From assembly GCA_013285465.1 (NCBI GenBank), contig CP053449.1:2194735-2258734 (forward strand): a DNA stretch of 64,000 bases, given 5' to 3'. Of the stretch, positions 1 to 64,000 are shown piece after piece. The translations under genes were made by a program, and so were the position numbers. The DNA is from Pseudomonadota bacterium (GTDB lineage: Bacteria > Pseudomonadota > Alphaproteobacteria > Micavibrionales > CSBR16-224). The notes beneath the pieces were generated by a model. That model was not told the origin of the DNA and searched no databases. It saw nothing but the letters and a program-made list of their open reading frames with translations. Numbering within the stretch: the stretch's first letter is position 1; each line of letters opens with the position of its first letter.

Positions 1-1
1 G

Positions 2-346
2 GATGACAGCGGCTCAGGTATCGGCGTCAACAGCTTCCTGTGGCGCGCCTCTCTGGATACGGTCTCCTTCATGCCGGTGCAAACCGCTGATCCTTTCGGC
101 GGCGTTATTCTGACCGATTGGTATGAGAACCCGAACGTTCAAGGCGAACGTTTCAAGGTCAATGTCTATATCCTCGACCGCCAGCTCCGCTCTGACGGCG
201 TCCGCGTTGCCGTTTTCAAACAGACCCGCGACAATGGCGGCACATGGCGTGATTCAGCTGTCGGTGACAAAACCGCACTACAGCTTGAAGACACGATTCT
301 CACACGCGCCCGCGAGCTACGTGTCGCACAGCGCGCCAGCGAATAA
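2..346 (+). CDS. DUF3576 family protein (C-terminal part)
   Basis: The 5' end lies outside the window; the last 114 residues are visible. The motifs GIGVNSFLWRASLDT and ADPFGGVILTDWY are the hallmark of the DUF3576 family, an alphaproteobacterial protein of unknown role that is normally a small exported or lipid-anchored protein (the N-terminus is not visible here). The gene precedes leuS by 59 bp on the same strand, the usual alphaproteobacterial order DUF3576-leuS-lptE-holA, so it is probably the first gene of that operon. An envelope role is inferred only from its lptE neighbourhood. Confidence 0.85.
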   Translation, partial: DDSGSGIGVNSFLWRASLDTVSFMPVQTADPFGGVILTDWYENPNVQGERFKVNVYILDRQLRSDGVRVAVFKQTRDNGGTWRDSAVGDKTALQLEDTILTRARELRVAQRASE

Positions 347-405
347 GCAATATTTAAGGGCCTCTTTTTAAGCGCCCGCCTTAAAAAAACATGCAGGACT
401 GAAAA

Positions 406-2991
406 ATGACGATGGAAGACCGTTATAATATCCGTGATACCGAACAGAAATGGCAAAAAATCTGGCGTGACAAAAAAAGTTTTGAAGTCACCGAAGACCC
501 CGATAAGGAAAAATACTACGTTCTGGCCATGTTCCCCTATCCGTCAGGGCGTTTGCATATGGGGCATGTGCGCAATTATACGCTCAGCGATGTTGTCGCC
601 CGCTATAAAAAAGCCGCAGGCTTTAACGTTCTGAACCCGATGGGCTGGGATGCTTTCGGTCTGCCGGCTGAAAATGCGGCGATTGAAAATAACGCCCATC
701 CGCGCGTCTGGACGGAAAACAATATCAAAGCCATGCGCGAACAGTTGCAATCCATGGGTCTGGCGATCGACTGGTCGCGCGAAGTGGCGACCTGCACCCC
801 CGAATATTACAAACATGAACAGAAAATGTTTCTGGATTTCATGGCAGCCGATCTGGCCTATCAAAAAGAAAGCTGGGTCAATTGGGACCCTGTCGAAAAC
901 ACCGTTCTGGCGAATGAACAGGTGGTTGACGGCTGCGGCTGGCGCTCCGGCGTTCCGGTCGAACGCCGCAAACTGACGCAATGGTTTTTGAAAATCACCG
1001 ATTTCGCCGATGATCTGCTGGATGCCTTAAAAACGCTGGAAGGCTGGCCCGACCGTGTCCGCATCATGCAGGAAAACTGGATCGGCAAATCCAACGGCTT
1101 GCAAATGCGCTTCCATATTGTGGAACAGGATGCCCCGGCAGACTCGATTGAAATTTTTACCACCCGCCCCGACACGTTATTCGGTGCATCTTTCGTGGCA
1201 CTGTCACCCGACCACCCGCTGACAACGGCACTGGCGGAAAACAATAAAGCCGTTGCGGATTTCGTCACGGAATGCCACCGCCAAGGCACCAGCGAAGCGG
1301 CGCTGGAACAGGCGGAAAAACGCGGCATTGATACGGGGCTGACGGTGAAACACCCGTTTGAGGATAAAACCATCCCCGTCTATGTCGCCAATTTCGTGTT
1401 GATGGATTACGGCACGGGCGCGATTTTCGCCTGCCCCGCCCATGACCAGCGCGATCTGGATTTTGCCCGCAAATATGACCTGCCCGTCCTGCCCGTCGTC
1501 CTGCCCGAAGACACGGGTGCTGCAAACTTCACCATCGGCGATGAAGCCTATACCGGCGAGGGAAAATTATTCAATTCCGGTTTTATGGATGGGATGAGCG
1601 TCGAAGACGCCAAAAAAGCCGCCATCAGTAAAATCGAAAAAAGCGGCGACGGCAAAGGCACGGTGACATGGCGTCTGCGTGACTGGGGCGTCAGCCGCCA
1701 GCGTTACTGGGGCTGCCCGATTCCCGTTGTCCATTGCGATGATTGCGGTATTGTTCCCGTTCCCGAGGATCAGCTGCCCATTACCCTGCCCGAAGATGTC
1801 GATTTCAGCAAACCGGGCAACCCGATTGCCAATCACCCGACATGGAAACAGTGCAAATGCCCGGCCTGCGGCAAAGATGCGGAGCGCGAAACCGATACTT
1901 TCGATACCTTCTTTGAAAGCTCGTGGTATTACGCGCGTTATTGCGATGCGCAAAATGACAATGCGGCCTTTGACCGCGCCAAGGTCGATTACTGGTGTCC
2001 GGTTGATCAATATGTCGGCGGTATCGAACATGCGGTCATGCATTTGCTCTATGCGCGTTTTTTCAACCGCGCCTTGAAAAAATGCGGCTATCTGGGTTTT
2101 GACGAGCCCTTCACCGGCTTGTTTACGCAAGGCATGGTCACACATGAAACCTATAAGGACGAGAAAGGCAAATTCCTGTTCCCGACCGATGTCAATCTGG
2201 CCGACGGCAAAGACAAAGCGACCAAACTGGACGATGGCAGCCCCGTCAAAGTCGGGCGCATCGAGAAAATGTCAAAATCGAAAAAGAATGTCGTTGACCC
2301 CAATGAAATTCTGGAGACTTACGGCGCGGATGCCGCACGTCTGTTTATCCTGTCCGACAGTCCGCCCGACCGCGATCTGGAATGGACGGAAAGCGGTATT
2401 GAAGGCGCATGGAAATTCATCCACCGCTTATGGCGTATGGTGACAAACCCCGCCGGAAAGCTGGCTGCAAGGGGGGCGGGTCTGCCCGCCAATCCCGACG
2501 CCGCCGCGCAGAACCTGCTGGAGGAGCTGCACAAAACCGTGCACAACATGTCCCAAGAGCTGGAAAAACTGCATTTCAACAAAGCCGTCGCCCATATCCG
2601 CGGCTTTGCCAATGTGCTGAGCGATTATGACGCGATGGGACGCGGTGACGGTTCCGTGCTGCGCTGCGGTTTTGAAACGCTGGTCAAACTGATTGCGCCG
2701 ATTATGCCGCATCTGGGGGAAGAGCTGTGGCAAAGCCTCGGCCATGACACGCTGGTCGCGGACGAGCCCTGGCCCGTTGCCGATAAAGCCTATCTGCAAT
2801 CCGATCAGGTCACGATCGGCGTACAGGTCAACGGCAAGCTGCGCGCCACCATCACATTGCCGCGCGATGCCGATAAGAAAATCGCCGAAGCCAAAGCCAT
2901 GGATGATCCCGGCGTGAAAAAAGCCATCGGCGAAAATCAGGTGCGCAAAGTGATTGTCGTGCCGAACAGGATTGTGAATGTCGTTATTTAA
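406..2991 (+). CDS. leuS: Leucyl-tRNA synthetase
   Basis: Class Ia aminoacyl-tRNA synthetase that charges tRNA-Leu in the cytoplasm. At 861 residues it has the normal bacterial length. The HIGH-type motif HMGH lies at residues 51-54 after PYPSGR, and KMSKS at 621-625 completes the ATP site. Between them lie the CP1 editing domain ([12 protein letters not shown], and later [15 protein letters not shown]) and a Cys-rich segment with CDDC and CPAC that should bind zinc. The start at 406 is supported by AGGA at 395-398, 7 nt upstream. The 3' end overlaps lptE by 14 bp, indicating translational coupling. Confidence 0.98.
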
Positions 2992-3523
2992 ACGCTTTTC
3001 TGCGGTTTTTCTTTGCACCCTGCTGCTGGCGACGGCGGCGGGTTGCGGTTTCTCGCCGCTTTACGCCGTGCGCACGCAAACAGCCATCGAGGCCTTCCGC
3101 GACATCACAATCGCCAATATTCCCGAACGCGCAGGGCAGCAGCTGCGCAATCTGCTGATTGATAAACTCTATGGCAGCGCCGGCCCGTCGGGGCAAAACC
3201 GTTACCGCCTTGTCGTGAATGATCTGCAGGAACGGGAGACATCTATGGGTGTCCAGAAGGATGCCACCGTCACCCGCATCCAGCTGCGCGTCAGCGGCGA
3301 ATTTATCCTGCATGATCTGCACAATACGGATGCCGACGGTAATCCCGCCGTGGTTCTGCAGCGCCGTCTGCGCACATTGAACAGCTATAACGTCCTTGAT
3401 AATCTTTATGCCACACGTATCTCGCGCCAGAATATTCTGGATATCAGCTTGAACGAACTTGCCGATCAGGCCGTCACGGAACTCTCGCTTTTCCTCAAAA
3501 GACAGGAAAACGGACAGCAATGA
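2978..3523 (+). CDS. lptE: LPS-assembly lipoprotein LptE
   Basis: 181 residues. An N-terminal lipoprotein signal ends LLATAAGC, placing the acylated cysteine at residue 23, followed by GFSPLYA, the typical start of mature LptE. In the family, LptE plugs the LptD barrel in the outer membrane and helps deliver lipopolysaccharide to the cell surface. The rest resembles the alphaproteobacterial LptE fold with low sequence conservation, so the call rests on lipobox, size and position between leuS and holA. It overlaps leuS by 14 bp and holA by 4 bp (ATGA). Confidence 0.9.
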
Positions 3524-4578
3524 AAATCCAGACCCGCGATATTGACCGTTTTGTCCAGAAACCCGATCCCGGATGCCGCGCCTTTCTGGTTTACGGCCCC
3601 GATGAAGGGCTGGTGCGGGAACGCGCCGCCATCCTTGGCAAACATGTGGTGGAAGACCTCAGCGATCCGTTTAATGTGATTGATCTGCCCGGTACGGTCG
3701 TCGAAGAAGACCCGGCGCGGCTTGCCGACGAACTCGCCGCCATGTCGATGATGGGCGGGCGGCGCTTGATCCGTATCCGCGACGGCGCGGAAAAAGCCGC
3801 CGCCATGATCGAAGACGCACTAAAAACCGTCCACGCAGCCGGTAACGGCGGCGATAATGTTCTGGTGATCGAAGCGGGCGATCTGAAACCTGCGGCAAAG
3901 CTGCGCAGCCTGTTTGAAAAAATGAAAGACGGTGCGGCCATTCCCTGCTATGTCGATGATGCCGGTAATCTCTCGCGTATTCTGGCGCAGGATTTTTCCG
4001 CGCAGGGCTTGCAGATAGACCGTGACGCGCTGATGTCTCTCTCCGCCAAGCTGGTCGGTGACCGTGCCTTGGCGCGCAGTATGGTAGAAAAAATCATCAC
4101 TTATATAGGCCCTGACGGCGGCACGGTCACATTGGATGATGTGCTAGCCTGCACAGAAGACAGCTCGCTGCTTTATATCGATGATATGACCCGCGCCGCT
4201 TTCGCGGGCGATGCCGTCACAGCCGGACAAATGCTGGAGCGGCTGTTTCAGGAAGGCACGCATGCCGTCGGCATTTTGCGCGGCCTGCAAAATCACTGTA
4301 AAAGATTATTGTTTGTGAAAGCCTTGGTTGCAGCGGGAGAAAACCAAACCGGCGCCATGAAAAAACTGCGCCCGCCGGTTTTCTTCAAAGCCGAAAAAGC
4401 CTTCACCGCACATCTTAACATCTGGGCACCCGCAGATTTAAAAATGCTGCTGGAACAATTGACGGACACCGAAGCCGCATGCAAAACCACCGGCGCGATG
4501 GATACCACCATTACCGACCGTCTGGTCTTCCGCATTGCGTTACTGGCAAAAAAATCAGGAAGCCGCCGCGCGGCTTGA
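3520..4578 (+). CDS. holA: DNA polymerase III subunit delta
   Basis: 352 residues, the usual size for the delta subunit, which opens the beta sliding clamp within the clamp loader. The N-terminus has the HolA pattern AFLVYGPDEGLVRERA (residues 21-36), followed by an AAA+-like domain without a functional P-loop and a helical C-terminal region with the GTHAVGILRGLQNH segment typical of the collar domain. The start codon overlaps the lptE stop (ATGA). Position after leuS-lptE matches many alphaproteobacteria. Confidence 0.95.
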   Translation: MKIQTRDIDRFVQKPDPGCRAFLVYGPDEGLVRERAAILGKHVVEDLSDPFNVIDLPGTVVEEDPARLADELAAMSMMGGRRLIRIRDGAEKAAAMIEDALKTVHAAGNGGDNVLVIEAGDLKPAAKLRSLFEKMKDGAAIPCYVDDAGNLSRILAQDFSAQGLQIDRDALMSLSAKLVGDRALARSMVEKIITYIGPDGGTVTLDDVLACTEDSSLLYIDDMTRAAFAGDAVTAGQMLERLFQEGTHAVGILRGLQNHCKRLLFVKALVAAGENQTGAMKKLRPPVFFKAEKAFTAHLNIWAPADLKMLLEQLTDTEAACKTTGAMDTTITDRLVFRIALLAKKSGSRRAA

Positions 4579-4609
4579 CGCACTGGTTCAAACAACAGGA
4601 AGACATAGC

Positions 4610-5329
4610 GTGATCATGAATGAAACCGGATTTTTTCGTCTCCTTTGGCGCTTTAATGCCATCGGCATAGCTGTCGCCCTCTTAATCGCTATCGCTCTGT
4701 CATTGTTTGCAGCCTTTATGATTGTAAAAGATATAACAACGAGGAATGTGACTGCTGTTATTAATGTCGAGAGTGATGAAAAAGATACGAGTACGAAACA
4801 ATTCTACACTTTAGGAGATCCAGCCGGGATAAGCGGCCATAACATCGTATATATGCATCTATACTTTGCCCAAAAATATGAGCAGTCTTATTTCTCCAAA
4901 AATTCATCCAGCAATGTCGTTAATTATGTCTTTTTTGACTTTAACTCAAAGGAAACGACTTGGCTTTTTGACCACAATAACTTTTTAATACTTCAAATGC
5001 GTGAACTCTCTACAGGTTCATGGGATAAGAAAAATAAAGTCACAGACGCCTTTATCTATGCCTTGATCAAGGACGACACAAATAAAGATGGAAGACTGAC
5101 ATCTTCTGACATTGTGACTGTTTCTATTTATAACCCTGCTGAGAAATCCTATGCCGAGTTACTGCCGAGCATTAAGAAGCTCATGGGTATCGCACAGCCC
5201 AGTCAATCTGAGATAGCGCTCACCTTTGAAGATGATGCGGGGGTACATATCGCCGTAATATCCCTGGATACGCACCAAATACTCTATAAAACCGATATCC
5301 CTTTTGGGGAGGCAAAAGAGGCAGAGTAA
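4610..5329 (+). CDS. Membrane-anchored orphan protein with an EF-hand-like loop
   Basis: About 239 residues. I prefer the GTG at 4610 because AGGAAG at 4597-4602 sits 7 nt upstream; the ATG at 4616 is the alternative. One N-terminal transmembrane segment (roughly residues 17-40) is followed by a hydrophilic domain, presumably periplasmic. A 12-residue loop DTNKDGRLTSSD, encoded around 5078-5113, matches the EF-hand/dockerin calcium-loop pattern. I do not recognise the family. The gene is visibly more AT-rich than its neighbours and uses rarer codons, which suggests acquisition. Its 3' end forms half of a perfect inverted repeat. Confidence 0.7.
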   Translation: MIMNETGFFRLLWRFNAIGIAVALLIAIALSLFAAFMIVKDITTRNVTAVINVESDEKDTSTKQFYTLGDPAGISGHNIVYMHLYFAQKYEQSYFSKNSSSNVVNYVFFDFNSKETTWLFDHNNFLILQMRELSTGSWDKKNKVTDAFIYALIKDDTNKDGRLTSSDIVTVSIYNPAEKSYAELLPSIKKLMGIAQPSQSEIALTFEDDAGVHIAVISLDTHQILYKTDIPFGEAKEAE

Positions 5330-5346
5330 ACGCCCTCTTTTGCCTC
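5309..5346 (+). terminator. Perfect 13-bp inverted repeat spanning a stop codon
   Basis: GAGGCAAAAGAGG at 5309-5321 pairs exactly with CCTCTTTTGCCTC at 5334-5346, with a 12-nt loop that contains the TAA stop (5327-5329) of the upstream gene. There is no downstream T-run, so it is at best a weak intrinsic terminator. It may instead protect the 3' end of the mRNA or act as a transcription barrier. Confidence 0.45.
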
Positions 5347-5385
5347 ACCCATTCAGGCACAAACGCGCAGAAAATTTACATCAAT

Positions 5386-5463
5386 TAGGCCGCTTCAATA
5401 CGGAAGAACAATTCCGTTTCGGAAATCTGGCGCAGGGATAATGTCATACCGAAATGCTTCATA
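5386..5463 (-). pseudogene. Duplicated 3' end of chpT (remnant)
   Basis: These 78 bp repeat the last 25 codons plus stop of chpT (6228-6305) with three visible differences near the end, all transitions. On the minus strand the reading frame is still open: it ends ETELFFRIEAA followed by TAA, against ETELSFRIEAA in the intact gene, so one change is Ser to Phe and the others are silent. Upstream homology breaks at the REP-like element. It has no start signal of its own and is a remnant. The two copies are 842 bp apart and bracket the small secreted gene at 5613-6221. Confidence 0.85.
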
Positions 5464-5473
5464 GCGGCTGTCT

Positions 5474-5563
5474 CCGTCACTGTCATTCCCGTGCAAACGG
5501 GAATCTATGCGTTGTTGCAGTTTGCGGGCTGTGTATGGACTCCCGCTTTCGCGGGAGTGACGG
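5474..5563. repeat. REP/MITE-like palindromic element
   Basis: A 90-bp imperfect palindrome. Outer arms CCGTCACT (5474-5481) and AGTGACGG (5556-5563) pair with each other. Inside are two hairpins: ATTCCCGT/ACGGGAAT (5485-5492/5497-5504) and ACTCCCGC/GCGGGAGT (5539-5546/5551-5558). This is the layout of the dispersed palindromic elements common in alphaproteobacterial intergenic DNA. I noticed only one copy in this window. It abuts the duplicated chpT tail. Confidence 0.8.
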
Positions 5564-5612
5564 TGATGTTGTAAGAATTTATTCAACCTGCCATACAACA
5601 CATTTCGGTATT

Positions 5613-6221
5613 CTAATCCTGTGTTGCTGTGCCGCTCTCTTGTATTTTTGTGTGGCGGTATCCTATTTCGCATGTACCAAGATATCCGTTCTTCATCAGC
5701 ACATCTATCTCGGCAGCATAATCTTCAAATGAGGGAATAATTTTTTCTTCCACGGCAATCTCCATACATTTTGGAGACGGCGTGTCATTGATACATTCTG
5801 CAAAAGGAACCGATGAATCCACGACAAACGGAATAAAAGAATACACATATTGCTCAAGCGTCTCTCCGTCCTCTTCAAGCAATATTCCGTTGCCACTATT
5901 GTACATTGTGATAATGAAAAGGTGGCGCAAATACGAAATGAAGTTCTCCGAGGCTGGCGGACGAACAATCGGCATATGTATCATGGGAACCGTCCGCGTC
6001 CATAACAGCGCCCGCGCATCCATATTGCCTTTCTTCACCCACGGCCAGACAATCTGCCAGTAATCGTCACAATTATCGGTTTCAAACAAAGCTTCGGCGC
6101 GTTTTTTATCGGCCATCCATTCGGGGTCATCCGCACCTTCAAAAACAGGCCAGGAATCATCTGCGACAGCAGGAGTGAACCATAACAGGCTCAGAAGAAT
6201 AAAAACAACATAGCGCCACAT
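5613..6221 (-). CDS. Small secreted protein of unknown function
   Basis: 202 residues with a clear Sec signal peptide (MWRYVVFILLSLLWFTPAVA, cleavage probably after AVA). The mature protein is acidic and Trp-rich near its N-terminus (DDSWPVFEGADDPEWMAD) and has several cysteines (NCDD, ECIND, KCME, GTCEIG) that could form disulfides. I do not recognise the family. It starts 6 bp after the chpT stop on the same strand, so it is probably co-transcribed with pgm-chpT, but it sits inside a unit bounded by duplicated chpT ends and is probably a late insertion into that operon. Confidence 0.75.
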   Translation of the reverse strand: MWRYVVFILLSLLWFTPAVADDSWPVFEGADDPEWMADKKRAEALFETDNCDDYWQIVWPWVKKGNMDARALLWTRTVPMIHMPIVRPPASENFISYLRHLFIITMYNSGNGILLEEDGETLEQYVYSFIPFVVDSSVPFAECINDTPSPKCMEIAVEEKIIPSFEDYAAEIDVLMKNGYLGTCEIGYRHTKIQESGTATQD

Positions 6222-6227
6222 ATGGAT

Positions 6228-6305
6228 TTAAGCCGCTTCGATACGGAAGGACAATTCCGTTTCGGAAATCTGGCGCAGGGATAATGTCATACCGAAATGC
6301 TTCAT
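6228..6305 (-). repeat. Direct repeat, copy B (3' end of intact chpT)
   Basis: The functional partner of the remnant at 5386-5463. It encodes the C-terminus of ChpT. The repeat begins exactly at the stop codon in both copies and ends at the same ATG-AAG-CAT codons, so the duplicated block is bounded by gene 3'-end sequence. Confidence 0.85.
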
Positions 6306-6908
6306 AAATGCGCCTGTCACATAGGCATGCACCAGCCGCGCATCAATGCTGTCGACCGCAAAATCCATTTTCAGGCACTCCTCCATCCCCGCATGCAGGG
6401 CGGGACGTTTTCCAAGGGCATGTACGGAGGCCGCAACCGCGTCTTCATCAATATACACATCCAGACGGCTGTCACCGGGATTGCATTCCTCGGCCAGTAC
6501 CAGCACATTCAGCAGCACTTTGGCAAAACCTTTGGGCATATCGGAAAAATCCGTCCGTCCGTTCCAGTTGACGCTGGTACGGCTGGCGGAGACCCATCCT
6601 TCAAAAGTTGCTTTCACATCCTGAAATCCGGCCAGCGCTTCACTGCCCGCCGCGCCATAAGCCAGACGAAACAGTTTCAAACGTGCTGCGGCCTGACCGA
6701 TACTGCTTTCAATCAAATCCAGCGCATCATCCGCCATATCGGCATCCATTTCACGCATCAGCTCGATACCGTTATTGACCGCACCGACAGGGCTGACAAG
6801 ATCATGACAAATGCGGGAGGCCAAAAGCTCCAGCACACGGGGGTGCAGCATCGCAGCGGAAGCATCGCTGCTTGTCTGAATATCGGTTTGCAAATTACTC
6901 TGTGTCAT
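6228..6908 (-). CDS. chpT: Histidine phosphotransferase ChpT
   Basis: 226 residues from the ATG at 6908, chosen because GGAG lies about 9 nt upstream; a start at 6935 would run further into pgm. The H-box SRICHDLVSPVGAVNNGIEL at residues 31-50 contains the phosphorylated histidine (H35). In alphaproteobacteria ChpT forms a dimeric HK-like fold without real ATPase activity and passes phosphate from CckA to CtrA and CpdR, controlling the cell cycle and often motility. It overlaps the 3' end of pgm by 14 bp, an unusual operon partner. Its last 78 bp are duplicated at 5386-5463. Confidence 0.93.
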   Translation of the reverse strand: MTQSNLQTDIQTSSDASAAMLHPRVLELLASRICHDLVSPVGAVNNGIELMREMDADMADDALDLIESSIGQAAARLKLFRLAYGAAGSEALAGFQDVKATFEGWVSASRTSVNWNGRTDFSDMPKGFAKVLLNVLVLAEECNPGDSRLDVYIDEDAVAASVHALGKRPALHAGMEECLKMDFAVDSIDARLVHAYVTGAFMKHFGMTLSLRQISETELSFRIEAA

Positions 6909-8328
6909 CGGGAAGCTCCACCCCTGTTTTTTCAAGTTGTTCTGACAGCATTGTCTTCAGCCGCTCCAGACCGGCCTCATCAAAACCTTCGGCACGCGCC
7001 GTCAACACGCTTTCGGTATTGGAGGCACGCAGCAGCCACCAGCCATCCGGCGTTGTCAGACGGATACCGTCAATATCACAAATATCCCATGTATCCTCCT
7101 GCACTGCACGAAGATTTTGCAAAATTTCTTTCGGAATATCGAATTTGCGGGCTTCATCAACATGGAAACGGATTTCCGGCGTATTGTGCATTTTCGGCAG
7201 ATGCGCCGTCAGCGCCGAGAGTTTCTTGCCGCTATGGCCGATCAAATTCAGCAACCGCACGGCACAGTAAGGCGCATCATCAAAACCGTAGAATTTATCG
7301 GCAAAACAGATATGCCCGGCAAGTTCCCCTGCCAGCGGTGCTTTCAACTCTTTCATTTTCGCCTTAATCACCGAATGACCTGTCTGGCACATCACCGGCT
7401 GACCGCCCAGACGTTTGATCTCGTCAAACAAGACGCGGCTGGCTTTTACATCGGCGATAATCGGCGCGCCCGGATGGGTTTCCAGCACCTCCGCCGCATA
7501 AAGCGCCATCAGCAAATCGGCCCAGAGAATATCACCGTTTTCATCCACCGCACCGATACGGTCGGCATCACCGTCAAAACCGATACCGACATCACAGCCA
7601 TGCTGCTTGACCGCTGCCTGCAAATCCACCAGATTTTTCGCAACCGTCGGGTCAGGATGATGGTTCGGGAAGGTGCCGTCCACTTCCGGATATAGCAGCG
7701 TATGTTTACCGGGCAGTTTTTCGATCAATAAATCAATAATCGCGCCCGCCGCACCATTACCGATATCCCATGCGATATTCAGCTCGACACCGCAATCATA
7801 ATCCGCAACCAGACGATCGGTATAAGCTTCGTAAACATTCACATCAAAACGGGCGCCGTTGCCGCTTTCCACATCTCCGCTTGCCGCCATCTCGCCCAGT
7901 TTCTGAATATCCTCGCCATAGAAGGGACGGTCAGCCAGCGCCATTTTAATACCGTTATGGGTCACCGGACTATGCGATCCGGTGACAACAACCGAGGCAT
8001 CAGCCTGAAGGTGATGCAAGGCAAAATAAACCATCGGGCTGGGGCCAAGGCCGACCACATGCACATCAATCCCCGCTTTTTGCAGACCGGCAATCACGGA
8101 TTCTGCGAAAACCGGAGAGGTTTCACGCCCGTCATAGCCCAGCGCAACCGATTTGCCGCCGTTGCGCGCGACAATACTGCCGAATGTCCGGCCGATGGCA
8201 TAGCAGTCATTCTCTTTCAATGTCGTGCCGATCTCGCCGCGCACGTCATAGGCGCGCAGAATGCTCGGGTCAAAAAGATGGGTGAAACTGTCCATGGCGG
8301 GGGCGCCACTGTCTTGGGGTATCGGCAT
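6895..8328 (-). CDS. Phosphomannomutase/phosphoglucomutase
   Basis: 477 residues, the length of AlgC/ManB-type alpha-D-phosphohexomutases, which interconvert hexose 1- and 6-phosphates to supply sugar nucleotides for LPS and capsule. RAYDVRGEIG lies near the N-terminus. The phosphoserine loop TGSHSP is near residue 118, and the metal loop GFDGDADRIGA and sugar loop follow in order. The loop has Ser in place of the common Asn (TASHNP), a known variation. The gene is divergent from mutT with 87 bp between starts and overlaps chpT downstream. Start at 8328 or at the internal Met12. Confidence 0.93.
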   Translation of the reverse strand: MPIPQDSGAPAMDSFTHLFDPSILRAYDVRGEIGTTLKENDCYAIGRTFGSIVARNGGKSVALGYDGRETSPVFAESVIAGLQKAGIDVHVVGLGPSPMVYFALHHLQADASVVVTGSHSPVTHNGIKMALADRPFYGEDIQKLGEMAASGDVESGNGARFDVNVYEAYTDRLVADYDCGVELNIAWDIGNGAAGAIIDLLIEKLPGKHTLLYPEVDGTFPNHHPDPTVAKNLVDLQAAVKQHGCDVGIGFDGDADRIGAVDENGDILWADLLMALYAAEVLETHPGAPIIADVKASRVLFDEIKRLGGQPVMCQTGHSVIKAKMKELKAPLAGELAGHICFADKFYGFDDAPYCAVRLLNLIGHSGKKLSALTAHLPKMHNTPEIRFHVDEARKFDIPKEILQNLRAVQEDTWDICDIDGIRLTTPDGWWLLRASNTESVLTARAEGFDEAGLERLKTMLSEQLEKTGVELPDDTE

Positions 8329-8415
8329 ATGTCTTTCCTTAACACAAGATTTACTGGTAAAATATCAGGCACTATACACGGTTTCCGCCATTGCTTGCAA
8401 GAAAGTAAGACCGCC

Positions 8416-8850
8416 ATGACAAACACCGCACCGTTAAAATCCGCGCCGCCGCTTCTCGCCGTTGCCGCCGCCATCCTCGTCAATACGGATGGCGAAATCC
8501 TGCTGGCGCAGCGTCCGGCGGGAAAAGCCATGGCGGGCTTGTGGGAATTTCCCGGCGGCAAGATCGAAACAGGCGAAACACCCGAAGCCGCGCTGATACG
8601 CGAAATGGCGGAGGAACTCGGCATTTCCATCGCTCTGCCGGATCTCTCCCCGTTCACATTTGCCTCGCACAGCTATGACAGCATTCATCTTCTGATGCCA
8701 TTATATCTTTGCCGGGTATGGGACGGTATTCCAATACCGCAAGAAGGGCAGGAACTGGCCTGGGTACATCCCGAAAATCTCGGCAATTATCCGATGCCTC
8801 CCGCCGATTTGCCGCTGATCCCGCTGCTGCAGCAAGGGGTTTTTCTATGA
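8416..8850 (+). CDS. mutT: MutT-type 8-oxo-dGTP diphosphatase (Nudix)
   Basis: 144 residues from the ATG at 8416. The full Nudix signature GX5EX7REUXEEXGU occupies residues 48-70. The enzyme removes 8-oxo-dGTP from the nucleotide pool or a related damaged nucleotide. The motif LLAQRPAGKAMAGLWEFPGG before the box is typical of MutT rather than of other Nudix enzymes. The stop overlaps the next start (ATGA), so the methyltransferase gene is coupled. Confidence 0.92.
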   Translation: MTNTAPLKSAPPLLAVAAAILVNTDGEILLAQRPAGKAMAGLWEFPGGKIETGETPEAALIREMAEELGISIALPDLSPFTFASHSYDSIHLLMPLYLCRVWDGIPIPQEGQELAWVHPENLGNYPMPPADLPLIPLLQQGVFL

Positions 8851-9596
8851 CCAAACCCGCCAAAAACCGCGGCATTCCGCCGTCTTTCTTCGCAGAATTC
8901 TACCAAACCCCTTGCGGATTATTCACAGCCGAACAGCTGACGCAACAGATTGCGGCATTATGGCCGGATTTAAAAAATTTACGCGTCCTCGCCCTCGGCT
9001 GGCCCTTCCCGTATCTGGCGCCTTTGCTGGGCAATGCTGAATCCGTTGTCGTCGCGACGCCGCATGGTACGGCAGAAGATACCGCGCTTTTGCACATGCA
9101 GAATTGTGCCGCCGCACTCGTTGAACCGGATGTTCTGCCTTTTTACGCCCGCAGCTTTGACCGTATTCTGATGGTTCACAGCGGCGAATATGCCGACAGC
9201 CTTTCCGCTTTTTTTGAACAGGCCGAAGAGCTGCTGCGCGATGACGGACGCATGATCAGCGTGTTGCCGAACCGCAGCGGTTTCTGGCACAGCGGTACGG
9301 ATATGCCCTTTACCGGCGGACATGCGTTAAGTGAAAACCGCCATACCGCCCTTCTGGAAGATGCGGGATTTTCCGTTGAATACCGCAACCGTTCCCTGTT
9401 CATGCCGCCTGTCAAAAATCCGCTCTTGCTGCGATTTGCCGCGCTGTACGAGAAAGTCGGCAATATCTTCTTTCCCTTCCTGTGCGGCGTTCATTTGTGC
9501 GAGGCCCGTAAGGATATTTTATCCGGTGCCGCCGTCCAACCTGTCAAACGGACCGCCATTGCCGAAAACGCAGAGCTGGGTGCGGTTGCCGAGTAA
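8847..9596 (+). CDS. SAM-dependent methyltransferase (class I)
   Basis: 249 residues; the start at 8847 overlaps the mutT stop. The protein has the shape of a class I Rossmann methyltransferase of the methyltransferase-11 type: LRVLALGWPFPYLAPLL corresponds to motif I in degenerate form, and YARSFDRILMVHSGEYAD to the motif IV region. It matches the alphaproteobacterial methyltransferase often placed near gloB or mutT in these genomes; the substrate is unknown. The canonical GxGxG loop is weak, so cofactor binding is inferred from the overall pattern. Confidence 0.75.
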   Translation: MTKPAKNRGIPPSFFAEFYQTPCGLFTAEQLTQQIAALWPDLKNLRVLALGWPFPYLAPLLGNAESVVVATPHGTAEDTALLHMQNCAAALVEPDVLPFYARSFDRILMVHSGEYADSLSAFFEQAEELLRDDGRMISVLPNRSGFWHSGTDMPFTGGHALSENRHTALLEDAGFSVEYRNRSLFMPPVKNPLLLRFAALYEKVGNIFFPFLCGVHLCEARKDILSGAAVQPVKRTAIAENAELGAVAE

Positions 9597-9633
9597 ATTT
9601 TAACGATTTTTTAACTTTTTCGGCTTTTGGTGA

Positions 9634-9663
9634 TTGATTACCAACCCCAATCACGTTTATACT
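9634..9663 (+). promoter_or_regulatory. Candidate sigma-70 promoter for recR
   Basis: TTGATT (9634-9639), an 18-bp spacer, and TATACT (9658-9663) lie 93 bp before the recR start in an AT-rich gap. Both boxes are close to consensus. Confidence 0.45.
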
Positions 9664-9755
9664 GGAAACGTAAGTCAGGTTTGCGGGTGTTCTGCCCGTT
9701 TTCCAAAAATTCCCTCCTTTTAGGCGACAAAAAACCAAGAACGGTACGGATTCCC

Positions 9756-10352
9756 ATGATCGGAAAAGAAATAGACACCCTGATTCACCTCTTGTCGAAA
9801 CTTCCGGGTATTGGCCCGCGTTCTGCGCGGCGGCTGGCCTTACAACTTCTGAAACAAAAAGACCATCTGATACTGCCCCTGTCGGAAGCATTGAAACAGG
9901 CGGCGGAAACCGTCAAGACCTGTGAGATCTGCTGCAATCTGGATACCACATCGCCCTGCGGCATCTGTCAGGATACCGCCCGCGATGACAGCACCATCTG
10001 CATTGTCGAGCAAATCGGCGACCTTTGGGCGCTGGAGCGCACGCGCGTTTACCGCGGCCGCTATCATGTTTTGGGCGGCACACTATCCGCTCTTGATAAT
10101 ATCGGCCCGGAAGACCTTGCCATCCCCGGGCTGGTGAAACGTGCAAAAGACGATGGCGTCAAAGAAATCATTATTGCCCTCAATGCGACCGTTGACGGGC
10201 AGACAACAGCACATTACTTGATAGACCGTCTGCAATATTGTAATGTAAAAGTCACGCGGCTGGCACATGGTGTGCCTGTTGGCGGTGCTTTGGATTACCT
10301 TGATGACGGAACTCTGATTACAGCCTTGCAGGCACGTTCCGCCTTCGCTTAA
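9756..10352 (+). CDS. recR: Recombination mediator RecR
   Basis: 198 residues from the ATG at 9756. The order of elements is complete for RecR: a helix-hairpin-helix at [11 protein letters not shown] (residues 16-26), a zinc finger C56-C59-C68-C71, a Toprim domain beginning [14 protein letters not shown] (81-94), and the C-terminal [15 protein letters not shown] segment with the Walker B-like region. RecR works with RecO (and RecF) to load RecA at gaps. It is not next to dnaX and ebfC here, its common partners, and has its own candidate promoter. The Shine-Dalgarno is weak. Confidence 0.96.
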
Positions 10353-10375
10353 AGCCTTAAAGGAGTTTTGCGGCC

Positions 10376-11167
10376 ATGAGGGAGTTGAACGGTCTATCTC
10401 GCTGTTTGCACAATTTTTCCGCGTTTTGCGGCGTTTCCCTGATTTTACTTGCTACAATGCCGCAACCTGCCATGGCGCAGGCAGATCCTTGCGCGCCTTA
10501 CGCCAATAACGCCCCCTATTATCAACGCTGTCAGCAAATTCACCAACAATCCGCCCGCATCCGCGAAGAACAGGAACGACAAGCAAAGCACGCTGCGGAA
10601 GTGCGGGAGGAACGTCTGGGCAGATTCTACGACCCCGAAAATAAACCGCCGTCGCCGACACGCAGTAAAAAAGATGCACGTGCCGCCGCCTATGAAAAGA
10701 TTGCCCCGACCCCTGCCGCGACGACAACAGCAACAACAGCACCCACAATACCGGTGACACCATCAACAACAGCAACGACGGCGCAGCAGACGATTGACGC
10801 CTCGCCGGCGACCATTGATGCAAGCGGCCCCGCACCTGCCATGCAAGGTGCCGGTTACATTGTCATTGACCCTGCGAAACTGACAACCGAACAATTACAG
10901 GCCATACTGACGATTCTGAAACAATCCTCGCCGCAGGCAAATATGACCCCTTCCGCCCAGCCGATTATGGTTGCCCCCGCCGCACAAGCGCAAGCCTTAC
11001 CTGCTGCGGCAACGGCGAATGCACCACAGCCTTTTTCGCAGAGCTATCCCGCCGTCACGGGTAAGGAAGGAACAACCGCCGTCACCCTGCCGGATGTCGG
11101 TCTGGGAAGCGGCGAAATTATGGAGATCGAACCCGTCGATCCCGCAAGCCTGCATATACAACCTTAA
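10376..11167 (+). CDS. Secreted Thr/Ala-rich protein of unknown function
   Basis: 263 residues. A signal peptide (hydrophobic FCGVSLILLATMP, cleavage near AMAQ) leads into a short Cys-containing region (DPCAPY, YQRCQQ), a charged helix rich in Glu, Arg and Gln (likely coiled coil), a low-complexity Thr/Ala/Pro linker (roughly residues 115-155), and an Ala/Pro/Gln-rich tail around a possible folded segment YIVIDPAKLTTEQLQAIL. I do not recognise a family. It follows recR by 23 bp and is closed by the strong terminator at 11191-11217. Confidence 0.75.
   Translation: MRELNGLSRCLHNFSAFCGVSLILLATMPQPAMAQADPCAPYANNAPYYQRCQQIHQQSARIREEQERQAKHAAEVREERLGRFYDPENKPPSPTRSKKDARAAAYEKIAPTPAATTTATTAPTIPVTPSTTATTAQQTIDASPATIDASGPAPAMQGAGYIVIDPAKLTTEQLQAILTILKQSSPQANMTPSAQPIMVAPAAQAQALPAAATANAPQPFSQSYPAVTGKEGTTAVTLPDVGLGSGEIMEIEPVDPASLHIQP
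10718..10800 (+). repeat. ACA/GCA-rich trinucleotide tract inside a gene
   Basis: Inside the gene at 10376-11167, runs of ACA, GCA, ACG and ACC codons encode the Thr/Ala linker. The tract is not a perfect microsatellite but is a likely site of in-frame length variation. Confidence 0.5.
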
Positions 11168-11190
11168 AAAATTCCGGATACTGAAAATGG

Positions 11191-11217
11191 AAAAGCGTCC
11201 GCAAAACGGACGCTTTT
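11191..11217. terminator. Intrinsic terminator between convergent genes
   Basis: AAAAGCGTCCG, loop CAAAA, CGGACGCTTTT: an 11-bp perfect stem whose A/T ends give a T-run on both strands. It terminates the recR-side transcript and can also end rplT, 40 bp further right on the minus strand. Confidence 0.9.
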
Positions 11218-11256
11218 CTCTTATTGCCTTAATTCTTTACAGCGCAGTGACCGGCT

Positions 11257-11619
11257 TTAAGCTTTTGCCAGTGCATCCTGTGCCTGTTTTGCCAATGCAG
11301 CAAAACCTTTCGGATCTTGAACAGCGATATCAGCCAGAACTTTACGGTCCAGCTCGATTTCCGCTTTTTTCAAACCGTTCATAAAACGGGAATAGGTCAA
11401 ACCGTTCAAACGGGCTGCCGCATTGATGCGCTGAATCCACAAAGCGCGGAAATTACGCTTGCGGACGCGACGGTCGCGATACGCATATTGCAGAGCCTTT
11501 TCGACACGTTGTACCGCAATACGGAAGCAGTTTTTGCTGCGACCACGGTAGCCTTTGGCCATTTTAATAACTTTTTTGTGACGGGCATGTGCCGTCTTTC
11601 CACCTTTAACGCGTGCCAT
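11257..11619 (-). CDS. rplT: 50S ribosomal protein L20
   Basis: 120 residues, the standard size. The start MARVKGG and the segment [20 protein letters not shown] are the L20 signature; the protein binds 23S rRNA early in 50S assembly. The ATG overlaps the rpmI stop by one base (TAATG on the minus strand), so the pair is translationally coupled. In many bacteria L20 represses its own operon by binding a leader; I see no convincing L20-binding mimic here. Confidence 0.98.
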
Positions 11620-11867
11620 TATGATGCCTCCTGCCGTGCTGTCGTGTTAACGTTTTTCTTACGCTTCCGCGAATAGGGAAGGAAGTTCCGCAAAACAATA
11701 CGCGCATCAGCCGCACATAAAAGGCGGGTTCCGCGTGCATGACGCTTCATTTGTTTGTCTTTGTTTTGCAACATATGGCGCTTATTCGCATAATTCGCCT
11801 TTACTTTGCCACTGGATGTGACAGAGAAGCGCCGCTTAGCGCTTGATTTCGTTTTCAGTTTTGGCAT
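11619..11867 (-). CDS. rpmI: 50S ribosomal protein L35, C-terminally extended
   Basis: 82 residues, against about 65 in most bacteria. The core [14 protein letters not shown] and the [15 protein letters not shown] segment are typical L35. The extra C-terminal stretch after LPYSRKRKK reads [11 protein letters not shown] and runs into the rplT start. infC, normally directly upstream, is absent; a secreted-protein gene lies there instead. A good promoter at 11979-12007 makes rpmI-rplT a separate unit. Confidence 0.95.
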
Positions 11868-11978
11868 TTCTAAACTCCGATTTTAGGGTTTTTTCTACAA
11901 ACGCTACACAAGGCATGCCATTTTGCCCGATAACGTAAAAAGCCGCGCCTGCCGCAAAGCAGACGAAAGCAAGGGGAA

Positions 11979-12007
11979 TTATTAAGGCCGAATCGCTTTT
12001 TTGTCAA
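11979..12007 (-). promoter_or_regulatory. Sigma-70 promoter for rpmI-rplT
   Basis: On the minus strand TTGACA (12002-12007), a 17-bp spacer, and TAATAA (11979-11984). The predicted transcript starts near 11972, leaving a leader of about 105 nt before rpmI. The -35 box sits directly beyond the terminator of the upstream gene. Confidence 0.75.
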
Positions 12008-12022
12008 GAAAAGAATAAAGAA

Positions 12023-12046
12023 GCGGCCTGCAAAGCCGCAGGCCGC
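12023..12046 (-). terminator. Intrinsic terminator after the secreted gene pair
   Basis: GCGGCCTGC (12023-12031) and GCAGGCCGC (12038-12046) form a perfect 9-bp GC-rich stem with a 6-nt loop. On the minus strand it is followed by a T-rich tract, as expected for termination of the gene ending at 12074. Confidence 0.85.
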
Positions 12047-12073
12047 CTGTTACCTTTTACGCATGAACGGGTT

Positions 12074-13042
12074 TTACATCGCCCCGATCACCGCACCCAG
12101 TGTCGTATTCAGCGTCAATGGCGGCGCCGTTTTATAGGCCGGAATACCGCCCGGCACCAGACGTGTTGTCAAATCATTCAAGACATTCCCCAGAATCGCC
12201 GCATTCGGACCTGTCTGGTAGAATTTCTGCACATAAGCACATAAGGGCGGACGCGGTGTCGCACCACAGGCCGCCGGTGTCGGCAAGCCCGGAATAGCGC
12301 CCGTCAGAATATCCATTTCAGAGGGGTAAGCACGGCGGTAATCCCCGCCGATACCGCCTTTGGGACCTGTCCTGACCACAGGGTAAGCATTTGGATCCGT
12401 CAAGCCGCCTGTGGAGTTATCCCAGCCATCCATCATTGTTTTACAGTCAAAGACCTGACCGCCCAGTCCGGCACCGCCAAACCAGTTTGACAGCAGGCCG
12501 CCGGCCCAACCTGTCAAAAGCCCGCCAAGCAGGCCGCCGACCAGACCGCCGAATAAATCAGACAGCATCCCGGTTACGGCATCGGAGAACATACTCATCA
12601 ATTCCCCCAACACACCGCTGGAAACAATGACGTTCTGAAAATCCTCGAGCAATGTGGTGCCGCGGAAACCGGGATTAGTCCCCGTATCAACACCCAGCAG
12701 GTTCAAACCGATACTGATAATACCGTTAAAACCCGCAGGAAAACTTGCCGGCATCGTATCCGAGAAAATCGACCCGGCCTGTGCCGACTGAATCAGCTGC
12801 TGGTCAAGACAGGTCATTGCCTCAACCGAATCATTCTGTTTGGTTAGTTCCTGCGCCACCGCCTGATCAACGATCTGTCTGAATTGCGCATGATTGGTTT
12901 GAATATCGCGGATATCCGGATCACAACGCGGATCAAGCGCCTGCGCCGGATGTGTGGCAATCGCCAAAGCTGCAAAGACCGTAAAAACGGCAAAAATGAA
13001 AAAACGCGTATATCTGTATTTATACATTCCGATTTTTCTCAT
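12074..13042 (-). CDS. Secreted Gly/hydrophobic-rich protein, paralogue 1
   Basis: 322 residues with a signal peptide (hydrophobic FFIFAVFTVFAALAIA, cleavage near AQA). The mature protein begins with a CDP motif, then a helical region ending AMTC, then a long Gly/Leu segment of the type GGLVGGLLGGLLTGW that could insert into a membrane or form a glycine zipper. VFDCKTMMDGW follows, and the end carries C and PPLC. The five cysteine positions and the motifs CDP, TC, DC...M.D.W and PPxC recur in the neighbour at 13116-13808, so the two are paralogues. I do not recognise the family. Confidence 0.75.
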   Translation of the reverse strand: MRKIGMYKYRYTRFFIFAVFTVFAALAIATHPAQALDPRCDPDIRDIQTNHAQFRQIVDQAVAQELTKQNDSVEAMTCLDQQLIQSAQAGSIFSDTMPASFPAGFNGIISIGLNLLGVDTGTNPGFRGTTLLEDFQNVIVSSGVLGELMSMFSDAVTGMLSDLFGGLVGGLLGGLLTGWAGGLLSNWFGGAGLGGQVFDCKTMMDGWDNSTGGLTDPNAYPVVRTGPKGGIGGDYRRAYPSEMDILTGAIPGLPTPAACGATPRPPLCAYVQKFYQTGPNAAILGNVLNDLTTRLVPGGIPAYKTAPPLTLNTTLGAVIGAM

Positions 13043-13115
13043 CTTAACCCCTTATCCTTCCGTCCTTCATCAATCTTTCATCATGGCCTTTTGCAAGGCA
13101 TCAACTTACCCGCTC

Positions 13116-13808
13116 TTACGGGCAACCGGGCGGCATAGCGCCTGTATTCCGGAATTGCACCTCGCAAATCGTATTAGCACCGGTAAAGTTCGGAATCGGT
13201 GTCGGCGGTGCCGTAATCACAGCCTGAATATTTGCCGCAACCGGTGCGATGGCACCAAGGTTGTCATCAATAAACGTACTGGCCGAACCGCCGCCAAGTG
13301 CCGTCGCGATCATGCCGTCAACATCCAGAAACTCTGCAGACTGGTTAATACCGCGGGTCACGACATCATCCCACATATCCTGCATATGCGTACAGTTAAA
13401 ACCGCCGCCAAAGCCGAACCAGCTACCGATGATACCGCCAAGCGTTCCGAAAGATTCCAGAAAACTACCGACAAACTGGTTTAACAGCTCATCCACCATA
13501 TCACTGATCACATTGTTCAATTCGGCCTCAAAACCGCCGGAGAAAATCGCACCGCCTTCATTCGCCGAAATCTGCGCCGCTTCGGGCCAGCAGGTCAGCG
13601 CAATCACCGTATCCATTTTCTTGACAATTTCCTGTGACGCACCCAGATCGTTCGCGACCTGCAAGGTCGCACGGTCCTTCATGTGATCCAGTTTGTTGGG
13701 ATCACAGCCGGCGACTTGTGCATGGGCAGGTTTTGAAGACATAAAGACGAAACAGGATAAAACAGTTGCGATCAGTAAAGATGCAAATTTGATTCGAAAC
13801 AATTTCAT
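13116..13808 (-). CDS. Secreted Cys/Gly-rich protein, paralogue 2
   Basis: 230 residues. The signal peptide ends PAHA before QVAGCDPNK. A helical segment with ALTC precedes IFSGGFEAELNNVISDM, a Gly/Phe-rich stretch GGIIGSWFGFGGGFNC, and THMQDMWDDV; the protein ends MPPGCP. The ordered motifs match the downstream gene (CDP; TC; IFS; Gly-rich; [FD/FN]C..M.D.W; PPxC), but the Gly/hydrophobic part is shorter. The two genes are 73 bp apart on the same strand and are probably co-transcribed. Function unknown; the pairing suggests hetero-oligomers or specialised copies. Confidence 0.75.
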   Translation of the reverse strand: MKLFRIKFASLLIATVLSCFVFMSSKPAHAQVAGCDPNKLDHMKDRATLQVANDLGASQEIVKKMDTVIALTCWPEAAQISANEGGAIFSGGFEAELNNVISDMVDELLNQFVGSFLESFGTLGGIIGSWFGFGGGFNCTHMQDMWDDVVTRGINQSAEFLDVDGMIATALGGGSASTFIDDNLGAIAPVAANIQAVITAPPTPIPNFTGANTICEVQFRNTGAMPPGCP

Positions 13809-14037
13809 GCTATGAACACCCCTTCAGGTCTTGAAACCCAGATATTGCGACTTAACTACACAAGCAATGCCCGCATTACTCTCTACAAAGACGGGAATCA
13901 CCCGCCCTCCGAAATATGCGCGCAGCTAAAAACAACACGTTCCTTTTATTTTAACAAATTTTTCCGCAAATGTGTTAAAAAATTAAAGGCAAATAAAATA
14001 TCCCCTTCATTATTAACGGAAAAAACTAGACATAACT

Positions 14038-14634
14038 ATGCGCATCATTGCCGGAAAGTTTCGCGGGCGGCTCTTATCCGCCCCTCAGGATCAGGAAACA
14101 CGCCCCACGACAGACCGTGTCCGCGAGAATTTATTCAATATCCTTGATTCTTTTATTGAAAAATCGCTGCTGCCGCCCTGGAATGCCCTCTCCGTTCTTG
14201 ACGGTTTTTGCGGCACCGGCGCCCTCGGGCTGGAAGCTTTATCGCGGGGAGCGGCACAGGCGGTTTTCATCGAAAAAAGCCGGAATGCCGCCGATATTTG
14301 CCAAAAAAACATCGCAGCCTGCAAATTACCGCCGGAGCGCGCGCATTTGCTGACACAGGATATTCTGCAACTGCCGCCGCTGAAAAAAGATACGAAAAAA
14401 GCCGATTTACTCTTTCTGGACCCGCCCTACGGAAAGAATCTCGGCATTCCCGCTTTGCTGCATCTGCGTGAAAACGGCTATCTGTCCGCACAACATCTCT
14501 GCGTTCTTGAAACGGATAAAAAACACCCCGAAGATACTCCCGGTGCTTATCAGGAGAAAGATATGCGCCTTTACGGACGCGTCCGGCTTACCATACTGCT
14601 TCCGGCGGAAAATAATTACATATCTTCGTTATAA
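14038..14634 (+). CDS. rsmD: 16S rRNA (guanine(966)-N2)-methyltransferase
   Basis: 198 residues, normal length. It opens with MRIIAGKFRGRLL, and RPTTDRVRENLFNIL is the RsmD-specific segment. The SAM motif FCGTGALGLEALSRGA precedes the catalytic DPPY at residues 128-131. RsmD methylates G966 in the 30S head. The C-terminus overlaps the convergent SEL1 gene by 19 bp. Confidence 0.95.
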   Translation: MRIIAGKFRGRLLSAPQDQETRPTTDRVRENLFNILDSFIEKSLLPPWNALSVLDGFCGTGALGLEALSRGAAQAVFIEKSRNAADICQKNIAACKLPPERAHLLTQDILQLPPLKKDTKKADLLFLDPPYGKNLGIPALLHLRENGYLSAQHLCVLETDKKHPEDTPGAYQEKDMRLYGRVRLTILLPAENNYISSL

Positions 14635-15566
14635 AGACGGTTCAGAGACGGGTTTTCTTCGACGAATTTATTCACCCGCGCCATAATTCCCTGCAGCTTC
14701 TGGTGATCCATACGGTATTCCATTTTTCTGGCTTCCTTATCTGCCACGCGTTCCCCGGATGCCTCGGCAATTTTATACCAGAAATAGGCCGTTTCCGGCT
14801 GATTGAAATCCCTGTATAGCCTGCCGAGTTCAACGCCGACGGCGTGAAGACCCTTTTTCGCCAGATATTCATAGAGCTGGATGACTTCGGCCAGATATTT
14901 CGTTGCATCCTGTTCCAGAAGATATTCAGCCAGCAATTTGGTCGCGACCAGATCACCGCCTTGCGCGGCACCGCGCAACCATTGTTCCCCGACCATAGGA
15001 TCCGCCTTTACGGTATCATGTCCGCGCAGGCGCATAATTGCCGCCTGTCTTGCGGCACGCATATGCCCGCTTTTCGCGGCTTTTTCAAACCATTGCAGCG
15101 CAACGGAAGACTGACGGGGGAAACCGTTCAGCCCGCGCAAATAAAACATGCCCAGATCGAATTGCGCCGGTGCATAGCCGTTATTCCCCAGATGCAGATA
15201 CAGATTACGGGATTTTTCCTTGCGTATGGAAATGCGTGCACGCGTTCCGTTACGGTCGGAATAAAAGCTCTGTGCCAGAATATAAATCGCATCCAGACTA
15301 CCCAGATCAGCAGCCCGCTTTAACAGGCCTTCGCCTTTTGTCACATTCGCCTGATAACACAGCCCCAGACGGTGTTCGTCAGCCAGCTCGATAATAGACT
15401 CAACATCGCCTGCCGCTGCGTTCGCTTCCAGCTTACCCAGATAATCCTTGTCTTTCAGACATGTCGAAATAATCTCCTGCGCTGCGGCTCTGCGCGCTGC
15501 AAAAATTGAAAAACACAGCGCCGACACAGCCAAGGCCAGCATAAAATTACGGGAATAATGCATCAT
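14616..15566 (-). CDS. SEL1-repeat secreted protein
   Basis: 316 residues with a signal peptide (LALAVSALCFSIFA, cleavage near AAAQ). The mature protein consists of TPR-like SEL1 repeats, seen as A.......L..LY..G-type units: DAIYILAQSFY, APAQFDLGMFYLRG, VALQWFEKAAKSGHMRAARQAA and VGEQWLRGAAQGGDLVATKLLAEY. Such proteins act as protein-interaction scaffolds in the periplasm; no partner is evident. The first two codons are both ATG (15566 or 15563). It lies 50 bp after the DUF4139 gene on the same strand and may share its transcript. Confidence 0.85.
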   Translation of the reverse strand: MMHYSRNFMLALAVSALCFSIFAARRAAAQEIISTCLKDKDYLGKLEANAAAGDVESIIELADEHRLGLCYQANVTKGEGLLKRAADLGSLDAIYILAQSFYSDRNGTRARISIRKEKSRNLYLHLGNNGYAPAQFDLGMFYLRGLNGFPRQSSVALQWFEKAAKSGHMRAARQAAIMRLRGHDTVKADPMVGEQWLRGAAQGGDLVATKLLAEYLLEQDATKYLAEVIQLYEYLAKKGLHAVGVELGRLYRDFNQPETAYFWYKIAEASGERVADKEARKMEYRMDHQKLQGIMARVNKFVEENPSLNRLYNEDM

Positions 15567-15616
15567 TTTAAAAATCCATCCGTTTTTCTATTCGTCTTTT
15601 TACTTTACCTTTGCGT

Positions 15617-17743
15617 TCAGATATTGATTTGCAGGATAAACGCATCCATTTCTTCCTGTTTCTTCCGCATGCGCTCCGTTGCGCTTTCTATGTGTTTTTC
15701 CAACTCTTCCAGCAGGTTTTCTTCCGTATCAAGCCGTTCAAGATAACGTTTTTGCGACGAAGGATTACCCGACAGGCTACGGATATTTTCCCGCAGCCGT
15801 TTTTGGTTTTGAAAGGCGTCCTGTCTTTTGCGGTTCAGGTTATTGACCTCTTCCTGCTCATTATGAAGGCTGGCACGCATTTCCGCAAGCTTTGCAAAAA
15901 CCGCCCGCGTCTTCTTGTCCAGCTTGCCGCGCCCTGCCGCATAAGAAGACATCTGTCCCGCAGACAAATTGGCGATATGCACCGACTGATAGCCGTCGCG
16001 TTCCAGCACCACTTTCAGATTAGCGACCTCACCCGCTTTGACTTTGGTCTTCAGACGGTAATGCGTGGCCGTCACTTCTACTTCTTTCGGGTCGGGGCTG
16101 ACCAGCTTGTATTCCGGCATGCGCGGATGCTCCACCAGAACCGTACGTCCTTCCGCAGCAGGCGCCTTGATCGTATAATCGGTTTCCGCGCGGTATTGGA
16201 TCGCGGTACGCATGATGCCTTTGGCAATCGTTACCCTACCTTCGGTCGAATGATTGGTTGTTTTGCGGTCGATTTGGGTCTTGGAATCCAGCGCATAGCT
16301 GATCAGCCGGTCTTCGCCCTGCGCCAGAATCGGCAGACTGGCATCACCGACAAAACTCGACCCTTTCAAAGCGGTGTTTTCTTCGTAAAGCGTCAGGATG
16401 CCGGGCGGAAAGCCGCTATCACTGTCGTTTTTAATCCGCACCGCCGCCAGCGGATGCGTGGCATGGGTATCAGGTTGGTACAGCGCCAGTTTTTCCATTT
16501 CCAGCTTGCGGCTGACAAACGGCAGCATCATGGTCTGTCCGGCGCGCAAATCAAATTTATGCGGAAAACGGAATAATACCTGCGTTGTGGCTTCGCTGCT
16601 TTGCCCCGCATTTGCCGCCTGCGCGATATTATCCATCTCATAACCGCCCAGTTCCTCTTCCGCCATCATTTCCATCGGCATCGGCGGCGCGCCCGCCATA
16701 TCCATCATCGCCATTGGTGCGGCAGATGCCGGCGCCATCGCGCGTTTGGCTTTCATCACGCCACGTCCGCCGTAACCGCTGCTGCGGGATGAAAAATTCT
16801 GGTCCGTCTGTTCCGCCGTTGCCACGGTTCCAGTATCGGTACGCGGCATCACGCGCCCGAAGACCTCGACCGGCAGTTCCGGCCTGTCCACATAATAGGA
16901 TTGATAAAGCTGCTGGCGGTACGTCACCGGATTGCCGGAGACAAGCGACAGCGACACATTCTTCCAGTCGCTATCCGTCATATTTTCAACAATCGCCCAG
17001 CCCTGCACAAAACCTTCCTGCCCGTCCTCCGACGGCAATACGGCGCGGTAGGCCGCCTTCCACAGCGGCGCATTCACAACATAAGCCACCGTGACATCGC
17101 GCGGTTTATTGCCCAGAATACGCAAGGACAAGACGCGGCGGTCACGCGTGGCATGTTCGCGTACGGCATCAAGTGCATCGGCAAGCTGTGCACGGATTTT
17201 TTCATCGGCAAAATCAATTGTCGTCAGATCTTCCAGAATATATTGCTTAATGCCCGCTGCGGTCAGCAGGCTGATACGATGACGCGTCACCGATGTTTCA
17301 CTATCGGGATAGACGGTTTCCTCTTCCGTGATATTGACCAATGCGCCCGACACATGTTCATTGCCGTATTTGGCGTTAATCTGCGCGCCTTTATAAGCAT
17401 TCAGAAGATTAACCAGTGAATTCAGATCCTGCGGGCGGAACGGCAGATCACGGAAAAAATGCTTCAACGGGCTGCGACCGGGCAGCGTCACCCCGCCAAG
17501 CTGTCCGGCAGGGTCAAAAACGACAAGACTTTTCAACACATCATCGACCTGTTCGAAACGCACCGGCAGAGTCATATCGGTATCTTTGCTGATATGGGCG
17601 CTATGTTCAAAATGCGCCATACCGCTGGTGGAAAGAATCACGCGGGTAACCGGAAATTCCTGCTCTGCCGCTTTCGCAACGGTACCGCCCGCCAAAGCCA
17701 TGACAGAGAGCACACCCATAAAACCGATAATCCGCTGAAACAT
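15617..17743 (-). CDS. DUF4139 domain-containing exported protein
   Basis: 708 residues with a signal peptide ending AKAAEQ. The central part, from ARDRRVLSLRILG-like text through TVAYVVNAPLWKAAYRAVL, is the DUF4139 pattern, a beta-rich domain of unknown function. A Met/Pro/Ala-rich linker around APASAAPMAMMDMAG separates it from the C-terminal half. The last about 90 residues form a long coiled coil (LAEMRASLHNEQEEVNNLNRKR). DUF4139 proteins are often linked to mucoidy or envelope functions, but biochemistry is lacking. SD AAGGGG lies just before the start. Confidence 0.85.
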   Translation of the reverse strand: MFQRIIGFMGVLSVMALAGGTVAKAAEQEFPVTRVILSTSGMAHFEHSAHISKDTDMTLPVRFEQVDDVLKSLVVFDPAGQLGGVTLPGRSPLKHFFRDLPFRPQDLNSLVNLLNAYKGAQINAKYGNEHVSGALVNITEEETVYPDSETSVTRHRISLLTAAGIKQYILEDLTTIDFADEKIRAQLADALDAVREHATRDRRVLSLRILGNKPRDVTVAYVVNAPLWKAAYRAVLPSEDGQEGFVQGWAIVENMTDSDWKNVSLSLVSGNPVTYRQQLYQSYYVDRPELPVEVFGRVMPRTDTGTVATAEQTDQNFSSRSSGYGGRGVMKAKRAMAPASAAPMAMMDMAGAPPMPMEMMAEEELGGYEMDNIAQAANAGQSSEATTQVLFRFPHKFDLRAGQTMMLPFVSRKLEMEKLALYQPDTHATHPLAAVRIKNDSDSGFPPGILTLYEENTALKGSSFVGDASLPILAQGEDRLISYALDSKTQIDRKTTNHSTEGRVTIAKGIMRTAIQYRAETDYTIKAPAAEGRTVLVEHPRMPEYKLVSPDPKEVEVTATHYRLKTKVKAGEVANLKVVLERDGYQSVHIANLSAGQMSSYAAGRGKLDKKTRAVFAKLAEMRASLHNEQEEVNNLNRKRQDAFQNQKRLRENIRSLSGNPSSQKRYLERLDTEENLLEELEKHIESATERMRKKQEEMDAFILQINI

Positions 17744-17844
17744 TTTCCGCCCCTTGAAATGAAATATGGTGATTTAAGTAAATGACCTGTTTGAAAATTC
17801 TTCCCTGCATCTACCACCTTACAGCGGGCGGGGTAAAAATAGTC

Positions 17845-18639
17845 TTAATAAGCAAAGAAGATGAGAGCCGCCACGCCGAAGCAAAGGCGGTAAATCACGA
17901 AAGGCAGGAAGGTGGATTTTTTTAGCCAGCGCATCATCAAAACAATTGATAACCATGATGCGGCGAAAGACAACAACACCGCCAAAAGCGCGTCAAAGCC
18001 CAAAGCGGCATTGCCTTGACGAATAACATCCAGCAATCCCAGAAATCCCGCACCGGCAATAACGGGAACACCGATTAACAGCGAAAACCGCGCCGCCTCC
18101 ACCCGTGACAGGCCGCAAGCCCGCGCCATCGTCATCGTCACGCCGGAACGGCTTGCCCCCGGTACCAGCGCGCAGATATGCGCCAAACCGATCATCAGCG
18201 CGTCTTTTCCCGTCATCGCTTCCGCCGTTTTATCCGTTTTGCCGAAACGGTCGGCAAAAAACAGAAATAGACCAAAGACGATACTGGCCACAGACAAGAC
18301 CGTGACATCCCGCACACCGTCGGGGAAATGATGATGCATCGCCCAGCCGACAATCAGCACCGGCAGGGCGGCAATACCGATATTCCAGAGTAATGTTTTG
18401 TCATTTTTTTTTGCTTTTTTGTAGAATAGTGCCGTTCCCGCCACATGGCCGATATCGCGCCAAAAAACCAGCAAAACAGCCAAAAGAGAGCCGACATGGA
18501 CGGCCAGATCAATCACCAGCCCTTGATCCGCCGCACCGAAAGCTTTCGGAAAAAGCACCAGATGCGCGCTGGAACTGATCGGCAGGAATTCGGTAATCCC
18601 CTGCACGACAGAGAGCAAAAACAGGTGCAAAAATCCCAT
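17845..18639 (-). CDS. uppP: Undecaprenyl-diphosphatase
   Basis: 264 residues, all within the usual BacA/UppP size. The catalytic motif QGITEFLPISSSAHL (residues 13-27) and PGASRSGVTMTMA are both intact. The enzyme recycles undecaprenyl pyrophosphate at the inner membrane for peptidoglycan and O-antigen synthesis and gives bacitracin tolerance. It is the last gene of the tight minus-strand run asmA-yihY-purB-uppP, with only 8 bp from purB. Confidence 0.96.
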   Translation of the reverse strand: MGFLHLFLLSVVQGITEFLPISSSAHLVLFPKAFGAADQGLVIDLAVHVGSLLAVLLVFWRDIGHVAGTALFYKKAKKNDKTLLWNIGIAALPVLIVGWAMHHHFPDGVRDVTVLSVASIVFGLFLFFADRFGKTDKTAEAMTGKDALMIGLAHICALVPGASRSGVTMTMARACGLSRVEAARFSLLIGVPVIAGAGFLGLLDVIRQGNAALGFDALLAVLLSFAASWLSIVLMMRWLKKSTFLPFVIYRLCFGVAALIFFAY

Positions 18640-18647
18640 ATTGAGGC

Positions 18648-19952
18648 TCAGCTTTCTTTCAACACGCGCTGCACAATATCACGGCTGTGCCGCGTATAGC
18701 GTTCCAGATTACACAGGGAATCGATCTCCTCCGGCGGCAGATGTTTTATAATATTGTCATTTGCCTTCAGGAAATCGGGGAAAGTCCGGTCCTGCGATTC
18801 CCATGTTTTCATGGCGCATTCCTGTACGGCACCGTAAGCCCCTTCACGGCTCATCCCTTTTTGCGTCAAAGCCAGCAACACGGCATGGGAAAAAGGCAGA
18901 CCTTTCAACTGCTCCAGATTACGGCGCATATTGTCAGGATACAGCACCAGCTTATCCATGACACCGATCAACCGGTGCAATGCGAAATCCAGCGTCACGG
19001 TTGCATCAGGCGCAATCACGCGTTCAACGGAGGAATGGGAAATATCGCGCTCATGCCACAGGGTCACATTTTCAAAGGCCGGCGTGGTATAACCGCGGAC
19101 AATGCGGGCAAGCCCCGTCAGATTTTCTCCTAAAATAGGATTGCGCTTATGCGGCATCGCCGAAGAGCCTTTCTGCCCTGCCGCGAAAAATTCCTCGGCC
19201 TCGCGGATTTCCGTGCGCTGCAAATTGCGTGTTTCCGTTGCCAAATGTTCAATGGAGCAGGCCACAAGCGACAGTGCCGCGAAATAAGCGGCGTGACGAT
19301 CACGCGGAATGATCTGCGTGGAAACAGGCTCGATTTTCAAATCCAGTTTTTCCGCCACATAGGCCTCGACCTCCGGCGAAATCGTGGAAAACATGCCGAC
19401 GGCACCGGAAATCGCACAGGTGGAAATTTCCTCCCGCGCCGCTTCCATCCGTTTTTCCGCACGTTTAAACGCCGCGTAATGCGAGGCCAGCTTTACGCCA
19501 AAAGTCATCGGCTCTGCATGAACGCCGTGGCTGCGCCCGATGCACAGCATATCTTGGGATTCCAGCATCCGCCGTTCCAGCACCGTCAAAAGCTTGCGGA
19601 TACCGTCCAAAATCAGATCGGCGGCCTGCCGCAGCTGTACGGCAAAAGACGTATCCAGCATATCCGACGAGGTCATGCCCTGATGCAGAAACCGTGCCTC
19701 CTCGCCGACATATTCTGCAACATTGGTCAGAAAGGCGATGACATCATGGCGGGTTTCTTTTTCGATGTCATCGACGCGGGCGGCATCAAAATTGCCGCGT
19801 TCACGGATGGCTGCCGCCGTTCCTTCCGGTATAACGCCCAGTTTTTCCTGCGCCTCGGATGCCAGTGTTTCAACCTCCAGCCAAATACGAAACCTGTTTT
19901 CCGTTGACCATATCTCTGCCATTTCCGGACGCGTAAAACGATCCAACATCAC
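18648..19952 (-). CDS. purB: Adenylosuccinate lyase
   Basis: 434 residues; cleaves SAICAR and adenylosuccinate in purine synthesis. The fumarase-superfamily signature GSSAMPHKRNPI is intact, as are TSSDMLDTSFAVQL near the N-terminus and SHGVHAEPMTFG. The N-terminal Met-Met leaves the start at 19952 or 19949. It lies between yihY (18 bp) and uppP (8 bp), so it is co-transcribed with envelope genes, an association I cannot explain functionally. Confidence 0.97.
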   Translation of the reverse strand: MMLDRFTRPEMAEIWSTENRFRIWLEVETLASEAQEKLGVIPEGTAAAIRERGNFDAARVDDIEKETRHDVIAFLTNVAEYVGEEARFLHQGMTSSDMLDTSFAVQLRQAADLILDGIRKLLTVLERRMLESQDMLCIGRSHGVHAEPMTFGVKLASHYAAFKRAEKRMEAAREEISTCAISGAVGMFSTISPEVEAYVAEKLDLKIEPVSTQIIPRDRHAAYFAALSLVACSIEHLATETRNLQRTEIREAEEFFAAGQKGSSAMPHKRNPILGENLTGLARIVRGYTTPAFENVTLWHERDISHSSVERVIAPDATVTLDFALHRLIGVMDKLVLYPDNMRRNLEQLKGLPFSHAVLLALTQKGMSREGAYGAVQECAMKTWESQDRTFPDFLKANDNIIKHLPPEEIDSLCNLERYTRHSRDIVQRVLKES

Positions 19953-19970
19953 CCGTTACTCCCTTTCCGT

Positions 19971-21392
19971 CTATTTTTCCGTTTGTTTACGGGCCGCTTT
20001 TTTCTTTGCCCGTGTTGCCGCCGCCTTGCCGCGTGCCGTTTTCTTGCGGCGTTTTGCCGTGCCTTTCACCGCCGGCAAAGCAAATTTTTTGACCGTTGTT
20101 TTTCCCAATGCCGTCCGGCCTGCCGCATCAAAAGCCTGACGCACAGCCTCCACATCCGACCCGCGTTCCAGAAAAGCCATATTCACGCCCGGTTTTTCAC
20201 CGTCGCTGCGTACAGCCGTCAACACATCCCATAATGTCGTTTCTTCAAACGGCTTGCCCGGAATAAAACCGGGTGTACGTCCGTTCGTACGTTTCAAAAT
20301 ACCGTCGCTTTCCAACGCGTCCATCACCCGCGCGACCGATTTTGCCGGCACTTTCAGCGCCCGCGCCAGCGCCTCGACATTCAGCACGGGTTTATCATGG
20401 TAAAAATTCTCGGCAATCATCCGGCAAACGGAAATCGCAACGGTTTCACGCATCCGGATACTGAGAATCATATTCTGCCCCGCCGCCGCCTGATTGCTGG
20501 GGTTCTGGCAATAATAAGCAATGCTGGCCCCGACAAGCACCACCATCCATGCCAGATACATCCAGATCATAAAGAACAGCAGCGTCGCAAAAGTCGAATA
20601 AATCAGCGTATAATTGGCGGATCCCGCAATGAATTTTGCAAACAGCACCCCCAGCGTTTTCCACAAAGCCGCTGAAACCGCCCCCGCAACCAGCGCCGGA
20701 ACAAGCCGTACACGCGTATTGGGGATAAAAGCATAAATAAAGGCGAAAGCCGCGGTCAAAATCAGATAGGGCAGCAGCACACTGAAATGCGTTGCCACGG
20801 TTTCCACCGTTTTGGCACCGAGCATTCTGTCAATCCAGCCTGCACCGCGCATGGACGCCGTCATACCGATGGAAATAAAAATCAGCAGCGGCCCAACCAA
20901 AAGCACGCTTAAATAATCGCTGAAACGGGCGGCAAGGCTGCGTGCCTGCACAACGCCCCAGATATTGTTAAAACTGGCCTCGGCCTTTTGCAGCAGCGAC
21001 AACACGCTGAACAGCAAAAACAACAACCCGACCGTTCCCAGCACACCGACCTGAATATTATCGACAAAGCCGATGATATTGGAGGTAATCTCGATCCGTT
21101 TTTCGCCCAGCGGTTCCAGAAAATTCAGCAGCGCGGGTTCAATCTGGTTATGGACACCGAAACCTTTCAACACCGAAAAACTGATTGCCAAAAGCGGCAC
21201 CAGCGACAGCAGCGTCGTATAGACAAGGCTCATCGCCCGCAGGTTCAAATCCCCCTGACGTATATCCGCCTGTACCGCCGCGCAAAGACGCAACACACGA
21301 CGCAGCCAAAAGACAGGAAAGCTTTCTTCACGCGGATTGCGCCACAGCCATTTTTTGAAATCCGCAATTTTTTCCGTCAATGCAATTGCCAT
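19971..21392 (-). CDS. YihY/BrkB family inner-membrane protein with basic tail
   Basis: 473 residues. The signature LSLVYTTLLSLVPLLAISFSVLKGFG and further hydrophobic segments identify the YihY/UPF0761 family (about six transmembrane helices). The family was once misnamed RNase BN and its role is unsettled. After the membrane part there is a winged-helix-like region (LARALKVPAKSVARVMDALE), as in long YihY forms. The last about 40 residues are extremely basic (RRKKTARGKAAATRAKK), beyond the normal family end. Six bp separate it from the AsmA gene upstream. Confidence 0.9.
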   Translation of the reverse strand: MAIALTEKIADFKKWLWRNPREESFPVFWLRRVLRLCAAVQADIRQGDLNLRAMSLVYTTLLSLVPLLAISFSVLKGFGVHNQIEPALLNFLEPLGEKRIEITSNIIGFVDNIQVGVLGTVGLLFLLFSVLSLLQKAEASFNNIWGVVQARSLAARFSDYLSVLLVGPLLIFISIGMTASMRGAGWIDRMLGAKTVETVATHFSVLLPYLILTAAFAFIYAFIPNTRVRLVPALVAGAVSAALWKTLGVLFAKFIAGSANYTLIYSTFATLLFFMIWMYLAWMVVLVGASIAYYCQNPSNQAAAGQNMILSIRMRETVAISVCRMIAENFYHDKPVLNVEALARALKVPAKSVARVMDALESDGILKRTNGRTPGFIPGKPFEETTLWDVLTAVRSDGEKPGVNMAFLERGSDVEAVRQAFDAAGRTALGKTTVKKFALPAVKGTAKRRKKTARGKAAATRAKKKAARKQTEK

Positions 21393-21398
21393 TTTCCT

Positions 21399-23444
21399 CT
21401 ATTGCCCCAGCAGACCGCGAAGCAAATCCTCCGGCTTTTCGATGTTTTTCAATTCTTTCTCAATGCCTTTCAGATTTTCGAGATTTTTCTCGACCTCTTC
21501 TTTAATGACTTTGACATTTTCTTCGATTTTTTCAGGGTCGCGCAACGCATCCTGAATCACCGCCGCATAATCGGGTTTGATTTTCAGCGCCGTCCAGGGC
21601 CCGTAAATATCCACCGGCACGGCAATCCCTGTCGTTTTCAGGGTCTTCTCGCCGGTTTCAGCATTTTCCTGCATCGCCTGTTTCAGGATCATCTGCGGGG
21701 TGATGCGGAATGTCATCGCCTGCTGCGGCAGATCAACCTGTCCCTTGCCTTTCGCCTCAACCAGCGGCCCGCGCAGATAAAAATCCTCGTTTTTCATCAC
21801 ACCGTTCTGAATCGCAAATGTCGCATCGAAATTGGCAAATTCCGTACCGCCGTCGCCCAGCCCGACATTGCTCAGCTTTTTTTGCACCATTTTGGTGATA
21901 TCGACAAAATTCACACCGTGCAGCATGCCGTCACGCAGATGAAAACCCGCTTTGCCGCCCAAAGAAGAGACCAGCGCCGCCTGCGTATTGCCCTTGGCCG
22001 TGCCGTTGAAATAGGCTGTTCCCGCGCCTGTCAGCTTATCGATATCGGCAAAAGCGATCAAAAGCGGCTGCACAGGCATGTCTTTTGATTGCAGATCAAT
22101 TTGCAGCATCGTTCCCGCGCCCGCCTCTGTCAGCGCGGCATGTGCGGAGAGCGTCCCTTTATCCAGCCCCGTTTCCGGCATATCAAAGACCAGCTTACCG
22201 CCCGCCAATGTGAGTGTTACCTTCCCCGCGCCGCTTTTCAGATTTTTATAAATCAGCCCCTGATGCGACAAGACGAATGTTCCGTTCAGGGAATGCAGGG
22301 CGGACAGATCCATCACGTCACGCGACCAGCCGGCGGCTTGCGTTTTTTCCGCAGGCTGTTCCTCTGCCGCATCTTCCCCGCCGGCAAAACGCGCCATCAG
22401 CGCCGGAACATCCAACGGCACAGGCAGGGCGACATCCGCATCGATATGCGGCGGCGCACCGGCTTTCTGGCGGAAACTGACAGCGCCCTTCATTTCAAAA
22501 TCATCCAGTTTCAACGCCACATTTTCAAGACGCGCCCCGAAAACCACATCCGGCGCTTTGCCCAATTGCAGCTTTCCGGTGGAAAAGCCGAGAGACGTAA
22601 AAGGAATTTCACCGCTATGCGTCGGGCTCAGCCATTTCAACAAACCGTTGATATCGCCGATCTGTGTTTCGGTTGCCGCCGTCAGGTAATTATCCGCAGA
22701 TTGCAGAAATTTTCCTTCCAGCGATGTTTTGATAAAAGGCGCGACGTCAAAAACCGCCTTTCCGGCAAAGGGCTTCCCTGCGATCACAGCGCTCAGCTTG
22801 TCGGCCTGAAAGTTAAAGTTCAGCTGTCTTGCGCGGTATTGCATTTGCCCCTCTACCGCAACGGGGGCGTCCATATTGCCGGCCGCTACGGTGACGTTAA
22901 TGCTGTCAAAGGCATATTTTTCGGCTTTGCCGTGATCTTCAAAATGGACAACGCCGTCCACGATCTTCAATGCGCCGAAACTTAGAGAAAAATCCTGTAC
23001 CGCTGCAGCGCTTTCGGTTTTTTGCGGCTTATCCTGTTCCTCCGCCGTTTTTTCCGCCGGCGTGATATCCCAGTTATTTTGACCGTTTTTCGATGTCTCC
23101 AGATAAATACGCGGCGCACGCAGGACAAAACGGTCGATTTCCACACGTTTCTCAAATAGCGGCATCAGTTTCAGCGCGACATCCATCTCGTCCAGCGATA
23201 CCATCTGTTCCGCTTTACCCCATGCGGCGTTGGAAATGGCGACACGGCCGATTTTGACACCGATATCCGGCCAGATTGTCACACGCATACCGCCCGTGAT
23301 GATCAGGTCACGCCCGGTCGCAGCATGGAACGTCTCCTGAATTTTCGGTTTCAACGCCTCCAGCGGCACCATTTTTACAGCCGCAAACAAACCGCCGCCG
23401 ATGAGTGCCAGAAAAACCACGAGAAAAATAAGAAATTTTTTCAC
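21399..23444 (-). CDS. AsmA family protein
   Basis: 681 residues. The start codon is GTG (23444). An N-terminal transmembrane anchor (FLIFLVVFLALIGGGLFAAV) is followed by the AsmA N-terminal pattern (VTIWPDIGVKIGRVAISNAAWGK) and a C-terminal AsmA-like domain with GTAYFNGTAKGNTQAALVSS. AsmA-like proteins belong to the repeating beta-groove (VPS13-like) group that carries phospholipids between membranes. It heads the run with yihY, purB and uppP. The C-terminus is a charged helix rich in Glu and Lys. Confidence 0.93.
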   Translation of the reverse strand: MKKFLIFLVVFLALIGGGLFAAVKMVPLEALKPKIQETFHAATGRDLIITGGMRVTIWPDIGVKIGRVAISNAAWGKAEQMVSLDEMDVALKLMPLFEKRVEIDRFVLRAPRIYLETSKNGQNNWDITPAEKTAEEQDKPQKTESAAAVQDFSLSFGALKIVDGVVHFEDHGKAEKYAFDSINVTVAAGNMDAPVAVEGQMQYRARQLNFNFQADKLSAVIAGKPFAGKAVFDVAPFIKTSLEGKFLQSADNYLTAATETQIGDINGLLKWLSPTHSGEIPFTSLGFSTGKLQLGKAPDVVFGARLENVALKLDDFEMKGAVSFRQKAGAPPHIDADVALPVPLDVPALMARFAGGEDAAEEQPAEKTQAAGWSRDVMDLSALHSLNGTFVLSHQGLIYKNLKSGAGKVTLTLAGGKLVFDMPETGLDKGTLSAHAALTEAGAGTMLQIDLQSKDMPVQPLLIAFADIDKLTGAGTAYFNGTAKGNTQAALVSSLGGKAGFHLRDGMLHGVNFVDITKMVQKKLSNVGLGDGGTEFANFDATFAIQNGVMKNEDFYLRGPLVEAKGKGQVDLPQQAMTFRITPQMILKQAMQENAETGEKTLKTTGIAVPVDIYGPWTALKIKPDYAAVIQDALRDPEKIEENVKVIKEEVEKNLENLKGIEKELKNIEKPEDLLRGLLGQ

Positions 23445-23566
23445 TGCCCTTTAAAACCTTTCGCCAAAACTTTTTCCAAGAAAATCATATGCTGTTTTTT
23501 TATCGATCCAATGTGTTATATAGCTTAGTCGCCGCCGTCTTGAAAGACAAGAATGGTTAAAACGAC

Positions 23567-23595
23567 TTGACATAAAACGTCAAATCCGTTATAAA
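23567..23595 (+). promoter_or_regulatory. Strong sigma-70 promoter for grpE copy 1
   Basis: TTGACA (23567-23572), a 17-bp spacer, TATAAA (23590-23595): near-perfect boxes. The predicted 5' leader to 23720 is about 118 nt. I see no CIRCE element or sigma-32 CTTGAAA/CCCCAT pair at usable spacing, so expression looks vegetative rather than heat-shock specific. Confidence 0.75.
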
Positions 23596-23719
23596 AGTAC
23601 ATGCTGTTTTAAGGCGCCTTTTGCGCAATGTCTTTTCCTGCGACGGAAAGCAGCAACAGGGTTTATTTTTAATGTGAAAAAGACGATTTTTTCTTTAGAC
23701 AACAACGGAGCATCAGAGT

Positions 23720-24496
23720 ATGAGCAAACCGACAAAAAAAGCCGCCGCACCGGAAAAAGAACCGCTGGAAAAAGACCCGAAGGTCACAGATGATTCGAAT
23801 CTTGATACCTCTGATGAGGATATTGCCCGCATTCTGGAAGGCAGCGATGATGATGATCCGGAAGTGGATGACAGCTTTCTGGATGATGAAGACAGTTTTT
23901 TAAGCCAGCTTGATGATTCCGGCCTGATGGGGAATGAATCGCTGGACGGCGACGATATGGAGCCGGAAGATACCGCCCCCGCAGCGGAAGAGGAAAGCGC
24001 CGATGTTGCCGCTTTGAAAGCCGAAATTGCAAAACTGCAAGACAAGCTGAGCCGCGCCGACAAGAAAAACGAAACACTGGCCCTGCAGCTGCATGATGCC
24101 AATACCGCGCAGGAGCGCCTAAAGGAGCAATTCACGAAAAACGCCAAGCGTCCGCTGGAAAATGCCGTGAAAAAACTGCTGGATCCGATTGATAATCTGG
24201 AACGCGCCTATGCCGCTATTCCGGATGCGGAATGCGAAGGCAATGACTTCCTGAAGAATACCAAGGAAGGTCTGCGCATGACGATTGAACAAATCTCGCA
24301 AACTCTTGCCAGCGTCGGTATTACCAAAGTCGACGGTACGGGTGCGAATTTCGACCCGAATTATCACGAAGCGGTCTCCGCAGGGCAGGATAAAGGCAAA
24401 GACGACAATACCGTGCTGCATGTCGTGCAGAACGGTTACAAAAGCGAAGAGCGCCTGTTGCGCCCCGCCAAAGTCATCGTCAACAAACTGTCCTAA
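23720..24496 (+). CDS. GrpE-like nucleotide exchange factor, copy 1 (divergent)
   Basis: 258 residues. The first about 85 residues are an extremely acidic, probably disordered region with DDDDPEVDD. A coiled coil (AALKAEIAKLQDKLSRADKK) follows. The C-terminal GrpE domain is clear: LLDPIDNLERAYAAIP, ANFDPNYHEAV and the final NGYKSEERLLRPAKVIV. The usual ENIRRR-type segment of the long helix is replaced by a Gln/Leu-rich one. GrpE releases ADP from DnaK. Because the next gene is a canonical GrpE, this copy is probably specialised; its acidic extension is not part of the usual family. Confidence 0.85.
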   Translation: MSKPTKKAAAPEKEPLEKDPKVTDDSNLDTSDEDIARILEGSDDDDPEVDDSFLDDEDSFLSQLDDSGLMGNESLDGDDMEPEDTAPAAEEESADVAALKAEIAKLQDKLSRADKKNETLALQLHDANTAQERLKEQFTKNAKRPLENAVKKLLDPIDNLERAYAAIPDAECEGNDFLKNTKEGLRMTIEQISQTLASVGITKVDGTGANFDPNYHEAVSAGQDKGKDDNTVLHVVQNGYKSEERLLRPAKVIVNKLS

Positions 24497-24516
24497 ACGA
24501 CAATCCACGCATTTCG

Positions 24517-24557
24517 AAACCCGCCTTTCTTTTGAAAAGAAGGTGGGTTTTCTTTGC
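24517..24557 (+). terminator. Intrinsic terminator after grpE copy 1
   Basis: AAACCCGCCTTTCTTTT pairs with AAAAGAAGGTGGGTTT through a short loop, with one bulge and one G-T pair, followed by TTCTTTGCCTTTT. It implies that the two grpE genes can be expressed separately. Confidence 0.7.
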
Positions 24558-24582
24558 CTTTTAGGCGGTTTCGTTGTAAAAA
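24554..24582 (+). promoter_or_regulatory. Weak candidate promoter for grpE copy 2
   Basis: TTGCCT (24554-24559), 17-bp spacer, TAAAAA (24577-24582), located just past the terminator of copy 1. Only a moderate match. Confidence 0.35.
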
Positions 24583-24627
24583 GGCACGGCACAAACGACC
24601 CAACCCGTAATTTTTTGAGGTATCGCC

Positions 24628-25281
24628 ATGCAAGACAACACGCATCCGAAAGAGCGCGCGGAAAATATGGATAACGACAAAAACAAAAATCAGAACACGC
24701 CGCCCGCCGGTGAGAGTGCCGAAACGGAACAACCCGCCGCCGCGCAGGATGAGCAAGCGCAGCGCAGCGACGCCGACGTGCTGGAAGCGCTGATGGCGGA
24801 AAATGCCGATCTGAAAGACAAGATGCTGCGTGCGCTGGCCGAGGTTGAGAATATCCGCCGCCGCAGTCAAAAAGAACGCGAAGATACGGCGAAATATGCC
24901 GTCACCTCTCTGGCCCGTGAACTGGCCGGTGTCGCGGATAATCTGGGGCGTGCCCTTGCCGCCGTACCGCAGGAGGAGCTGGAAAGCAATCCGCAGCTGC
25001 AAAATATCTATACAGGCGTTGAGGCCACGGAAAAGCAGTTGATGCGGGCGCTGGAAAATGCGCATATCAGCAAAATCACACCGCCGCTGGGCGAGGTCTT
25101 TGACCCGAATTTCCATGAGGTGATGTTTGAAACCGAAATCCCGGGCAAGGCAGGCGGTGAAATTATCGAAGTGATGGAGGCCGGCTATCTGATCCATGAC
25201 CGCTTATTGCGCCCCGCGCGTGTCGGCGTGGCCAAGCGCGGCAGCCATGCCAAACCGCCGGAAGAGAGCGAAAACTCTTGA
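24628..25281 (+). CDS. grpE: GrpE nucleotide exchange factor, copy 2 (canonical)
   Basis: 217 residues. An acidic N-terminal region precedes the classic core: DLKDKMLRALAEVENIRRRS, VADNLGRALAAVP, FDPNFHEVMFE and GYLIHDRLLRPARVGVAK. This is the normal alphaproteobacterial GrpE, the exchange factor for DnaK in the cytoplasm. The start at 24628 has TTGAGG upstream; a second Met lies at residue 14. Neither hrcA nor dnaK is in the window, so the gene is away from its common partners. Downstream, a promoter overlaps its stop codon. Confidence 0.95.
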   Translation: MQDNTHPKERAENMDNDKNKNQNTPPAGESAETEQPAAAQDEQAQRSDADVLEALMAENADLKDKMLRALAEVENIRRRSQKEREDTAKYAVTSLARELAGVADNLGRALAAVPQEELESNPQLQNIYTGVEATEKQLMRALENAHISKITPPLGEVFDPNFHEVMFETEIPGKAGGEIIEVMEAGYLIHDRLLRPARVGVAKRGSHAKPPEESENS

Positions 25282-25307
25282 CATATCACAGGAATTTATG
25301 AGATAAA
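25278..25307 (+). promoter_or_regulatory. Candidate promoter overlapping the grpE stop
   Basis: TTGACA (25278-25283) includes the TGA stop of grpE; 18 bp later GATAAA (25302-25307) serves as -10. It would drive the membrane-protein gene at 25351. Confidence 0.45.
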
Positions 25308-25350
25308 GGCCCACGCAAACACCGATAGATAAATGAAGGATGCCAAGAGC

Positions 25351-25866
25351 ATGAGCGACGACAGCACCGTAAAAAACACAGATAAAACCGTGACGGAACC
25401 GGTAACAGCCCCGCAGGATGCGGCGGAAAACACGGTCGGTAAAGAAAGCGGCGGACGCCGTTTCTGGAAAGGTTTCAACAAAACCACCAAAAACATTCTA
25501 CTGGGGACGCTTGCCGTCATCGGCGTTGCGGCGCTGGTTGTTGTCGCACCGAAAGTTCTGTTGATCGGCGCACGCCTGTTGCTGCCGCTGCTGGTTCTGG
25601 GTGCAGCCGCGACCGGCGTTGTTACCATCGGACGCGCCTTGTTTTCCAATAAAAACAAGCCGGCGCAAGACGTGAAAATCGATGACAGCCGCATCCAAAG
25701 CACGCGTTCCGCCCCGGACCAAAGCCCGAAACCCTCGGTCAGCCCGAAAAACGGTTTTAATGCCGGTGCGCAAAATGATGCGGAGCAAACGGTCACGACA
25801 GCGGAGAATAACAACGAAAAACAGCCCGCAGCCCGCAAAACCGTGCAAAACAAGCTGCAAAAATAG
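25351..25866 (+). CDS. Small membrane protein of unknown function
   Basis: 171 residues from the ATG at 25351 (AAGGA 10-15 nt upstream); an ATG at 25333 is the alternative and adds six residues. A charged N-terminus leads to a hydrophobic stretch from ILLGTLAVIGVAALVVV to LLLPLLVLGAAATGVV, probably two membrane helices or a hairpin. The C-terminal half is polar, rich in Asn, Gln, Lys and Ala. No family recognised. The cluster position after grpE is the only context. Confidence 0.65.
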   Translation: MSDDSTVKNTDKTVTEPVTAPQDAAENTVGKESGGRRFWKGFNKTTKNILLGTLAVIGVAALVVVAPKVLLIGARLLLPLLVLGAAATGVVTIGRALFSNKNKPAQDVKIDDSRIQSTRSAPDQSPKPSVSPKNGFNAGAQNDAEQTVTTAENNNEKQPAARKTVQNKLQK

Positions 25867-25963
25867 CCCGCATTTACACACGGCAAGAATCACCCGCACG
25901 ACATAAACCGCCCCGAAAACGTTGCGTAAACCGTTGATTTTATTTTAATTTTATCTGTTTTCC

Positions 25964-25992
25964 TTGCGCGCCGTCGTTTTCTATGTTAAAAT
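25964..25992 (+). promoter_or_regulatory. Candidate promoter before the Ala/Lys-rich gene
   Basis: TTGCGC (25964-25969), 17 bp, TAAAAT (25987-25992). The -10 is good, the -35 weak; 42 bp separate it from the start codon at 26035. Confidence 0.4.
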
Positions 25993-26034
25993 TGATAAAC
26001 AGGGTATGTCACCAAACCAAGGAGTATTGACTCT

Positions 26035-26610
26035 ATGCCTCTTCCATTTATCGCCGTTGCCGCCGCTGGACTCGCTAAAGGTGTTGCTGCGACTGTCAAA
26101 GCTGTCGCCGCTACGGCAAAAGTTGCAGCGAAAGCAGTTGTTAGCGGCGTAAAAGCCGCCGGAAGCAGCCTGAAAGCAGCAGGACAAGGCATCGTCAAAG
26201 TCTCAAAAGCCGCAGCATCAAAACTTTCATCCGGTGCGCGGACCGTTGGCGCAAAACTGAAAAGTGCAGGCGTACAGGTCAAGCAACGCGTCAGCACATC
26301 CATCCAGAATCGTGCGTCAAAATTCGGTGACACGCAGAAACCCAGCATCCGCCAGATCAGACAGGCGTTGCAGGACAGGAAAGCGGAAAAGGCGGAGGTT
26401 GATACGCAAACAAAAGGCGAATTGCAGATGCAGCACGGTAGCGGGCAGACATTTGCTGAAATGTCCGGCATGGATAAAACCCTTGCAGCTGTTTCCAACG
26501 GCAACTACGTAAAACCCAAGCCGTCCGCCGAGCCGCAACACGATGTCGCGCCGGAAGCACAGCCGGATGCCAAACCGCAAGCCAAGGCACCGAAAATGAA
26601 GATGGGCTGA
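26035..26610 (+). CDS. Ala/Lys-rich helical repeat protein
   Basis: 191 residues. AAGGAG at about 26019-26024 supports the start. The first about 90 residues are built of short amphipathic units of the type KAVAATAKVAAKAV and KAAGSSLKAAGQG, with Lys spaced every 3-7 residues and Ala/Gly/Ser between. The remainder is polar with a Pro/Ala/Gln tail ending KAPKMKMG. The composition is that of histone H1-like, phasin-like or surface-binding amphipathic proteins. It may coat DNA, a polymer granule or a membrane. Composition alone does not decide; no family is recognised. Confidence 0.65.
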   Translation: MPLPFIAVAAAGLAKGVAATVKAVAATAKVAAKAVVSGVKAAGSSLKAAGQGIVKVSKAAASKLSSGARTVGAKLKSAGVQVKQRVSTSIQNRASKFGDTQKPSIRQIRQALQDRKAEKAEVDTQTKGELQMQHGSGQTFAEMSGMDKTLAAVSNGNYVKPKPSAEPQHDVAPEAQPDAKPQAKAPKMKMG

Positions 26611-26665
26611 TAACCGCCCCGTTTTTTGTGCGATATAAAATCACACTATCTGTTTCACGTAACCG

Positions 26666-26693
26666 TCACGCCGCATAGAACGGCGTGATTTTC
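26666..26693 (+). terminator. Intrinsic terminator
   Basis: TCACGCCG (26666-26673), 7-nt loop, CGGCGTGA (26681-26688), then TTTTCTT. It closes the transcript of the Ala/Lys-rich gene. Confidence 0.85.
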
Positions 26694-26752
26694 TTGCTAC
26701 TCTTTCCGGAATTTGCTATCTGTAAAGTCATTTTACAGGAGAGCAAGACAAG

Positions 26753-27475
26753 ATGGACAAAAAACCGGAAAACGGCAAATCCCGCCCCAATTTGCGTCAT
26801 TATTTCGGCAAAACCGTTCGCCACGGCGCGACATGGGCGGCAATGCTGATGGCAACGACCTTCACCGTCGGCACATTAACAACGGATGCGCTGCGCGATG
26901 ATCTGGATAGGAGCAAATCCTCCCCCGAGGTTGTGCAGCAATTTGAACAGCGCATGGCGGATTTGAAATCACAACGGGCGGAGCTTGATTATCTGCAGAC
27001 TCTGTCCGATGCAGGCAATTTGCCCGCTGATGCGGATTTCTCCGCAAAACAGCGCAGTTACCAAAATACGGTCTATGATTTCCTGTCCGATATTATGATT
27101 GATGATGAAGAGTCACGTCTGTCGGAGATTGAAAAAGCCGATCTGATGAACCGCTTCCAGTTCGAGGTCGATGATTTGCAAAAATTCGGCTTCTATCCCC
27201 TGACGGAAGGCGCCGCCGCCAATCTGGACCAGTTTCGCGCTCCGGAAGGCCGTTATGATACCGGCAATGAAATCAGCCGTATTGATATGGCGCAGGACAT
27301 CAATAAAAATGCCTGGGGCGAGGAAAGCAGCAATATGACATGGGGCTTTCTGGCCATGATGATGTGGTCCATGCTGTTCTTTCCGAATTTGCGGCAGTGG
27401 AAAAATATGTCCGGCCCGAAGCGGTTGGCGGAAGAGCCGCCGCGCAAACCCTCTCCCCCGAAATTTAAGCATTAA
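26753..27475 (+). CDS. Two-helix membrane protein of unknown function
   Basis: 240 residues; AGGAG about 10 nt upstream. A basic N-terminus is followed by a first hydrophobic segment (TWAAMLMATTFTVGTL, about residues 28-44), a long polar domain (about 150 residues, helical and acidic), and a second hydrophobic segment (MTWGFLAMMMWSMLFF). A basic Pro-rich tail ends PPKFKH. Both ends probably face the cytoplasm with the middle domain in the periplasm. No family recognised. tRNA-Ser follows 40 bp downstream. Confidence 0.65.
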   Translation: MDKKPENGKSRPNLRHYFGKTVRHGATWAAMLMATTFTVGTLTTDALRDDLDRSKSSPEVVQQFEQRMADLKSQRAELDYLQTLSDAGNLPADADFSAKQRSYQNTVYDFLSDIMIDDEESRLSEIEKADLMNRFQFEVDDLQKFGFYPLTEGAAANLDQFRAPEGRYDTGNEISRIDMAQDINKNAWGEESSNMTWGFLAMMMWSMLFFPNLRQWKNMSGPKRLAEEPPRKPSPPKFKH

Positions 27476-27515
27476 ATGCTTGAAAAAACCGCCGCGAATC
27501 TATAGTTTAGGCGGC

Positions 27516-27603
27516 GGAGAGGTGGCCGAGTGGCTTAAGGCGCACGCTTGGAAAGCGTGTATACAGCAATGTATCGTGGGTTCGAATCCCATCCTCTCCG
27601 CCA
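27516..27603 (+). tRNA. tRNA-Ser (GGA anticodon)
   Basis: The acceptor arms GGAGAGG (27516-27522) and CCTCTCC (27593-27599) pair, the anticodon stem CACGC/GCGTG encloses TTGGAAA with anticodon GGA, a long variable arm is present as expected for a class II tRNA, and the T arm GTGGGTTCGAATCCCAT is canonical. The discriminator base is G and the CCA end is encoded (27601-27603). It reads UCC and UCU serine codons. Confidence 0.97.
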
Positions 27604-27664
27604 TAATATGCCTGTGTGGCAATATTTAGAGAGACTGTTGCAGCAGCATTCTCAAAGGCTTTAC

Positions 27665-28528
27665 ATGAACCGTATATTTTTTTTAAAAACAAATTTTCTG
27701 ACCGCAGTTTTTATTCTCGCCCTCATTGCCGCCGCCTGTTTTTTCAGTACAGAGGTCTATGCGCAAGAAGAGGGGGATCAAACCTACACAAATTCCACCT
27801 ATTTCCCCGAAGTCCCGCCGCCGCCGGAATATAATCCGCATATTTTAAACTGCATTGACAAGGAAGGTTATTACATCCACGTCAAGGAATTCAGCTGCCC
27901 CATCGACAAGGAAGGTTTCCTTGCGCCCGAACTGGGGCTGCACATCACTTTCGGACGCAATCTGGATTGGGAGCCCGAGGCTCATATCGGCTATCCGCCG
28001 CCTATGCCCGTCTGCCCGACCAGCGGTGCCGTCATTACAAAACCGGTTTATGATGAGGACGAAATCGAGCTGTTGCAAATGGCCGTCAACACCGATGAGT
28101 ACAAAGCCCTCTACGCAGAGAAACATGCGAGCTACTTTCTGCGGGCGGAACTGAACAGATTACTTGAAACCGATGCCGAAAACCGCTGGTGGTATTTGCT
28201 GCACGCCACATGGGAAGCCGGCCATTGCAATGCAAAAGACAAATACCGGCTTTATGCCTTAAGAACAATTGACGCCGCCAAGGCGCGTTTGGCGCAGGTT
28301 TCCGAAACCGATAACGAATATTGGGTTCTGAATATCATTATTCCAAATTTATACCGCAGAACCGCGAACTTCACTGCTGCCAAAGAATGGCTGGATGAAT
28401 TGGGCAATAAACTTCCCAAAGACAAACAATCCAGAGAAAGCTTTGCCACTGCCTTTGAACTGCTGCGGACAGCTGTGGCGAAGAAAAGAACGGGACAAAT
28501 CCCCATGCGTGCCCCCGGTGATGATTAA
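27665..28528 (+). CDS. Secreted protein with paired CP motifs and TPR-like helices
   Basis: 287 residues from the ATG at 27665, supported by AAAGG at about 6 nt; an upstream in-frame ATG at 27608 lacks an SD and abuts the tRNA. A signal peptide (FILALIAAACFF, cleavage near VYAQ) precedes a Pro-rich stretch. Then come CIDKEGYY, CPIDKEGF and CPTSGAVI, which could form a metal-ribbon of four Cys, and a helical C-terminal part with YRRTANFTAAKEWLDEL. The arrangement resembles the DUF2225 type, by impression only. Expressed just after tRNA-Ser. Confidence 0.65.
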   Translation: MNRIFFLKTNFLTAVFILALIAAACFFSTEVYAQEEGDQTYTNSTYFPEVPPPPEYNPHILNCIDKEGYYIHVKEFSCPIDKEGFLAPELGLHITFGRNLDWEPEAHIGYPPPMPVCPTSGAVITKPVYDEDEIELLQMAVNTDEYKALYAEKHASYFLRAELNRLLETDAENRWWYLLHATWEAGHCNAKDKYRLYALRTIDAAKARLAQVSETDNEYWVLNIIIPNLYRRTANFTAAKEWLDELGNKLPKDKQSRESFATAFELLRTAVAKKRTGQIPMRAPGDD

Positions 28529-28593
28529 GAAAATGCAAAAAAATGCCAAAAAAAATGATTGAAAACCCCCTCCTTCTCTAACAGAATGAAGGG

Positions 28594-29112
28594 ATGACTA
28601 TCTCCTCCGCTCAAAAACAGTCTTTACCCGCCAGCATGTTTTACATGTGGCGCAGCCTGTTGCTTTTGGCTTGGGCGGATGGTGAATGCGGGCGCGAGGA
28701 AACAGCCTATTTCGCAAAAGTCTTTGACAATCTGGCACGTTATTACAATCTGACACAGGAACAGAAAGACACGCTGGCCGATGAGCTGGTCGCACCGCAA
28801 AACCGTGATATTCTCGATTTCTTGTCTTATATCAATGATCCTGATACGCGGCGGGTTCTCTATGTGTTTGCCTATGATCTGGCGCTGCTGGACGGTATTC
28901 TACATCCTGCGGAAAAAGAAATTCTCGACAAGCTGCATATTAGCGCTCCCGCTGCTATGACACAGGAAGAGATCCGCAATGTTGTTGTAGAGCTTGAAGA
29001 CAAAGCCGAGCAGGAGCGTCAGGAGCTTCGAAAACATATTCGGGGAATGGGGCCGTTCTATGCGGCGCTTGATACCCTGCTAATGCGTCTTGGTATTGAT
29101 CTTATCAAGTAA
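28594..29112 (+). CDS. TerB-like / DjlA-type domain protein
   Basis: 172 residues. The paired acidic motifs WADGECGREET and LLDGILHPAEKEIL are the two halves of the TerB-like helical bundle, where Asp/Gly and Glu residues chelate metal in characterised members. Similar domains form the N-terminal part of the co-chaperone DjlA, but no J domain is present here. A Glu/Gln-rich helix follows. The exact role is unknown. The next gene is convergent, with stops separated by one base. Confidence 0.75.
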   Translation: MTISSAQKQSLPASMFYMWRSLLLLAWADGECGREETAYFAKVFDNLARYYNLTQEQKDTLADELVAPQNRDILDFLSYINDPDTRRVLYVFAYDLALLDGILHPAEKEILDKLHISAPAAMTQEEIRNVVVELEDKAEQERQELRKHIRGMGPFYAALDTLLMRLGIDLIK

Positions 29113-29113
29113 T

Positions 29114-29437
29114 TTATTTTTTTCGCGCCGGCGGCTTTAATTTGCTTCTGCGCGTTTTCCGGATATCTTTTGATGTTTTTTGCATGCGTTGTGCGGAGAT
29201 TTTAAACTCCGTCAATAATCCGCCCTTCAGACAATACAGCGCAAAAGCGCCGACATCCTCGGTCTTGGCACGTGTACGTTTGGCGGCATAATCAAGTCCT
29301 TTAAAGAAGCTGTCAACGCCCGCCTCCACGCTTTTATCCGCTGTTTTCTTGGCGGTTTTCGTTGTGATATCTGTTGCGGTATCAATCGCCGCATCTTCCA
29401 GCGGTTTGGCCAGTTTGCGCATCAATTTATAAATCAT
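29114..29437 (-). CDS. Small basic protein of unknown function
   Basis: 107 residues from the ATG at 29437, chosen for the strong SD AGGGAAGGA about 8 nt upstream; a longer start (29509) lacks one. The protein starts MIYKLMRKLAKPLEDAA, has repeated Lys/Thr/Ala segments (TATDITTKTAKKTADKS), a small hydrophobic segment (GAFALYCLKGGLL), and a strongly basic tail (RRSKLKPPARKK). No family recognised. Confidence 0.6.
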   Translation of the reverse strand: MIYKLMRKLAKPLEDAAIDTATDITTKTAKKTADKSVEAGVDSFFKGLDYAAKRTRAKTEDVGAFALYCLKGGLLTEFKISAQRMQKTSKDIRKTRRSKLKPPARKK

Positions 29438-29552
29438 CCGGTATATCCTTCCCTGTTCCTTTAAAAGTCTAAAGATATTTCCGGCATTTGGACAGAGAGA
29501 AACCGACAATCCCGCTTTACTTTTTCAAGCAGGCTTCTATAGGATAGTTGCC

Positions 29553-30827
29553 ATGAGATTATCGGAACTGGCCACAAAAACACAGAAACAGATCAGCGAC
29601 AGCGATGTCAGCCGCAACGCGCAGTTTTTGACGCGGGCGGGTTATATCGGCCGTTTGATGGCAGGGGTTTATTCTTTTTTGCCGCTCGGTATGCGGGTTC
29701 TAAGCAATATCGAAAACATTATCCGCGATGAAATGAACGGCATCGGCGGACAGGAAATTTTGATGCCTGCCCTGCAGCCGAAAGATATCTGGGAGAAAAC
29801 CGGACGCTGGGACAAGGTCGATATTCTGTTTAAACTGAAAGGCGCGGGCAATCGTGATCTGGCGCTTGGCCCGACACATGAGGAAGTTGTCACACCGCTG
29901 ATTGCGGGATTTGTGCAATCCTACCGCGATCTGCCGAAAGCGGTTTATCAAATCCAGACAAAATTCCGTAATGAGGCACGGGCAAAATCCGGCCTGCTGC
30001 GCGGACGCGAATTCCGCATGAAGGACCTTTATTCCTTTCATGCGGCGCAGGATGATCTGGATGCGTTTTACGAACAGGCCACCGCAGCCTATCACCGCAT
30101 TTTTGCGCGCTGCGGGTTGGGCGATATCACATTACTGACTTATGCGTCAGGCGGTATTTTTTCAAAATATTCGCATGAATTCCAGACGGTCACCCCCTAT
30201 GGCGAAGATGTGATCTATCGCGTGCCGGGAACAAATATTGCGATTAACAAAGAGATTATCGAAGACAGGGATGTGCTGACCGAACTGATTCCGGGCTATA
30301 AACCCGGTGATGAGAAAAATCTGGAAGAGGTCAAAGCCATCGAAGTCGGCAATATTTTCAAACTTGGCACACGCTTTGCCGAATCCTTTTCCGCAGGCTT
30401 TACCGACACAGACGGCACGCAGAAATTTCCCGTGATGGGCTGTTACGGTATCGGCCCCAGCCGCGTCATGGGCACAATTGCCGAATGTCTCAGCGATGAA
30501 AACGGGCTTGTCTGGCCGGAGGAGATCGCCCCTTATCAGATGCATCTGGTGTCGCTGGTCAATGATGCCGCGGATATTGAAAAATGTGAAAAAATCTACC
30601 GGCAGCTTTGCGCGGCAGGAATATCCGTTCTGTATGATGACCGCGATGCGCGGGCGGGAGAGAAGCTCGCCGATGCCGATTTAATCGGCCTGCCGCACCG
30701 CGTTATCCTCGGCAAAAAAACGCTTGCGGAGGATTGTTTTGAATGGAAAAAACGCACAGAAACCGATAGCACCGTTCTGCCGCTGAAAAAAATCTGCGCA
30801 ATCATCCCTGCACGGAGCACGGCATGA
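29553..30827 (+). CDS. proS: Prolyl-tRNA synthetase, short form
   Basis: 424 residues, the alphaproteobacterial ProRS form without the INS editing domain that Escherichia coli ProRS carries. Class II motif 2 appears as FRNEARAKSGLLRGREFRMKD and motif 3 as MGCYGIGPSRVMG. The C-terminal anticodon domain follows. Lacking INS, such organisms depend on trans-editing proteins for mischarged Ala-tRNA-Pro. The stop overlaps the next start (ATGA), tying proS to a tRNA-binding-domain gene. Confidence 0.96.
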   Translation: MRLSELATKTQKQISDSDVSRNAQFLTRAGYIGRLMAGVYSFLPLGMRVLSNIENIIRDEMNGIGGQEILMPALQPKDIWEKTGRWDKVDILFKLKGAGNRDLALGPTHEEVVTPLIAGFVQSYRDLPKAVYQIQTKFRNEARAKSGLLRGREFRMKDLYSFHAAQDDLDAFYEQATAAYHRIFARCGLGDITLLTYASGGIFSKYSHEFQTVTPYGEDVIYRVPGTNIAINKEIIEDRDVLTELIPGYKPGDEKNLEEVKAIEVGNIFKLGTRFAESFSAGFTDTDGTQKFPVMGCYGIGPSRVMGTIAECLSDENGLVWPEEIAPYQMHLVSLVNDAADIEKCEKIYRQLCAAGISVLYDDRDARAGEKLADADLIGLPHRVILGKKTLAEDCFEWKKRTETDSTVLPLKKICAIIPARSTA

Positions 30828-31177
30828 CAGCGGAAATCTCCTTTGATGATTTTGCAAAAATCTCGCTTTGTGCCGGAACAATCATCCGTGCCGAGATCAA
30901 TGACGGTGCGCGCAAGCCGGCTTTTAAATTATGGGTCGATCTGGGGGAAGAGCTTGGCATCAAACAATCCTCCGCACAGCTGGCCGCGCTTTACACGGCG
31001 GAAGAGCTGGTCGGCAGGCATGTGGTCTGCGTCACGAATTTTCCGCCCATGCGGATTGCGGGTTTTAAATCGGAAATACTGGTAACGGGATTTTACGATT
31101 CCGGCGGCGCGGTCGTCCTCGCCGTTCCCGATCCCGCCCATGCGGAAAAAATTGCAAACGGCGCGCGGCTGGCGTAA
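30824..31177 (+). CDS. CsaA-like tRNA-binding domain protein
   Basis: 117 residues, one OB-fold of the EMAPII/Trbp111 type: ISFDDFAKISLCAGTIIRAE, KLWVDLGEELGIKQSSAQL and VVCVTNFPPMRIAGFKSE are all conserved family segments. CsaA was described as a secretion chaperone, but the fold binds tRNA, and in some lineages it is fused to aminoacyl-tRNA synthetases. Here the gene overlaps proS by 4 bp; this supports a role with tRNA rather than with secretion, though that is inference. Confidence 0.88.
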   Translation: MTAEISFDDFAKISLCAGTIIRAEINDGARKPAFKLWVDLGEELGIKQSSAQLAALYTAEELVGRHVVCVTNFPPMRIAGFKSEILVTGFYDSGGAVVLAVPDPAHAEKIANGARLA

Positions 31178-31225
31178 CTTTTTCGTACATCTTTTCTTAA
31201 TATCCGTCTATTATTATGAAGCCTT

Positions 31226-31245
31226 GCACCGCTATCCTGCGGTGC
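31226..31245 (+). other. Hairpin in the TerC leader
   Basis: GCACCGC (31226-31232), 6-nt loop, GCGGTGC (31239-31245), 38 bp before the terC-like start. There is no T-run, so it is not a simple terminator. I see none of the conserved yybP-ykoY (manganese riboswitch) sequence blocks. Confidence 0.4.
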
Positions 31246-31282
31246 GGCGTAAAACAAGAAAATCACGGTAAAAGAGAGTTTT

Positions 31283-32407
31283 ATGGACATACTGCCCGAT
31301 TTTTTCCAGCAGTCTTTTCTGGGAACGCCCGTCTGGTTCTGGGGCTGTTTCATGGTGCTTGTCGTCATGATTCTGGTTTTCGATCTCGGCCTGTTCAACC
31401 GCAAGGATCACGAGATCGGCTATAAGGAAAGCCTGGTGATGAGCAGTATTTATGTCTCGCTGGCATTACTGTTCGGCATCTGGGTCTGGATCAGTAAAGG
31501 CAGTGAAGCGGGGCTGGATTTCTATACCGGCTATCTGGTCGAATATAGCCTGTCGATTGACAATATTTTTATGATTTCCGTCATTTTCGCCTATTTCCAG
31601 ATCCCGCGCATATACCAGCACCGCGTGTTGTTCTGGGGAATCCTCGGCGTTGTCGTGTTGCGCGGATTGATGATTTCGATCGGGGCGGCGCTGATCCACG
31701 AATTTAGCTGGATTTTGCTGATTTTCGGCGCCTTCCTGATTTTCAGCGGCGCAAAAATGCTGCTGGCCGGAGATGTGGAAGAAGAGGGAATCGAAGACAG
31801 CCGCATTGTGCGTTTTCTTGAAAAACATCTGCGCGTCACGCGTGATTTGCATGGGCATGATTTTCTGGTGCGTAAAAAAAGCCCGAAAACAGGTGAGCAT
31901 GTTATTTACGCCACACCGCTTTTACTGGCGCTGATTACGATTGAGCTGGTCGATCTGATTTTTGCCGTAGACAGCATTCCCGCCGTTTTTGCGATTACAA
32001 CGGACAGTTTCATCGTCTTCACCAGTAATATTTTTGCCGTTCTGGGGCTGCGGACGCTTTACTTCCTGCTCGCCGCCATGGTCAATCAGTTCCGTTTCCT
32101 GCAGCCCGCCGTATCGGTGGTGCTGGTCTTTATCGGCTGCAAAGTGTTTTACGCACATTTCTTCGGCAAGGTTGATTCCGTCTTCTCGCTGGGTCTGACC
32201 CTCGGTGTTCTGGCAACGGGTGTGATCATGTCGGTGCTGATGCCGGCACGGATTGAACATGAGATCGAAGAGGAAGTCGAAGAACGCGTCGAGGAACGTC
32301 TGGAAGAAGAACACCGGAAAGAGCGCGCGGCCAAACGTAAAAAATCCTCCGGCAAAAAAGCACCGGCAAAAAAATCCGGAAGCAAGCCCGCCAAGGGTAA
32401 AGCTTAA
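31283..32407 (+). CDS. TerC family membrane protein with basic tail
   Basis: 374 residues. The TerC signatures YSLSIDNIFMISVIFAYF and ITIELVDLIFAVDSIPAVFA, each with the Asp residues that probably bind metal, are intact in a nine-helix membrane protein of the Alx/TerC group. Related proteins export manganese and help metalate secreted enzymes. The C-terminal 60 residues are hydrophilic: first Glu-rich (EIEEEVEERVEERLEE) and then Lys/Ala-rich (KSSGKKAPAKKSGSKPAKG), an extension longer than usual. Confidence 0.92.
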   Translation: MDILPDFFQQSFLGTPVWFWGCFMVLVVMILVFDLGLFNRKDHEIGYKESLVMSSIYVSLALLFGIWVWISKGSEAGLDFYTGYLVEYSLSIDNIFMISVIFAYFQIPRIYQHRVLFWGILGVVVLRGLMISIGAALIHEFSWILLIFGAFLIFSGAKMLLAGDVEEEGIEDSRIVRFLEKHLRVTRDLHGHDFLVRKKSPKTGEHVIYATPLLLALITIELVDLIFAVDSIPAVFAITTDSFIVFTSNIFAVLGLRTLYFLLAAMVNQFRFLQPAVSVVLVFIGCKVFYAHFFGKVDSVFSLGLTLGVLATGVIMSVLMPARIEHEIEEEVEERVEERLEEEHRKERAAKRKKSSGKKAPAKKSGSKPAKGKA

Positions 32408-32411
32408 GACG

Positions 32412-32436
32412 GGCGGCCTAAAACTCTTAGGCCGCC
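32412..32436. terminator. Inverted repeat between convergent genes (putative terminator)
   Basis: GGCGGCCTAA (32412-32421) and TTAGGCCGCC (32427-32436) form a 10-bp perfect stem with a 5-nt loop. The right arm contains the TAA stop and last codons of the minus-strand gene at 32427. T-runs are short on both sides. Confidence 0.6.
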
Positions 32437-33734
32437 TTCTGTGTTGCTGCCGCGAGTGCCTGATCCAGATCAGCGATCAGATCAGCCGCATCTTCAATAC
32501 CGATAGAGACACGCAGACCTTCAGGACGGACATCCGCCTTTAACTGCTGTTCTTCCGTCAGCTGCGAATGCGTTGTCGAAGCCGAGTGGATAATCAGTGA
32601 ACGCGTATCGCCGATATTGGCGACATGACGGAACAGTTTCACATTTCCGACCAGATCAACAGCCGTATCAAAACCGCCTTTAACGCCAAAGGTAAAGACA
32701 CCGCTGGCGCGTCCGTTCAAATATTTATCCGCCATGGGCTTATAGGGGCTGCCGTCAAGTCCGGCATAGCTGACCCATGCAATATCGGGATGCTGCTCAA
32801 GATGGCGGGCAACGGCCAGCGCATTTTTGCAATGCTGCTCCATGCGAAGTCCCAGCGTTTCCAGCCCTGTAAAGGTCAGAAAAGCATTCAGCGGCTGCTG
32901 ACAGGCGCCCAGATCGCGCAGACCGACCGCATGGCAATAGTAAGTCAGCGCCATTTCCTGAAATTCTTTATGGAAGGCCAGACCGTGATAGCTTTCATCG
33001 GGTTTGGACAAAGCCGGAAATTTATCATTCTGCGACCAGTCGAATTTACCGCTATCGACCACCGCTCCGCCCATCGCATTGGCATGGCCGTTCAGATATT
33101 TCGTTGTGGAATAGGTCACAATTGATGCGCCCCACTCAAAAGGACGGCACAGATAAGGTGTGGCGATCGTGTTATCGACAATCAGCGGAATACCCGCCTC
33201 TTCCGCCACACGCGCAATCGCCTCGATATCGGCAATCGCGCCGGAAGGGTTGGAGAGACTCTCAATGAAAATCGCGCGGCTCTTTTCCGTGACCGCGCGT
33301 TTAAAACTGTCAATATCCCCCAGATCGGCAAAACGGCATTGCCAACCGAAACTGCGTGAGAAACTGTTACGGAACTGGTTATAAGTGCCGCCGTAAAGAC
33401 GGGAGGAGGCAATAAATTCATCCCCGCTGTTCATCAGGGAAAAGAGCAGCATTTGATGCGCCGCCAGACCGGAGGCCGTGCAGGTTGCCCCTGCCCCGCC
33501 TTCCAGCGCGGCCAGTTTTTTCTCCAGCGCAGCGACTGTCGGGTTGGTCAGGCGCGAATAGGAAAATCCGGGACGTGACAGGCTGAACTTTTCCGCCGCA
33601 TCATTGGCGCTGGTAAAATAAAAGGACACATTCTGGGAGATATCGGGAACCAGTGCGCCGGTTTCACTGTCAGGCGTATATCCTGCATGCACCGCCTGCG
33701 TAGAAAAGCCTTGTTTGTTTTCTTTCCTGCCCAT
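32427..33734 (-). CDS. metY: O-acetylhomoserine sulfhydrylase (MetY type)
   Basis: 435 residues from the ATG at 33734 (GGAG 9 nt upstream); the reading frame is open further upstream but no start there is supported. PLP-dependent Cys/Met metabolism family: SYSRLTNPTVAALEKKLAALEGG, the PLP lysine in SIVTYSTTKYLNGH and the VGLRDLGACQQPLNAFL segment are typical of the homocysteine-forming MetY group. It converts O-acetyl-homoserine and sulfide to homocysteine, or O-acetylserine to cysteine. A promoter lies at 33784-33812; the short leader leaves no room for a SAM riboswitch. Confidence 0.93.
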   Translation of the reverse strand: MGRKENKQGFSTQAVHAGYTPDSETGALVPDISQNVSFYFTSANDAAEKFSLSRPGFSYSRLTNPTVAALEKKLAALEGGAGATCTASGLAAHQMLLFSLMNSGDEFIASSRLYGGTYNQFRNSFSRSFGWQCRFADLGDIDSFKRAVTEKSRAIFIESLSNPSGAIADIEAIARVAEEAGIPLIVDNTIATPYLCRPFEWGASIVTYSTTKYLNGHANAMGGAVVDSGKFDWSQNDKFPALSKPDESYHGLAFHKEFQEMALTYYCHAVGLRDLGACQQPLNAFLTFTGLETLGLRMEQHCKNALAVARHLEQHPDIAWVSYAGLDGSPYKPMADKYLNGRASGVFTFGVKGGFDTAVDLVGNVKLFRHVANIGDTRSLIIHSASTTHSQLTEEQQLKADVRPEGLRVSIGIEDAADLIADLDQALAAATQKAA

Positions 33735-33783
33735 TTGCCGTTTCTCCTTTTCCGGTTCTGTTTTGATTATGCATTTTGCAAAG

Positions 33784-33812
33784 ACTATACAAAGCCTGCG
33801 GGCAAAAGACAA
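33784..33812 (-). promoter_or_regulatory. Candidate promoter for metY
   Basis: On the minus strand TTGTCT (33807-33812), 17 bp, TATAGT (33784-33789). The predicted start near 33777 gives a leader of roughly 43 nt. Confidence 0.6.
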
Positions 33813-33895
33813 TCCGGCGAAAAAACAATCGACGGAAGCCGGAAATCCGTCTATAGATGTTACTGAAATATCAGAATAATACAGGAGAGCTCCTG

Positions 33896-34657
33896 ATGGC
33901 AGAACAAGCCGAAACATGGACACCGCCTCTGAATTTTGAGGAAAAGCTGAAAAAATATCTGCTGCCGCCGCAGATTTACATCAAACGTCTGCATGCCAAA
34001 GAGCTGCGCCGCGGTGAAAAAGAAATCGGCTTGGTGCCGTTTTTGTGTCACCCGGAAAAGTCCAGCCTTGATATCGGCGCGAATAAAGGCGTTTACGCCT
34101 ATGCGATGCTGCCGCACAGTTTTGACGTTTATGCTTTCGAGCCCAATCCGAAAATGTTCGATATTCTGACCTCATGGGGGAAAGGTAAAATCAAAACCTC
34201 CGCCGCCGCCATCGGCAATGAAAACGGGCAATTTGACCTGCGCATCCCCCGCACCGCTGCCGGATTTTCCAATCAGGGCGGGTCACTGAAGGCCCGCAGT
34301 TTCGATGCCGACCACAAAACCGTTTCCGTCGAAACAAAGAAACTGGATGATTGCGGCATCGACAATATCGGCTTTATCAAAATCGATGTCGAGGGTTTTG
34401 AAATGCAGGTGCTGGAAGGCGCTGCAAATATTTTGAAAACACAGCGCCCCAATCTGCTGGTGGAAATCGAAGAAATTCATAATGACAAACCGCTATCCGA
34501 TCTGATTGCGGATGTGTGCAATAATTACAATTATGATTGTTTTGCCCTGCGCCGCGGACAGCTGACGCCCTTCCGCCATCTTGATGCCGCAACGCATTTC
34601 AAGAACCGCGCGGATCGCCAAAACTATATCTTCAATTTCATTTTCCTGCCGGCATAG
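33896..34657 (+). CDS. FkbM family methyltransferase
   Basis: 253 residues from the ATG at 33896, with AGGAGA upstream; an in-frame ATG at 33857 has no SD. The SAM motif SLDIGANKGVYAYAML and the C-terminal FIKIDVEGFEMQVLEGA identify the FkbM family, whose members O-methylate sugars and other small molecules. Starts divergently from metY. With the following acyltransferase 9 bp away, it is probably the first gene of a surface-polysaccharide modification unit. Substrate unknown. Confidence 0.9.
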   Translation: MAEQAETWTPPLNFEEKLKKYLLPPQIYIKRLHAKELRRGEKEIGLVPFLCHPEKSSLDIGANKGVYAYAMLPHSFDVYAFEPNPKMFDILTSWGKGKIKTSAAAIGNENGQFDLRIPRTAAGFSNQGGSLKARSFDADHKTVSVETKKLDDCGIDNIGFIKIDVEGFEMQVLEGAANILKTQRPNLLVEIEEIHNDKPLSDLIADVCNNYNYDCFALRRGQLTPFRHLDAATHFKNRADRQNYIFNFIFLPA

Positions 34658-34666
34658 ATTTCAGAA

Positions 34667-36658
34667 ATGACATATCACTCCTTTATCGACGGCCTCCGCG
34701 CCATTGCTGTTATGGCAGTTATCCTGTTCCATTTTGATTCCCAGTTACTATCGGGCGGATTTATCGGGGTCGATATTTTTTTTGTTATTTCGGGCTTTCT
34801 GATTACGGGCGTGTTGACGGTCAACTTCCCTGAGAAACGCGTCTCCATCGCTGATTTCTATGAACGGCGGGCGCGGCGCATTCTGCCTGCCCTGACTGTC
34901 ATGGCCGTACTCAGCACAATTGCTGCGGTCGCTTTACTGATGCCGCACGACCTTGACCTTTACGGACGCTCCCTGTTCGGCATTGCTATTTTCGCCTCCA
35001 ATTTTACCTTTTTGGGGGATGTCGGCTATTTTGAAAGCTCGGCGATGATCAAGCCGCTGCTGCATACATGGTCAATCGCGGTCGAAGAACAATTTTACAT
35101 TATCTTTCCCATTGTGATTTTACTGGCGCAATCTTTCGGCGCGCAAAAAAGGCGCAATCTGATTGCCGGTATTTTTGTGTTGTTTCTTGTTTCACTGGGC
35201 ATGAACCTTGTTTTCATCCGTGATTATCCCGAAGCAAGTTTTTACATGCTGCATACCCGCGCATGGGAATTACTGGCGGGGGCATTGCTGTGTCTTTACC
35301 TGCAGCATGTTTCTTTAAAAAAGACTGCCGCAGAGGCCATCAGCCTGATCGGCTTCATACTGATGCTCTCGGGGATTTTTCTCTATGACCGCACCGTGCC
35401 CTTCCCCGGGGCTGCGGCGATCCCGCCCTGTTTGGGGACGGTCTTGCTGATTTGGGGCAATGTGCAATATAAAACATGGCTCAACCGGTTTTTATCCAAC
35501 CGTATCTTTGTCGGTATCGGTCTTATTTCCTACGGCTTGTATTTATACCATTGGCCGCTTTTGGTTTATGTGCATTATACATTGAACCGTGCACCGGATT
35601 TGATGGAAATAACGGTTTTAATGGCGGCGGTCTTCGCCTTGGCGACGCTGTCCTATTTCCTCATTGAAAATCCTGTGCGCCGCCGGAAATGGATTACCTC
35701 GCGAAAAGCCGTTTTCCTCACATCCCTTGCCGCGCTGTCCCTGACGGCCGTATGCGGCGGCATCGGATCCAAAACGGATGGATTGCCGACACGTTTCGCA
35801 GGCAGCACGCTGCAATATGTCACCACCAATCAGGAGCAGGCTCCCCGCGATTGCATATCGCGCAAAGCCGACCAATTGACCGGACATCCTTTGTGCAAGA
35901 TCGGCGACCTGTCCAAGGAAAAGCCAAGCTTTATGATTTGGGGTGACAGTCACGGCCGCGCCATGGGCCATGTCACCAGTCTGCTGGGAGAAAAACACGG
36001 CGTTTCGGGATGGAATGCCTATTACGGCGGCTGTTCGCCGGTACTTGACTTGCTGCGTGTTGATTTCCCGCATAAATACCGCTGTAAAATTTTCAATGAT
36101 GCGGTTCTGGATGTGATTAAAGAAGATAATATCAAATACGTCGCTTTGGTCGGACGCTGGGATGCGATTCTGGGCTGGGAGGAAAACAGCATCGAGACAA
36201 TTCTTGATAATAAATTCGGTCTGACAACCGAAAACGGTAAGGAATTAACGGATATCGCCGCTTTCGCCCATGCTTTTGAAAAAACGGTCAATGCCTTAAC
36301 CGCGCGCGGCATCCATGTCTATGTCGTCAAACAAGTCCCGCCCTTTCTGTATGATGTGCCGTCCGTTTTGGCGAAATATGACCGTTTCGGCAAAGATATG
36401 ACAGGGTTAAAGCGCCCTTATGACGAGGTGATCAAAAGACGGGCGGCGATTGAAAATGTTTTTGAAACAGTCCAATCACCGCTTGTCACCTATATTGATC
36501 CTTTGGAGGTATTTTGTCCGGATAAGAAATCATGTTTGCCGATGGCGGATGAGCGCTCTCTTTATGCCGATAACAACCATCTTTCCTATTACGGTGCGGA
36601 ATGGAGCAGCCGCATCTGGCAGAGCTTTTTTCAAGACCTGAAAGAAAACAGCCCTTAA
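34667..36658 (+). CDS. OafA/YrhL-type acyltransferase with C-terminal SGNH domain
   Basis: 663 residues. The acyltransferase-3 domain has about ten membrane helices: FIDGLRAIAVMAVILFHFDS contains the conserved His and Arg region, and LLHTWSIAVEEQFYIIFP follows. After residue 380 comes a periplasmic SGNH domain, with FMIWGDSHGRAMGH as its first block and ADNNHLSYYGA as its last (Asp/Asn-His). In this two-domain type the membrane part carries acetyl groups across and the SGNH part transfers them onto O-antigen, peptidoglycan or other glycans. It overlaps the next, convergent gene by 4 bp. Confidence 0.92.
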   Translation: MTYHSFIDGLRAIAVMAVILFHFDSQLLSGGFIGVDIFFVISGFLITGVLTVNFPEKRVSIADFYERRARRILPALTVMAVLSTIAAVALLMPHDLDLYGRSLFGIAIFASNFTFLGDVGYFESSAMIKPLLHTWSIAVEEQFYIIFPIVILLAQSFGAQKRRNLIAGIFVLFLVSLGMNLVFIRDYPEASFYMLHTRAWELLAGALLCLYLQHVSLKKTAAEAISLIGFILMLSGIFLYDRTVPFPGAAAIPPCLGTVLLIWGNVQYKTWLNRFLSNRIFVGIGLISYGLYLYHWPLLVYVHYTLNRAPDLMEITVLMAAVFALATLSYFLIENPVRRRKWITSRKAVFLTSLAALSLTAVCGGIGSKTDGLPTRFAGSTLQYVTTNQEQAPRDCISRKADQLTGHPLCKIGDLSKEKPSFMIWGDSHGRAMGHVTSLLGEKHGVSGWNAYYGGCSPVLDLLRVDFPHKYRCKIFNDAVLDVIKEDNIKYVALVGRWDAILGWEENSIETILDNKFGLTTENGKELTDIAAFAHAFEKTVNALTARGIHVYVVKQVPPFLYDVPSVLAKYDRFGKDMTGLKRPYDEVIKRRAAIENVFETVQSPLVTYIDPLEVFCPDKKSCLPMADERSLYADNNHLSYYGAEWSSRIWQSFFQDLKENSP

Positions 36659-37764
36659 AGAAGGCGTCGCCCAAAATCAGGGTGAGGGTCGTTTTCCGGA
36701 TCCGTAAGCCCGAGAATTTTATTCAAAATCAAATTGCCCGTCTCCGGCGTATAGTGATTATCATCACGAAACCAGCGCATGCGGGTTTCAAGATCATCGG
36801 GCTCCGGCACCGGCTCCATCGTAATGCTGTTTTTATAGCGGAAATCCCATAACGGATACGGCTTTTCGCCGTAACGCAAAGCATTTGCTTTGACAATATC
36901 CTGCACGCGGGATTTCCATTCATCCATAAAATCCATACGGCCTTTCGGCTTCATCTGCTTTTCGACGTAAGATTCATGCAAAGGCGAGATGAACATGATG
37001 ACGTCAATATTGTTCCGGCGCGTAAAATCAAGCATCGCTTCCAGATGCCGGTACGTCTCGCCGCCGTCCCCGGCATAGGAGGTGGTGAATTTTGTTTCCG
37101 ACATATCCCTTGCCGGCTTATCTGTTGAAAATGCCGATGCCGCACCGTTGATGCCGATACGCCACAGCACGTCATATTGCTGCAAACGTCCGTTCGGCAT
37201 ATAGACGGGCCGCCTTTCCAACTGCTTCATATAGCGCAGATGCCGGAACGAGGCCAATAAAGTATCAAGGGTGGGAATCGTATTATATTTATACAGATAG
37301 AATTTCAGTAGCGACAGGTTTTTCGGATTATAACGTCCGGCGGCATCCGCGCCGCGGTCAGGCTGCAATGCGTTAAAGGAAAAAATATCCAGCGTGATAA
37401 TCGCCTTTTTCAACGGATGAACGGCATGGGCGAATTCAAGCGCCTGCCGCTGTTCCGCAATCGTCGATGCCCCCAGCCCCATATTATAGACGCGCAGACC
37501 GCCGAACATTTCCGGCTGCGGATCCATACCGATCATGGCGCGCGATGTTCCGGTAATCAGCACCTCGGGTTTCAGCCGCTTCACGGTTTCCGTTCTGTGA
37601 ATGCGGGCATAATTCGATGCGGCGGGAAACGCGTCATTCAACCCCTTGATGATTGGCGTATCATACGCCCCCAGCGGGTTCAGGGTATAGTTAATGCCGC
37701 TGACCAGACCGAGCAGCAGCAAGACGGTGATGAAAAAAGTTCTGAAATATGACGTGATATTCAT
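36655..37764 (-). CDS. AlgJ/AlgX-like SGNH protein, partner of the MBOAT gene
   Basis: 369 residues. One N-terminal membrane anchor (FITVLLLLGLVSGINY) and a periplasmic domain. ITGTSRAMIGMDP resembles the SGNH block I with GTSR, and the end FRDDNHYTPETGNLILNKIL holds the Asp-His pair. AlgJ and AlgX-type proteins accept acyl groups from an MBOAT protein and place them on exopolysaccharide. The gene sits 12 bp after the MBOAT gene on the same strand, so the pair form the two halves of one O-acylation machine. It is convergent with the separate OafA-type enzyme. Confidence 0.85.
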   Translation of the reverse strand: MNITSYFRTFFITVLLLLGLVSGINYTLNPLGAYDTPIIKGLNDAFPAASNYARIHRTETVKRLKPEVLITGTSRAMIGMDPQPEMFGGLRVYNMGLGASTIAEQRQALEFAHAVHPLKKAIITLDIFSFNALQPDRGADAAGRYNPKNLSLLKFYLYKYNTIPTLDTLLASFRHLRYMKQLERRPVYMPNGRLQQYDVLWRIGINGAASAFSTDKPARDMSETKFTTSYAGDGGETYRHLEAMLDFTRRNNIDVIMFISPLHESYVEKQMKPKGRMDFMDEWKSRVQDIVKANALRYGEKPYPLWDFRYKNSITMEPVPEPDDLETRMRWFRDDNHYTPETGNLILNKILGLTDPENDPHPDFGRRLL

Positions 37765-37776
37765 GTCTTCCCCCGC

Positions 37777-39300
37777 CTAGAACTGAAAATAGATAAAGGC
37801 GTTCACACGCATCAGCAGCAAAGCGGCAATCGCCGCCATCAGGCCGATGACAACAGCCCAGCTAGGCGATGCCCGCCAGACAAAGCGCGGCTGTTTCAAA
37901 GCTTCCGCCACTTTCGTAATATCCAGCGCAATATTTTTACGCATCAGCTCATGTGTTGACGGCGCAAAGAACACAGCCAGCAGTGCCAGCCAGAAAATAT
38001 ACCATTTCTCATTTAGCCGCAAAAGACGCGTGGCCGATTGTTTGACCTCAAAACCGAGCGTTTCCAGAACGGCCGTCATCCAGTTATCCGTATGCAGCAG
38101 GGCAATGCCGTATTTTCCGGTCGCACAGTTCAGGATGTGCCCCGCCGTCGCAAAACTGTCGGCGCGGAAAAACACCCAGGCCAGCGCCACCGATAAAAAT
38201 GTCAGCGCCACAGCCAAAATATGCGGTAAACGGATTGCCGAGAACTTCCGCCAGGCATGGTTCACAATCAGATAGAAACCGTGCAATCCGCCCCATGCCA
38301 TAAATGTCCAGCCCGCCCCGTGCCACAACCCGCCCAGCAGCATCGTCACCATCAGATTGGCATAGCGGCGCGCGCCGCCTTTGCGGTTACCGCCCAGCGG
38401 AATATAAAGATAGTCACGCAGGAAACGCGACAAAGTGATATGCCAGCGCCGCCAGAATTCAATGATATTGCCGGATTTATAGGGCGAGAAAAAATTCAGC
38501 GGCAGACGAATGCCGAACAGCGCTCCCAATCCGACCGCCATATCGGAATAGCCGGAAAAATCAAAATATATCTGCAATGTATAGGCAACCATCCCGACCC
38601 ATGCCTCGAATACCGTCAAGCTCTGCCGCAAGGCCGCGGCGGCAAAAACCGGATCGGCGATATCCCCCATATAATCGGCAATCGCCAGTTTTTTAAACAA
38701 CCCGATTACAAAGACCGTCAGCCCCATTGCCAGCATACGGCGGCTGGTCAGCTTGCCGAGCTTTTCGATGAATTGCGGGATCATTTCCTTATGATGCACG
38801 ATCGGCCCGGCGATCAACTGCGGAAAGAACGTCACGAATAGTGCATAATGACGAAAATTGAACTCTTTGGTTTCACCGCGATAGGCATCAACCAGATAGG
38901 CAATCTGCTGGAAGGTGAAAAAGGAGATCGCCAGCGGCAGCAATATCTGCGGCACGCCATGTTCAACCCCCATCGCATTGAGCGTTTCAAAAAACAGCCC
39001 TGCATATTTGTAATAGCCCAGCGCGGCGAGGTTCGCAGCAATCCCGAAAACCAGATAGGTCTTGCGCTTGGATTTTTTCAAATGCTGCCGCGCCAGCTGT
39101 GTGCCGAGCGTAAAATTGAACCCGATCGAGACCAGCAGAATAAAAACATAAACAGGTTTAAACCAGCCATAGAAAAACAGCGAGGCGGCAATCAGCCATA
39201 ATAATGCGGCCTCGCCCATGCGCCGCCGCTGTAAAAAGCGGAACGTCAACCAGACGACCGGCAAAAATGCGGCCACAAATATCCATGAGCTGAACAACAT
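37777..39300 (-). CDS. MBOAT family O-acyltransferase (AlgI-like)
   Basis: 507 residues with many membrane helices. The family segment MLLGGLWHGAGWTFMAWGG contains the catalytic His, and PQLIAGPIVHHKEM and FWRRWHITLSRFLRDYLYIP are the standard AlgI/DltB blocks. It imports acyl groups for an extracellular partner, here most likely the SGNH protein just downstream. AAGGAAA supports the start. No alginate genes are present, so the substrate is a different, unknown polysaccharide. Confidence 0.95.
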   Translation of the reverse strand: MLFSSWIFVAAFLPVVWLTFRFLQRRRMGEAALLWLIAASLFFYGWFKPVYVFILLVSIGFNFTLGTQLARQHLKKSKRKTYLVFGIAANLAALGYYKYAGLFFETLNAMGVEHGVPQILLPLAISFFTFQQIAYLVDAYRGETKEFNFRHYALFVTFFPQLIAGPIVHHKEMIPQFIEKLGKLTSRRMLAMGLTVFVIGLFKKLAIADYMGDIADPVFAAAALRQSLTVFEAWVGMVAYTLQIYFDFSGYSDMAVGLGALFGIRLPLNFFSPYKSGNIIEFWRRWHITLSRFLRDYLYIPLGGNRKGGARRYANLMVTMLLGGLWHGAGWTFMAWGGLHGFYLIVNHAWRKFSAIRLPHILAVALTFLSVALAWVFFRADSFATAGHILNCATGKYGIALLHTDNWMTAVLETLGFEVKQSATRLLRLNEKWYIFWLALLAVFFAPSTHELMRKNIALDITKVAEALKQPRFVWRASPSWAVVIGLMAAIAALLLMRVNAFIYFQF

Positions 39301-39374
39301 GGGAGGTTTCCTTTCAGCAGCAAATTACCGCCAAAGAATACGTCTCGTCAACGCTTTGATTATTCCGCTGAAAA

Positions 39375-40112
39375 TTACGCGCGATGCGGCAAATGAAAAG
39401 AGGCGGACGGAGGATGACCGCCGCAGCGTTTTTCAATTTCCATCAATTTTTCCTCCCCGATAACTTTCGCAATAGTGTGGAGAATCTCCGTCTTGCCTGT
39501 TTGCACAAGCGCCTCGGTCACACCGGGATGAAAGGCATGGAATAACGGTTTTGAAAAAGCGTGCATCGGCGGGAATTCGTCAAAGCCGAAAACTTTATCC
39601 AGCGACGCGCCCTGCCGGATGACTTCTTTCATTGCCGCAAAACAGCCGCGCCGTGCCGCACCCATGACGATATTTTCCGACACGACATCATTTGAGACTT
39701 CGTCCGGCGTGATTCCTGCGCGGCCAAGAACGGCGAGTTTTTTCGCGTCATTCATATAGGCGGCCATCGCATAAACGCAGTCGGCATTACGGTATCCGGC
39801 GGCGGGTCTTGTTTTTTCTTCAACGGAAAACAGATCGAAACGGCGGCGCAGCTTGGCATCGTAATGGCTGTAAACCGCCTCGCGCACATCGTTCAGCACG
39901 GCTTTGTCGCAGTTCTTGCTACCCGCATATGCCGCTATATTGCGTAGAATTTTATCCTCATAAGGATTGATGTCAGGCACGGCATGGGACACAGCCAGCA
40001 CAGCGCCGTCAACATCATGATTTTTCAATGCGACTTTCAGATCATCGGCGGCATTGCAGGAGTCTTTAAAATCTTTCCATGCTTTGCGGCATTTTTCTGT
40101 GAGTTTTCCCAT
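39375..40112 (-). CDS. Orphan with degenerate ankyrin-like repeats
   Basis: 245 residues, no signal peptide. The N-terminus is basic and Cys-containing (CRKAWKDFKDSCNAADD). Several segments suggest degenerate ankyrin repeats, such as VMGAARRGCFAAMKEVIRQGASLDKV and ALVQTGKTEILHTIAKV. The ends are poorly conserved, so a firm ankyrin call is not possible. It is located between an exopolysaccharide-modification pair and a divergent PP2C-like gene with 113 bp of AT-rich DNA between starts. Confidence 0.6.
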   Translation of the reverse strand: MGKLTEKCRKAWKDFKDSCNAADDLKVALKNHDVDGAVLAVSHAVPDINPYEDKILRNIAAYAGSKNCDKAVLNDVREAVYSHYDAKLRRRFDLFSVEEKTRPAAGYRNADCVYAMAAYMNDAKKLAVLGRAGITPDEVSNDVVSENIVMGAARRGCFAAMKEVIRQGASLDKVFGFDEFPPMHAFSKPLFHAFHPGVTEALVQTGKTEILHTIAKVIGEEKLMEIEKRCGGHPPSASFHLPHRA

Positions 40113-40225
40113 GACGGCACTCCTTTATTCAGCTAGATTTTAATAAAACCGGTATTCATATTACATATCTAGAAATATAGCGTCAATAAAAACCGGAAAA
40201 TTAAAATATTATTGCGGAGTAAACT

Positions 40226-41029
40226 GTGCAAATCCTTGAAAAACAGAGTACCGGAAAATACGGCAGCGACAAGCGCAATGAAGATGCCGTTGTTGTTACG
40301 GCTGATTTTGCCGCCGTTATTGACGGCGCAACCGATATCTCCGGAGCGTTGATTGACGGCGTCACGCCGGGGCGTTTTGCCGCGCAGGCGGTTGCTGCGG
40401 CTTTTGAAAAACTGGACAAACATGCCGATGCCGCCGCAACTGTTGCGTTTTTCACGGCGGCGCTGGCGAAGGCGCGACAGGCGCATCATGTACCGCAAAC
40501 CGTGCGCCCGTTCTGCGTCTTTGCCTGTTATTCAAAGGCGCGCCGGCAAATTTTCCGGCTGAAAGATGTCAAAATCACCATAAACGGCGCGGAAATCGGC
40601 GGTGAAATTGCGGCTGTCGAAGCCTTGACCGAAGCGCGCCGCGCCCTGCTGCACAGCCATCTTGCCGCCGGAAAAACCGTGACCGAGCTGCTGGAAAACG
40701 ATCCGTCACGCGCCGTTTATGCGGCATTTTCCGAACATAATTTCGCGCTGCTGAACAATGCGGACAACGCTTACGGTTTCGGCGCAATCAACGGCAACCC
40801 CGTGCCGGACATCTTTATCGAAACCATTGACGTGTCGGAGGGCGCGGAGATTATTCTGGCCAGTGACGGTTATCCGGTTCTGAAAAACAGCCTTGCGGAA
40901 AGCGAAGCGGTGCTGGCGGAGATTCTGGTGCAAGATCCGCTTTTGATCGGCGACTATCCGCAACCCCGTGCCATGCTGCAAAACGGCATCAGTTTTGACG
41001 ACCGCAGCTTTTTACGCTTTTCCATTTAA
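40226..41029 (+). CDS. PP2C-like serine/threonine phosphatase
   Basis: 267 residues, starting with GTG at 40226; GCGGAG lies 6 nt upstream. The metal-binding Asp residues of the PPM family are visible in DKRNEDAVVVTADFAAVIDGAT (D20, D33-G34), GAEIILASDGYPVL, and DDRSFLRF near the C-terminus. It is shorter and less conserved in the middle than standard PP2C and resembles stand-alone bacterial PPM phosphatases. No kinase partner is nearby. The signalling target is unknown. Confidence 0.78.
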   Translation: MQILEKQSTGKYGSDKRNEDAVVVTADFAAVIDGATDISGALIDGVTPGRFAAQAVAAAFEKLDKHADAAATVAFFTAALAKARQAHHVPQTVRPFCVFACYSKARRQIFRLKDVKITINGAEIGGEIAAVEALTEARRALLHSHLAAGKTVTELLENDPSRAVYAAFSEHNFALLNNADNAYGFGAINGNPVPDIFIETIDVSEGAEIILASDGYPVLKNSLAESEAVLAEILVQDPLLIGDYPQPRAMLQNGISFDDRSFLRFSI

Positions 41030-41148
41030 ACTTTACATCATCCCGTACGGGTGCTATTAATCCGGCATCTGAATAAAAACGGGTGTGTCATTGTCAAAGA
41101 AAATCGCGGCCTAAACGGCGGGGACGCGCCAAGAAGGAGTCTTTAAAA

Positions 41149-43430
<2,282 letters not shown>

Positions 43431-43434
43431 AACA

Positions 43435-46400
43435 TTATTCGCTGCGGCGTGACAGCCGGTATTGCCGCCCTGCGGCAAAAGCGCCCTCAATCCGGCTTGT
43501 GCCGCCATCCGGCCATGCAATCTCAATCGCGGAGATGCTTTCTGCCGTATCAAGACCGAAATGCGCCAGCGGCTGGTCATAGGATTTATAGCCGCCGCTG
43601 CCTTTGATTTCACGCATCTGGCGCTTTTCTTCCCCATTCTCCTGATAGGTGATGATGATTTTTGCGCCCAGCCCGCGGGTGTTGCGGGTTTTGTCATCAC
43701 GCAAGGCAATCTGTACGGCATTTTTCGCAATGCCTTTTTCATTCAGATAAATCCGCACCGGCGCATCTGTCGGCACCGCTATAATATCCAGCGCCCCGTC
43801 ATTATTCAGATCAAGATAGCTATAGGCGGCAGTATAACCGTAACCGGTCAATCCGAAATCTTTCCCTGCCTCGGTAAATGTGCCGTCACCGTTATTGTGA
43901 TAAAACAGCACATGATCCAGATTGGGAGAGGCGGAAAAGCCGTTGACGATAAATAAATCCTGCCAGCCGTCATTATCCAGATCGGCGAAACGTGCATTCC
44001 ATGTCCAGCCGCCGAAACCGGTACCTGTTTCCGCTGCGGTATCGGCAAAGCCGCCCGCCATATTCCGTTTCAGCAAAATATTGCTGTTATCGTCATTGCC
44101 GGCTTTCAGCAATGTTTCCGCACGCAGGGTTTTATCCGCCGCATTTTGCTTTGCCTGATGCGCCTTTTGCACAACGTCACAGAAACGCATATAGCGCGTT
44201 GACGCCGCGCCGGACGCACCCGCCATAACATCCTGCGGCAGTTTCTGCACCATGCCTGCCGTATATTCCGCAGGCACACAGCGGGTGCGGTAATTGACCA
44301 GATGAGTCAGACAGGCATTTTTTTCATCCTCATCCGCTAACGCGGCGCAGGCATCGGTGACAAAATTCGCGGCACGCACCAATGCGGTTCGGAATGTGAC
44401 TTCCCTGCGGCATTTCCGCAATGCCTCACCGGAAAGATTCTCCAAAGCGCAGAGACGGTCATGCGTGATGCGTTTTTTGGCGGCGGCGGAAACGGAATCA
44501 TGCGCCGTCATATAGGCGATTTGTCCGATGTAATATTCAGGCTGCAGATCATTATCAATATCACCGCCGTCAATCACCATCGTTGACCGCGCGCCGGAAA
44601 ATTTTTGATTGAACTCTTCTCCCGCAGGTGTAAACCCGCCTTTGCCGTCACCCAGCAACACACGGTCGGAAAATGAGTCCATGATATAGTCATGACCGAC
44701 ATACAGATCAAGATTGCCGTCATTGTTGAAATCGGCGAATTGCGCCGTCATGGTTTCCCCCGTCACGCCGCCGAGAACTTCGCTGTCATAGCCGCGCGGA
44801 TGCTCCGTTGCACGCAGGATCATGTCGCGGGATTGCGGGGCATTGATATAATTCGGCCCCGTACTCCAATTACCGACAAACATATCCAGCCGCCCGTTTT
44901 TGGCAAGATCGGCAAAGCTGATATGCATGGTGGTACCGTCTTTATCGGGACCGAGTTTTTGCAGATTTTCTTCTTTAAACGCACCGCCGTCATTATATAT
45001 GACGTAATTCGCGCCGCTATTGGCCGTAAAAATCACATCCAGCCAGTCATCTCCGTCCAGATCGGCAAGAGCGACCAGCACCACATCCGTCAATTCCTCA
45101 GGCAATGGTAGTTCCTGCCGCAGAAATCCTGCACCGCTATTCGCATAAAGCACCACATTCGGAACGGTTTCAGGATCGCCCATCAGCAGTAGATCGGGGC
45201 GACCGTCATTATGCACATCCCCCGCCGCAACCGACATCGTGTTCAGGGCAAGATTCTGCGGTAGTCCCAGCATATAAGATAAGCGATAGGGTTGCGCGAT
45301 ACCGATTTCCTCACCGTTAAGTCTTGCGAAAAAATCCTTCCATGGTGTTTTTTCCACCCGGGTAAAATCCGCATAGCTCACAGCCAGCCCGTCCGCATTC
45401 GCCGTCATAGCGCTTTCGGGCAATAGATCAAAAACCAGCGGCGTTATTTTCTCCTTAATCTCCTCATAAGACAGCGCTTTGTCGCTGCGCGTGATATAAG
45501 GGTCAAAATGCGCCGGCATTTCGGCCCGGACGGTTTTTTCCGCGACAATGCGTGCCGCATTTCCCAAAACTGTCGTGTCAAAATGCATGGCAATCAGTCC
45601 CAGCGCCATCCCCAGTGCCATTGTCATCCCGAACAGAAAGCAGGCAACGCGGAATGACACAAAGCGCCAGATAATCAAAAAAGCATAGATACTGAATGTT
45701 CCCAGCGTAAACAGCATCACCGCAACATATTGCAGCGGCACACCCGCCTGTAACAACACCGAGGACATAATGACATCAAAGGCAATCGGTGATGGCAGAA
45801 ACGATCCCAACCCTGCCAGCGCCAGCATCACCAGCAGCATTTTTCCGAAATGCGTTTCATCACCAAGCCCGCTGAACATATCCCAGGGAACAATTGTCAC
45901 CAGTAATGTGCCGAGAAACCCCGACAGGATCATCAACGGCAAAATCGTTTTTAAAAGGAAGAACAGGCTTTTGAAATAGCTTTTCACCGCCCATATAAAA
46001 GCCGCAGACCATGTACGGAATTCGCCGTCCTCCGGCACCAAAAAATCCATCTTCAAGCCTTTTCCCTCTGTCGGCGGTACGACTTCCGCCGCCGTTTCCT
46101 TTTTAAAACAAACACGGCAAGCCAGCGGAATCATCACCAGAATAAAAAACAGCGTCAGGAGAATTTTTGCCAGCCCGACATAGAAGGGAAAAATTGTAAA
46201 CATCATCAATACGACCACCACATTCATGGTCGGCGAGGCAATCAGCACCGCCAGCGCGGTTTGCAGACTTGCCCCCGCATCACGGACGGCTTTGGAAATC
46301 GGTACGGCGCAATTGACGCAGACCCCCAACGGCGCGCCGACCCCCAGCCCCAGCAAGCTTCCGGCGAAACCGTTTTTAAAACGGATATTGCGCAGCAGCG

Positions 46401-46686
46401 GCAGCATCGCCAGCAAAAACGCGCCGAATAAAAAGGCGAATGTCATTCCCTTACGGTTGGTATCCATCCAGTTCAGCGTATCCAGCAGCACTTTTTTCCA
46501 AAAAGGAAAGTCAGGTTTGATCTCGAAGACCGGATGAAAGCCGAGACTGGATAAAGGTGCGGAAGCCGCCAGAACAGCCTTGGCATTCAAGGAAGGGTAG
46601 CGCGATGTTGTCCAGAAATGCGTCAGCAACAGCAATGCCGCAATCAGCAAGATTAAAAACGGTTTTATCCGTGCCCGATCAATCAT
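43435..46686 (-). CDS. Permease / FG-GAP repeat / ASPIC-UnbV fusion protein
   Basis: 1083 residues in one uninterrupted frame. Residues 1-375 are a membrane permease of the YraQ/DUF318 (ArsP-like) family: about eight helices with the metal-type Cys pair GVCVNCAVPI at 121-130 and CRVC at 190-193. From about 486 follow seven FG-GAP/VCBS repeats with the calcium signature DxDxDG or close variants, for example ADLDGDDWLDVIF (541-553), ADFNNDGNLDLYV (651-663) and LDLNNDGALDIIA (958-970). A Cys-rich insert (about 745-850) interrupts them. The end, about 985-1065, is an ASPIC/UnbV domain. The part after the permease is presumably periplasmic. I know of no described function for this combination; see findings. 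Confidence 0.85.
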   Translation of the reverse strand: MIDRARIKPFLILLIAALLLLTHFWTTSRYPSLNAKAVLAASAPLSSLGFHPVFEIKPDFPFWKKVLLDTLNWMDTNRKGMTFAFLFGAFLLAMLPLLRNIRFKNGFAGSLLGLGVGAPLGVCVNCAVPISKAVRDAGASLQTALAVLIASPTMNVVVVLMMFTIFPFYVGLAKILLTLFFILVMIPLACRVCFKKETAAEVVPPTEGKGLKMDFLVPEDGEFRTWSAAFIWAVKSYFKSLFFLLKTILPLMILSGFLGTLLVTIVPWDMFSGLGDETHFGKMLLVMLALAGLGSFLPSPIAFDVIMSSVLLQAGVPLQYVAVMLFTLGTFSIYAFLIIWRFVSFRVACFLFGMTMALGMALGLIAMHFDTTVLGNAARIVAEKTVRAEMPAHFDPYITRSDKALSYEEIKEKITPLVFDLLPESAMTANADGLAVSYADFTRVEKTPWKDFFARLNGEEIGIAQPYRLSYMLGLPQNLALNTMSVAAGDVHNDGRPDLLLMGDPETVPNVVLYANSGAGFLRQELPLPEELTDVVLVALADLDGDDWLDVIFTANSGANYVIYNDGGAFKEENLQKLGPDKDGTTMHISFADLAKNGRLDMFVGNWSTGPNYINAPQSRDMILRATEHPRGYDSEVLGGVTGETMTAQFADFNNDGNLDLYVGHDYIMDSFSDRVLLGDGKGGFTPAGEEFNQKFSGARSTMVIDGGDIDNDLQPEYYIGQIAYMTAHDSVSAAAKKRITHDRLCALENLSGEALRKCRREVTFRTALVRAANFVTDACAALADEDEKNACLTHLVNYRTRCVPAEYTAGMVQKLPQDVMAGASGAASTRYMRFCDVVQKAHQAKQNAADKTLRAETLLKAGNDDNSNILLKRNMAGGFADTAAETGTGFGGWTWNARFADLDNDGWQDLFIVNGFSASPNLDHVLFYHNNGDGTFTEAGKDFGLTGYGYTAAYSYLDLNNDGALDIIAVPTDAPVRIYLNEKGIAKNAVQIALRDDKTRNTRGLGAKIIITYQENGEEKRQMREIKGSGGYKSYDQPLAHFGLDTAESISAIEIAWPDGGTSRIEGAFAAGRQYRLSRRSE

Positions 46687-46779
46687 TATTTCGCCTTTTA
46701 AAAATCATATTTCCGCATATCCTGCATAAAGAGTATATTGCGCCGATATATTTCGGCTGTCAAAAACAACTATTCTTGC

Positions 46780-46808
46780 ATGACGGCGGCCCCCTCCTGC
46801 GCTATAAT
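46780..46808 (+). promoter_or_regulatory. Candidate promoter for mgtE
   Basis: ATGACG (46780-46785), 17 bp, TATAAT (46803-46808). The -10 is perfect. A short hairpin GCCGG/CCGGC (46818-46835) lies in the leader before the start at 46861. Confidence 0.5.
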
Positions 46809-46860
46809 TCAAAAATTGCCGGATATGTCGCCGGCTTATTTTCTCTTGCAGGATATTTCC

Positions 46861-48231
46861 ATGCTGATACTGCCCGAAAGGCTGAAAGAATATTCCGATA
46901 AGCTGTCCGATTGTCTGGAAGAAGGGCATTTCGAGGAAGCGAAACAGCTATTGCCGCATATTTCCTATATGCGTGTGGCAACGGCTTTGAACGAAGCACC
47001 AAAAATCGTGGTGCTGCCCTTTCTGGAATTTATCGACAAGGCACAGGCGGCGCATATCCTGTCGGAGCTGCCGCCGGAATTTGCCGCCTATCTTCTGGAA
47101 GAAGAAGTGCAGGGGAAAAATGCCGCTGCATGGCTGGCACTGATCCCGCCGCGTATCGCCGTTGATATTCTGGCGCATGTGAAGGAAGAAACACGCGATA
47201 CGCTGATTGCCTCCCTGCCCAAAGAAATTGCCGAAAACGTGCTGGCACTTTCGATTTACGGTGAAGGCATGGTCGGTGCGGAGATGAGCCTTGATTATCT
47301 CGCCATTCCGGCGGGAAAAAGCGTCGCAGAGGTTCTGGATGCCGTGCGCACAATTCCGTCCACGCTGACCCATACGGGTTATCTTTATGTGGTGGACAGC
47401 AAAAAACGTCTACAAGGCGTTTTATCCCTGCGCGAGCTTTTGAGCGCAGACCCGCAAAAAAAAGTTGAAAAAGTGATGAATATCAATGTTTTTGCCGCAC
47501 GCGTCAATGACGACCCCGTTGATATCGCCGAACGCATCCGTTCCCGCCATTTGAAAATGATTCCCGTGGTGACGCATAGCAATGTGCTGGTCGGTGTGGT
47601 CACGGCGGAAACGGCGATGGAACTGCTCTCCTACGAACTGGCGGAAGACCTCGCGGGAATCGGCGGTGCGGGCGCGATTGAGGAAAGTTTTTTTACACCG
47701 CCGCGTGCCGCTGTCGGAATGCGTCTACCCTGGATGGTTTTTAATGTTTTCCTGAATCTGGCAGCCGTCAGCATTATTGCGGGATTTGAAGATACGATTG
47801 CCAAAGCCGCCATCCTTGCCGCCTTCCTGCCGATGATTACCGATATGGGAGGAAATGTCGGCATTCAGGCGCTGTCGGTTTCCATCCGCAGCATGGCGCT
47901 GGGCGAAGCACGGCTGGGTGATTACTGGCGAGCCTTGCGTAAAGAGGTTGTCGTCGGTGTGATGAACGGTATTGCGCTGGGCTATCTGTTCGGTGTCATC
48001 GCCTATTTCATGGAACAGAATATCATTCTGGGCATTATTACCGGTACGGCTCTGGCGGTGAATGTCTTTGTTGCCGGTGTGCTGGGCGGCACGCTGCCGT
48101 TTCTGATCAAACGCATGGGGAAAGATCCGGCTATGATTACCGGACCGATCCTCACAACCATCACCGCCATTACCGGTGTCACAATCTATTTCGGGCTTTG
48201 CACGGTTTTTCTGTTTGCGATCGTGAAATAA
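46861..48231 (+). CDS. mgtE: Magnesium transporter MgtE
   Basis: 456 residues from the ATG at 46861 (AGGA 7 nt upstream); an upstream in-frame ATG lies in the promoter region. The N-terminal helical N domain (LEEGHFEEAKQLLPHIS), paired CBS domains (VEKVMNINVFAARVND and MKMIPVV-like text) and five membrane helices with ITDMGGNVGIQALSVSIRSMA are in the MgtE order. It is a Mg2+-gated channel of the inner membrane; N and CBS domains sense intracellular Mg2+. CorA in this window (51627-52787) is a second Mg2+ uptake route. Confidence 0.96.
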   Translation: MLILPERLKEYSDKLSDCLEEGHFEEAKQLLPHISYMRVATALNEAPKIVVLPFLEFIDKAQAAHILSELPPEFAAYLLEEEVQGKNAAAWLALIPPRIAVDILAHVKEETRDTLIASLPKEIAENVLALSIYGEGMVGAEMSLDYLAIPAGKSVAEVLDAVRTIPSTLTHTGYLYVVDSKKRLQGVLSLRELLSADPQKKVEKVMNINVFAARVNDDPVDIAERIRSRHLKMIPVVTHSNVLVGVVTAETAMELLSYELAEDLAGIGGAGAIEESFFTPPRAAVGMRLPWMVFNVFLNLAAVSIIAGFEDTIAKAAILAAFLPMITDMGGNVGIQALSVSIRSMALGEARLGDYWRALRKEVVVGVMNGIALGYLFGVIAYFMEQNIILGIITGTALAVNVFVAGVLGGTLPFLIKRMGKDPAMITGPILTTITAITGVTIYFGLCTVFLFAIVK

Positions 48232-48250
48232 GGTATAGGTGATTATTTCT

Positions 48251-48279
48251 ATGACATTCCCGCGGCTTTTGTTTATAAT
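48251..48279 (+). promoter_or_regulatory. Strong promoter for the PapD-like chaperone gene
   Basis: ATGACA (48251-48256), 17 bp, TATAAT (48274-48279): one mismatch in twelve. It is 33 bp before the start codon at 48313. Confidence 0.75.
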
Positions 48280-48312
48280 TGGCAATGTGTAAGGTGTTTA
48301 AAAAAAATCTTA

Positions 48313-49164
48313 ATGAACATGACCTTTAATAAGCTGCTTTTTATTGTCATTCTGGCCGTCGGCGTTTTTGCCGCGGGCGGCGGTGCTGCACTTGCGCAGA
48401 CCGAAGGCAGCGTGTTGTTTATTTCACCGCACCGTGTCGATATTGCGCCGGATGGCCGGATTCAGGAACTGAATGTTGCCAATAAATCGGATGTGCCGCG
48501 CCGCTATGATTTGCAGATTATCAATCAGGTGATGACCGAAAGCGGCGTCACGGAACGCCGCGATACCTTTGAATATTCCGCCGAGAAAATGCTGAAATTC
48601 ACGCCCAAGCGTTTCACGCTGGAACCAGGCGAACGTCAGGTCATCCGTGTCATGGTCAGACGCCCGAAAGATCTCGCCGATGGCGATTATCACAGTCATT
48701 TGCTGTTCCGTGAAGTGCCGCTGCGCAATCAGGAGCGGGACGGTAGCGGCAGCGACGGCAAACAAAAGGCCAGTTTTGAAATTCAGGCGCTTTACGGCGT
48801 CGCCGTGCCGATTGTCATCCAGCACGGAACCGTCAATTCCTCTATGGATATCGTCTCCGCCGCTCTGGCCAAAAACGAACAGGGGAATGCCGGTTTAGGT
48901 ATTACCTTCAGCCGCAGCGGCAATGGTGAAGCCGCCGCCCATCTTAGTGTTGTGCACCGCCTTCCCGGAAAAGAAGATGTGCCTGTGACAACGGAACAAT
49001 GGGTACGCATCTACCGCGAAGTTGACCAAATTCAAAAATTTGTCAGATTGACCCCGCCGGAAGGCCATAATCTCTCCGGCGGTCAGCTGATACTGACTCT
49101 GGTAAAAGACCCGCGCTCGCCTGAAGCACAGGTCATTGCCACAACAGAACTCTCCCTTCCCTAA
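48313..49164 (+). CDS. PapD-like periplasmic chaperone
   Basis: 283 residues with a signal peptide ending AALAQ. The immunoglobulin-like pilus-chaperone pattern is visible: LNVANKSDVPRRYDLQI, FEYSAEKMLKFTPKRFTLEPGERQVIRVMVRRP and YHSHLLFREVP. Chaperones of this type donate a strand to fimbrial subunits. No usher or subunit genes are in the window, so it is an orphan as far as can be seen. The second ATG at 48319 could be the start. The next gene is about 22 bp downstream on the same strand. Confidence 0.85.
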   Translation: MNMTFNKLLFIVILAVGVFAAGGGAALAQTEGSVLFISPHRVDIAPDGRIQELNVANKSDVPRRYDLQIINQVMTESGVTERRDTFEYSAEKMLKFTPKRFTLEPGERQVIRVMVRRPKDLADGDYHSHLLFREVPLRNQERDGSGSDGKQKASFEIQALYGVAVPIVIQHGTVNSSMDIVSAALAKNEQGNAGLGITFSRSGNGEAAAHLSVVHRLPGKEDVPVTTEQWVRIYREVDQIQKFVRLTPPEGHNLSGGQLILTLVKDPRSPEAQVIATTELSLP

Positions 49165-49186
49165 CAGCATCACGGCTATTTCTCTC

Positions 49187-49681
49187 ATGCAAGAGCAGGA
49201 TCCACGCCATCAAAAAGCCGCCATGACGCGTACGCAACTGGCGATGCTGATGCTGATGGGTGCCGCTTTTTCTTCGCTCATGGCAACAATCGGTTTTGCC
49301 GTCATCAAAATGTCTTGGATCGGCAATGCCGGATTGATACTGACGCTGCTGCTGGTCTGTGATGCCGTTTTGCTGCTTCGGAACGGGCGCAGCTTTTTCG
49401 CGCTGGAGGAACAGCCCTATAGCTGGTTCTATGATTTCAGATATGAGCTGGAACAACGCGGCGCAAAAAATATCCCGCAGGAGATACGGCTTGAACTGGA
49501 GCGTAAAAAACATGCCCGCTATATCGTGTCGGCAGGCGGGTTCCTGATTTTCATCCATTTTTCCATTCCTGTTGTCATCTTATCGCTGGCATTGATGGGA
49601 TATGGCGGATGGCGCTGCATACAGCATTACAATGTGCTGGCCGCGTATTTCACCGCACCGGCGGAAGCGCCGGAAACTTGA
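49187..49681 (+). CDS. Small membrane protein of unknown function
   Basis: 164 residues from the ATG at 49187; no strong SD. Three hydrophobic segments are visible: LAMLMLMGAAFSSLMATIGF, AGLILTLLLVCDAVLLL and FLIFIHFSIPVVILSLALMG. Between the second and third is a polar amphipathic stretch with Trp and Arg (SWFYDFRYELEQRGAKN). No family recognised. It lies between the chaperone and SLC13 genes. Confidence 0.65.
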   Translation: MQEQDPRHQKAAMTRTQLAMLMLMGAAFSSLMATIGFAVIKMSWIGNAGLILTLLLVCDAVLLLRNGRSFFALEEQPYSWFYDFRYELEQRGAKNIPQEIRLELERKKHARYIVSAGGFLIFIHFSIPVVILSLALMGYGGWRCIQHYNVLAAYFTAPAEAPET

Positions 49682-49733
49682 CAAAACAAACACGCTGCGC
49701 CAAGCTAGCCCGATAAAAACAGGGACAAAAAAC

Positions 49734-51614
49734 ATGCCTATCACGATGCCGGAATGGATGCTTGTTACTGCGACTTTTGCGGTACTGATCGGCACATTTG
49801 TCGCTTTCTCGCGGGAGCGCATGCCGCCGCATATCGTTGCCCTGACGGGAATGGTGGTTCTGCTGCTGCTGGGAGCAATCAGCACAGATGACATGCTCGC
49901 CGTTTTCTCCAATTCCGCACCGATTACAATCGCCTGCATGTTCGTGATCAGTGCCGCGCTGGATCAGACCGGCGTTATTGATGCGCTGGGACGTTTTTTG
50001 CTGAAGCTTTCCACACGTAACAAATATCTCGGCATTATCTCCATGATCGGTATTGTCATGGTGCTGTCGGCCTTTATGAACAATATTCCGATTGTCGTGA
50101 TTCTGACGCCTGTGGTCATTACGCTGGCGCATAAGCTGAAAACCTTTCCGTCCAAATATCTGATTCCGCTCTCCTATGCCGCGATTATCGGCGGAACCTG
50201 CACGCTGATCGGCACCTCGACCAATATTCTCGTCAACGGTGTTGCGCAGGAATACGGGCAGGATGCCTTCGGCATGTTCGAGATTACCCTGCCCGGCATT
50301 ATCCGCGCCGTGGTCGGAATCGGTTTTATGTCACTGGCAGGACGTTTCCTGCTGCCTGAGCGTAACCCGCCGCTGGATGAATTTGCGGAAGAGCGGGCGC
50401 AAAAACGCTTTATGGCCGAGGCCATTATCCCCGTTGATTCGCCGCTGGTCGGCAAAACGCTGAATGATGTCCGCTTTACCGATAGCGAGGATTACGAGAT
50501 TATTGATCTGGTGCGTCAGGAAAGCGGCACGCGCATGGGCGTGGGCAAAGCCATCAAAATGCTGCTGCAGCAACTGCGCCCCGGCGCGGATGATGATGAA
50601 AATGCGCGTATCTCCACCTTCCGCGATATTCCGCTTGAGGCCGGTGACCGTCTTGTCTTTAAACTGGACAAGGACGAGCTGATCGAAATGAAACACCATA
50701 TCGGTATTGAATTCGACCCGCAAAAAGCACATTTCAGCGAACCCATGCCGGCACAGAAACTGATGGTCACGGAAGGCGTTCTGGCCCCCGCATCGAATTT
50801 TGTCGGGCGGCGGGTGAAAGATCTGCGTCTGCGCCGTGCTTATAACTGCTATGTTATCGGTCTGCACCGGAAAGACAAAAGCATCACCGGTGATCTGGCG
50901 CAAACCGCGCTGATGGACGGTGATACGCTGATTCTGGAAGGACCGGAGGAAGAGCTGGAACGGCTGTTTGAGAACGAGCAGATTTTCAACGCCTCGCAAA
51001 TTCGCCAAAAAACTTTTGACTGGAAAAAAGCACCGCTTGCCCTTGCCGTCATTGTCGGTATCGTTGTTTTCAGCGCGCTCGGTTTTATGCCGATTGCCGG
51101 TCTGGCCATGGCGGGGACGGTCATTGTCATTCTGACCGGCTGCGTCACGCCCGAGAAAGCCTACCGCACCATTGACTGGGGTATTCTGCTGCTGATTTTC
51201 GGTATGCTGGGCATCGGTGCGGCAATGGAAAATACCGGCGCGGCAAAACTGCTGGTCGACCAGTTTGTCTCTTTTGTGAAATCTTTGGGGCCGTTCTATA
51301 TCCTGCTGGCGATTTATTTCCTGACATCGCTGCTGACGGAGATTGTAACCAATAATGCCGTTGCGGTTATTTTAACGCCGATTGTTATCGGGCTGACCAC
51401 CAGTCTGGGCTATGATCCTCGTCCCTTTATCGTTGCGGTGATGCTGGCAAGCTCCGCCAGTTTTGCAACACCGATCGGCTACCAGACCAATACCTTCGTC
51501 TATGCGGCAGGGGGGTATAAATTCAATGATTTTCTGAAAGTCGGTATCCCGATGAATATTCTGATGGGTATTACCGCTGTGATTATCATTCCGCTGTTCT
51601 GGCCGTTTTCTTAA
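49734..51614 (+). CDS. SLC13 (DASS) family permease with TrkA_C domains
   Basis: 626 residues from the ATG at 49734 (AGGGA upstream). SLC13 signatures include NNIPIVVILTPVVITLAHKL with the conserved NNxP-like element, GGTCTLIGTSTNILVNG, and the mirrored NNAVAVILTPIVIGL and YQTNTFVYAAGGY in the second half. Two RCK/TrkA_C-like domains sit in the central cytoplasmic loop (LVGKTLNDVRFTDSEDY and NFVGRRVKDLRLRR). Such proteins transport dicarboxylates, sulfate or related anions with Na+; the TrkA_C domains may bind a ligand. Closing 12 bp before the convergent CorA gene. Confidence 0.92.
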   Translation: MPITMPEWMLVTATFAVLIGTFVAFSRERMPPHIVALTGMVVLLLLGAISTDDMLAVFSNSAPITIACMFVISAALDQTGVIDALGRFLLKLSTRNKYLGIISMIGIVMVLSAFMNNIPIVVILTPVVITLAHKLKTFPSKYLIPLSYAAIIGGTCTLIGTSTNILVNGVAQEYGQDAFGMFEITLPGIIRAVVGIGFMSLAGRFLLPERNPPLDEFAEERAQKRFMAEAIIPVDSPLVGKTLNDVRFTDSEDYEIIDLVRQESGTRMGVGKAIKMLLQQLRPGADDDENARISTFRDIPLEAGDRLVFKLDKDELIEMKHHIGIEFDPQKAHFSEPMPAQKLMVTEGVLAPASNFVGRRVKDLRLRRAYNCYVIGLHRKDKSITGDLAQTALMDGDTLILEGPEEELERLFENEQIFNASQIRQKTFDWKKAPLALAVIVGIVVFSALGFMPIAGLAMAGTVIVILTGCVTPEKAYRTIDWGILLLIFGMLGIGAAMENTGAAKLLVDQFVSFVKSLGPFYILLAIYFLTSLLTEIVTNNAVAVILTPIVIGLTTSLGYDPRPFIVAVMLASSASFATPIGYQTNTFVYAAGGYKFNDFLKVGIPMNILMGITAVIIIPLFWPFS

Positions 51615-51626
51615 AAACGGACCGGA

Positions 51627-52787
51627 TTATTTATCCTTCTTCCCGCGCTGATCTGCGGCAAGGGAATTTTCAAACAGCCAGCCCTTGCGGTGGAAATACC
51701 AGAGAAAGCCTCCGGCAACCGCAAACATCACGCTCAAAGCCACAGGATAACCGTAACGCGCCCCCAGCTCGGGCATATTCCACGGCGAAGCACCGGGATC
51801 AAAATTCATACCGTAAAGTCCGGTGATAAAGCCCAGCGGAATAAAAATCGTCGCAATAATGGTCAGAACTTTCATGACCTCATTCATCTTATAGCTGATG
51901 CTCGAGATATAAAGATCGCTTAGACCCGACAGCCTTTCGCGCTGGCTTTCGGCAATATCAATCAGCTGGATGACATGGTCGTGACAATCGCGGAAAAAGG
52001 CGCGGTTATCTTCCCGCACAAATTCCTGATATTCGTAAGTCAAGCCGCTGACGGCTTCACGCTGCGGCCAGATGGCGCGGCGCAGCAACAACAATTCGCG
52101 CCGCATATCATGAATTTGCGTTAATGTGTCAGGCGTGGGATTGGCGAAAACAATCTCTTCCATATCGTCAAGCGTTTCGCCGTATTCCTCCAAAACAGGG
52201 AAATAACCGTCAACAATCGTATCCAGAATGGCATAAGCCAGATAATCGGCACCCGCACCGCGAATACGTCCCTTGCCGTGACGCAGCCGTTCGCGTACGG
52301 GGTCAAGCACATCGCCTTCCCGTTCCTGAAAGCTGAGGATGTGGTTTTTCCCCAGAAAAAGACTGACCTGTTCAATATCAAGATTGCGTTCGCGTTTTTC
52401 ACCGGTAAACCGCGCCATTCGCGTGACAATAAACAAATTCTCCTTATATTCTTCGACTTTGGGGCGCTGATGCACATTAATCACATCCTCCATAGCCAGC
52501 ATATGGATGGAAAACGCCGCACCCAGACTGCGCAAAAGCTCGATATCGCCGAGCCCGTCAATATTGATCCATGAGGTTTCCCATTTTTTGGTAAAGGCCA
52601 GCGCCTCTTCCGCCGTTTTTAATTCCTCTTCGGCATAATTCTCGCCGTCATAACCAAAGCCCGAAATTTTCGTCGGCGCCGTATCATCAAAACTGTGCAA
52701 TGTGCCGGGAGCCGTACCGGGACGGGCGCGGCGGCGGTAATCATGTTTGGCCGCCTTGTACATCTTCCGGATTCCCTGATACGGCAT
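51627..52787 (-). CDS. corA: CorA family magnesium/cobalt transporter
   Basis: 386 residues. The C-terminal GMN motif is intact (LYGMNFD) between the two membrane helices (VLTIIATIFIPLGFITGLYG and ALSVMFAVAGGFLWYFH), with the conserved acidic loop after it. The large N-terminal domain has the CorA shape with LAMEDVINVHQRPKVEEYKENL. Zinc-efflux members share the motif, so the ion is not certain. The first Met at 52787 or the one at 52763 is the start. It is part of the minus-strand run 54214-51627. Confidence 0.93.
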   Translation of the reverse strand: MPYQGIRKMYKAAKHDYRRRARPGTAPGTLHSFDDTAPTKISGFGYDGENYAEEELKTAEEALAFTKKWETSWINIDGLGDIELLRSLGAAFSIHMLAMEDVINVHQRPKVEEYKENLFIVTRMARFTGEKRERNLDIEQVSLFLGKNHILSFQEREGDVLDPVRERLRHGKGRIRGAGADYLAYAILDTIVDGYFPVLEEYGETLDDMEEIVFANPTPDTLTQIHDMRRELLLLRRAIWPQREAVSGLTYEYQEFVREDNRAFFRDCHDHVIQLIDIAESQRERLSGLSDLYISSISYKMNEVMKVLTIIATIFIPLGFITGLYGMNFDPGASPWNMPELGARYGYPVALSVMFAVAGGFLWYFHRKGWLFENSLAADQRGKKDK

Positions 52788-52815
52788 ACCGCTTGTCCCT
52801 TTCCTGTCAGACAGG

Positions 52816-53403
52816 TTATTCGCTAACCGTGACCGTGATAATATCCGATGTCACGGAGGGGTTATGCACGATATGGTCGCCATCGCCCATCACCAGTTGC
52901 AGCGTATATTCGCCGGGCTCCAGCGTCAGCTCGGTTTCCGTCTGGCCTTTGCCGAAATGGATGTGATTATCATCGGCGGGAAGCGGGTCTTCCAGAAACT
53001 CTTCATCCAGTTTCGTATTAATCAATAGATGAAAATGCCCTGTCCCCGTCTCATAAGTTCCGGCGGGGGCGATTTTCATGCCCTCGATACCGAATTCAAT
53101 TTTGAACGGGCTTGTCACCACATCACCGTGTTTCAAATTGACGAAATAGGCGCGCGGCAAATCATTTTCAATGACTGCCAGCTCTTCTTCACTGGGAACA
53201 GGCTCCTCCGCCATTGCCGCCGCTTCGCCGGCAGGCGGCATAACGAGATTCTCAGCCGCGGGTGGTGCTTCTTCTTCCTGTACTGCGATACGGTTCTTGT
53301 CGGATGCCGCTTCCATGACATCCGATACGGTTGCTTTTTGCGTGCTATACAGAAAAAATCCTGCGGCAGCGATAATCAGGGTACCAATAAGAACGCGGTA
53401 CAT
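52816..53403 (-). CDS. DUF4399 domain-containing exported protein
   Basis: 195 residues. A signal anchor (LIGTLIIAAAGFFLYST), then an acidic, Ala/Pro/Glu-rich linker, then the DUF4399 domain: RAYFVNLKHGDVVTSPFKIEFG, GTGHFHLLINTKLDE, DDNHIHFGKGQTET and LVMGDGDHIVHNPSVTSD. The domain has several conserved His and Asp residues that suggest metal binding. Function unknown. It lies 28 bp before corA on the same strand. Confidence 0.85.
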   Translation of the reverse strand: MYRVLIGTLIIAAAGFFLYSTQKATVSDVMEAASDKNRIAVQEEEAPPAAENLVMPPAGEAAAMAEEPVPSEEELAVIENDLPRAYFVNLKHGDVVTSPFKIEFGIEGMKIAPAGTYETGTGHFHLLINTKLDEEFLEDPLPADDNHIHFGKGQTETELTLEPGEYTLQLVMGDGDHIVHNPSVTSDIITVTVSE

Positions 53404-53416
53404 AAGGCAGTCTCCT

Positions 53417-54214
53417 TTATTTCTCTTTACTTATTTGTTTTAAATCGGTTTTTTCCGGCAGTTCCGTTGCGCCGGTTTGCCCGGTTGTTCCGTTTTCAAT
53501 TTTAGCGTCATTTTCCCGTTGTACAACAGCTTCCTGCGCGACAGCGGAATCAACGCCCCAATACCATAGAATATGTCCTTTTTCAGGCAGTGGGATGTCA
53601 AAAGACAGCGGCATCACCATCTCACGTTCCCGCCCCGGCGGCAAACCGCCTTCAAGAACGGTTGTGCCGACTCTGCTTTCAACAAGGCCGCATTTTAAAT
53701 CAACATTGCCCAGAAAAAAGGATTGTGTCTTTATTTTTGCATGTTTCAGCACATCAGCGCGGTTCTCGCGGCGCGTATCTATAAAGACACCATTCTCCAG
53801 AACCCGCGGCTTTGTCTGCAGAAGTGATTTTTCATCATTAGCTTCCTTGCCGGTATCGCGCAAAACATCCCGTTCCGCTAATGCGGCTATCGCGGCCTGA
53901 AAATCCTCCGGTTCCATACAGGCCACCACCGCGATGCCGATACCGACCTCGCCAAGATGGTGGCGTGAAGAATTACGCACACGCCCGTGAAAGGACGAAT
54001 CCGCCCCGTTCCATTCCAGCACCGCGTCGAAAACGGCAACTTCGGCCTGCTTAATCCGTTGAAAGGCCGTGCGCTGTTCACGGATATCGCTATCCGTCGT
54101 GAAATAAAGCAGCAGTCCGATCAGCACCGATCCCCCGACAATGTGAAGACGGTATTTCGGGAATGCCAGTAAAGATATGATAAAAATGACTGTGATGACG
54201 GCAAAACCGTGCAT
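53417..54214 (-). CDS. Membrane-anchored protein of unknown function
   Basis: 265 residues. Two N-terminal hydrophobic segments (GFAVITVIFIISLLAF and VGGSVLIGLLLYFTT) lead to a presumably periplasmic beta-rich domain with one Cys near each end (VVACMEPEDF and VDLKCGLVES), followed by a hydrophilic tail with Lys and Gln. No family recognised. Gene order and 13-bp spacing put it in an operon with DUF4399 and corA. Confidence 0.7.
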   Translation of the reverse strand: MHGFAVITVIFIISLLAFPKYRLHIVGGSVLIGLLLYFTTDSDIREQRTAFQRIKQAEVAVFDAVLEWNGADSSFHGRVRNSSRHHLGEVGIGIAVVACMEPEDFQAAIAALAERDVLRDTGKEANDEKSLLQTKPRVLENGVFIDTRRENRADVLKHAKIKTQSFFLGNVDLKCGLVESRVGTTVLEGGLPPGREREMVMPLSFDIPLPEKGHILWYWGVDSAVAQEAVVQRENDAKIENGTTGQTGATELPEKTDLKQISKEK

Positions 54215-54241
54215 ATTTCACCCTCCTCCCCGGAATATCCG

Positions 54242-54265
54242 GCAACCTGTTTCGCAACCTGTTTC
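54242..54265. repeat. Perfect 12-bp tandem repeat
   Basis: GCAACCTGTTTC occurs twice head to tail (54242-54253 and 54254-54265) in the gap between two minus-strand genes, about 28 bp upstream of the start codon at 54214. It may be a binding site or a replication slippage product. Confidence 0.5.
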
Positions 54266-54303
54266 ATTGTAAGGATATGGAGGGTTTTGTCTAGGGAGCG
54301 TGT

Positions 54304-55056
54304 TTAACCTGTCTCTTTGCCGAAACTGCGCCAGTCTCCCGATGCCGCACGTTTTAAACCGGCAAAACAGCGCCCGCCATAAGGGGCCAGAATCTTTTCG
54401 CCCAGCGCCATCACCGGCGCATAATCACGCCCGTAGGCCGCGGTAAAAGCCTGTTCGAATTCCGCCGCCAGCGCGGCATCTTCACGGCGCAGTATACGCC
54501 CCAGCGCCTTGCCGTGCCCCGACCACTTGCCTTGCGCCCGCAGATAGAAATCACCCAGCTGGTTGTAAAGATTGGCCAACGTACCATACATATCTAGAGC
54601 AGCTTTGCAGGTATCCAGATCATCCAGCGTGTCGGTAATGAAATAGCGGCGGTCTTCGATTTCCGTTTCGGTCAACGGGTCAGGCCCTGCCGCTATCAGT
54701 TTTTCGGCTTTTGCACGCTGCGCCAGGGCAAGCGGTGCATTTTCAGGAAGAATCCGTCCGTTTGCGATCATATCCATCATCACACACATGCCACGCTGAC
54801 GGTCACGATCCATAAAATAATCCTGCGCCTGCGCATTATGCACGAAAAATTCAAAAGGCCATCCTGCGACCACAGCGGAAAAACGGTGGATATCGGTGAA
54901 ATCATCCCCGTAGAGCACAACCATATCAATATCGGATTTTTCGGTGGCTTCACCGCGCAAAACCGAGCCTGCGGCAATCGCACAGACACAGTCAGGATAA
55001 TGTTCTTCCAGCGCCATCAGCGCCGCAGCTTCAAAACCGGGTTTTTCTGCCGTCAT
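54304..55056 (-). CDS. Nucleotidyltransferase domain protein
   Basis: 250 residues. The Pol-beta-type catalytic motif is intact: AAGSVLRGEATEKSDIDMVVLYG with G30-S31 and D42/D44. A helical C-terminal region (ALDMYGTLANLYNQLGDFYL) resembles the four-helix part of aminoglycoside nucleotidyltransferases or of MNT-like enzymes. The likely reaction is transfer of a nucleotide to a small molecule or protein; the target cannot be told. Its ATG overlaps the stop of the ankyrin gene upstream (TCAT), tying the two together. Confidence 0.8.
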   Translation of the reverse strand: MTAEKPGFEAAALMALEEHYPDCVCAIAAGSVLRGEATEKSDIDMVVLYGDDFTDIHRFSAVVAGWPFEFFVHNAQAQDYFMDRDRQRGMCVMMDMIANGRILPENAPLALAQRAKAEKLIAAGPDPLTETEIEDRRYFITDTLDDLDTCKAALDMYGTLANLYNQLGDFYLRAQGKWSGHGKALGRILRREDAALAAEFEQAFTAAYGRDYAPVMALGEKILAPYGGRCFAGLKRAASGDWRSFGKETG

Positions 55057-56183
55057 TTTTTCAGCGTGGTACGTTTTGCGGCATCAGCGGCTTTCTTTTC
55101 CTCCCAACGCTGATTGCGATGGGTTTCAAAGATTTTTTCCGCCTCTTCCAGCTTGGCTTTATCGGCATAGTCGTTAAAGCTTTGCAGGCTTGGCGCACTC
55201 GGCACAGGGTTTTCGGGAACCGACGCCGTGACCGCCACCTCATTGGCGAAGAAACTGAAGATTGTTGTCAGCGACGGCATTTTCTCACCATTGCCGGTAC
55301 TGTGCGCGACTGTGAAATCATCAATCACGCGCCAGCCGTCCTGTGTGCGCATTTTCAGCGCCGTCATAGCGAATTTTTCCTCGCGCAGCACGGCATGTTC
55401 CAATGCTTTATCAATATCCGCACCGGCTTCCAGCAGTGTTTTCACTGTCCCGGCATGTCCCGCAGCAGCAGCGCGGCGCAGCGCGCCTTCATTATCGGCA
55501 TGCACATCCGCACCGGCGGCAAGAAAAACCTTTACGGTATCCGTATGGCCTTTGGCAGAAGCCCAGCGCAGCGGATCATCATTTTTGACATGCACATCCG
55601 CACCGGCGGCGATCAGTTTTTCAGCAATATCGGCGCGGCCTTCCGTGGCGGCAAAGCGCAAAGGCTGGTCATTCTCCGAACGCGGATCGGCACCATGTTC
55701 CAGCAACAGATCGACAATTTCGGAATGACCTTTCAAAACCGCCATATGCAGCGCATTGTTTTCCATTGTCCCGATATCGGCACCGGCATCCAGCAGAATT
55801 TTTGCAATTGCGGCCTGACCGTTTGCGGCAGCGGTCGGCAGCGTCCAGTCAAGCGCATCTTTCCACAAACGCCCTTTTGAGCCATCCTGTTTTTTCTTTT
55901 TACTTTTTTGCGGCTTATGGTGTTTCAAATAACATTCATCAACCATCAAGCGGACATTTTCGGTATGCCCCAATTCGGTATTTTCGCGCAGCGCCTTCAT
56001 CAGCGACAATCCGTCAATGCCGCGCAGCAGCTTGCGGTAAGCCGCTTCCTTTTGCTTGGGCGTTAGCGGCTTGTCATTTTTCACAGTTTTTTTCTCCGGC
56101 TGTTTTCCTTTGCCGGATTTTTTATTGACTGTTTTCTTTTCGGGCGTTTTTTTCTTCACGGTTTTTTTGGGGGCGCTCATCAC
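55053..56183 (-). CDS. Ankyrin-repeat protein with a basic N-terminal region
   Basis: 376 residues. The first about 55 residues form a very basic region with repeated KKTV/KKTP units. From about 115 at least five ankyrin repeats are seen in sequence, such as NALHMAVLKGHSEIVDLLLEH, PLRFAATEGRADIAEKLIAA, PLRWASAKGHTDTVKVFLAA and ALRRAAAAGHAGTVKTLLEA. The C-terminus is polar with Lys/Glu. No signal peptide is visible, so it is likely cytoplasmic, with the Lys-rich region perhaps binding nucleic acid or a membrane. It overlaps the nucleotidyltransferase gene by 4 bp. Met-Met gives start 56183 or 56180. Confidence 0.88.
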   Translation of the reverse strand: MMSAPKKTVKKKTPEKKTVNKKSGKGKQPEKKTVKNDKPLTPKQKEAAYRKLLRGIDGLSLMKALRENTELGHTENVRLMVDECYLKHHKPQKSKKKKQDGSKGRLWKDALDWTLPTAAANGQAAIAKILLDAGADIGTMENNALHMAVLKGHSEIVDLLLEHGADPRSENDQPLRFAATEGRADIAEKLIAAGADVHVKNDDPLRWASAKGHTDTVKVFLAAGADVHADNEGALRRAAAAGHAGTVKTLLEAGADIDKALEHAVLREEKFAMTALKMRTQDGWRVIDDFTVAHSTGNGEKMPSLTTIFSFFANEVAVTASVPENPVPSAPSLQSFNDYADKAKLEEAEKIFETHRNQRWEEKKAADAAKRTTLKK

Positions 56184-56217
56184 TCTTCCCTTTCGCGAGA
56201 TGGATATGCAGCTTATT

Positions 56218-56247
56218 TTTATAAAACAAAAGCCATAATACTGTCAA
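56218..56247 (-). promoter_or_regulatory. Candidate promoter for the ankyrin gene
   Basis: On the minus strand TTGACA (56242-56247), 18 bp, TATAAA (56218-56223). It would drive the ankyrin-nucleotidyltransferase pair. Confidence 0.65.
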
Positions 56248-56279
56248 TGTCGGAATCGAGAACCGTCTTGCGGAGAATG

Positions 56280-57968
56280 TCAGCCGGCGGCTTCTTCAAT
56301 CTCGAAAACAGGCGGCAGCGTTTCCGGTTTTTTCTCTTCCGTGACATTCTGCTGTTCGTCTTCCAGAATTTTCAGATAGCGTTGTGATTTAATCGCCTGT
56401 TCCATCATACGCCGCGCATGGCTGGCGGCATCCAGCAGTGCCGACAGTTCGGACACGCTGACGGCCTTGCGGACGCCGGCTTTCAGCAGGGCATCTTTCA
56501 AAGAACCGCCGTCTTTTTTCAACAGCGCCAAAGCCGTTTTCGGCAAAGGTTTCCGTTCTTCCAGCAATGTCAGGAATTTTATACAGCGGTCAAGAAACTG
56601 ACGGTTTTCCTTCAGCAGCGACGGCGGCAGTTTCTTTTTTTCCTGCAAAGGTACAAGCGCCTCGACCGCGCCGGACAAGCGGACAAATTCATGCAGGTAA
56701 CGGTTAACGCGCAAAGCATATTGCAAACGCAGCAGCGTATCATCTGGCAGACGCTGCTGTGCCAGCGCATCGGCAAAACCGTCAATCCGCGCCGATAATT
56801 TTGCCAAAGCGGCGCGGTAACGGATCGCGGCCTGCACATCTGCGTGGAAATCATCATCATGCGTATCGACGATCACAGCCAAAGCGGCACGGGCGGCGAT
56901 ATTCTGCAACCGTCCCAATTCACGCACCAGCGCATCCAGCGCCATAGCGGGGATATGCAGCGTCGTATCATCCAGATAGCGCGGACGACCCTCTTCTTCC
57001 TCCGCACTCATGAAAGACCGCTCCAGAAAACGCGTCAGCATCGGCACGAAGGGAGAAAGCAGCATCACCCCCATCACATTAAAAACCGTATGAAATAAGG
57101 CAAGACTAACCGTGTCCGATGCAGGCAGATCCAATGCCTGTGTGATTTCGGCGATGAATTTCAGCATCAGCGGCAGAATCGCCAGCGCGACGATACCGGT
57201 AATCAGATTAAACAAGACATGGGCGGAGGCCGCGCGGCGGGCATCCGGCTCCGCACCGATCACGACCAGCACCGCTGTCGTACTGGTGCCGAGATTTGCA
57301 CCGATCACCATCGCCGCGCCCTCCGGCAAGCCGATCAATCCGCCCGCCGTCCCCGTCAGAATCAAGGCCACGGCGGCGCTGGATGATTGCGTTGCCACAG
57401 TGGCGGCAAAACCGACAAGAAACATCATAATCAGGTAAAAACCGCCCTTGCCGTTGATGTCTTGCAGATTGATCTGATCGGCATATCCGGCAAAAGCATC
57501 TTTTAAAATATCAATCCCCAGAAAAAACAGCCCGAAACCCGTCAGCGCAAGCGCAAATGCATCGGCGCGCGGCGATTTGATGAAGACCTGCGCCAGCATA
57601 CCGATACCGATCAGCGGCAGCGCAAAGGGTTTGATATCAAAATCAAGGCCGACAACCGTGACAATCCAGCCCGTCAGCGTCGTGCCGATATTACTGCCCA
57701 TAATGACCCAGATCGCCTGACCGATGGTCAGGATAGCGGCATTGACCAGCCCCAGCACAATCACCGTCGTGGCGCTGGAGGACTGCAAAATCGCCGTTAC
57801 GCCCAGCCCCAGCCCTAGCCCGTGCAAAGGCGTTTTCGTCCATTTTGCCATCATGCGGCGTAGGAACTCGCTTCCCGCCGATTTCAATCCGCGCGTCAAA
57901 AGCGAGATCGCCAGCAGGAAAATCCCGATGCCGCCCAAAAGATGCCCCAATGTCGCGAAATGCTGCAT
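56280..57968 (-). CDS. Na/Pi cotransporter family protein with PhoU-like tail
   Basis: 562 residues. The family repeats are clear: LQSSSATTVIVLGLVNA and ATQSSSAAVALILTGTA each carry the QSSS element, within about eight membrane helices. The C-terminal about 220 residues are a helical, PhoU-like regulatory region (ALDALVRELGRLQNIAARAAL). Such proteins take up or export phosphate with Na+. The start MQHFATLGHLLGG at 57968 fits the usual first segment. Ends 96 bp before the ankyrin start. Confidence 0.93.
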   Translation of the reverse strand: MQHFATLGHLLGGIGIFLLAISLLTRGLKSAGSEFLRRMMAKWTKTPLHGLGLGLGVTAILQSSSATTVIVLGLVNAAILTIGQAIWVIMGSNIGTTLTGWIVTVVGLDFDIKPFALPLIGIGMLAQVFIKSPRADAFALALTGFGLFFLGIDILKDAFAGYADQINLQDINGKGGFYLIMMFLVGFAATVATQSSSAAVALILTGTAGGLIGLPEGAAMVIGANLGTSTTAVLVVIGAEPDARRAASAHVLFNLITGIVALAILPLMLKFIAEITQALDLPASDTVSLALFHTVFNVMGVMLLSPFVPMLTRFLERSFMSAEEEEGRPRYLDDTTLHIPAMALDALVRELGRLQNIAARAALAVIVDTHDDDFHADVQAAIRYRAALAKLSARIDGFADALAQQRLPDDTLLRLQYALRVNRYLHEFVRLSGAVEALVPLQEKKKLPPSLLKENRQFLDRCIKFLTLLEERKPLPKTALALLKKDGGSLKDALLKAGVRKAVSVSELSALLDAASHARRMMEQAIKSQRYLKILEDEQQNVTEEKKPETLPPVFEIEEAAG

Positions 57969-58059
57969 AAAATTCCGTCAATTCTTTTAAAACCGAAACA
58001 CAACATCATAATCATATCATCGATTTGTACAAGATTCTCCTGCATCACATGCTTAGACC

Positions 58060-58088
58060 ATGATTTTCCTTGCTTTTTATGTTATAAT
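58060..58088 (+). promoter_or_regulatory. Weak candidate promoter for the zincin gene
   Basis: ATGATT (58060-58065), 17 bp, TATAAT (58083-58088). The -10 is perfect, the -35 poor, 60 bp before the start at 58149. Confidence 0.4.
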
Positions 58089-58148
58089 TATGGTAAATAT
58101 TATAAGGGGCGTTTTTAAGCCTCACGGTGCAAAACAGCAGGAGTGTGC

Positions 58149-59498
58149 ATGGCTTTCAGAACAAAAAACGGTTTTTCGAAAATGCGTCTTCGCCACCGCT
58201 TCCGCACGAGTATTATTATGGGGCTGCTTGCGATGGGGCCGATCGGCTGCATGTCGCTTCCGGAGAAGCCATCAAACGGGCACGGACGGGAGCCGATTCC
58301 GGCACAGGCACCGATCCCGACGTCACGCTGGGCGGAAGAAGATCTGGAATTCCGCAATAACTGTCTTGATCCGTTAAATGGCGACAGCCCCGAGAATGAG
58401 GCGGAACAGCGTCTAGCGGATATTCTTGACAATATTGAAGAAAAAGGCGGCGCCGCAGGCAAGGCCTTGATTGAATTTATCCGCGCGCAGAAAGATCTGC
58501 GTTTCTCGCTGGAAGAGATGCCCGCCGGTCTGCACGGCTATTACGATTCGGAACTGGAAGCCGTTCATCTGGATAAAAACAATAATGATGCCGAATTGAC
58601 CGCCACACTGATACATGAGCTGGTGCATGTCTATCAAAACAAAACCGGCGCCCATAGCCGCGCAGCGATCGGGAAAGATATCCATTACGCAATGGCGATG
58701 GAGCTGGCATCGGAGGCAGGTGCGGAGGCGATTGCCGTGCGTATCGCCCATGAAATGAAACAAAACGCCGCGCCGGAAATCTGGGATGCCTATCAGAGCA
58801 ACTTCCCCGATTACGCGGATATGGGCGTGGCCTATCAGGACACATATGATGAAGACATCAAAACAAAAACCCATGAAGAGGCGGCGCAATTTGCCGGCGA
58901 AATGGCTTATGAGCAGTATTTTCAGGCACAATGGCGGCTGGATTTCTACAATCTGAAAACCATGACACAAGTGATGCGGCATTATGCCGCGGCCGACAGT
59001 ATCGCCGCCTATGTCGACCGCGACCAAACGGATATTGAAGCGCAAAAAATGGCCAACCTTCCGGGCGGCATCAGTTTTTCCCGCAACAGTGACGCGCTGG
59101 ATAATGACGAAATTTTCGGTTTTGGCAAAAATGCGCAGATTTTGCGTTACCTTGCCGATGCTTTTGAAGCGCACCGCAAAGGCGAAAACAGCGAAACCAA
59201 TGCGGAAACGCTGGATAAATTCGGACTGCTTGCAGGGGTGGATTTCAAAGCCGCCGTCAATGATCTTCTGGATAAGGAAAAAGCGCCCAATATCGTTGTC
59301 GCCCTCATCATGCAGGCACAGGCGCAGGGAATTCAGGATAAATTACTGGCGCGTCAGGCCGAAAAAATTCTGGAGCAAGCGCCGGTACGCGTTATCACCG
59401 AACCGCTGATTATCAGGATTACCCCTGCCATGAAGGAAGATGCAGGGCATCGGCACAGCCATATGCCCCGCAACACGCCGCCCAAAAAAGACCGTTAA
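58149..59498 (+). CDS. Lipoprotein-like zincin metallopeptidase (DUF6782 type)
   Basis: 449 residues from the ATG at 58149 (AGGAG 5 nt upstream). The N-terminus MAFRTKNG is followed by a hydrophobic part and GPIGCM, a plausible lipoprotein Cys at residue 34, although the -3 residue is unusual. The sequence TLIHELVHVYQN holds the zinc motif HELVH at 156-160; a downstream Glu-rich helix (MAMELASEAGAEAIAV) may give the third ligand, as in DUF6782 peptidases. The substrate is unknown. The Atm1-like gene starts 53 bp downstream. Confidence 0.75.
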   Translation: MAFRTKNGFSKMRLRHRFRTSIIMGLLAMGPIGCMSLPEKPSNGHGREPIPAQAPIPTSRWAEEDLEFRNNCLDPLNGDSPENEAEQRLADILDNIEEKGGAAGKALIEFIRAQKDLRFSLEEMPAGLHGYYDSELEAVHLDKNNNDAELTATLIHELVHVYQNKTGAHSRAAIGKDIHYAMAMELASEAGAEAIAVRIAHEMKQNAAPEIWDAYQSNFPDYADMGVAYQDTYDEDIKTKTHEEAAQFAGEMAYEQYFQAQWRLDFYNLKTMTQVMRHYAAADSIAAYVDRDQTDIEAQKMANLPGGISFSRNSDALDNDEIFGFGKNAQILRYLADAFEAHRKGENSETNAETLDKFGLLAGVDFKAAVNDLLDKEKAPNIVVALIMQAQAQGIQDKLLARQAEKILEQAPVRVITEPLIIRITPAMKEDAGHRHSHMPRNTPPKKDR

Positions 59499-59551
59499 AT
59501 CATACAGGCCGGTCTTGCCTTGCCTTTGAAACAGGGTAAGATGCTTGTGGC

Positions 59552-61333
59552 ATGAAAAACGACAAGACAGAAAAACAGAATTCGCAATGGCGTACATTAG
59601 GGACGCTAATTCCCTATCTGTGGCCGAAAGGCGAAAACGAGATCAAGCTCCGCGTCTTGCTGGCGATTATCGCGCTGATTTGCGCGAAGGTCACCAATGT
59701 CTATATGCCGCTTCTTTACAAAAAGGCGGTGGATGCGCTGACCGTCACCCCGACCGAAACCCTTGTTCTGGCCGTGCCGACGGCATTGTTGCTGGCTTAT
59801 GGCGGCGCGCGTGTGATGACGGTGGTGTTTCAGGAATTGCGCGAGGCGCTGTTTGCCAAAGTCACGCAACGCGCCATGCGCCGTGTGGCACTGGAAACCT
59901 TTCAGCATCTGCATGCGCTGTCGATGCGTTTTCACATTACGCGGCAGACAGGCGGATTGAGCCGTGTCATCGAACGCGGTGTCAAAGGTATTGAATTTTT
60001 GATGAGCTTCATGCTGTTCAATATCGTGCCGACACTGGTCGAAATTTTCATGGTCTGCGGCGTGCTTTGGTACATGTTTAATTTCTGGTATGCGCTGGTT
60101 ACCTTTGTGACGATCTTTGCCTATATCGCCTTTACGCTGGTTTCCACGGAATGGCGTTTGAAATTCCGCCGCAGCATGAATGAACGCGATACCGAGGCCA
60201 ATACCAAAGCCGTGGACAGCTTGCTGAATTACGAAACCGTCAAATATTTCAGCAATGAAGACCATGAATCCCGCCGTTACGATGTCGCGCTGGCAGGCTA
60301 TGAAGAGGCCGCCGTGAAATCCATCACCAGCCTGTCGGTCGTCAATATCGGGCAGGCGGCGATTATTTCCGCAGGGCTGGTCATCGTCATGTATATGGCA
60401 GGCGGCGGCGTGGTGGCAGGCAATATGACGCTGGGCGATTTTGTGCTGGTGAATACCTATTTGATCCAGCTCTATCTGCCACTGAACTTTCTCGGCTTTG
60501 TCTATCGCCAGATCAGGCAGTCGCTGACGGATATGGAGGATATGTTCTCGATGCTGCGTATCGACCGCGAAATTAAAGATGCGGATAATGCGAAACCGCT
60601 GGCGGTGAATGGCGGCAAAATCGAATTCGAGGATGTGCATTTCAGCTATGATGCCAAACGCGACATTCTCAAAGGCGTCGGCTTTACGGTGGAACCCGGA
60701 AAAACCATCGCCGTTGTCGGCCCCAGCGGCGCGGGCAAATCGACCATCAGCCGCTTGATGTTCCGTTTTTATGATGTCAATGACGGTGCGGTACGGATTG
60801 ACGGGCAGGATTTGCGTGATGTGACGCAAGACAGTTTGCGTGCCGCCATCGGTATTGTGCCGCAGGATACGGTGCTGTTTAATGATACGATCCGTTATAA
60901 TATCGCCTATGGCCGCCCCGGCGCGACGGAGGAAGAGGTCATTCGTGCCGCGAAGCTCGCCCATATTGACGAATTCATCCGCAAACTGCCCGAAGGCTAT
61001 GATGCGCTGGTCGGCGAACGCGGCTTGAAACTCTCGGGCGGGGAAAAACAGCGCGTCGCGATTGCCCGCACGATTTTGAAAAACCCGCCGATTTTGCTGT
61101 TTGACGAGGCCACCTCCGCCCTCGATTCCGCAACCGAGCAGGATATTCTCAAAAGCCTGAAAGAAGTCTCCGAAGGCCGCACCACTTTGGTGATCGCACA
61201 CCGCCTTTCCACCGTCACCTCCGCCGATGAAATCCTCGTCCTTGACGAAGGCGGCATTGTCGAGCGCGGCTCCCACAAACAACTGCTCAAGAAAAAAGGC
61301 GTCTATGCCGATATGTGGCAGCGGCAGCAGTAA
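59552..61333 (+). CDS. Atm1-like ABC exporter (ABCB7/HMT1 type)
   Basis: 593 residues, fused membrane and ATPase parts. The membrane half has the heavy-metal ABCB segments MRRVALETFQHLHALSMRFH and VDSLLNYETVKYFSNEDHE, which are characteristic of the Atm1 group. The ATPase has Walker A GPSGAGKST (about residue 390), signature LSGGEKQRVAIART, and Walker B ILLFDEATSALD. In bacteria related proteins export glutathione-bound metals or persulfides. It is long enough to be complete. A second AT-rich orphan follows. Confidence 0.93.
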   Translation: MKNDKTEKQNSQWRTLGTLIPYLWPKGENEIKLRVLLAIIALICAKVTNVYMPLLYKKAVDALTVTPTETLVLAVPTALLLAYGGARVMTVVFQELREALFAKVTQRAMRRVALETFQHLHALSMRFHITRQTGGLSRVIERGVKGIEFLMSFMLFNIVPTLVEIFMVCGVLWYMFNFWYALVTFVTIFAYIAFTLVSTEWRLKFRRSMNERDTEANTKAVDSLLNYETVKYFSNEDHESRRYDVALAGYEEAAVKSITSLSVVNIGQAAIISAGLVIVMYMAGGGVVAGNMTLGDFVLVNTYLIQLYLPLNFLGFVYRQIRQSLTDMEDMFSMLRIDREIKDADNAKPLAVNGGKIEFEDVHFSYDAKRDILKGVGFTVEPGKTIAVVGPSGAGKSTISRLMFRFYDVNDGAVRIDGQDLRDVTQDSLRAAIGIVPQDTVLFNDTIRYNIAYGRPGATEEEVIRAAKLAHIDEFIRKLPEGYDALVGERGLKLSGGEKQRVAIARTILKNPPILLFDEATSALDSATEQDILKSLKEVSEGRTTLVIAHRLSTVTSADEILVLDEGGIVERGSHKQLLKKKGVYADMWQRQQ

Positions 61334-61419
61334 GGCATTTTGCAAAAGGCGGTTTACTGACCCGTCAGCAGCATTTTTAAAATCGTGAATATATTTTAAT
61401 TCTTTTAGGTGAGGGCAAG

Positions 61420-62232
61420 ATGAAAAAATTGGCAATTATTGCTCTGATGATCATCACAGCTTTTGCCAACACGGTGTTCCTCTACGCCGCAAATAGTGAT
61501 GAGCCAAACGAAATATATGCATTAACTGAAGCACAGAAAGCAAAGATCGACAAGGCTTATAACGCAGCTGACATTGTTGTCTTGGGAACTGTGCACGATT
61601 CTTCTGTGCCAGAGGATGAGTTTAGACATCCGGCAATAGAGGTCGAAGAGATATTCAAACTTCCTGCTGGAGCAACAATCTTAGTTTCACAGCAAATGCC
61701 GATTTTGTTTAACTATCCGGATGGTGTTGATTACTTTAGAGAAAAAGAAAGTTTTGGAAAGAAATATATTATTTACGGTCGTGGCACATCTTCGATTGTG
61801 GTTGACAGAGCCTATGAAGTAGCACGTCAAGAATACATACAAAAAGCCAAAGCTGACTTGGTCTTTCTTGGCAGATTTGTATCTAGTTTTTCATGGAACG
61901 ACAAAGATAAAGACGATGATGGTCATCTTTTTTACACTATGCCTATCACGCCGATAAGAATCCTGAAAGATCAATCAAAAGACTGGCAAACAGTCAAGAA
62001 AGACCAACCCATTCTTGTGAGATTCAGCCGACCTCACGGCAAAGAAAACAGAATCTACAAGTTGGCATGGTGGAGAATTTGGCATGAACATGTAGTAATA
62101 ACCGATGCTAGGGAAACATTCTGGATCTCCGCAGATAAAATTCCGGGAACGGATTATTACGATGCAGAATTTCTGGGCACAGAGATGACTGCAACGATTG
62201 ACTATCTACGCCAAAAGCACGAAGAACAATAG
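61420..62232 (+). CDS. AT-rich secreted orphan with two NTR-like halves
   Basis: 270 residues. A signal peptide (LAIIALMIITAFANTVFLYA) leads into two tandem stretches that resemble each other: AADIVVLGTVHDSS with EVEEIFKLPAGATILVS, and KADLVFLGRFVSSF with PIRILKDQSKDWQTV. Both fit the beta-barrel pattern of TIMP/NTR-like domains, an inference from spacing alone. A DxDxDG-type loop (KDKDDDGHLFY) lies between. The gene is clearly AT-richer than its neighbours and sits between two ABC genes, suggesting acquisition. No partner known. Confidence 0.65.
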   Translation: MKKLAIIALMIITAFANTVFLYAANSDEPNEIYALTEAQKAKIDKAYNAADIVVLGTVHDSSVPEDEFRHPAIEVEEIFKLPAGATILVSQQMPILFNYPDGVDYFREKESFGKKYIIYGRGTSSIVVDRAYEVARQEYIQKAKADLVFLGRFVSSFSWNDKDKDDDGHLFYTMPITPIRILKDQSKDWQTVKKDQPILVRFSRPHGKENRIYKLAWWRIWHEHVVITDARETFWISADKIPGTDYYDAEFLGTEMTATIDYLRQKHEEQ

Positions 62233-62278
62233 AAGCAGTATGAAGGGGGATAGGGTATGTTGCGCGGGGATAACTGAA

Positions 62279-62304
62279 AAGGCCGTATAGGAAAATACGG
62301 CTTT
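62279..62304 (-). terminator. Intrinsic terminator for the ABC-F gene
   Basis: GCCGTAT (62282-62288), 6-nt loop, ATACGGC (62295-62301) with AAA/TTT flanks extending the stem; the minus-strand T-run CCTTTTC follows. It could also act on the AT-rich gene. Confidence 0.75.
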
Positions 62305-64000
62305 AACGGGTGACGGTTTCCGCCGCTTCGGAAAGTTCCAGCCAGCGCAGCTCGTAACGCTCCAGCTTGGCCTCCGTTTCCGCCAGTGCTTTGACGGCGG
62401 CGTGGAACTTTTCAGGGTCGCTGGCGTATAAATCGGCATCCGCCAATAACTCTTTTAATTCCGTAATGGTTGCTTCGGTCTTTTCGATTTTTTTCGGCAG
62501 TTGATCGAGCTCGCGCTTGTCCTTATAGGTCATTTTTTGCGGTTTTTGTTGCGGGGCGTTTTCCTGATTTTTATCTGCGGCGGCTTTTTTCTGTGCGGGT
62601 TTTTGCGGCGCATCCAGCAGCTCGCCTTTTAATGCCGCGAGGTAATCGCTATAGCCGCCGATCACACGCATCACCTCACCGCTGCTGTCAAAGGCCAGAA
62701 TTTGCGTCACGGTCTGGTCAAGGAAATCGCGATCATGCGACACCACCAGCAGCGTGCCATTGTAATTGACCAATGCCTCCTCCAGCATATCCAGCGTATC
62801 CATATCCAGATCATTGGTCGGCTCGTCCAGCAGTAGCAGATTGCCGGGATTGGCGAGAATTTTCGCCAGCAGCAAACGGTTTTTCTCCCCGCCCGATAAA
62901 GTGCCGACGGCGCGGTGAATATCGGAGGGGTCAAACATGAAATTCCGCAAATATCCCGCAACATGGCGCGGCTTGCCGTTGACATCGACATATTCGCCGC
63001 CCGACGGGCACAGCGTTTTCCACAATGATTGCGTGGGCACAAGGTCCTGCCGTTTCTGATCGAAATAGGAAATTTCCGCCGTTTTTGACAATTTCACACT
63101 GCCGCCATCGGGCTGAATCTCCCCTGTCAGAAGTTTCAAAAATGTGGTTTTGCCCGAGCCGTTCTTGCCCAGAATACCGATACGGTCGCCGCGTTTTATT
63201 TTGATGCTGAAACCGTTCATCACCGGAATGCGCCGCCCGTCTTCCGTCCGGAAGTTTTTCGACACATTGTAAAATTCCGCCATCACCTGCGAGGTTTTTT
63301 CGATATCCGCCAGCGGTGCCAGCGTCACCTTTGCCGTGGCGCGGCGGTAGGAGCTTTCATCCGCTTTTAATTTCGCGCGCATTTCCTGCACCCGCGCCAT
63401 GCGGCGCATATTGCGTTTCACCCGCGCCTTCACCCCGCGCGAGGCCCATTCGATTTCCTCGGCGACAAAGCTTTTGCGGTTCCGCAGTTCCCGCGCTTCC
63501 TGATCCAGCAGCTCCGCCGACCATTCATCAAAATATTTAAAGCCGCGCGGCGAGACTTTGACCGCGCCGCGATCCAGCCAGAAAACCTTATCGGTGACAT
63601 TGCTCAAAAATGCCCTATCATGCGATACGCACAGCACCGTGCCGCGATAGGCGTTGAGATAATTTTCCAGCCATTCGATGGTGGCAAGATCAAGATGGTT
63701 GGTCGGCTCGTCCAGCAGCAGGATATCCGGCTCCTCCACCAGCACACGCGCCAGCGCGGCGCGGCGCAGCTGCCCGCCGGAGAGCCGCTCCATCGGTGCG
63801 GTTTTATCCAGCTCCAGCGCCTCCGTTACGATGTCGATTTTATATTCATGCGCAGCTTTTTCATCTGCCGTAATTTCCTCAAGGATATAGTCAAAAACCG
63901 TTTCTCCGGCTTTGGGAATGATATCCTGTTTCAGATAGCCGACAGCGATGCCCGGCTCCTGCCAGCGCTCGCCTGCATCCAGTTCCTGCTCGCCGGTAAT
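62303..64000 (-). CDS. ABC-F ATPase (Uup-like), 5' end outside the window
   Basis: 565 residues are present; the frame is open to the right edge, so the N-terminus is missing. The first ATPase ends with signature RLSGGQLRRAALARV and Walker B DILLLDEPTNHLD; the second has Walker A GKNGSGKTTFLKLL, signature TLSGGEKNRLLLAKIL, and Walker B LLLLDEPTNDLD. Between is the ABC-F linker of charged helices, and the C-terminal coiled coil (LDQLPKKIEKTEATITELKE) is typical of Uup, a ribosome-associated or DNA-structure-related factor. It is not a transporter, as it has no membrane part. Confidence 0.93.
   Translation of the reverse strand: MTGEQELDAGERWQEPGIAVGYLKQDIIPKAGETVFDYILEEITADEKAAHEYKIDIVTEALELDKTAPMERLSGGQLRRAALARVLVEEPDILLLDEPTNHLDLATIEWLENYLNAYRGTVLCVSHDRAFLSNVTDKVFWLDRGAVKVSPRGFKYFDEWSAELLDQEARELRNRKSFVAEEIEWASRGVKARVKRNMRRMARVQEMRAKLKADESSYRRATAKVTLAPLADIEKTSQVMAEFYNVSKNFRTEDGRRIPVMNGFSIKIKRGDRIGILGKNGSGKTTFLKLLTGEIQPDGGSVKLSKTAEISYFDQKRQDLVPTQSLWKTLCPSGGEYVDVNGKPRHVAGYLRNFMFDPSDIHRAVGTLSGGEKNRLLLAKILANPGNLLLLDEPTNDLDMDTLDMLEEALVNYNGTLLVVSHDRDFLDQTVTQILAFDSSGEVMRVIGGYSDYLAALKGELLDAPQKPAQKKAAADKNQENAPQQKPQKMTYKDKRELDQLPKKIEKTEATITELKELLADADLYASDPEKFHAAVKALAETEAKLERYELRWLELSEAAETVTR

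Follow-up and report, generated by a model that had tools for sequence, protein, structure and literature searches.

A permease joined to an FG-GAP propeller and a UnbV domain probably helps the export of surface proteins in Alphaproteobacteria

Introduction

As a rule, proteins of the FG-GAP/UnbV type are secreted and have a binding function. The window analyzed here, a stretch of 64,000 nucleotides of alphaproteobacterial DNA, contains a gene in which such a protein appears to be attached to an ArsP/YraQ-type permease. This raises the question whether the fusion is genuine and, if so, what a permease would do with a large periplasmic domain. A sequence-only reading of the window had suggested that the attached part captures a metal or organometallic ligand, or gates export. 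We compared the gene with its relatives in genomes and plasmids, modeled the encoded protein and investigated the gene neighborhoods.

Results

One uninterrupted frame encodes permease, propeller and UnbV domain

The gene starts with an ATG that is preceded by a plausible ribosome-binding site (AAAGGCGAAATAATG) and has no internal stop codon; its features are listed in Table 1. The ArsP_1 domain (PF03773) scores 41.6 bits against a gathering cut-off of 32.3, and certain orthologues score slightly under this cut-off. FG-GAP_3 matches eight stretches (115 bits), followed by UnbV_ASPIC. By eye and in the alignment, seven calcium-type DxDxDG loops were found (residues 490, 542, 593, 652, 709, 902 and 959), and the insert of approximately 125 residues between loops 5 and 6 contains C746, C759, C780, C792, C803 and C836. 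Open reading frame calling, Pfam and orthologues thus bear out the sequence-only reading, which had described one frame joining these parts, seven calcium-type repeats and a Cys-rich insert at about residues 745-850. Its count of eight permease helices was approximate: the N-terminal part is indeed multi-helical and contains cysteines, but averaged hydropathy of residues 1-370 gives 9-11 peaks, one of which encloses the Cys pair. With a multi-helix permease at its N-terminus, the protein is not of the type that is secreted free by way of a signal peptide. Total and third-position G+C are alike in the permease half, the propeller half and the neighboring genes.

Table 1. Features of the fusion gene in the window (amino acid positions refer to the encoded protein).
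Feature	Position	Strand	Description	Basis
Whole gene	43435..46686	-	permease, FG-GAP propeller of seven blades containing the Cys insert, and UnbV; 1083 aa	ORF, Pfam, orthologues
Permease part, residues 1-370	45577..46686	-	ArsP_1 match at residues 85-366	Pfam, hydropathy, alignments
N-terminal signature FWxxSRYPxL, residues 24-33	46588..46617	-	common to stand-alone permease relatives	(nearly) invariant in alignments
Membrane Cys pair C123-V-N-C126	46309..46320	-	site of the ArsP C(S/T)C motif	unchanged in all 27 fusions and all 3 stand-alone relatives
Linker, residues 371-480	45247..45576	-		low conservation in alignment
Blades 1-5 of the propeller, residues 484-735	44482..45237	-	DxDxDG loops at 490, 542, 593, 652, 709	loops, CRTAC1 fold match
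Six-Cys helical insert, residues 736-860	44107..44481	-	between blades 5 and 6	alignments; helices in low-confidence models
Blades 6-7 of the propeller, residues 890-990	43717..44019	-		Pfam, loops, fold match
UnbV/ASPIC domain, residues 1005-1068	43483..43674	-		Pfam, 54.9 bits

The repeats are predicted to form a single CRTAC1-like propeller

A model of the full-length fusion was poor (mean pLDDT 40.8). Modeling of residues 438-1083 yielded a pTM of 0.60 and a mean pLDDT of 56, with the blades and the UnbV domain better and the insert low. The best solved fold match of this model, whose mean pLDDT of 56 has to be kept in mind, is CRTAC1 (9etn; Foldseek E 9e-19); VIA-align superimposed 429 residues with a Z score of 32.6 and an rmsd of 3.1, while the next propellers reached Z 23. 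CRTAC1 is also the best solved sequence match (E 5e-13). Because the CRTAC1 fold match lies well above the next propellers, the repeats are modeled as one seven-bladed propeller carrying the UnbV domain on its end, which settles in the affirmative whether structure prediction would yield a single propeller. A seven-bladed calcium-type propeller followed by UnbV is shared with the CRTAC1/ASPIC-UnbV FG-GAP proteins (PF13517 plus PF07593). The fusion differs from this type by the attached permease, by the six-Cys helical insert and by not being freely secreted. In the 27 fusions compared, C746 (26 of 27), C759, C780, C792 and C836 are conserved, as is a sixth insert cysteine, the column of which shifts between lineages. 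Stand-alone secreted UnbV proteins of about 550 amino acids from Rhizobiales-type genomes do not have the Cys insert.

The fusion is widespread but rare in Alphaproteobacteria

The assembly carrying the gene consists of one contig of 2.67 Mb. Fusions with frames of 1079-1149 amino acids were detected in seven of the 142 genomes of the window's order, two belonging to one genus (89% identical) and five to another family (43-47%); the full-length, stop-free architecture is found in G001 (89% identity), G024, G033, G111, G112 and G119. At least 20 more fusions (1019-1114 amino acids) are present in Alphaproteobacteria outside this order. Samples of the class and the phylum contained it in three genomes (G510, G163 and G880), and the family of G163, which judging from matching gene clusters is the roseobacter family, has it in 11 of 198 genomes (G163 and ten further ones). 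Among 72,556 plasmid records, eight plasmids with names from Roseobacteraceae and Paracoccaceae carry the fusion, annotated only as 'FG-GAP-like repeat-containing protein'. The same order of domains is therefore present in unrelated alphaproteobacteria, where the sequence-only reading had proposed to look for it.

Full-length homologues number 26 and come from many assemblies as well as from complete plasmids, which makes it practically impossible that two genes were joined here through an assembly or frameshift error; we found no point in favor of such an artefact. Parasedimentitalea marina plasmid pW43A has a fusion frame broken into three annotated genes (L093:12046-15067), apparently a decaying copy.

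Stand-alone permeases of the same subfamily, approximately 32% identical, are encoded in three genomes of the window's order (G008, G040 and G054), and no FG-GAP gene was seen beside them. These propeller-free relatives agree with the earlier remark that permeases of this family usually lack a periplasmic part. Trees of the permease and of the propeller show the same deep groups, both grouping the window's order together and placing G510 and G880 outside Rhodobacterales, with weak support for the deep branches; sharing these groups would fit a single old fusion event. A recent joining of foreign parts was rejected, since both halves are alike in G+C and the two trees agree on the deep groups. 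A phage origin was rejected as well: there was no phage match, no PHROG for the window's protein and no related viral contig.

The open-licence literature contained nothing on a permease with FG-GAP and UnbV, nor on FG-GAP together with type II secretion and permease or Roseobacter; likewise, the sequence-only reading knew of no characterized example. The parts are already known and the combination is new; the protein has apparently not been studied so far.

The permease half departs from the ArsP family

The membrane core is, by HMM, that of the ArsP/COG0701 family (PF03773; YraQ-type, SaoE, SO_0444), and both have a Cys-containing membrane motif followed by Pro. The FWxxSRYPxL signature, C123/C126, the seven loops and the insert cysteines are nearly invariant across the 27 fusions, all of which contain C123 and C126. 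The surveyed ArsP homologues conserve C(S/T)C in the membrane domain (PMC4435449), whereas every fusion has CVNC or CANC. Compared with canonical family members from the same genomes, C123 corresponds to the first Cys of TPFCSCS and the second Cys is located one place later. The fusion is further set apart from the family by the N-terminal FWxxSRYP signature, the large periplasmic part and the missing ars operon. CxNC is also found in the stand-alone relatives; the one in G040 (L078:8260-9378) carries the variant CANCC. A solved structure related to the permease half was not found by sequence.

Since the Cys pair, Pro and Gly are strongly conserved, the permease core is predicted to still move something, and from the family a metal or thiol compound is the natural guess. 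In one explanation, Cu, Zn or As(III) would be transported by way of the Cys pair, and ligand binding or the gating of export would fall to the propeller with its Cys insert. Membership in ArsP_1 (41.6 bits) and the invariant membrane CxNC would suit such a pump, and the best named neighbor is the SO_0444 Cu/Zn efflux model (NF033936; E 4e-9 for a roseobacter member), but the window's protein scores 17.5 bits and the roseobacter member 36 against an equivalog cut-off of 300. Apart from the missing C(S/T)C, none of the fusion copies showed an ars operon in its vicinity: an ArsR-type regulator and a rhodanese gene lie upstream in G112 only, and neighborhoods other than that of G112 showed no metal-resistance annotation. 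Such a pump would also leave unexplained why GspG and the 138-aa protein accompany the fusion, as described below. We consider a metal or metalloid permease unlikely, and a role as arsenic pump is weakened specifically because motif, operon and equivalog scores all fall away. The earlier proposal of capturing or exporting a metal or organometallic ligand is thus not borne out. Its idea of gating export finds no support for such a ligand either; it may hold in the wider sense of protein export, the context being type II secretion and surface proteins.

A 138-aa protein and type II secretion genes accompany the fusion in Rhodobacterales

Co-occurrence was determined in the 198 genomes of the roseobacter-type family, one per genus, using PF08334 (major pseudopilin GspG) as marker for type II secretion systems (T2SS); PF05134 (GspL) was dropped as too insensitive. 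GspG is present in 29 genomes, comprising all 11 with the fusion and 18 of the 187 without it. A 138-aa protein occurs in exactly the 11 fusion genomes. The Fisher p values (1e-10 for GspG, 3e-18 for the 138-aa protein) are optimistic because of shared ancestry and plasmid transfer among the 198 genomes. Of the 72,556 plasmid records, likewise, just eight match the 138-aa protein, and these are the eight that carry the fusion. It has a signal peptide (e.g., L109:7964-8377, plus strand), was never detected apart from the fusion in the samples searched, and gave no Pfam, PHROG or NCBIfam match above cut-off.

To survey the loci, tblastn was performed on 19 Rhodobacterales-type loci with 5-13 kb of flank each. 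The 138-aa gene is located upstream of the fusion on the same strand, at a distance of 0.1-4.3 kb, in 17 of the 19; it lies about 14 kb away in G911 and 40 kb away in Parasedimentitalea. A T2SS gene or prepilin peptidase was found in 11 loci, both Sel1 genes in 15 and an S74 gene in 11. A frequent order is prepilin peptidase, Sel1A, Sel1B, 138-aa protein, (S74 tail-fibre-like protein), fusion, and in four loci the series prepilin peptidase-Sel1A-Sel1B-138-aa gene-fusion is tightly packed with short gaps. On the Tateyamaria plasmid, one strand encodes gspF, gspE, gspD, gspM, gspL, gspK and the pseudopilin genes to gspG, and the opposite strand the prepilin peptidase, two Sel1-type genes, the 138-aa hypothetical protein, the S74 tail-fibre-like gene and the fusion. 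This plasmid of 54 kb (Tateyamaria omphalii pDOK1-4-5; L089, L159) combines the type II secretion system with alginate-lyase, polysaccharide-type and caspase-like genes.

Neighbors of the fusion include secreted S74, Collar, giant Ig-like or DUF11 proteins as well as several modifying enzymes (sulfotransferase, methyltransferase, NodZ-like). The S74 protein is tied less closely to the fusion, occurring in nine plasmid records, one of them betaproteobacterial with neither fusion nor T2SS genes nearby. In G880, the genes on the flanks of the fusion form a lasso-peptide-like set (asparagine synthase, PqqD, sulfotransferase, transglutaminase-like B2, ABC exporter), and phage-Collar proteins, two in number and secreted, are encoded there as well (L087:2792-14123).

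The link to T2SS is firm for one large lineage. With all 11 fusion genomes bearing a T2SS and linkage in 11 of 19 loci, the fusion qualifies as a T2SS accessory gene of Rhodobacterales. It is not a core component: 18 of the 29 GspG genomes lack it, and GspG is missing from the seven genomes of the window's order that encode the fusion.

A further explanation takes both sets of cysteines as its starting point: electrons would pass from the membrane CxNC to the six-Cys insert in the manner of DsbD/CcdA, maturing exported Cys proteins. Both sets are conserved in the 27 fusions, and the insert is missing from stand-alone UnbV proteins; moreover, a rhodanese gene adjoins the fusion in G112, and in G024 and G111 one lies upstream of it on the opposite strand. 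Such a thiol-disulfide relay is nevertheless very doubtful, as the stand-alone permease relatives retain CxNC with no insert at all, Pfam scans revealed no DsbD/CcdA domain and the 138-aa protein contains no cysteine.

Gene neighborhoods vary in the window's own order

In the window, the fusion gene is solitary, being convergent with mdh (4 bp) and divergent from mgtE, with citrate synthase beyond mdh. GspG was found in two of the 142 genomes of the order and in none of the seven with the fusion, so no T2SS link was detected in the window's own lineage. The placement of the gene varies: it lies beside mdh/mgtE in G000 and G001, after the ArsR and rhodanese/YgaP genes in G112, and behind a gene for a 244-aa membrane protein in G024 and G111. 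In G119, it is embedded among Tad pilus genes: the locus encodes CpaC, CpaD, a CpaF-type ATPase and a TPR lipoprotein, with a 416-aa gene taking the place of CpaE. This again points, weakly, to a pilus-type machine, as a single case.

Discussion

The most economical reading is that of an accessory which holds a cargo- or ligand-binding propeller in the periplasm near a secretion machine. We tentatively propose, at somewhat less than an even chance, that the protein sits in the inner membrane, exposes a large receptor domain to the periplasm and serves the export of surface proteins. The joint presence of fusion, GspG and 138-aa protein, the Tateyamaria T2SS plasmid, the surface-protein neighbors, the Tad locus of G119 and the CRTAC1 fold speak for this with the same reserve. 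Against it stand the fusion genomes of the window's order, which do not contain GspG, the solitary position of the window's gene, the 18 GspG genomes that lack the fusion, and the remote 138-aa genes of G911 and Parasedimentitalea. One transmembrane helix would also be enough as an anchor, so the permease must do more than that. Association with GspG and the 138-aa gene by itself does not establish contact or cargo, and many T2SS-linked plasmid genes move jointly as accessory sets.

In the proposed mechanism, the N-terminus would be cytoplasmic and the propeller periplasmic; calcium, as well as disulfides within the insert, would stabilize the latter. Before exported proteins cross the outer membrane through the secretin, the propeller could bind them or help them to fold, the first candidates for cargo being the 138-aa protein and the S74, Collar and Ig-like proteins. 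The permease would serve as anchor and move a metal ion or thiol compound through the Cys pair, as needed for the cargo step. In the window's order, which has no GspG in its fusion genomes, the fusion would act in a different export route.

The permease might also be a degenerate anchor and nothing else, making the protein a membrane-held adhesin or a matrix-binding, lectin-like envelope receptor. The usual role of FG-GAP/UnbV proteins noted above and the position of plasmid copies among exopolysaccharide and giant surface-protein genes would agree with an adhesin; the surface, however, is hardly reachable from the inner membrane, and the strongly conserved Pro, Gly and Cys of the membrane core argue for a retained transport or channel function, which makes this explanation quite improbable.

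A precedent for the preferred reading, an export accessory, is given by LipB and CpaB, which are membrane-bound T2SS chaperones (PMC4713064). Like the fusion, they combine an inner-membrane anchor, a periplasmic cargo-handling domain and a gene beside the T2SS cargo (PMC4713064), the cargo of the fusion being presumed. They differ in having one N-terminal helix, where the fusion has 9-11 hydrophobic peaks, and other periplasmic folds. A more far-reaching version, which we regard as a long shot, is an inner-membrane export factor of a new kind. Its periplasmic propeller, attached to a permease, would catch cargo that is already folded and hand it to a pilus-type secretion machine; release of the cargo would be coupled to the passage of a metal ion or thiol through the Cys pair, and the 138-aa protein would be a dedicated partner or the substrate.

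The data connect COG0701 permeases and FG-GAP/UnbV proteins, both of them poorly understood, with protein export through type II secretion in marine bacteria. If the export reading is true, UnbV propellers gain a working context and the secretion system a possible transporter-type accessory. The perfect co-occurrence is testable in culturable roseobacters such as Leisingera, Phaeobacter and Tateyamaria, and the 138-aa secreted protein, apparently a constant partner of the fusion, is worth studying.

In enediyne clusters, too, an FG-GAP/UnbV protein has a membrane protein as its partner: this is the UnbU-UnbV pair, encoded by adjacent genes in Streptomyces clavuligerus; there the membrane partner is NQR2/RnfD-like, whereas that of the fusion is ArsP-like. 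The window's genome encodes a second FG-GAP and UnbV membrane fusion of 920 amino acids at approximately 1.086-1.089 Mb (L120:8377-11136, minus strand). Its N-terminus is NQR2/RnfD-like, as if the enediyne UnbU and UnbV had been joined, and the gene next to it encodes an Lnt-like apolipoprotein N-acyltransferase.
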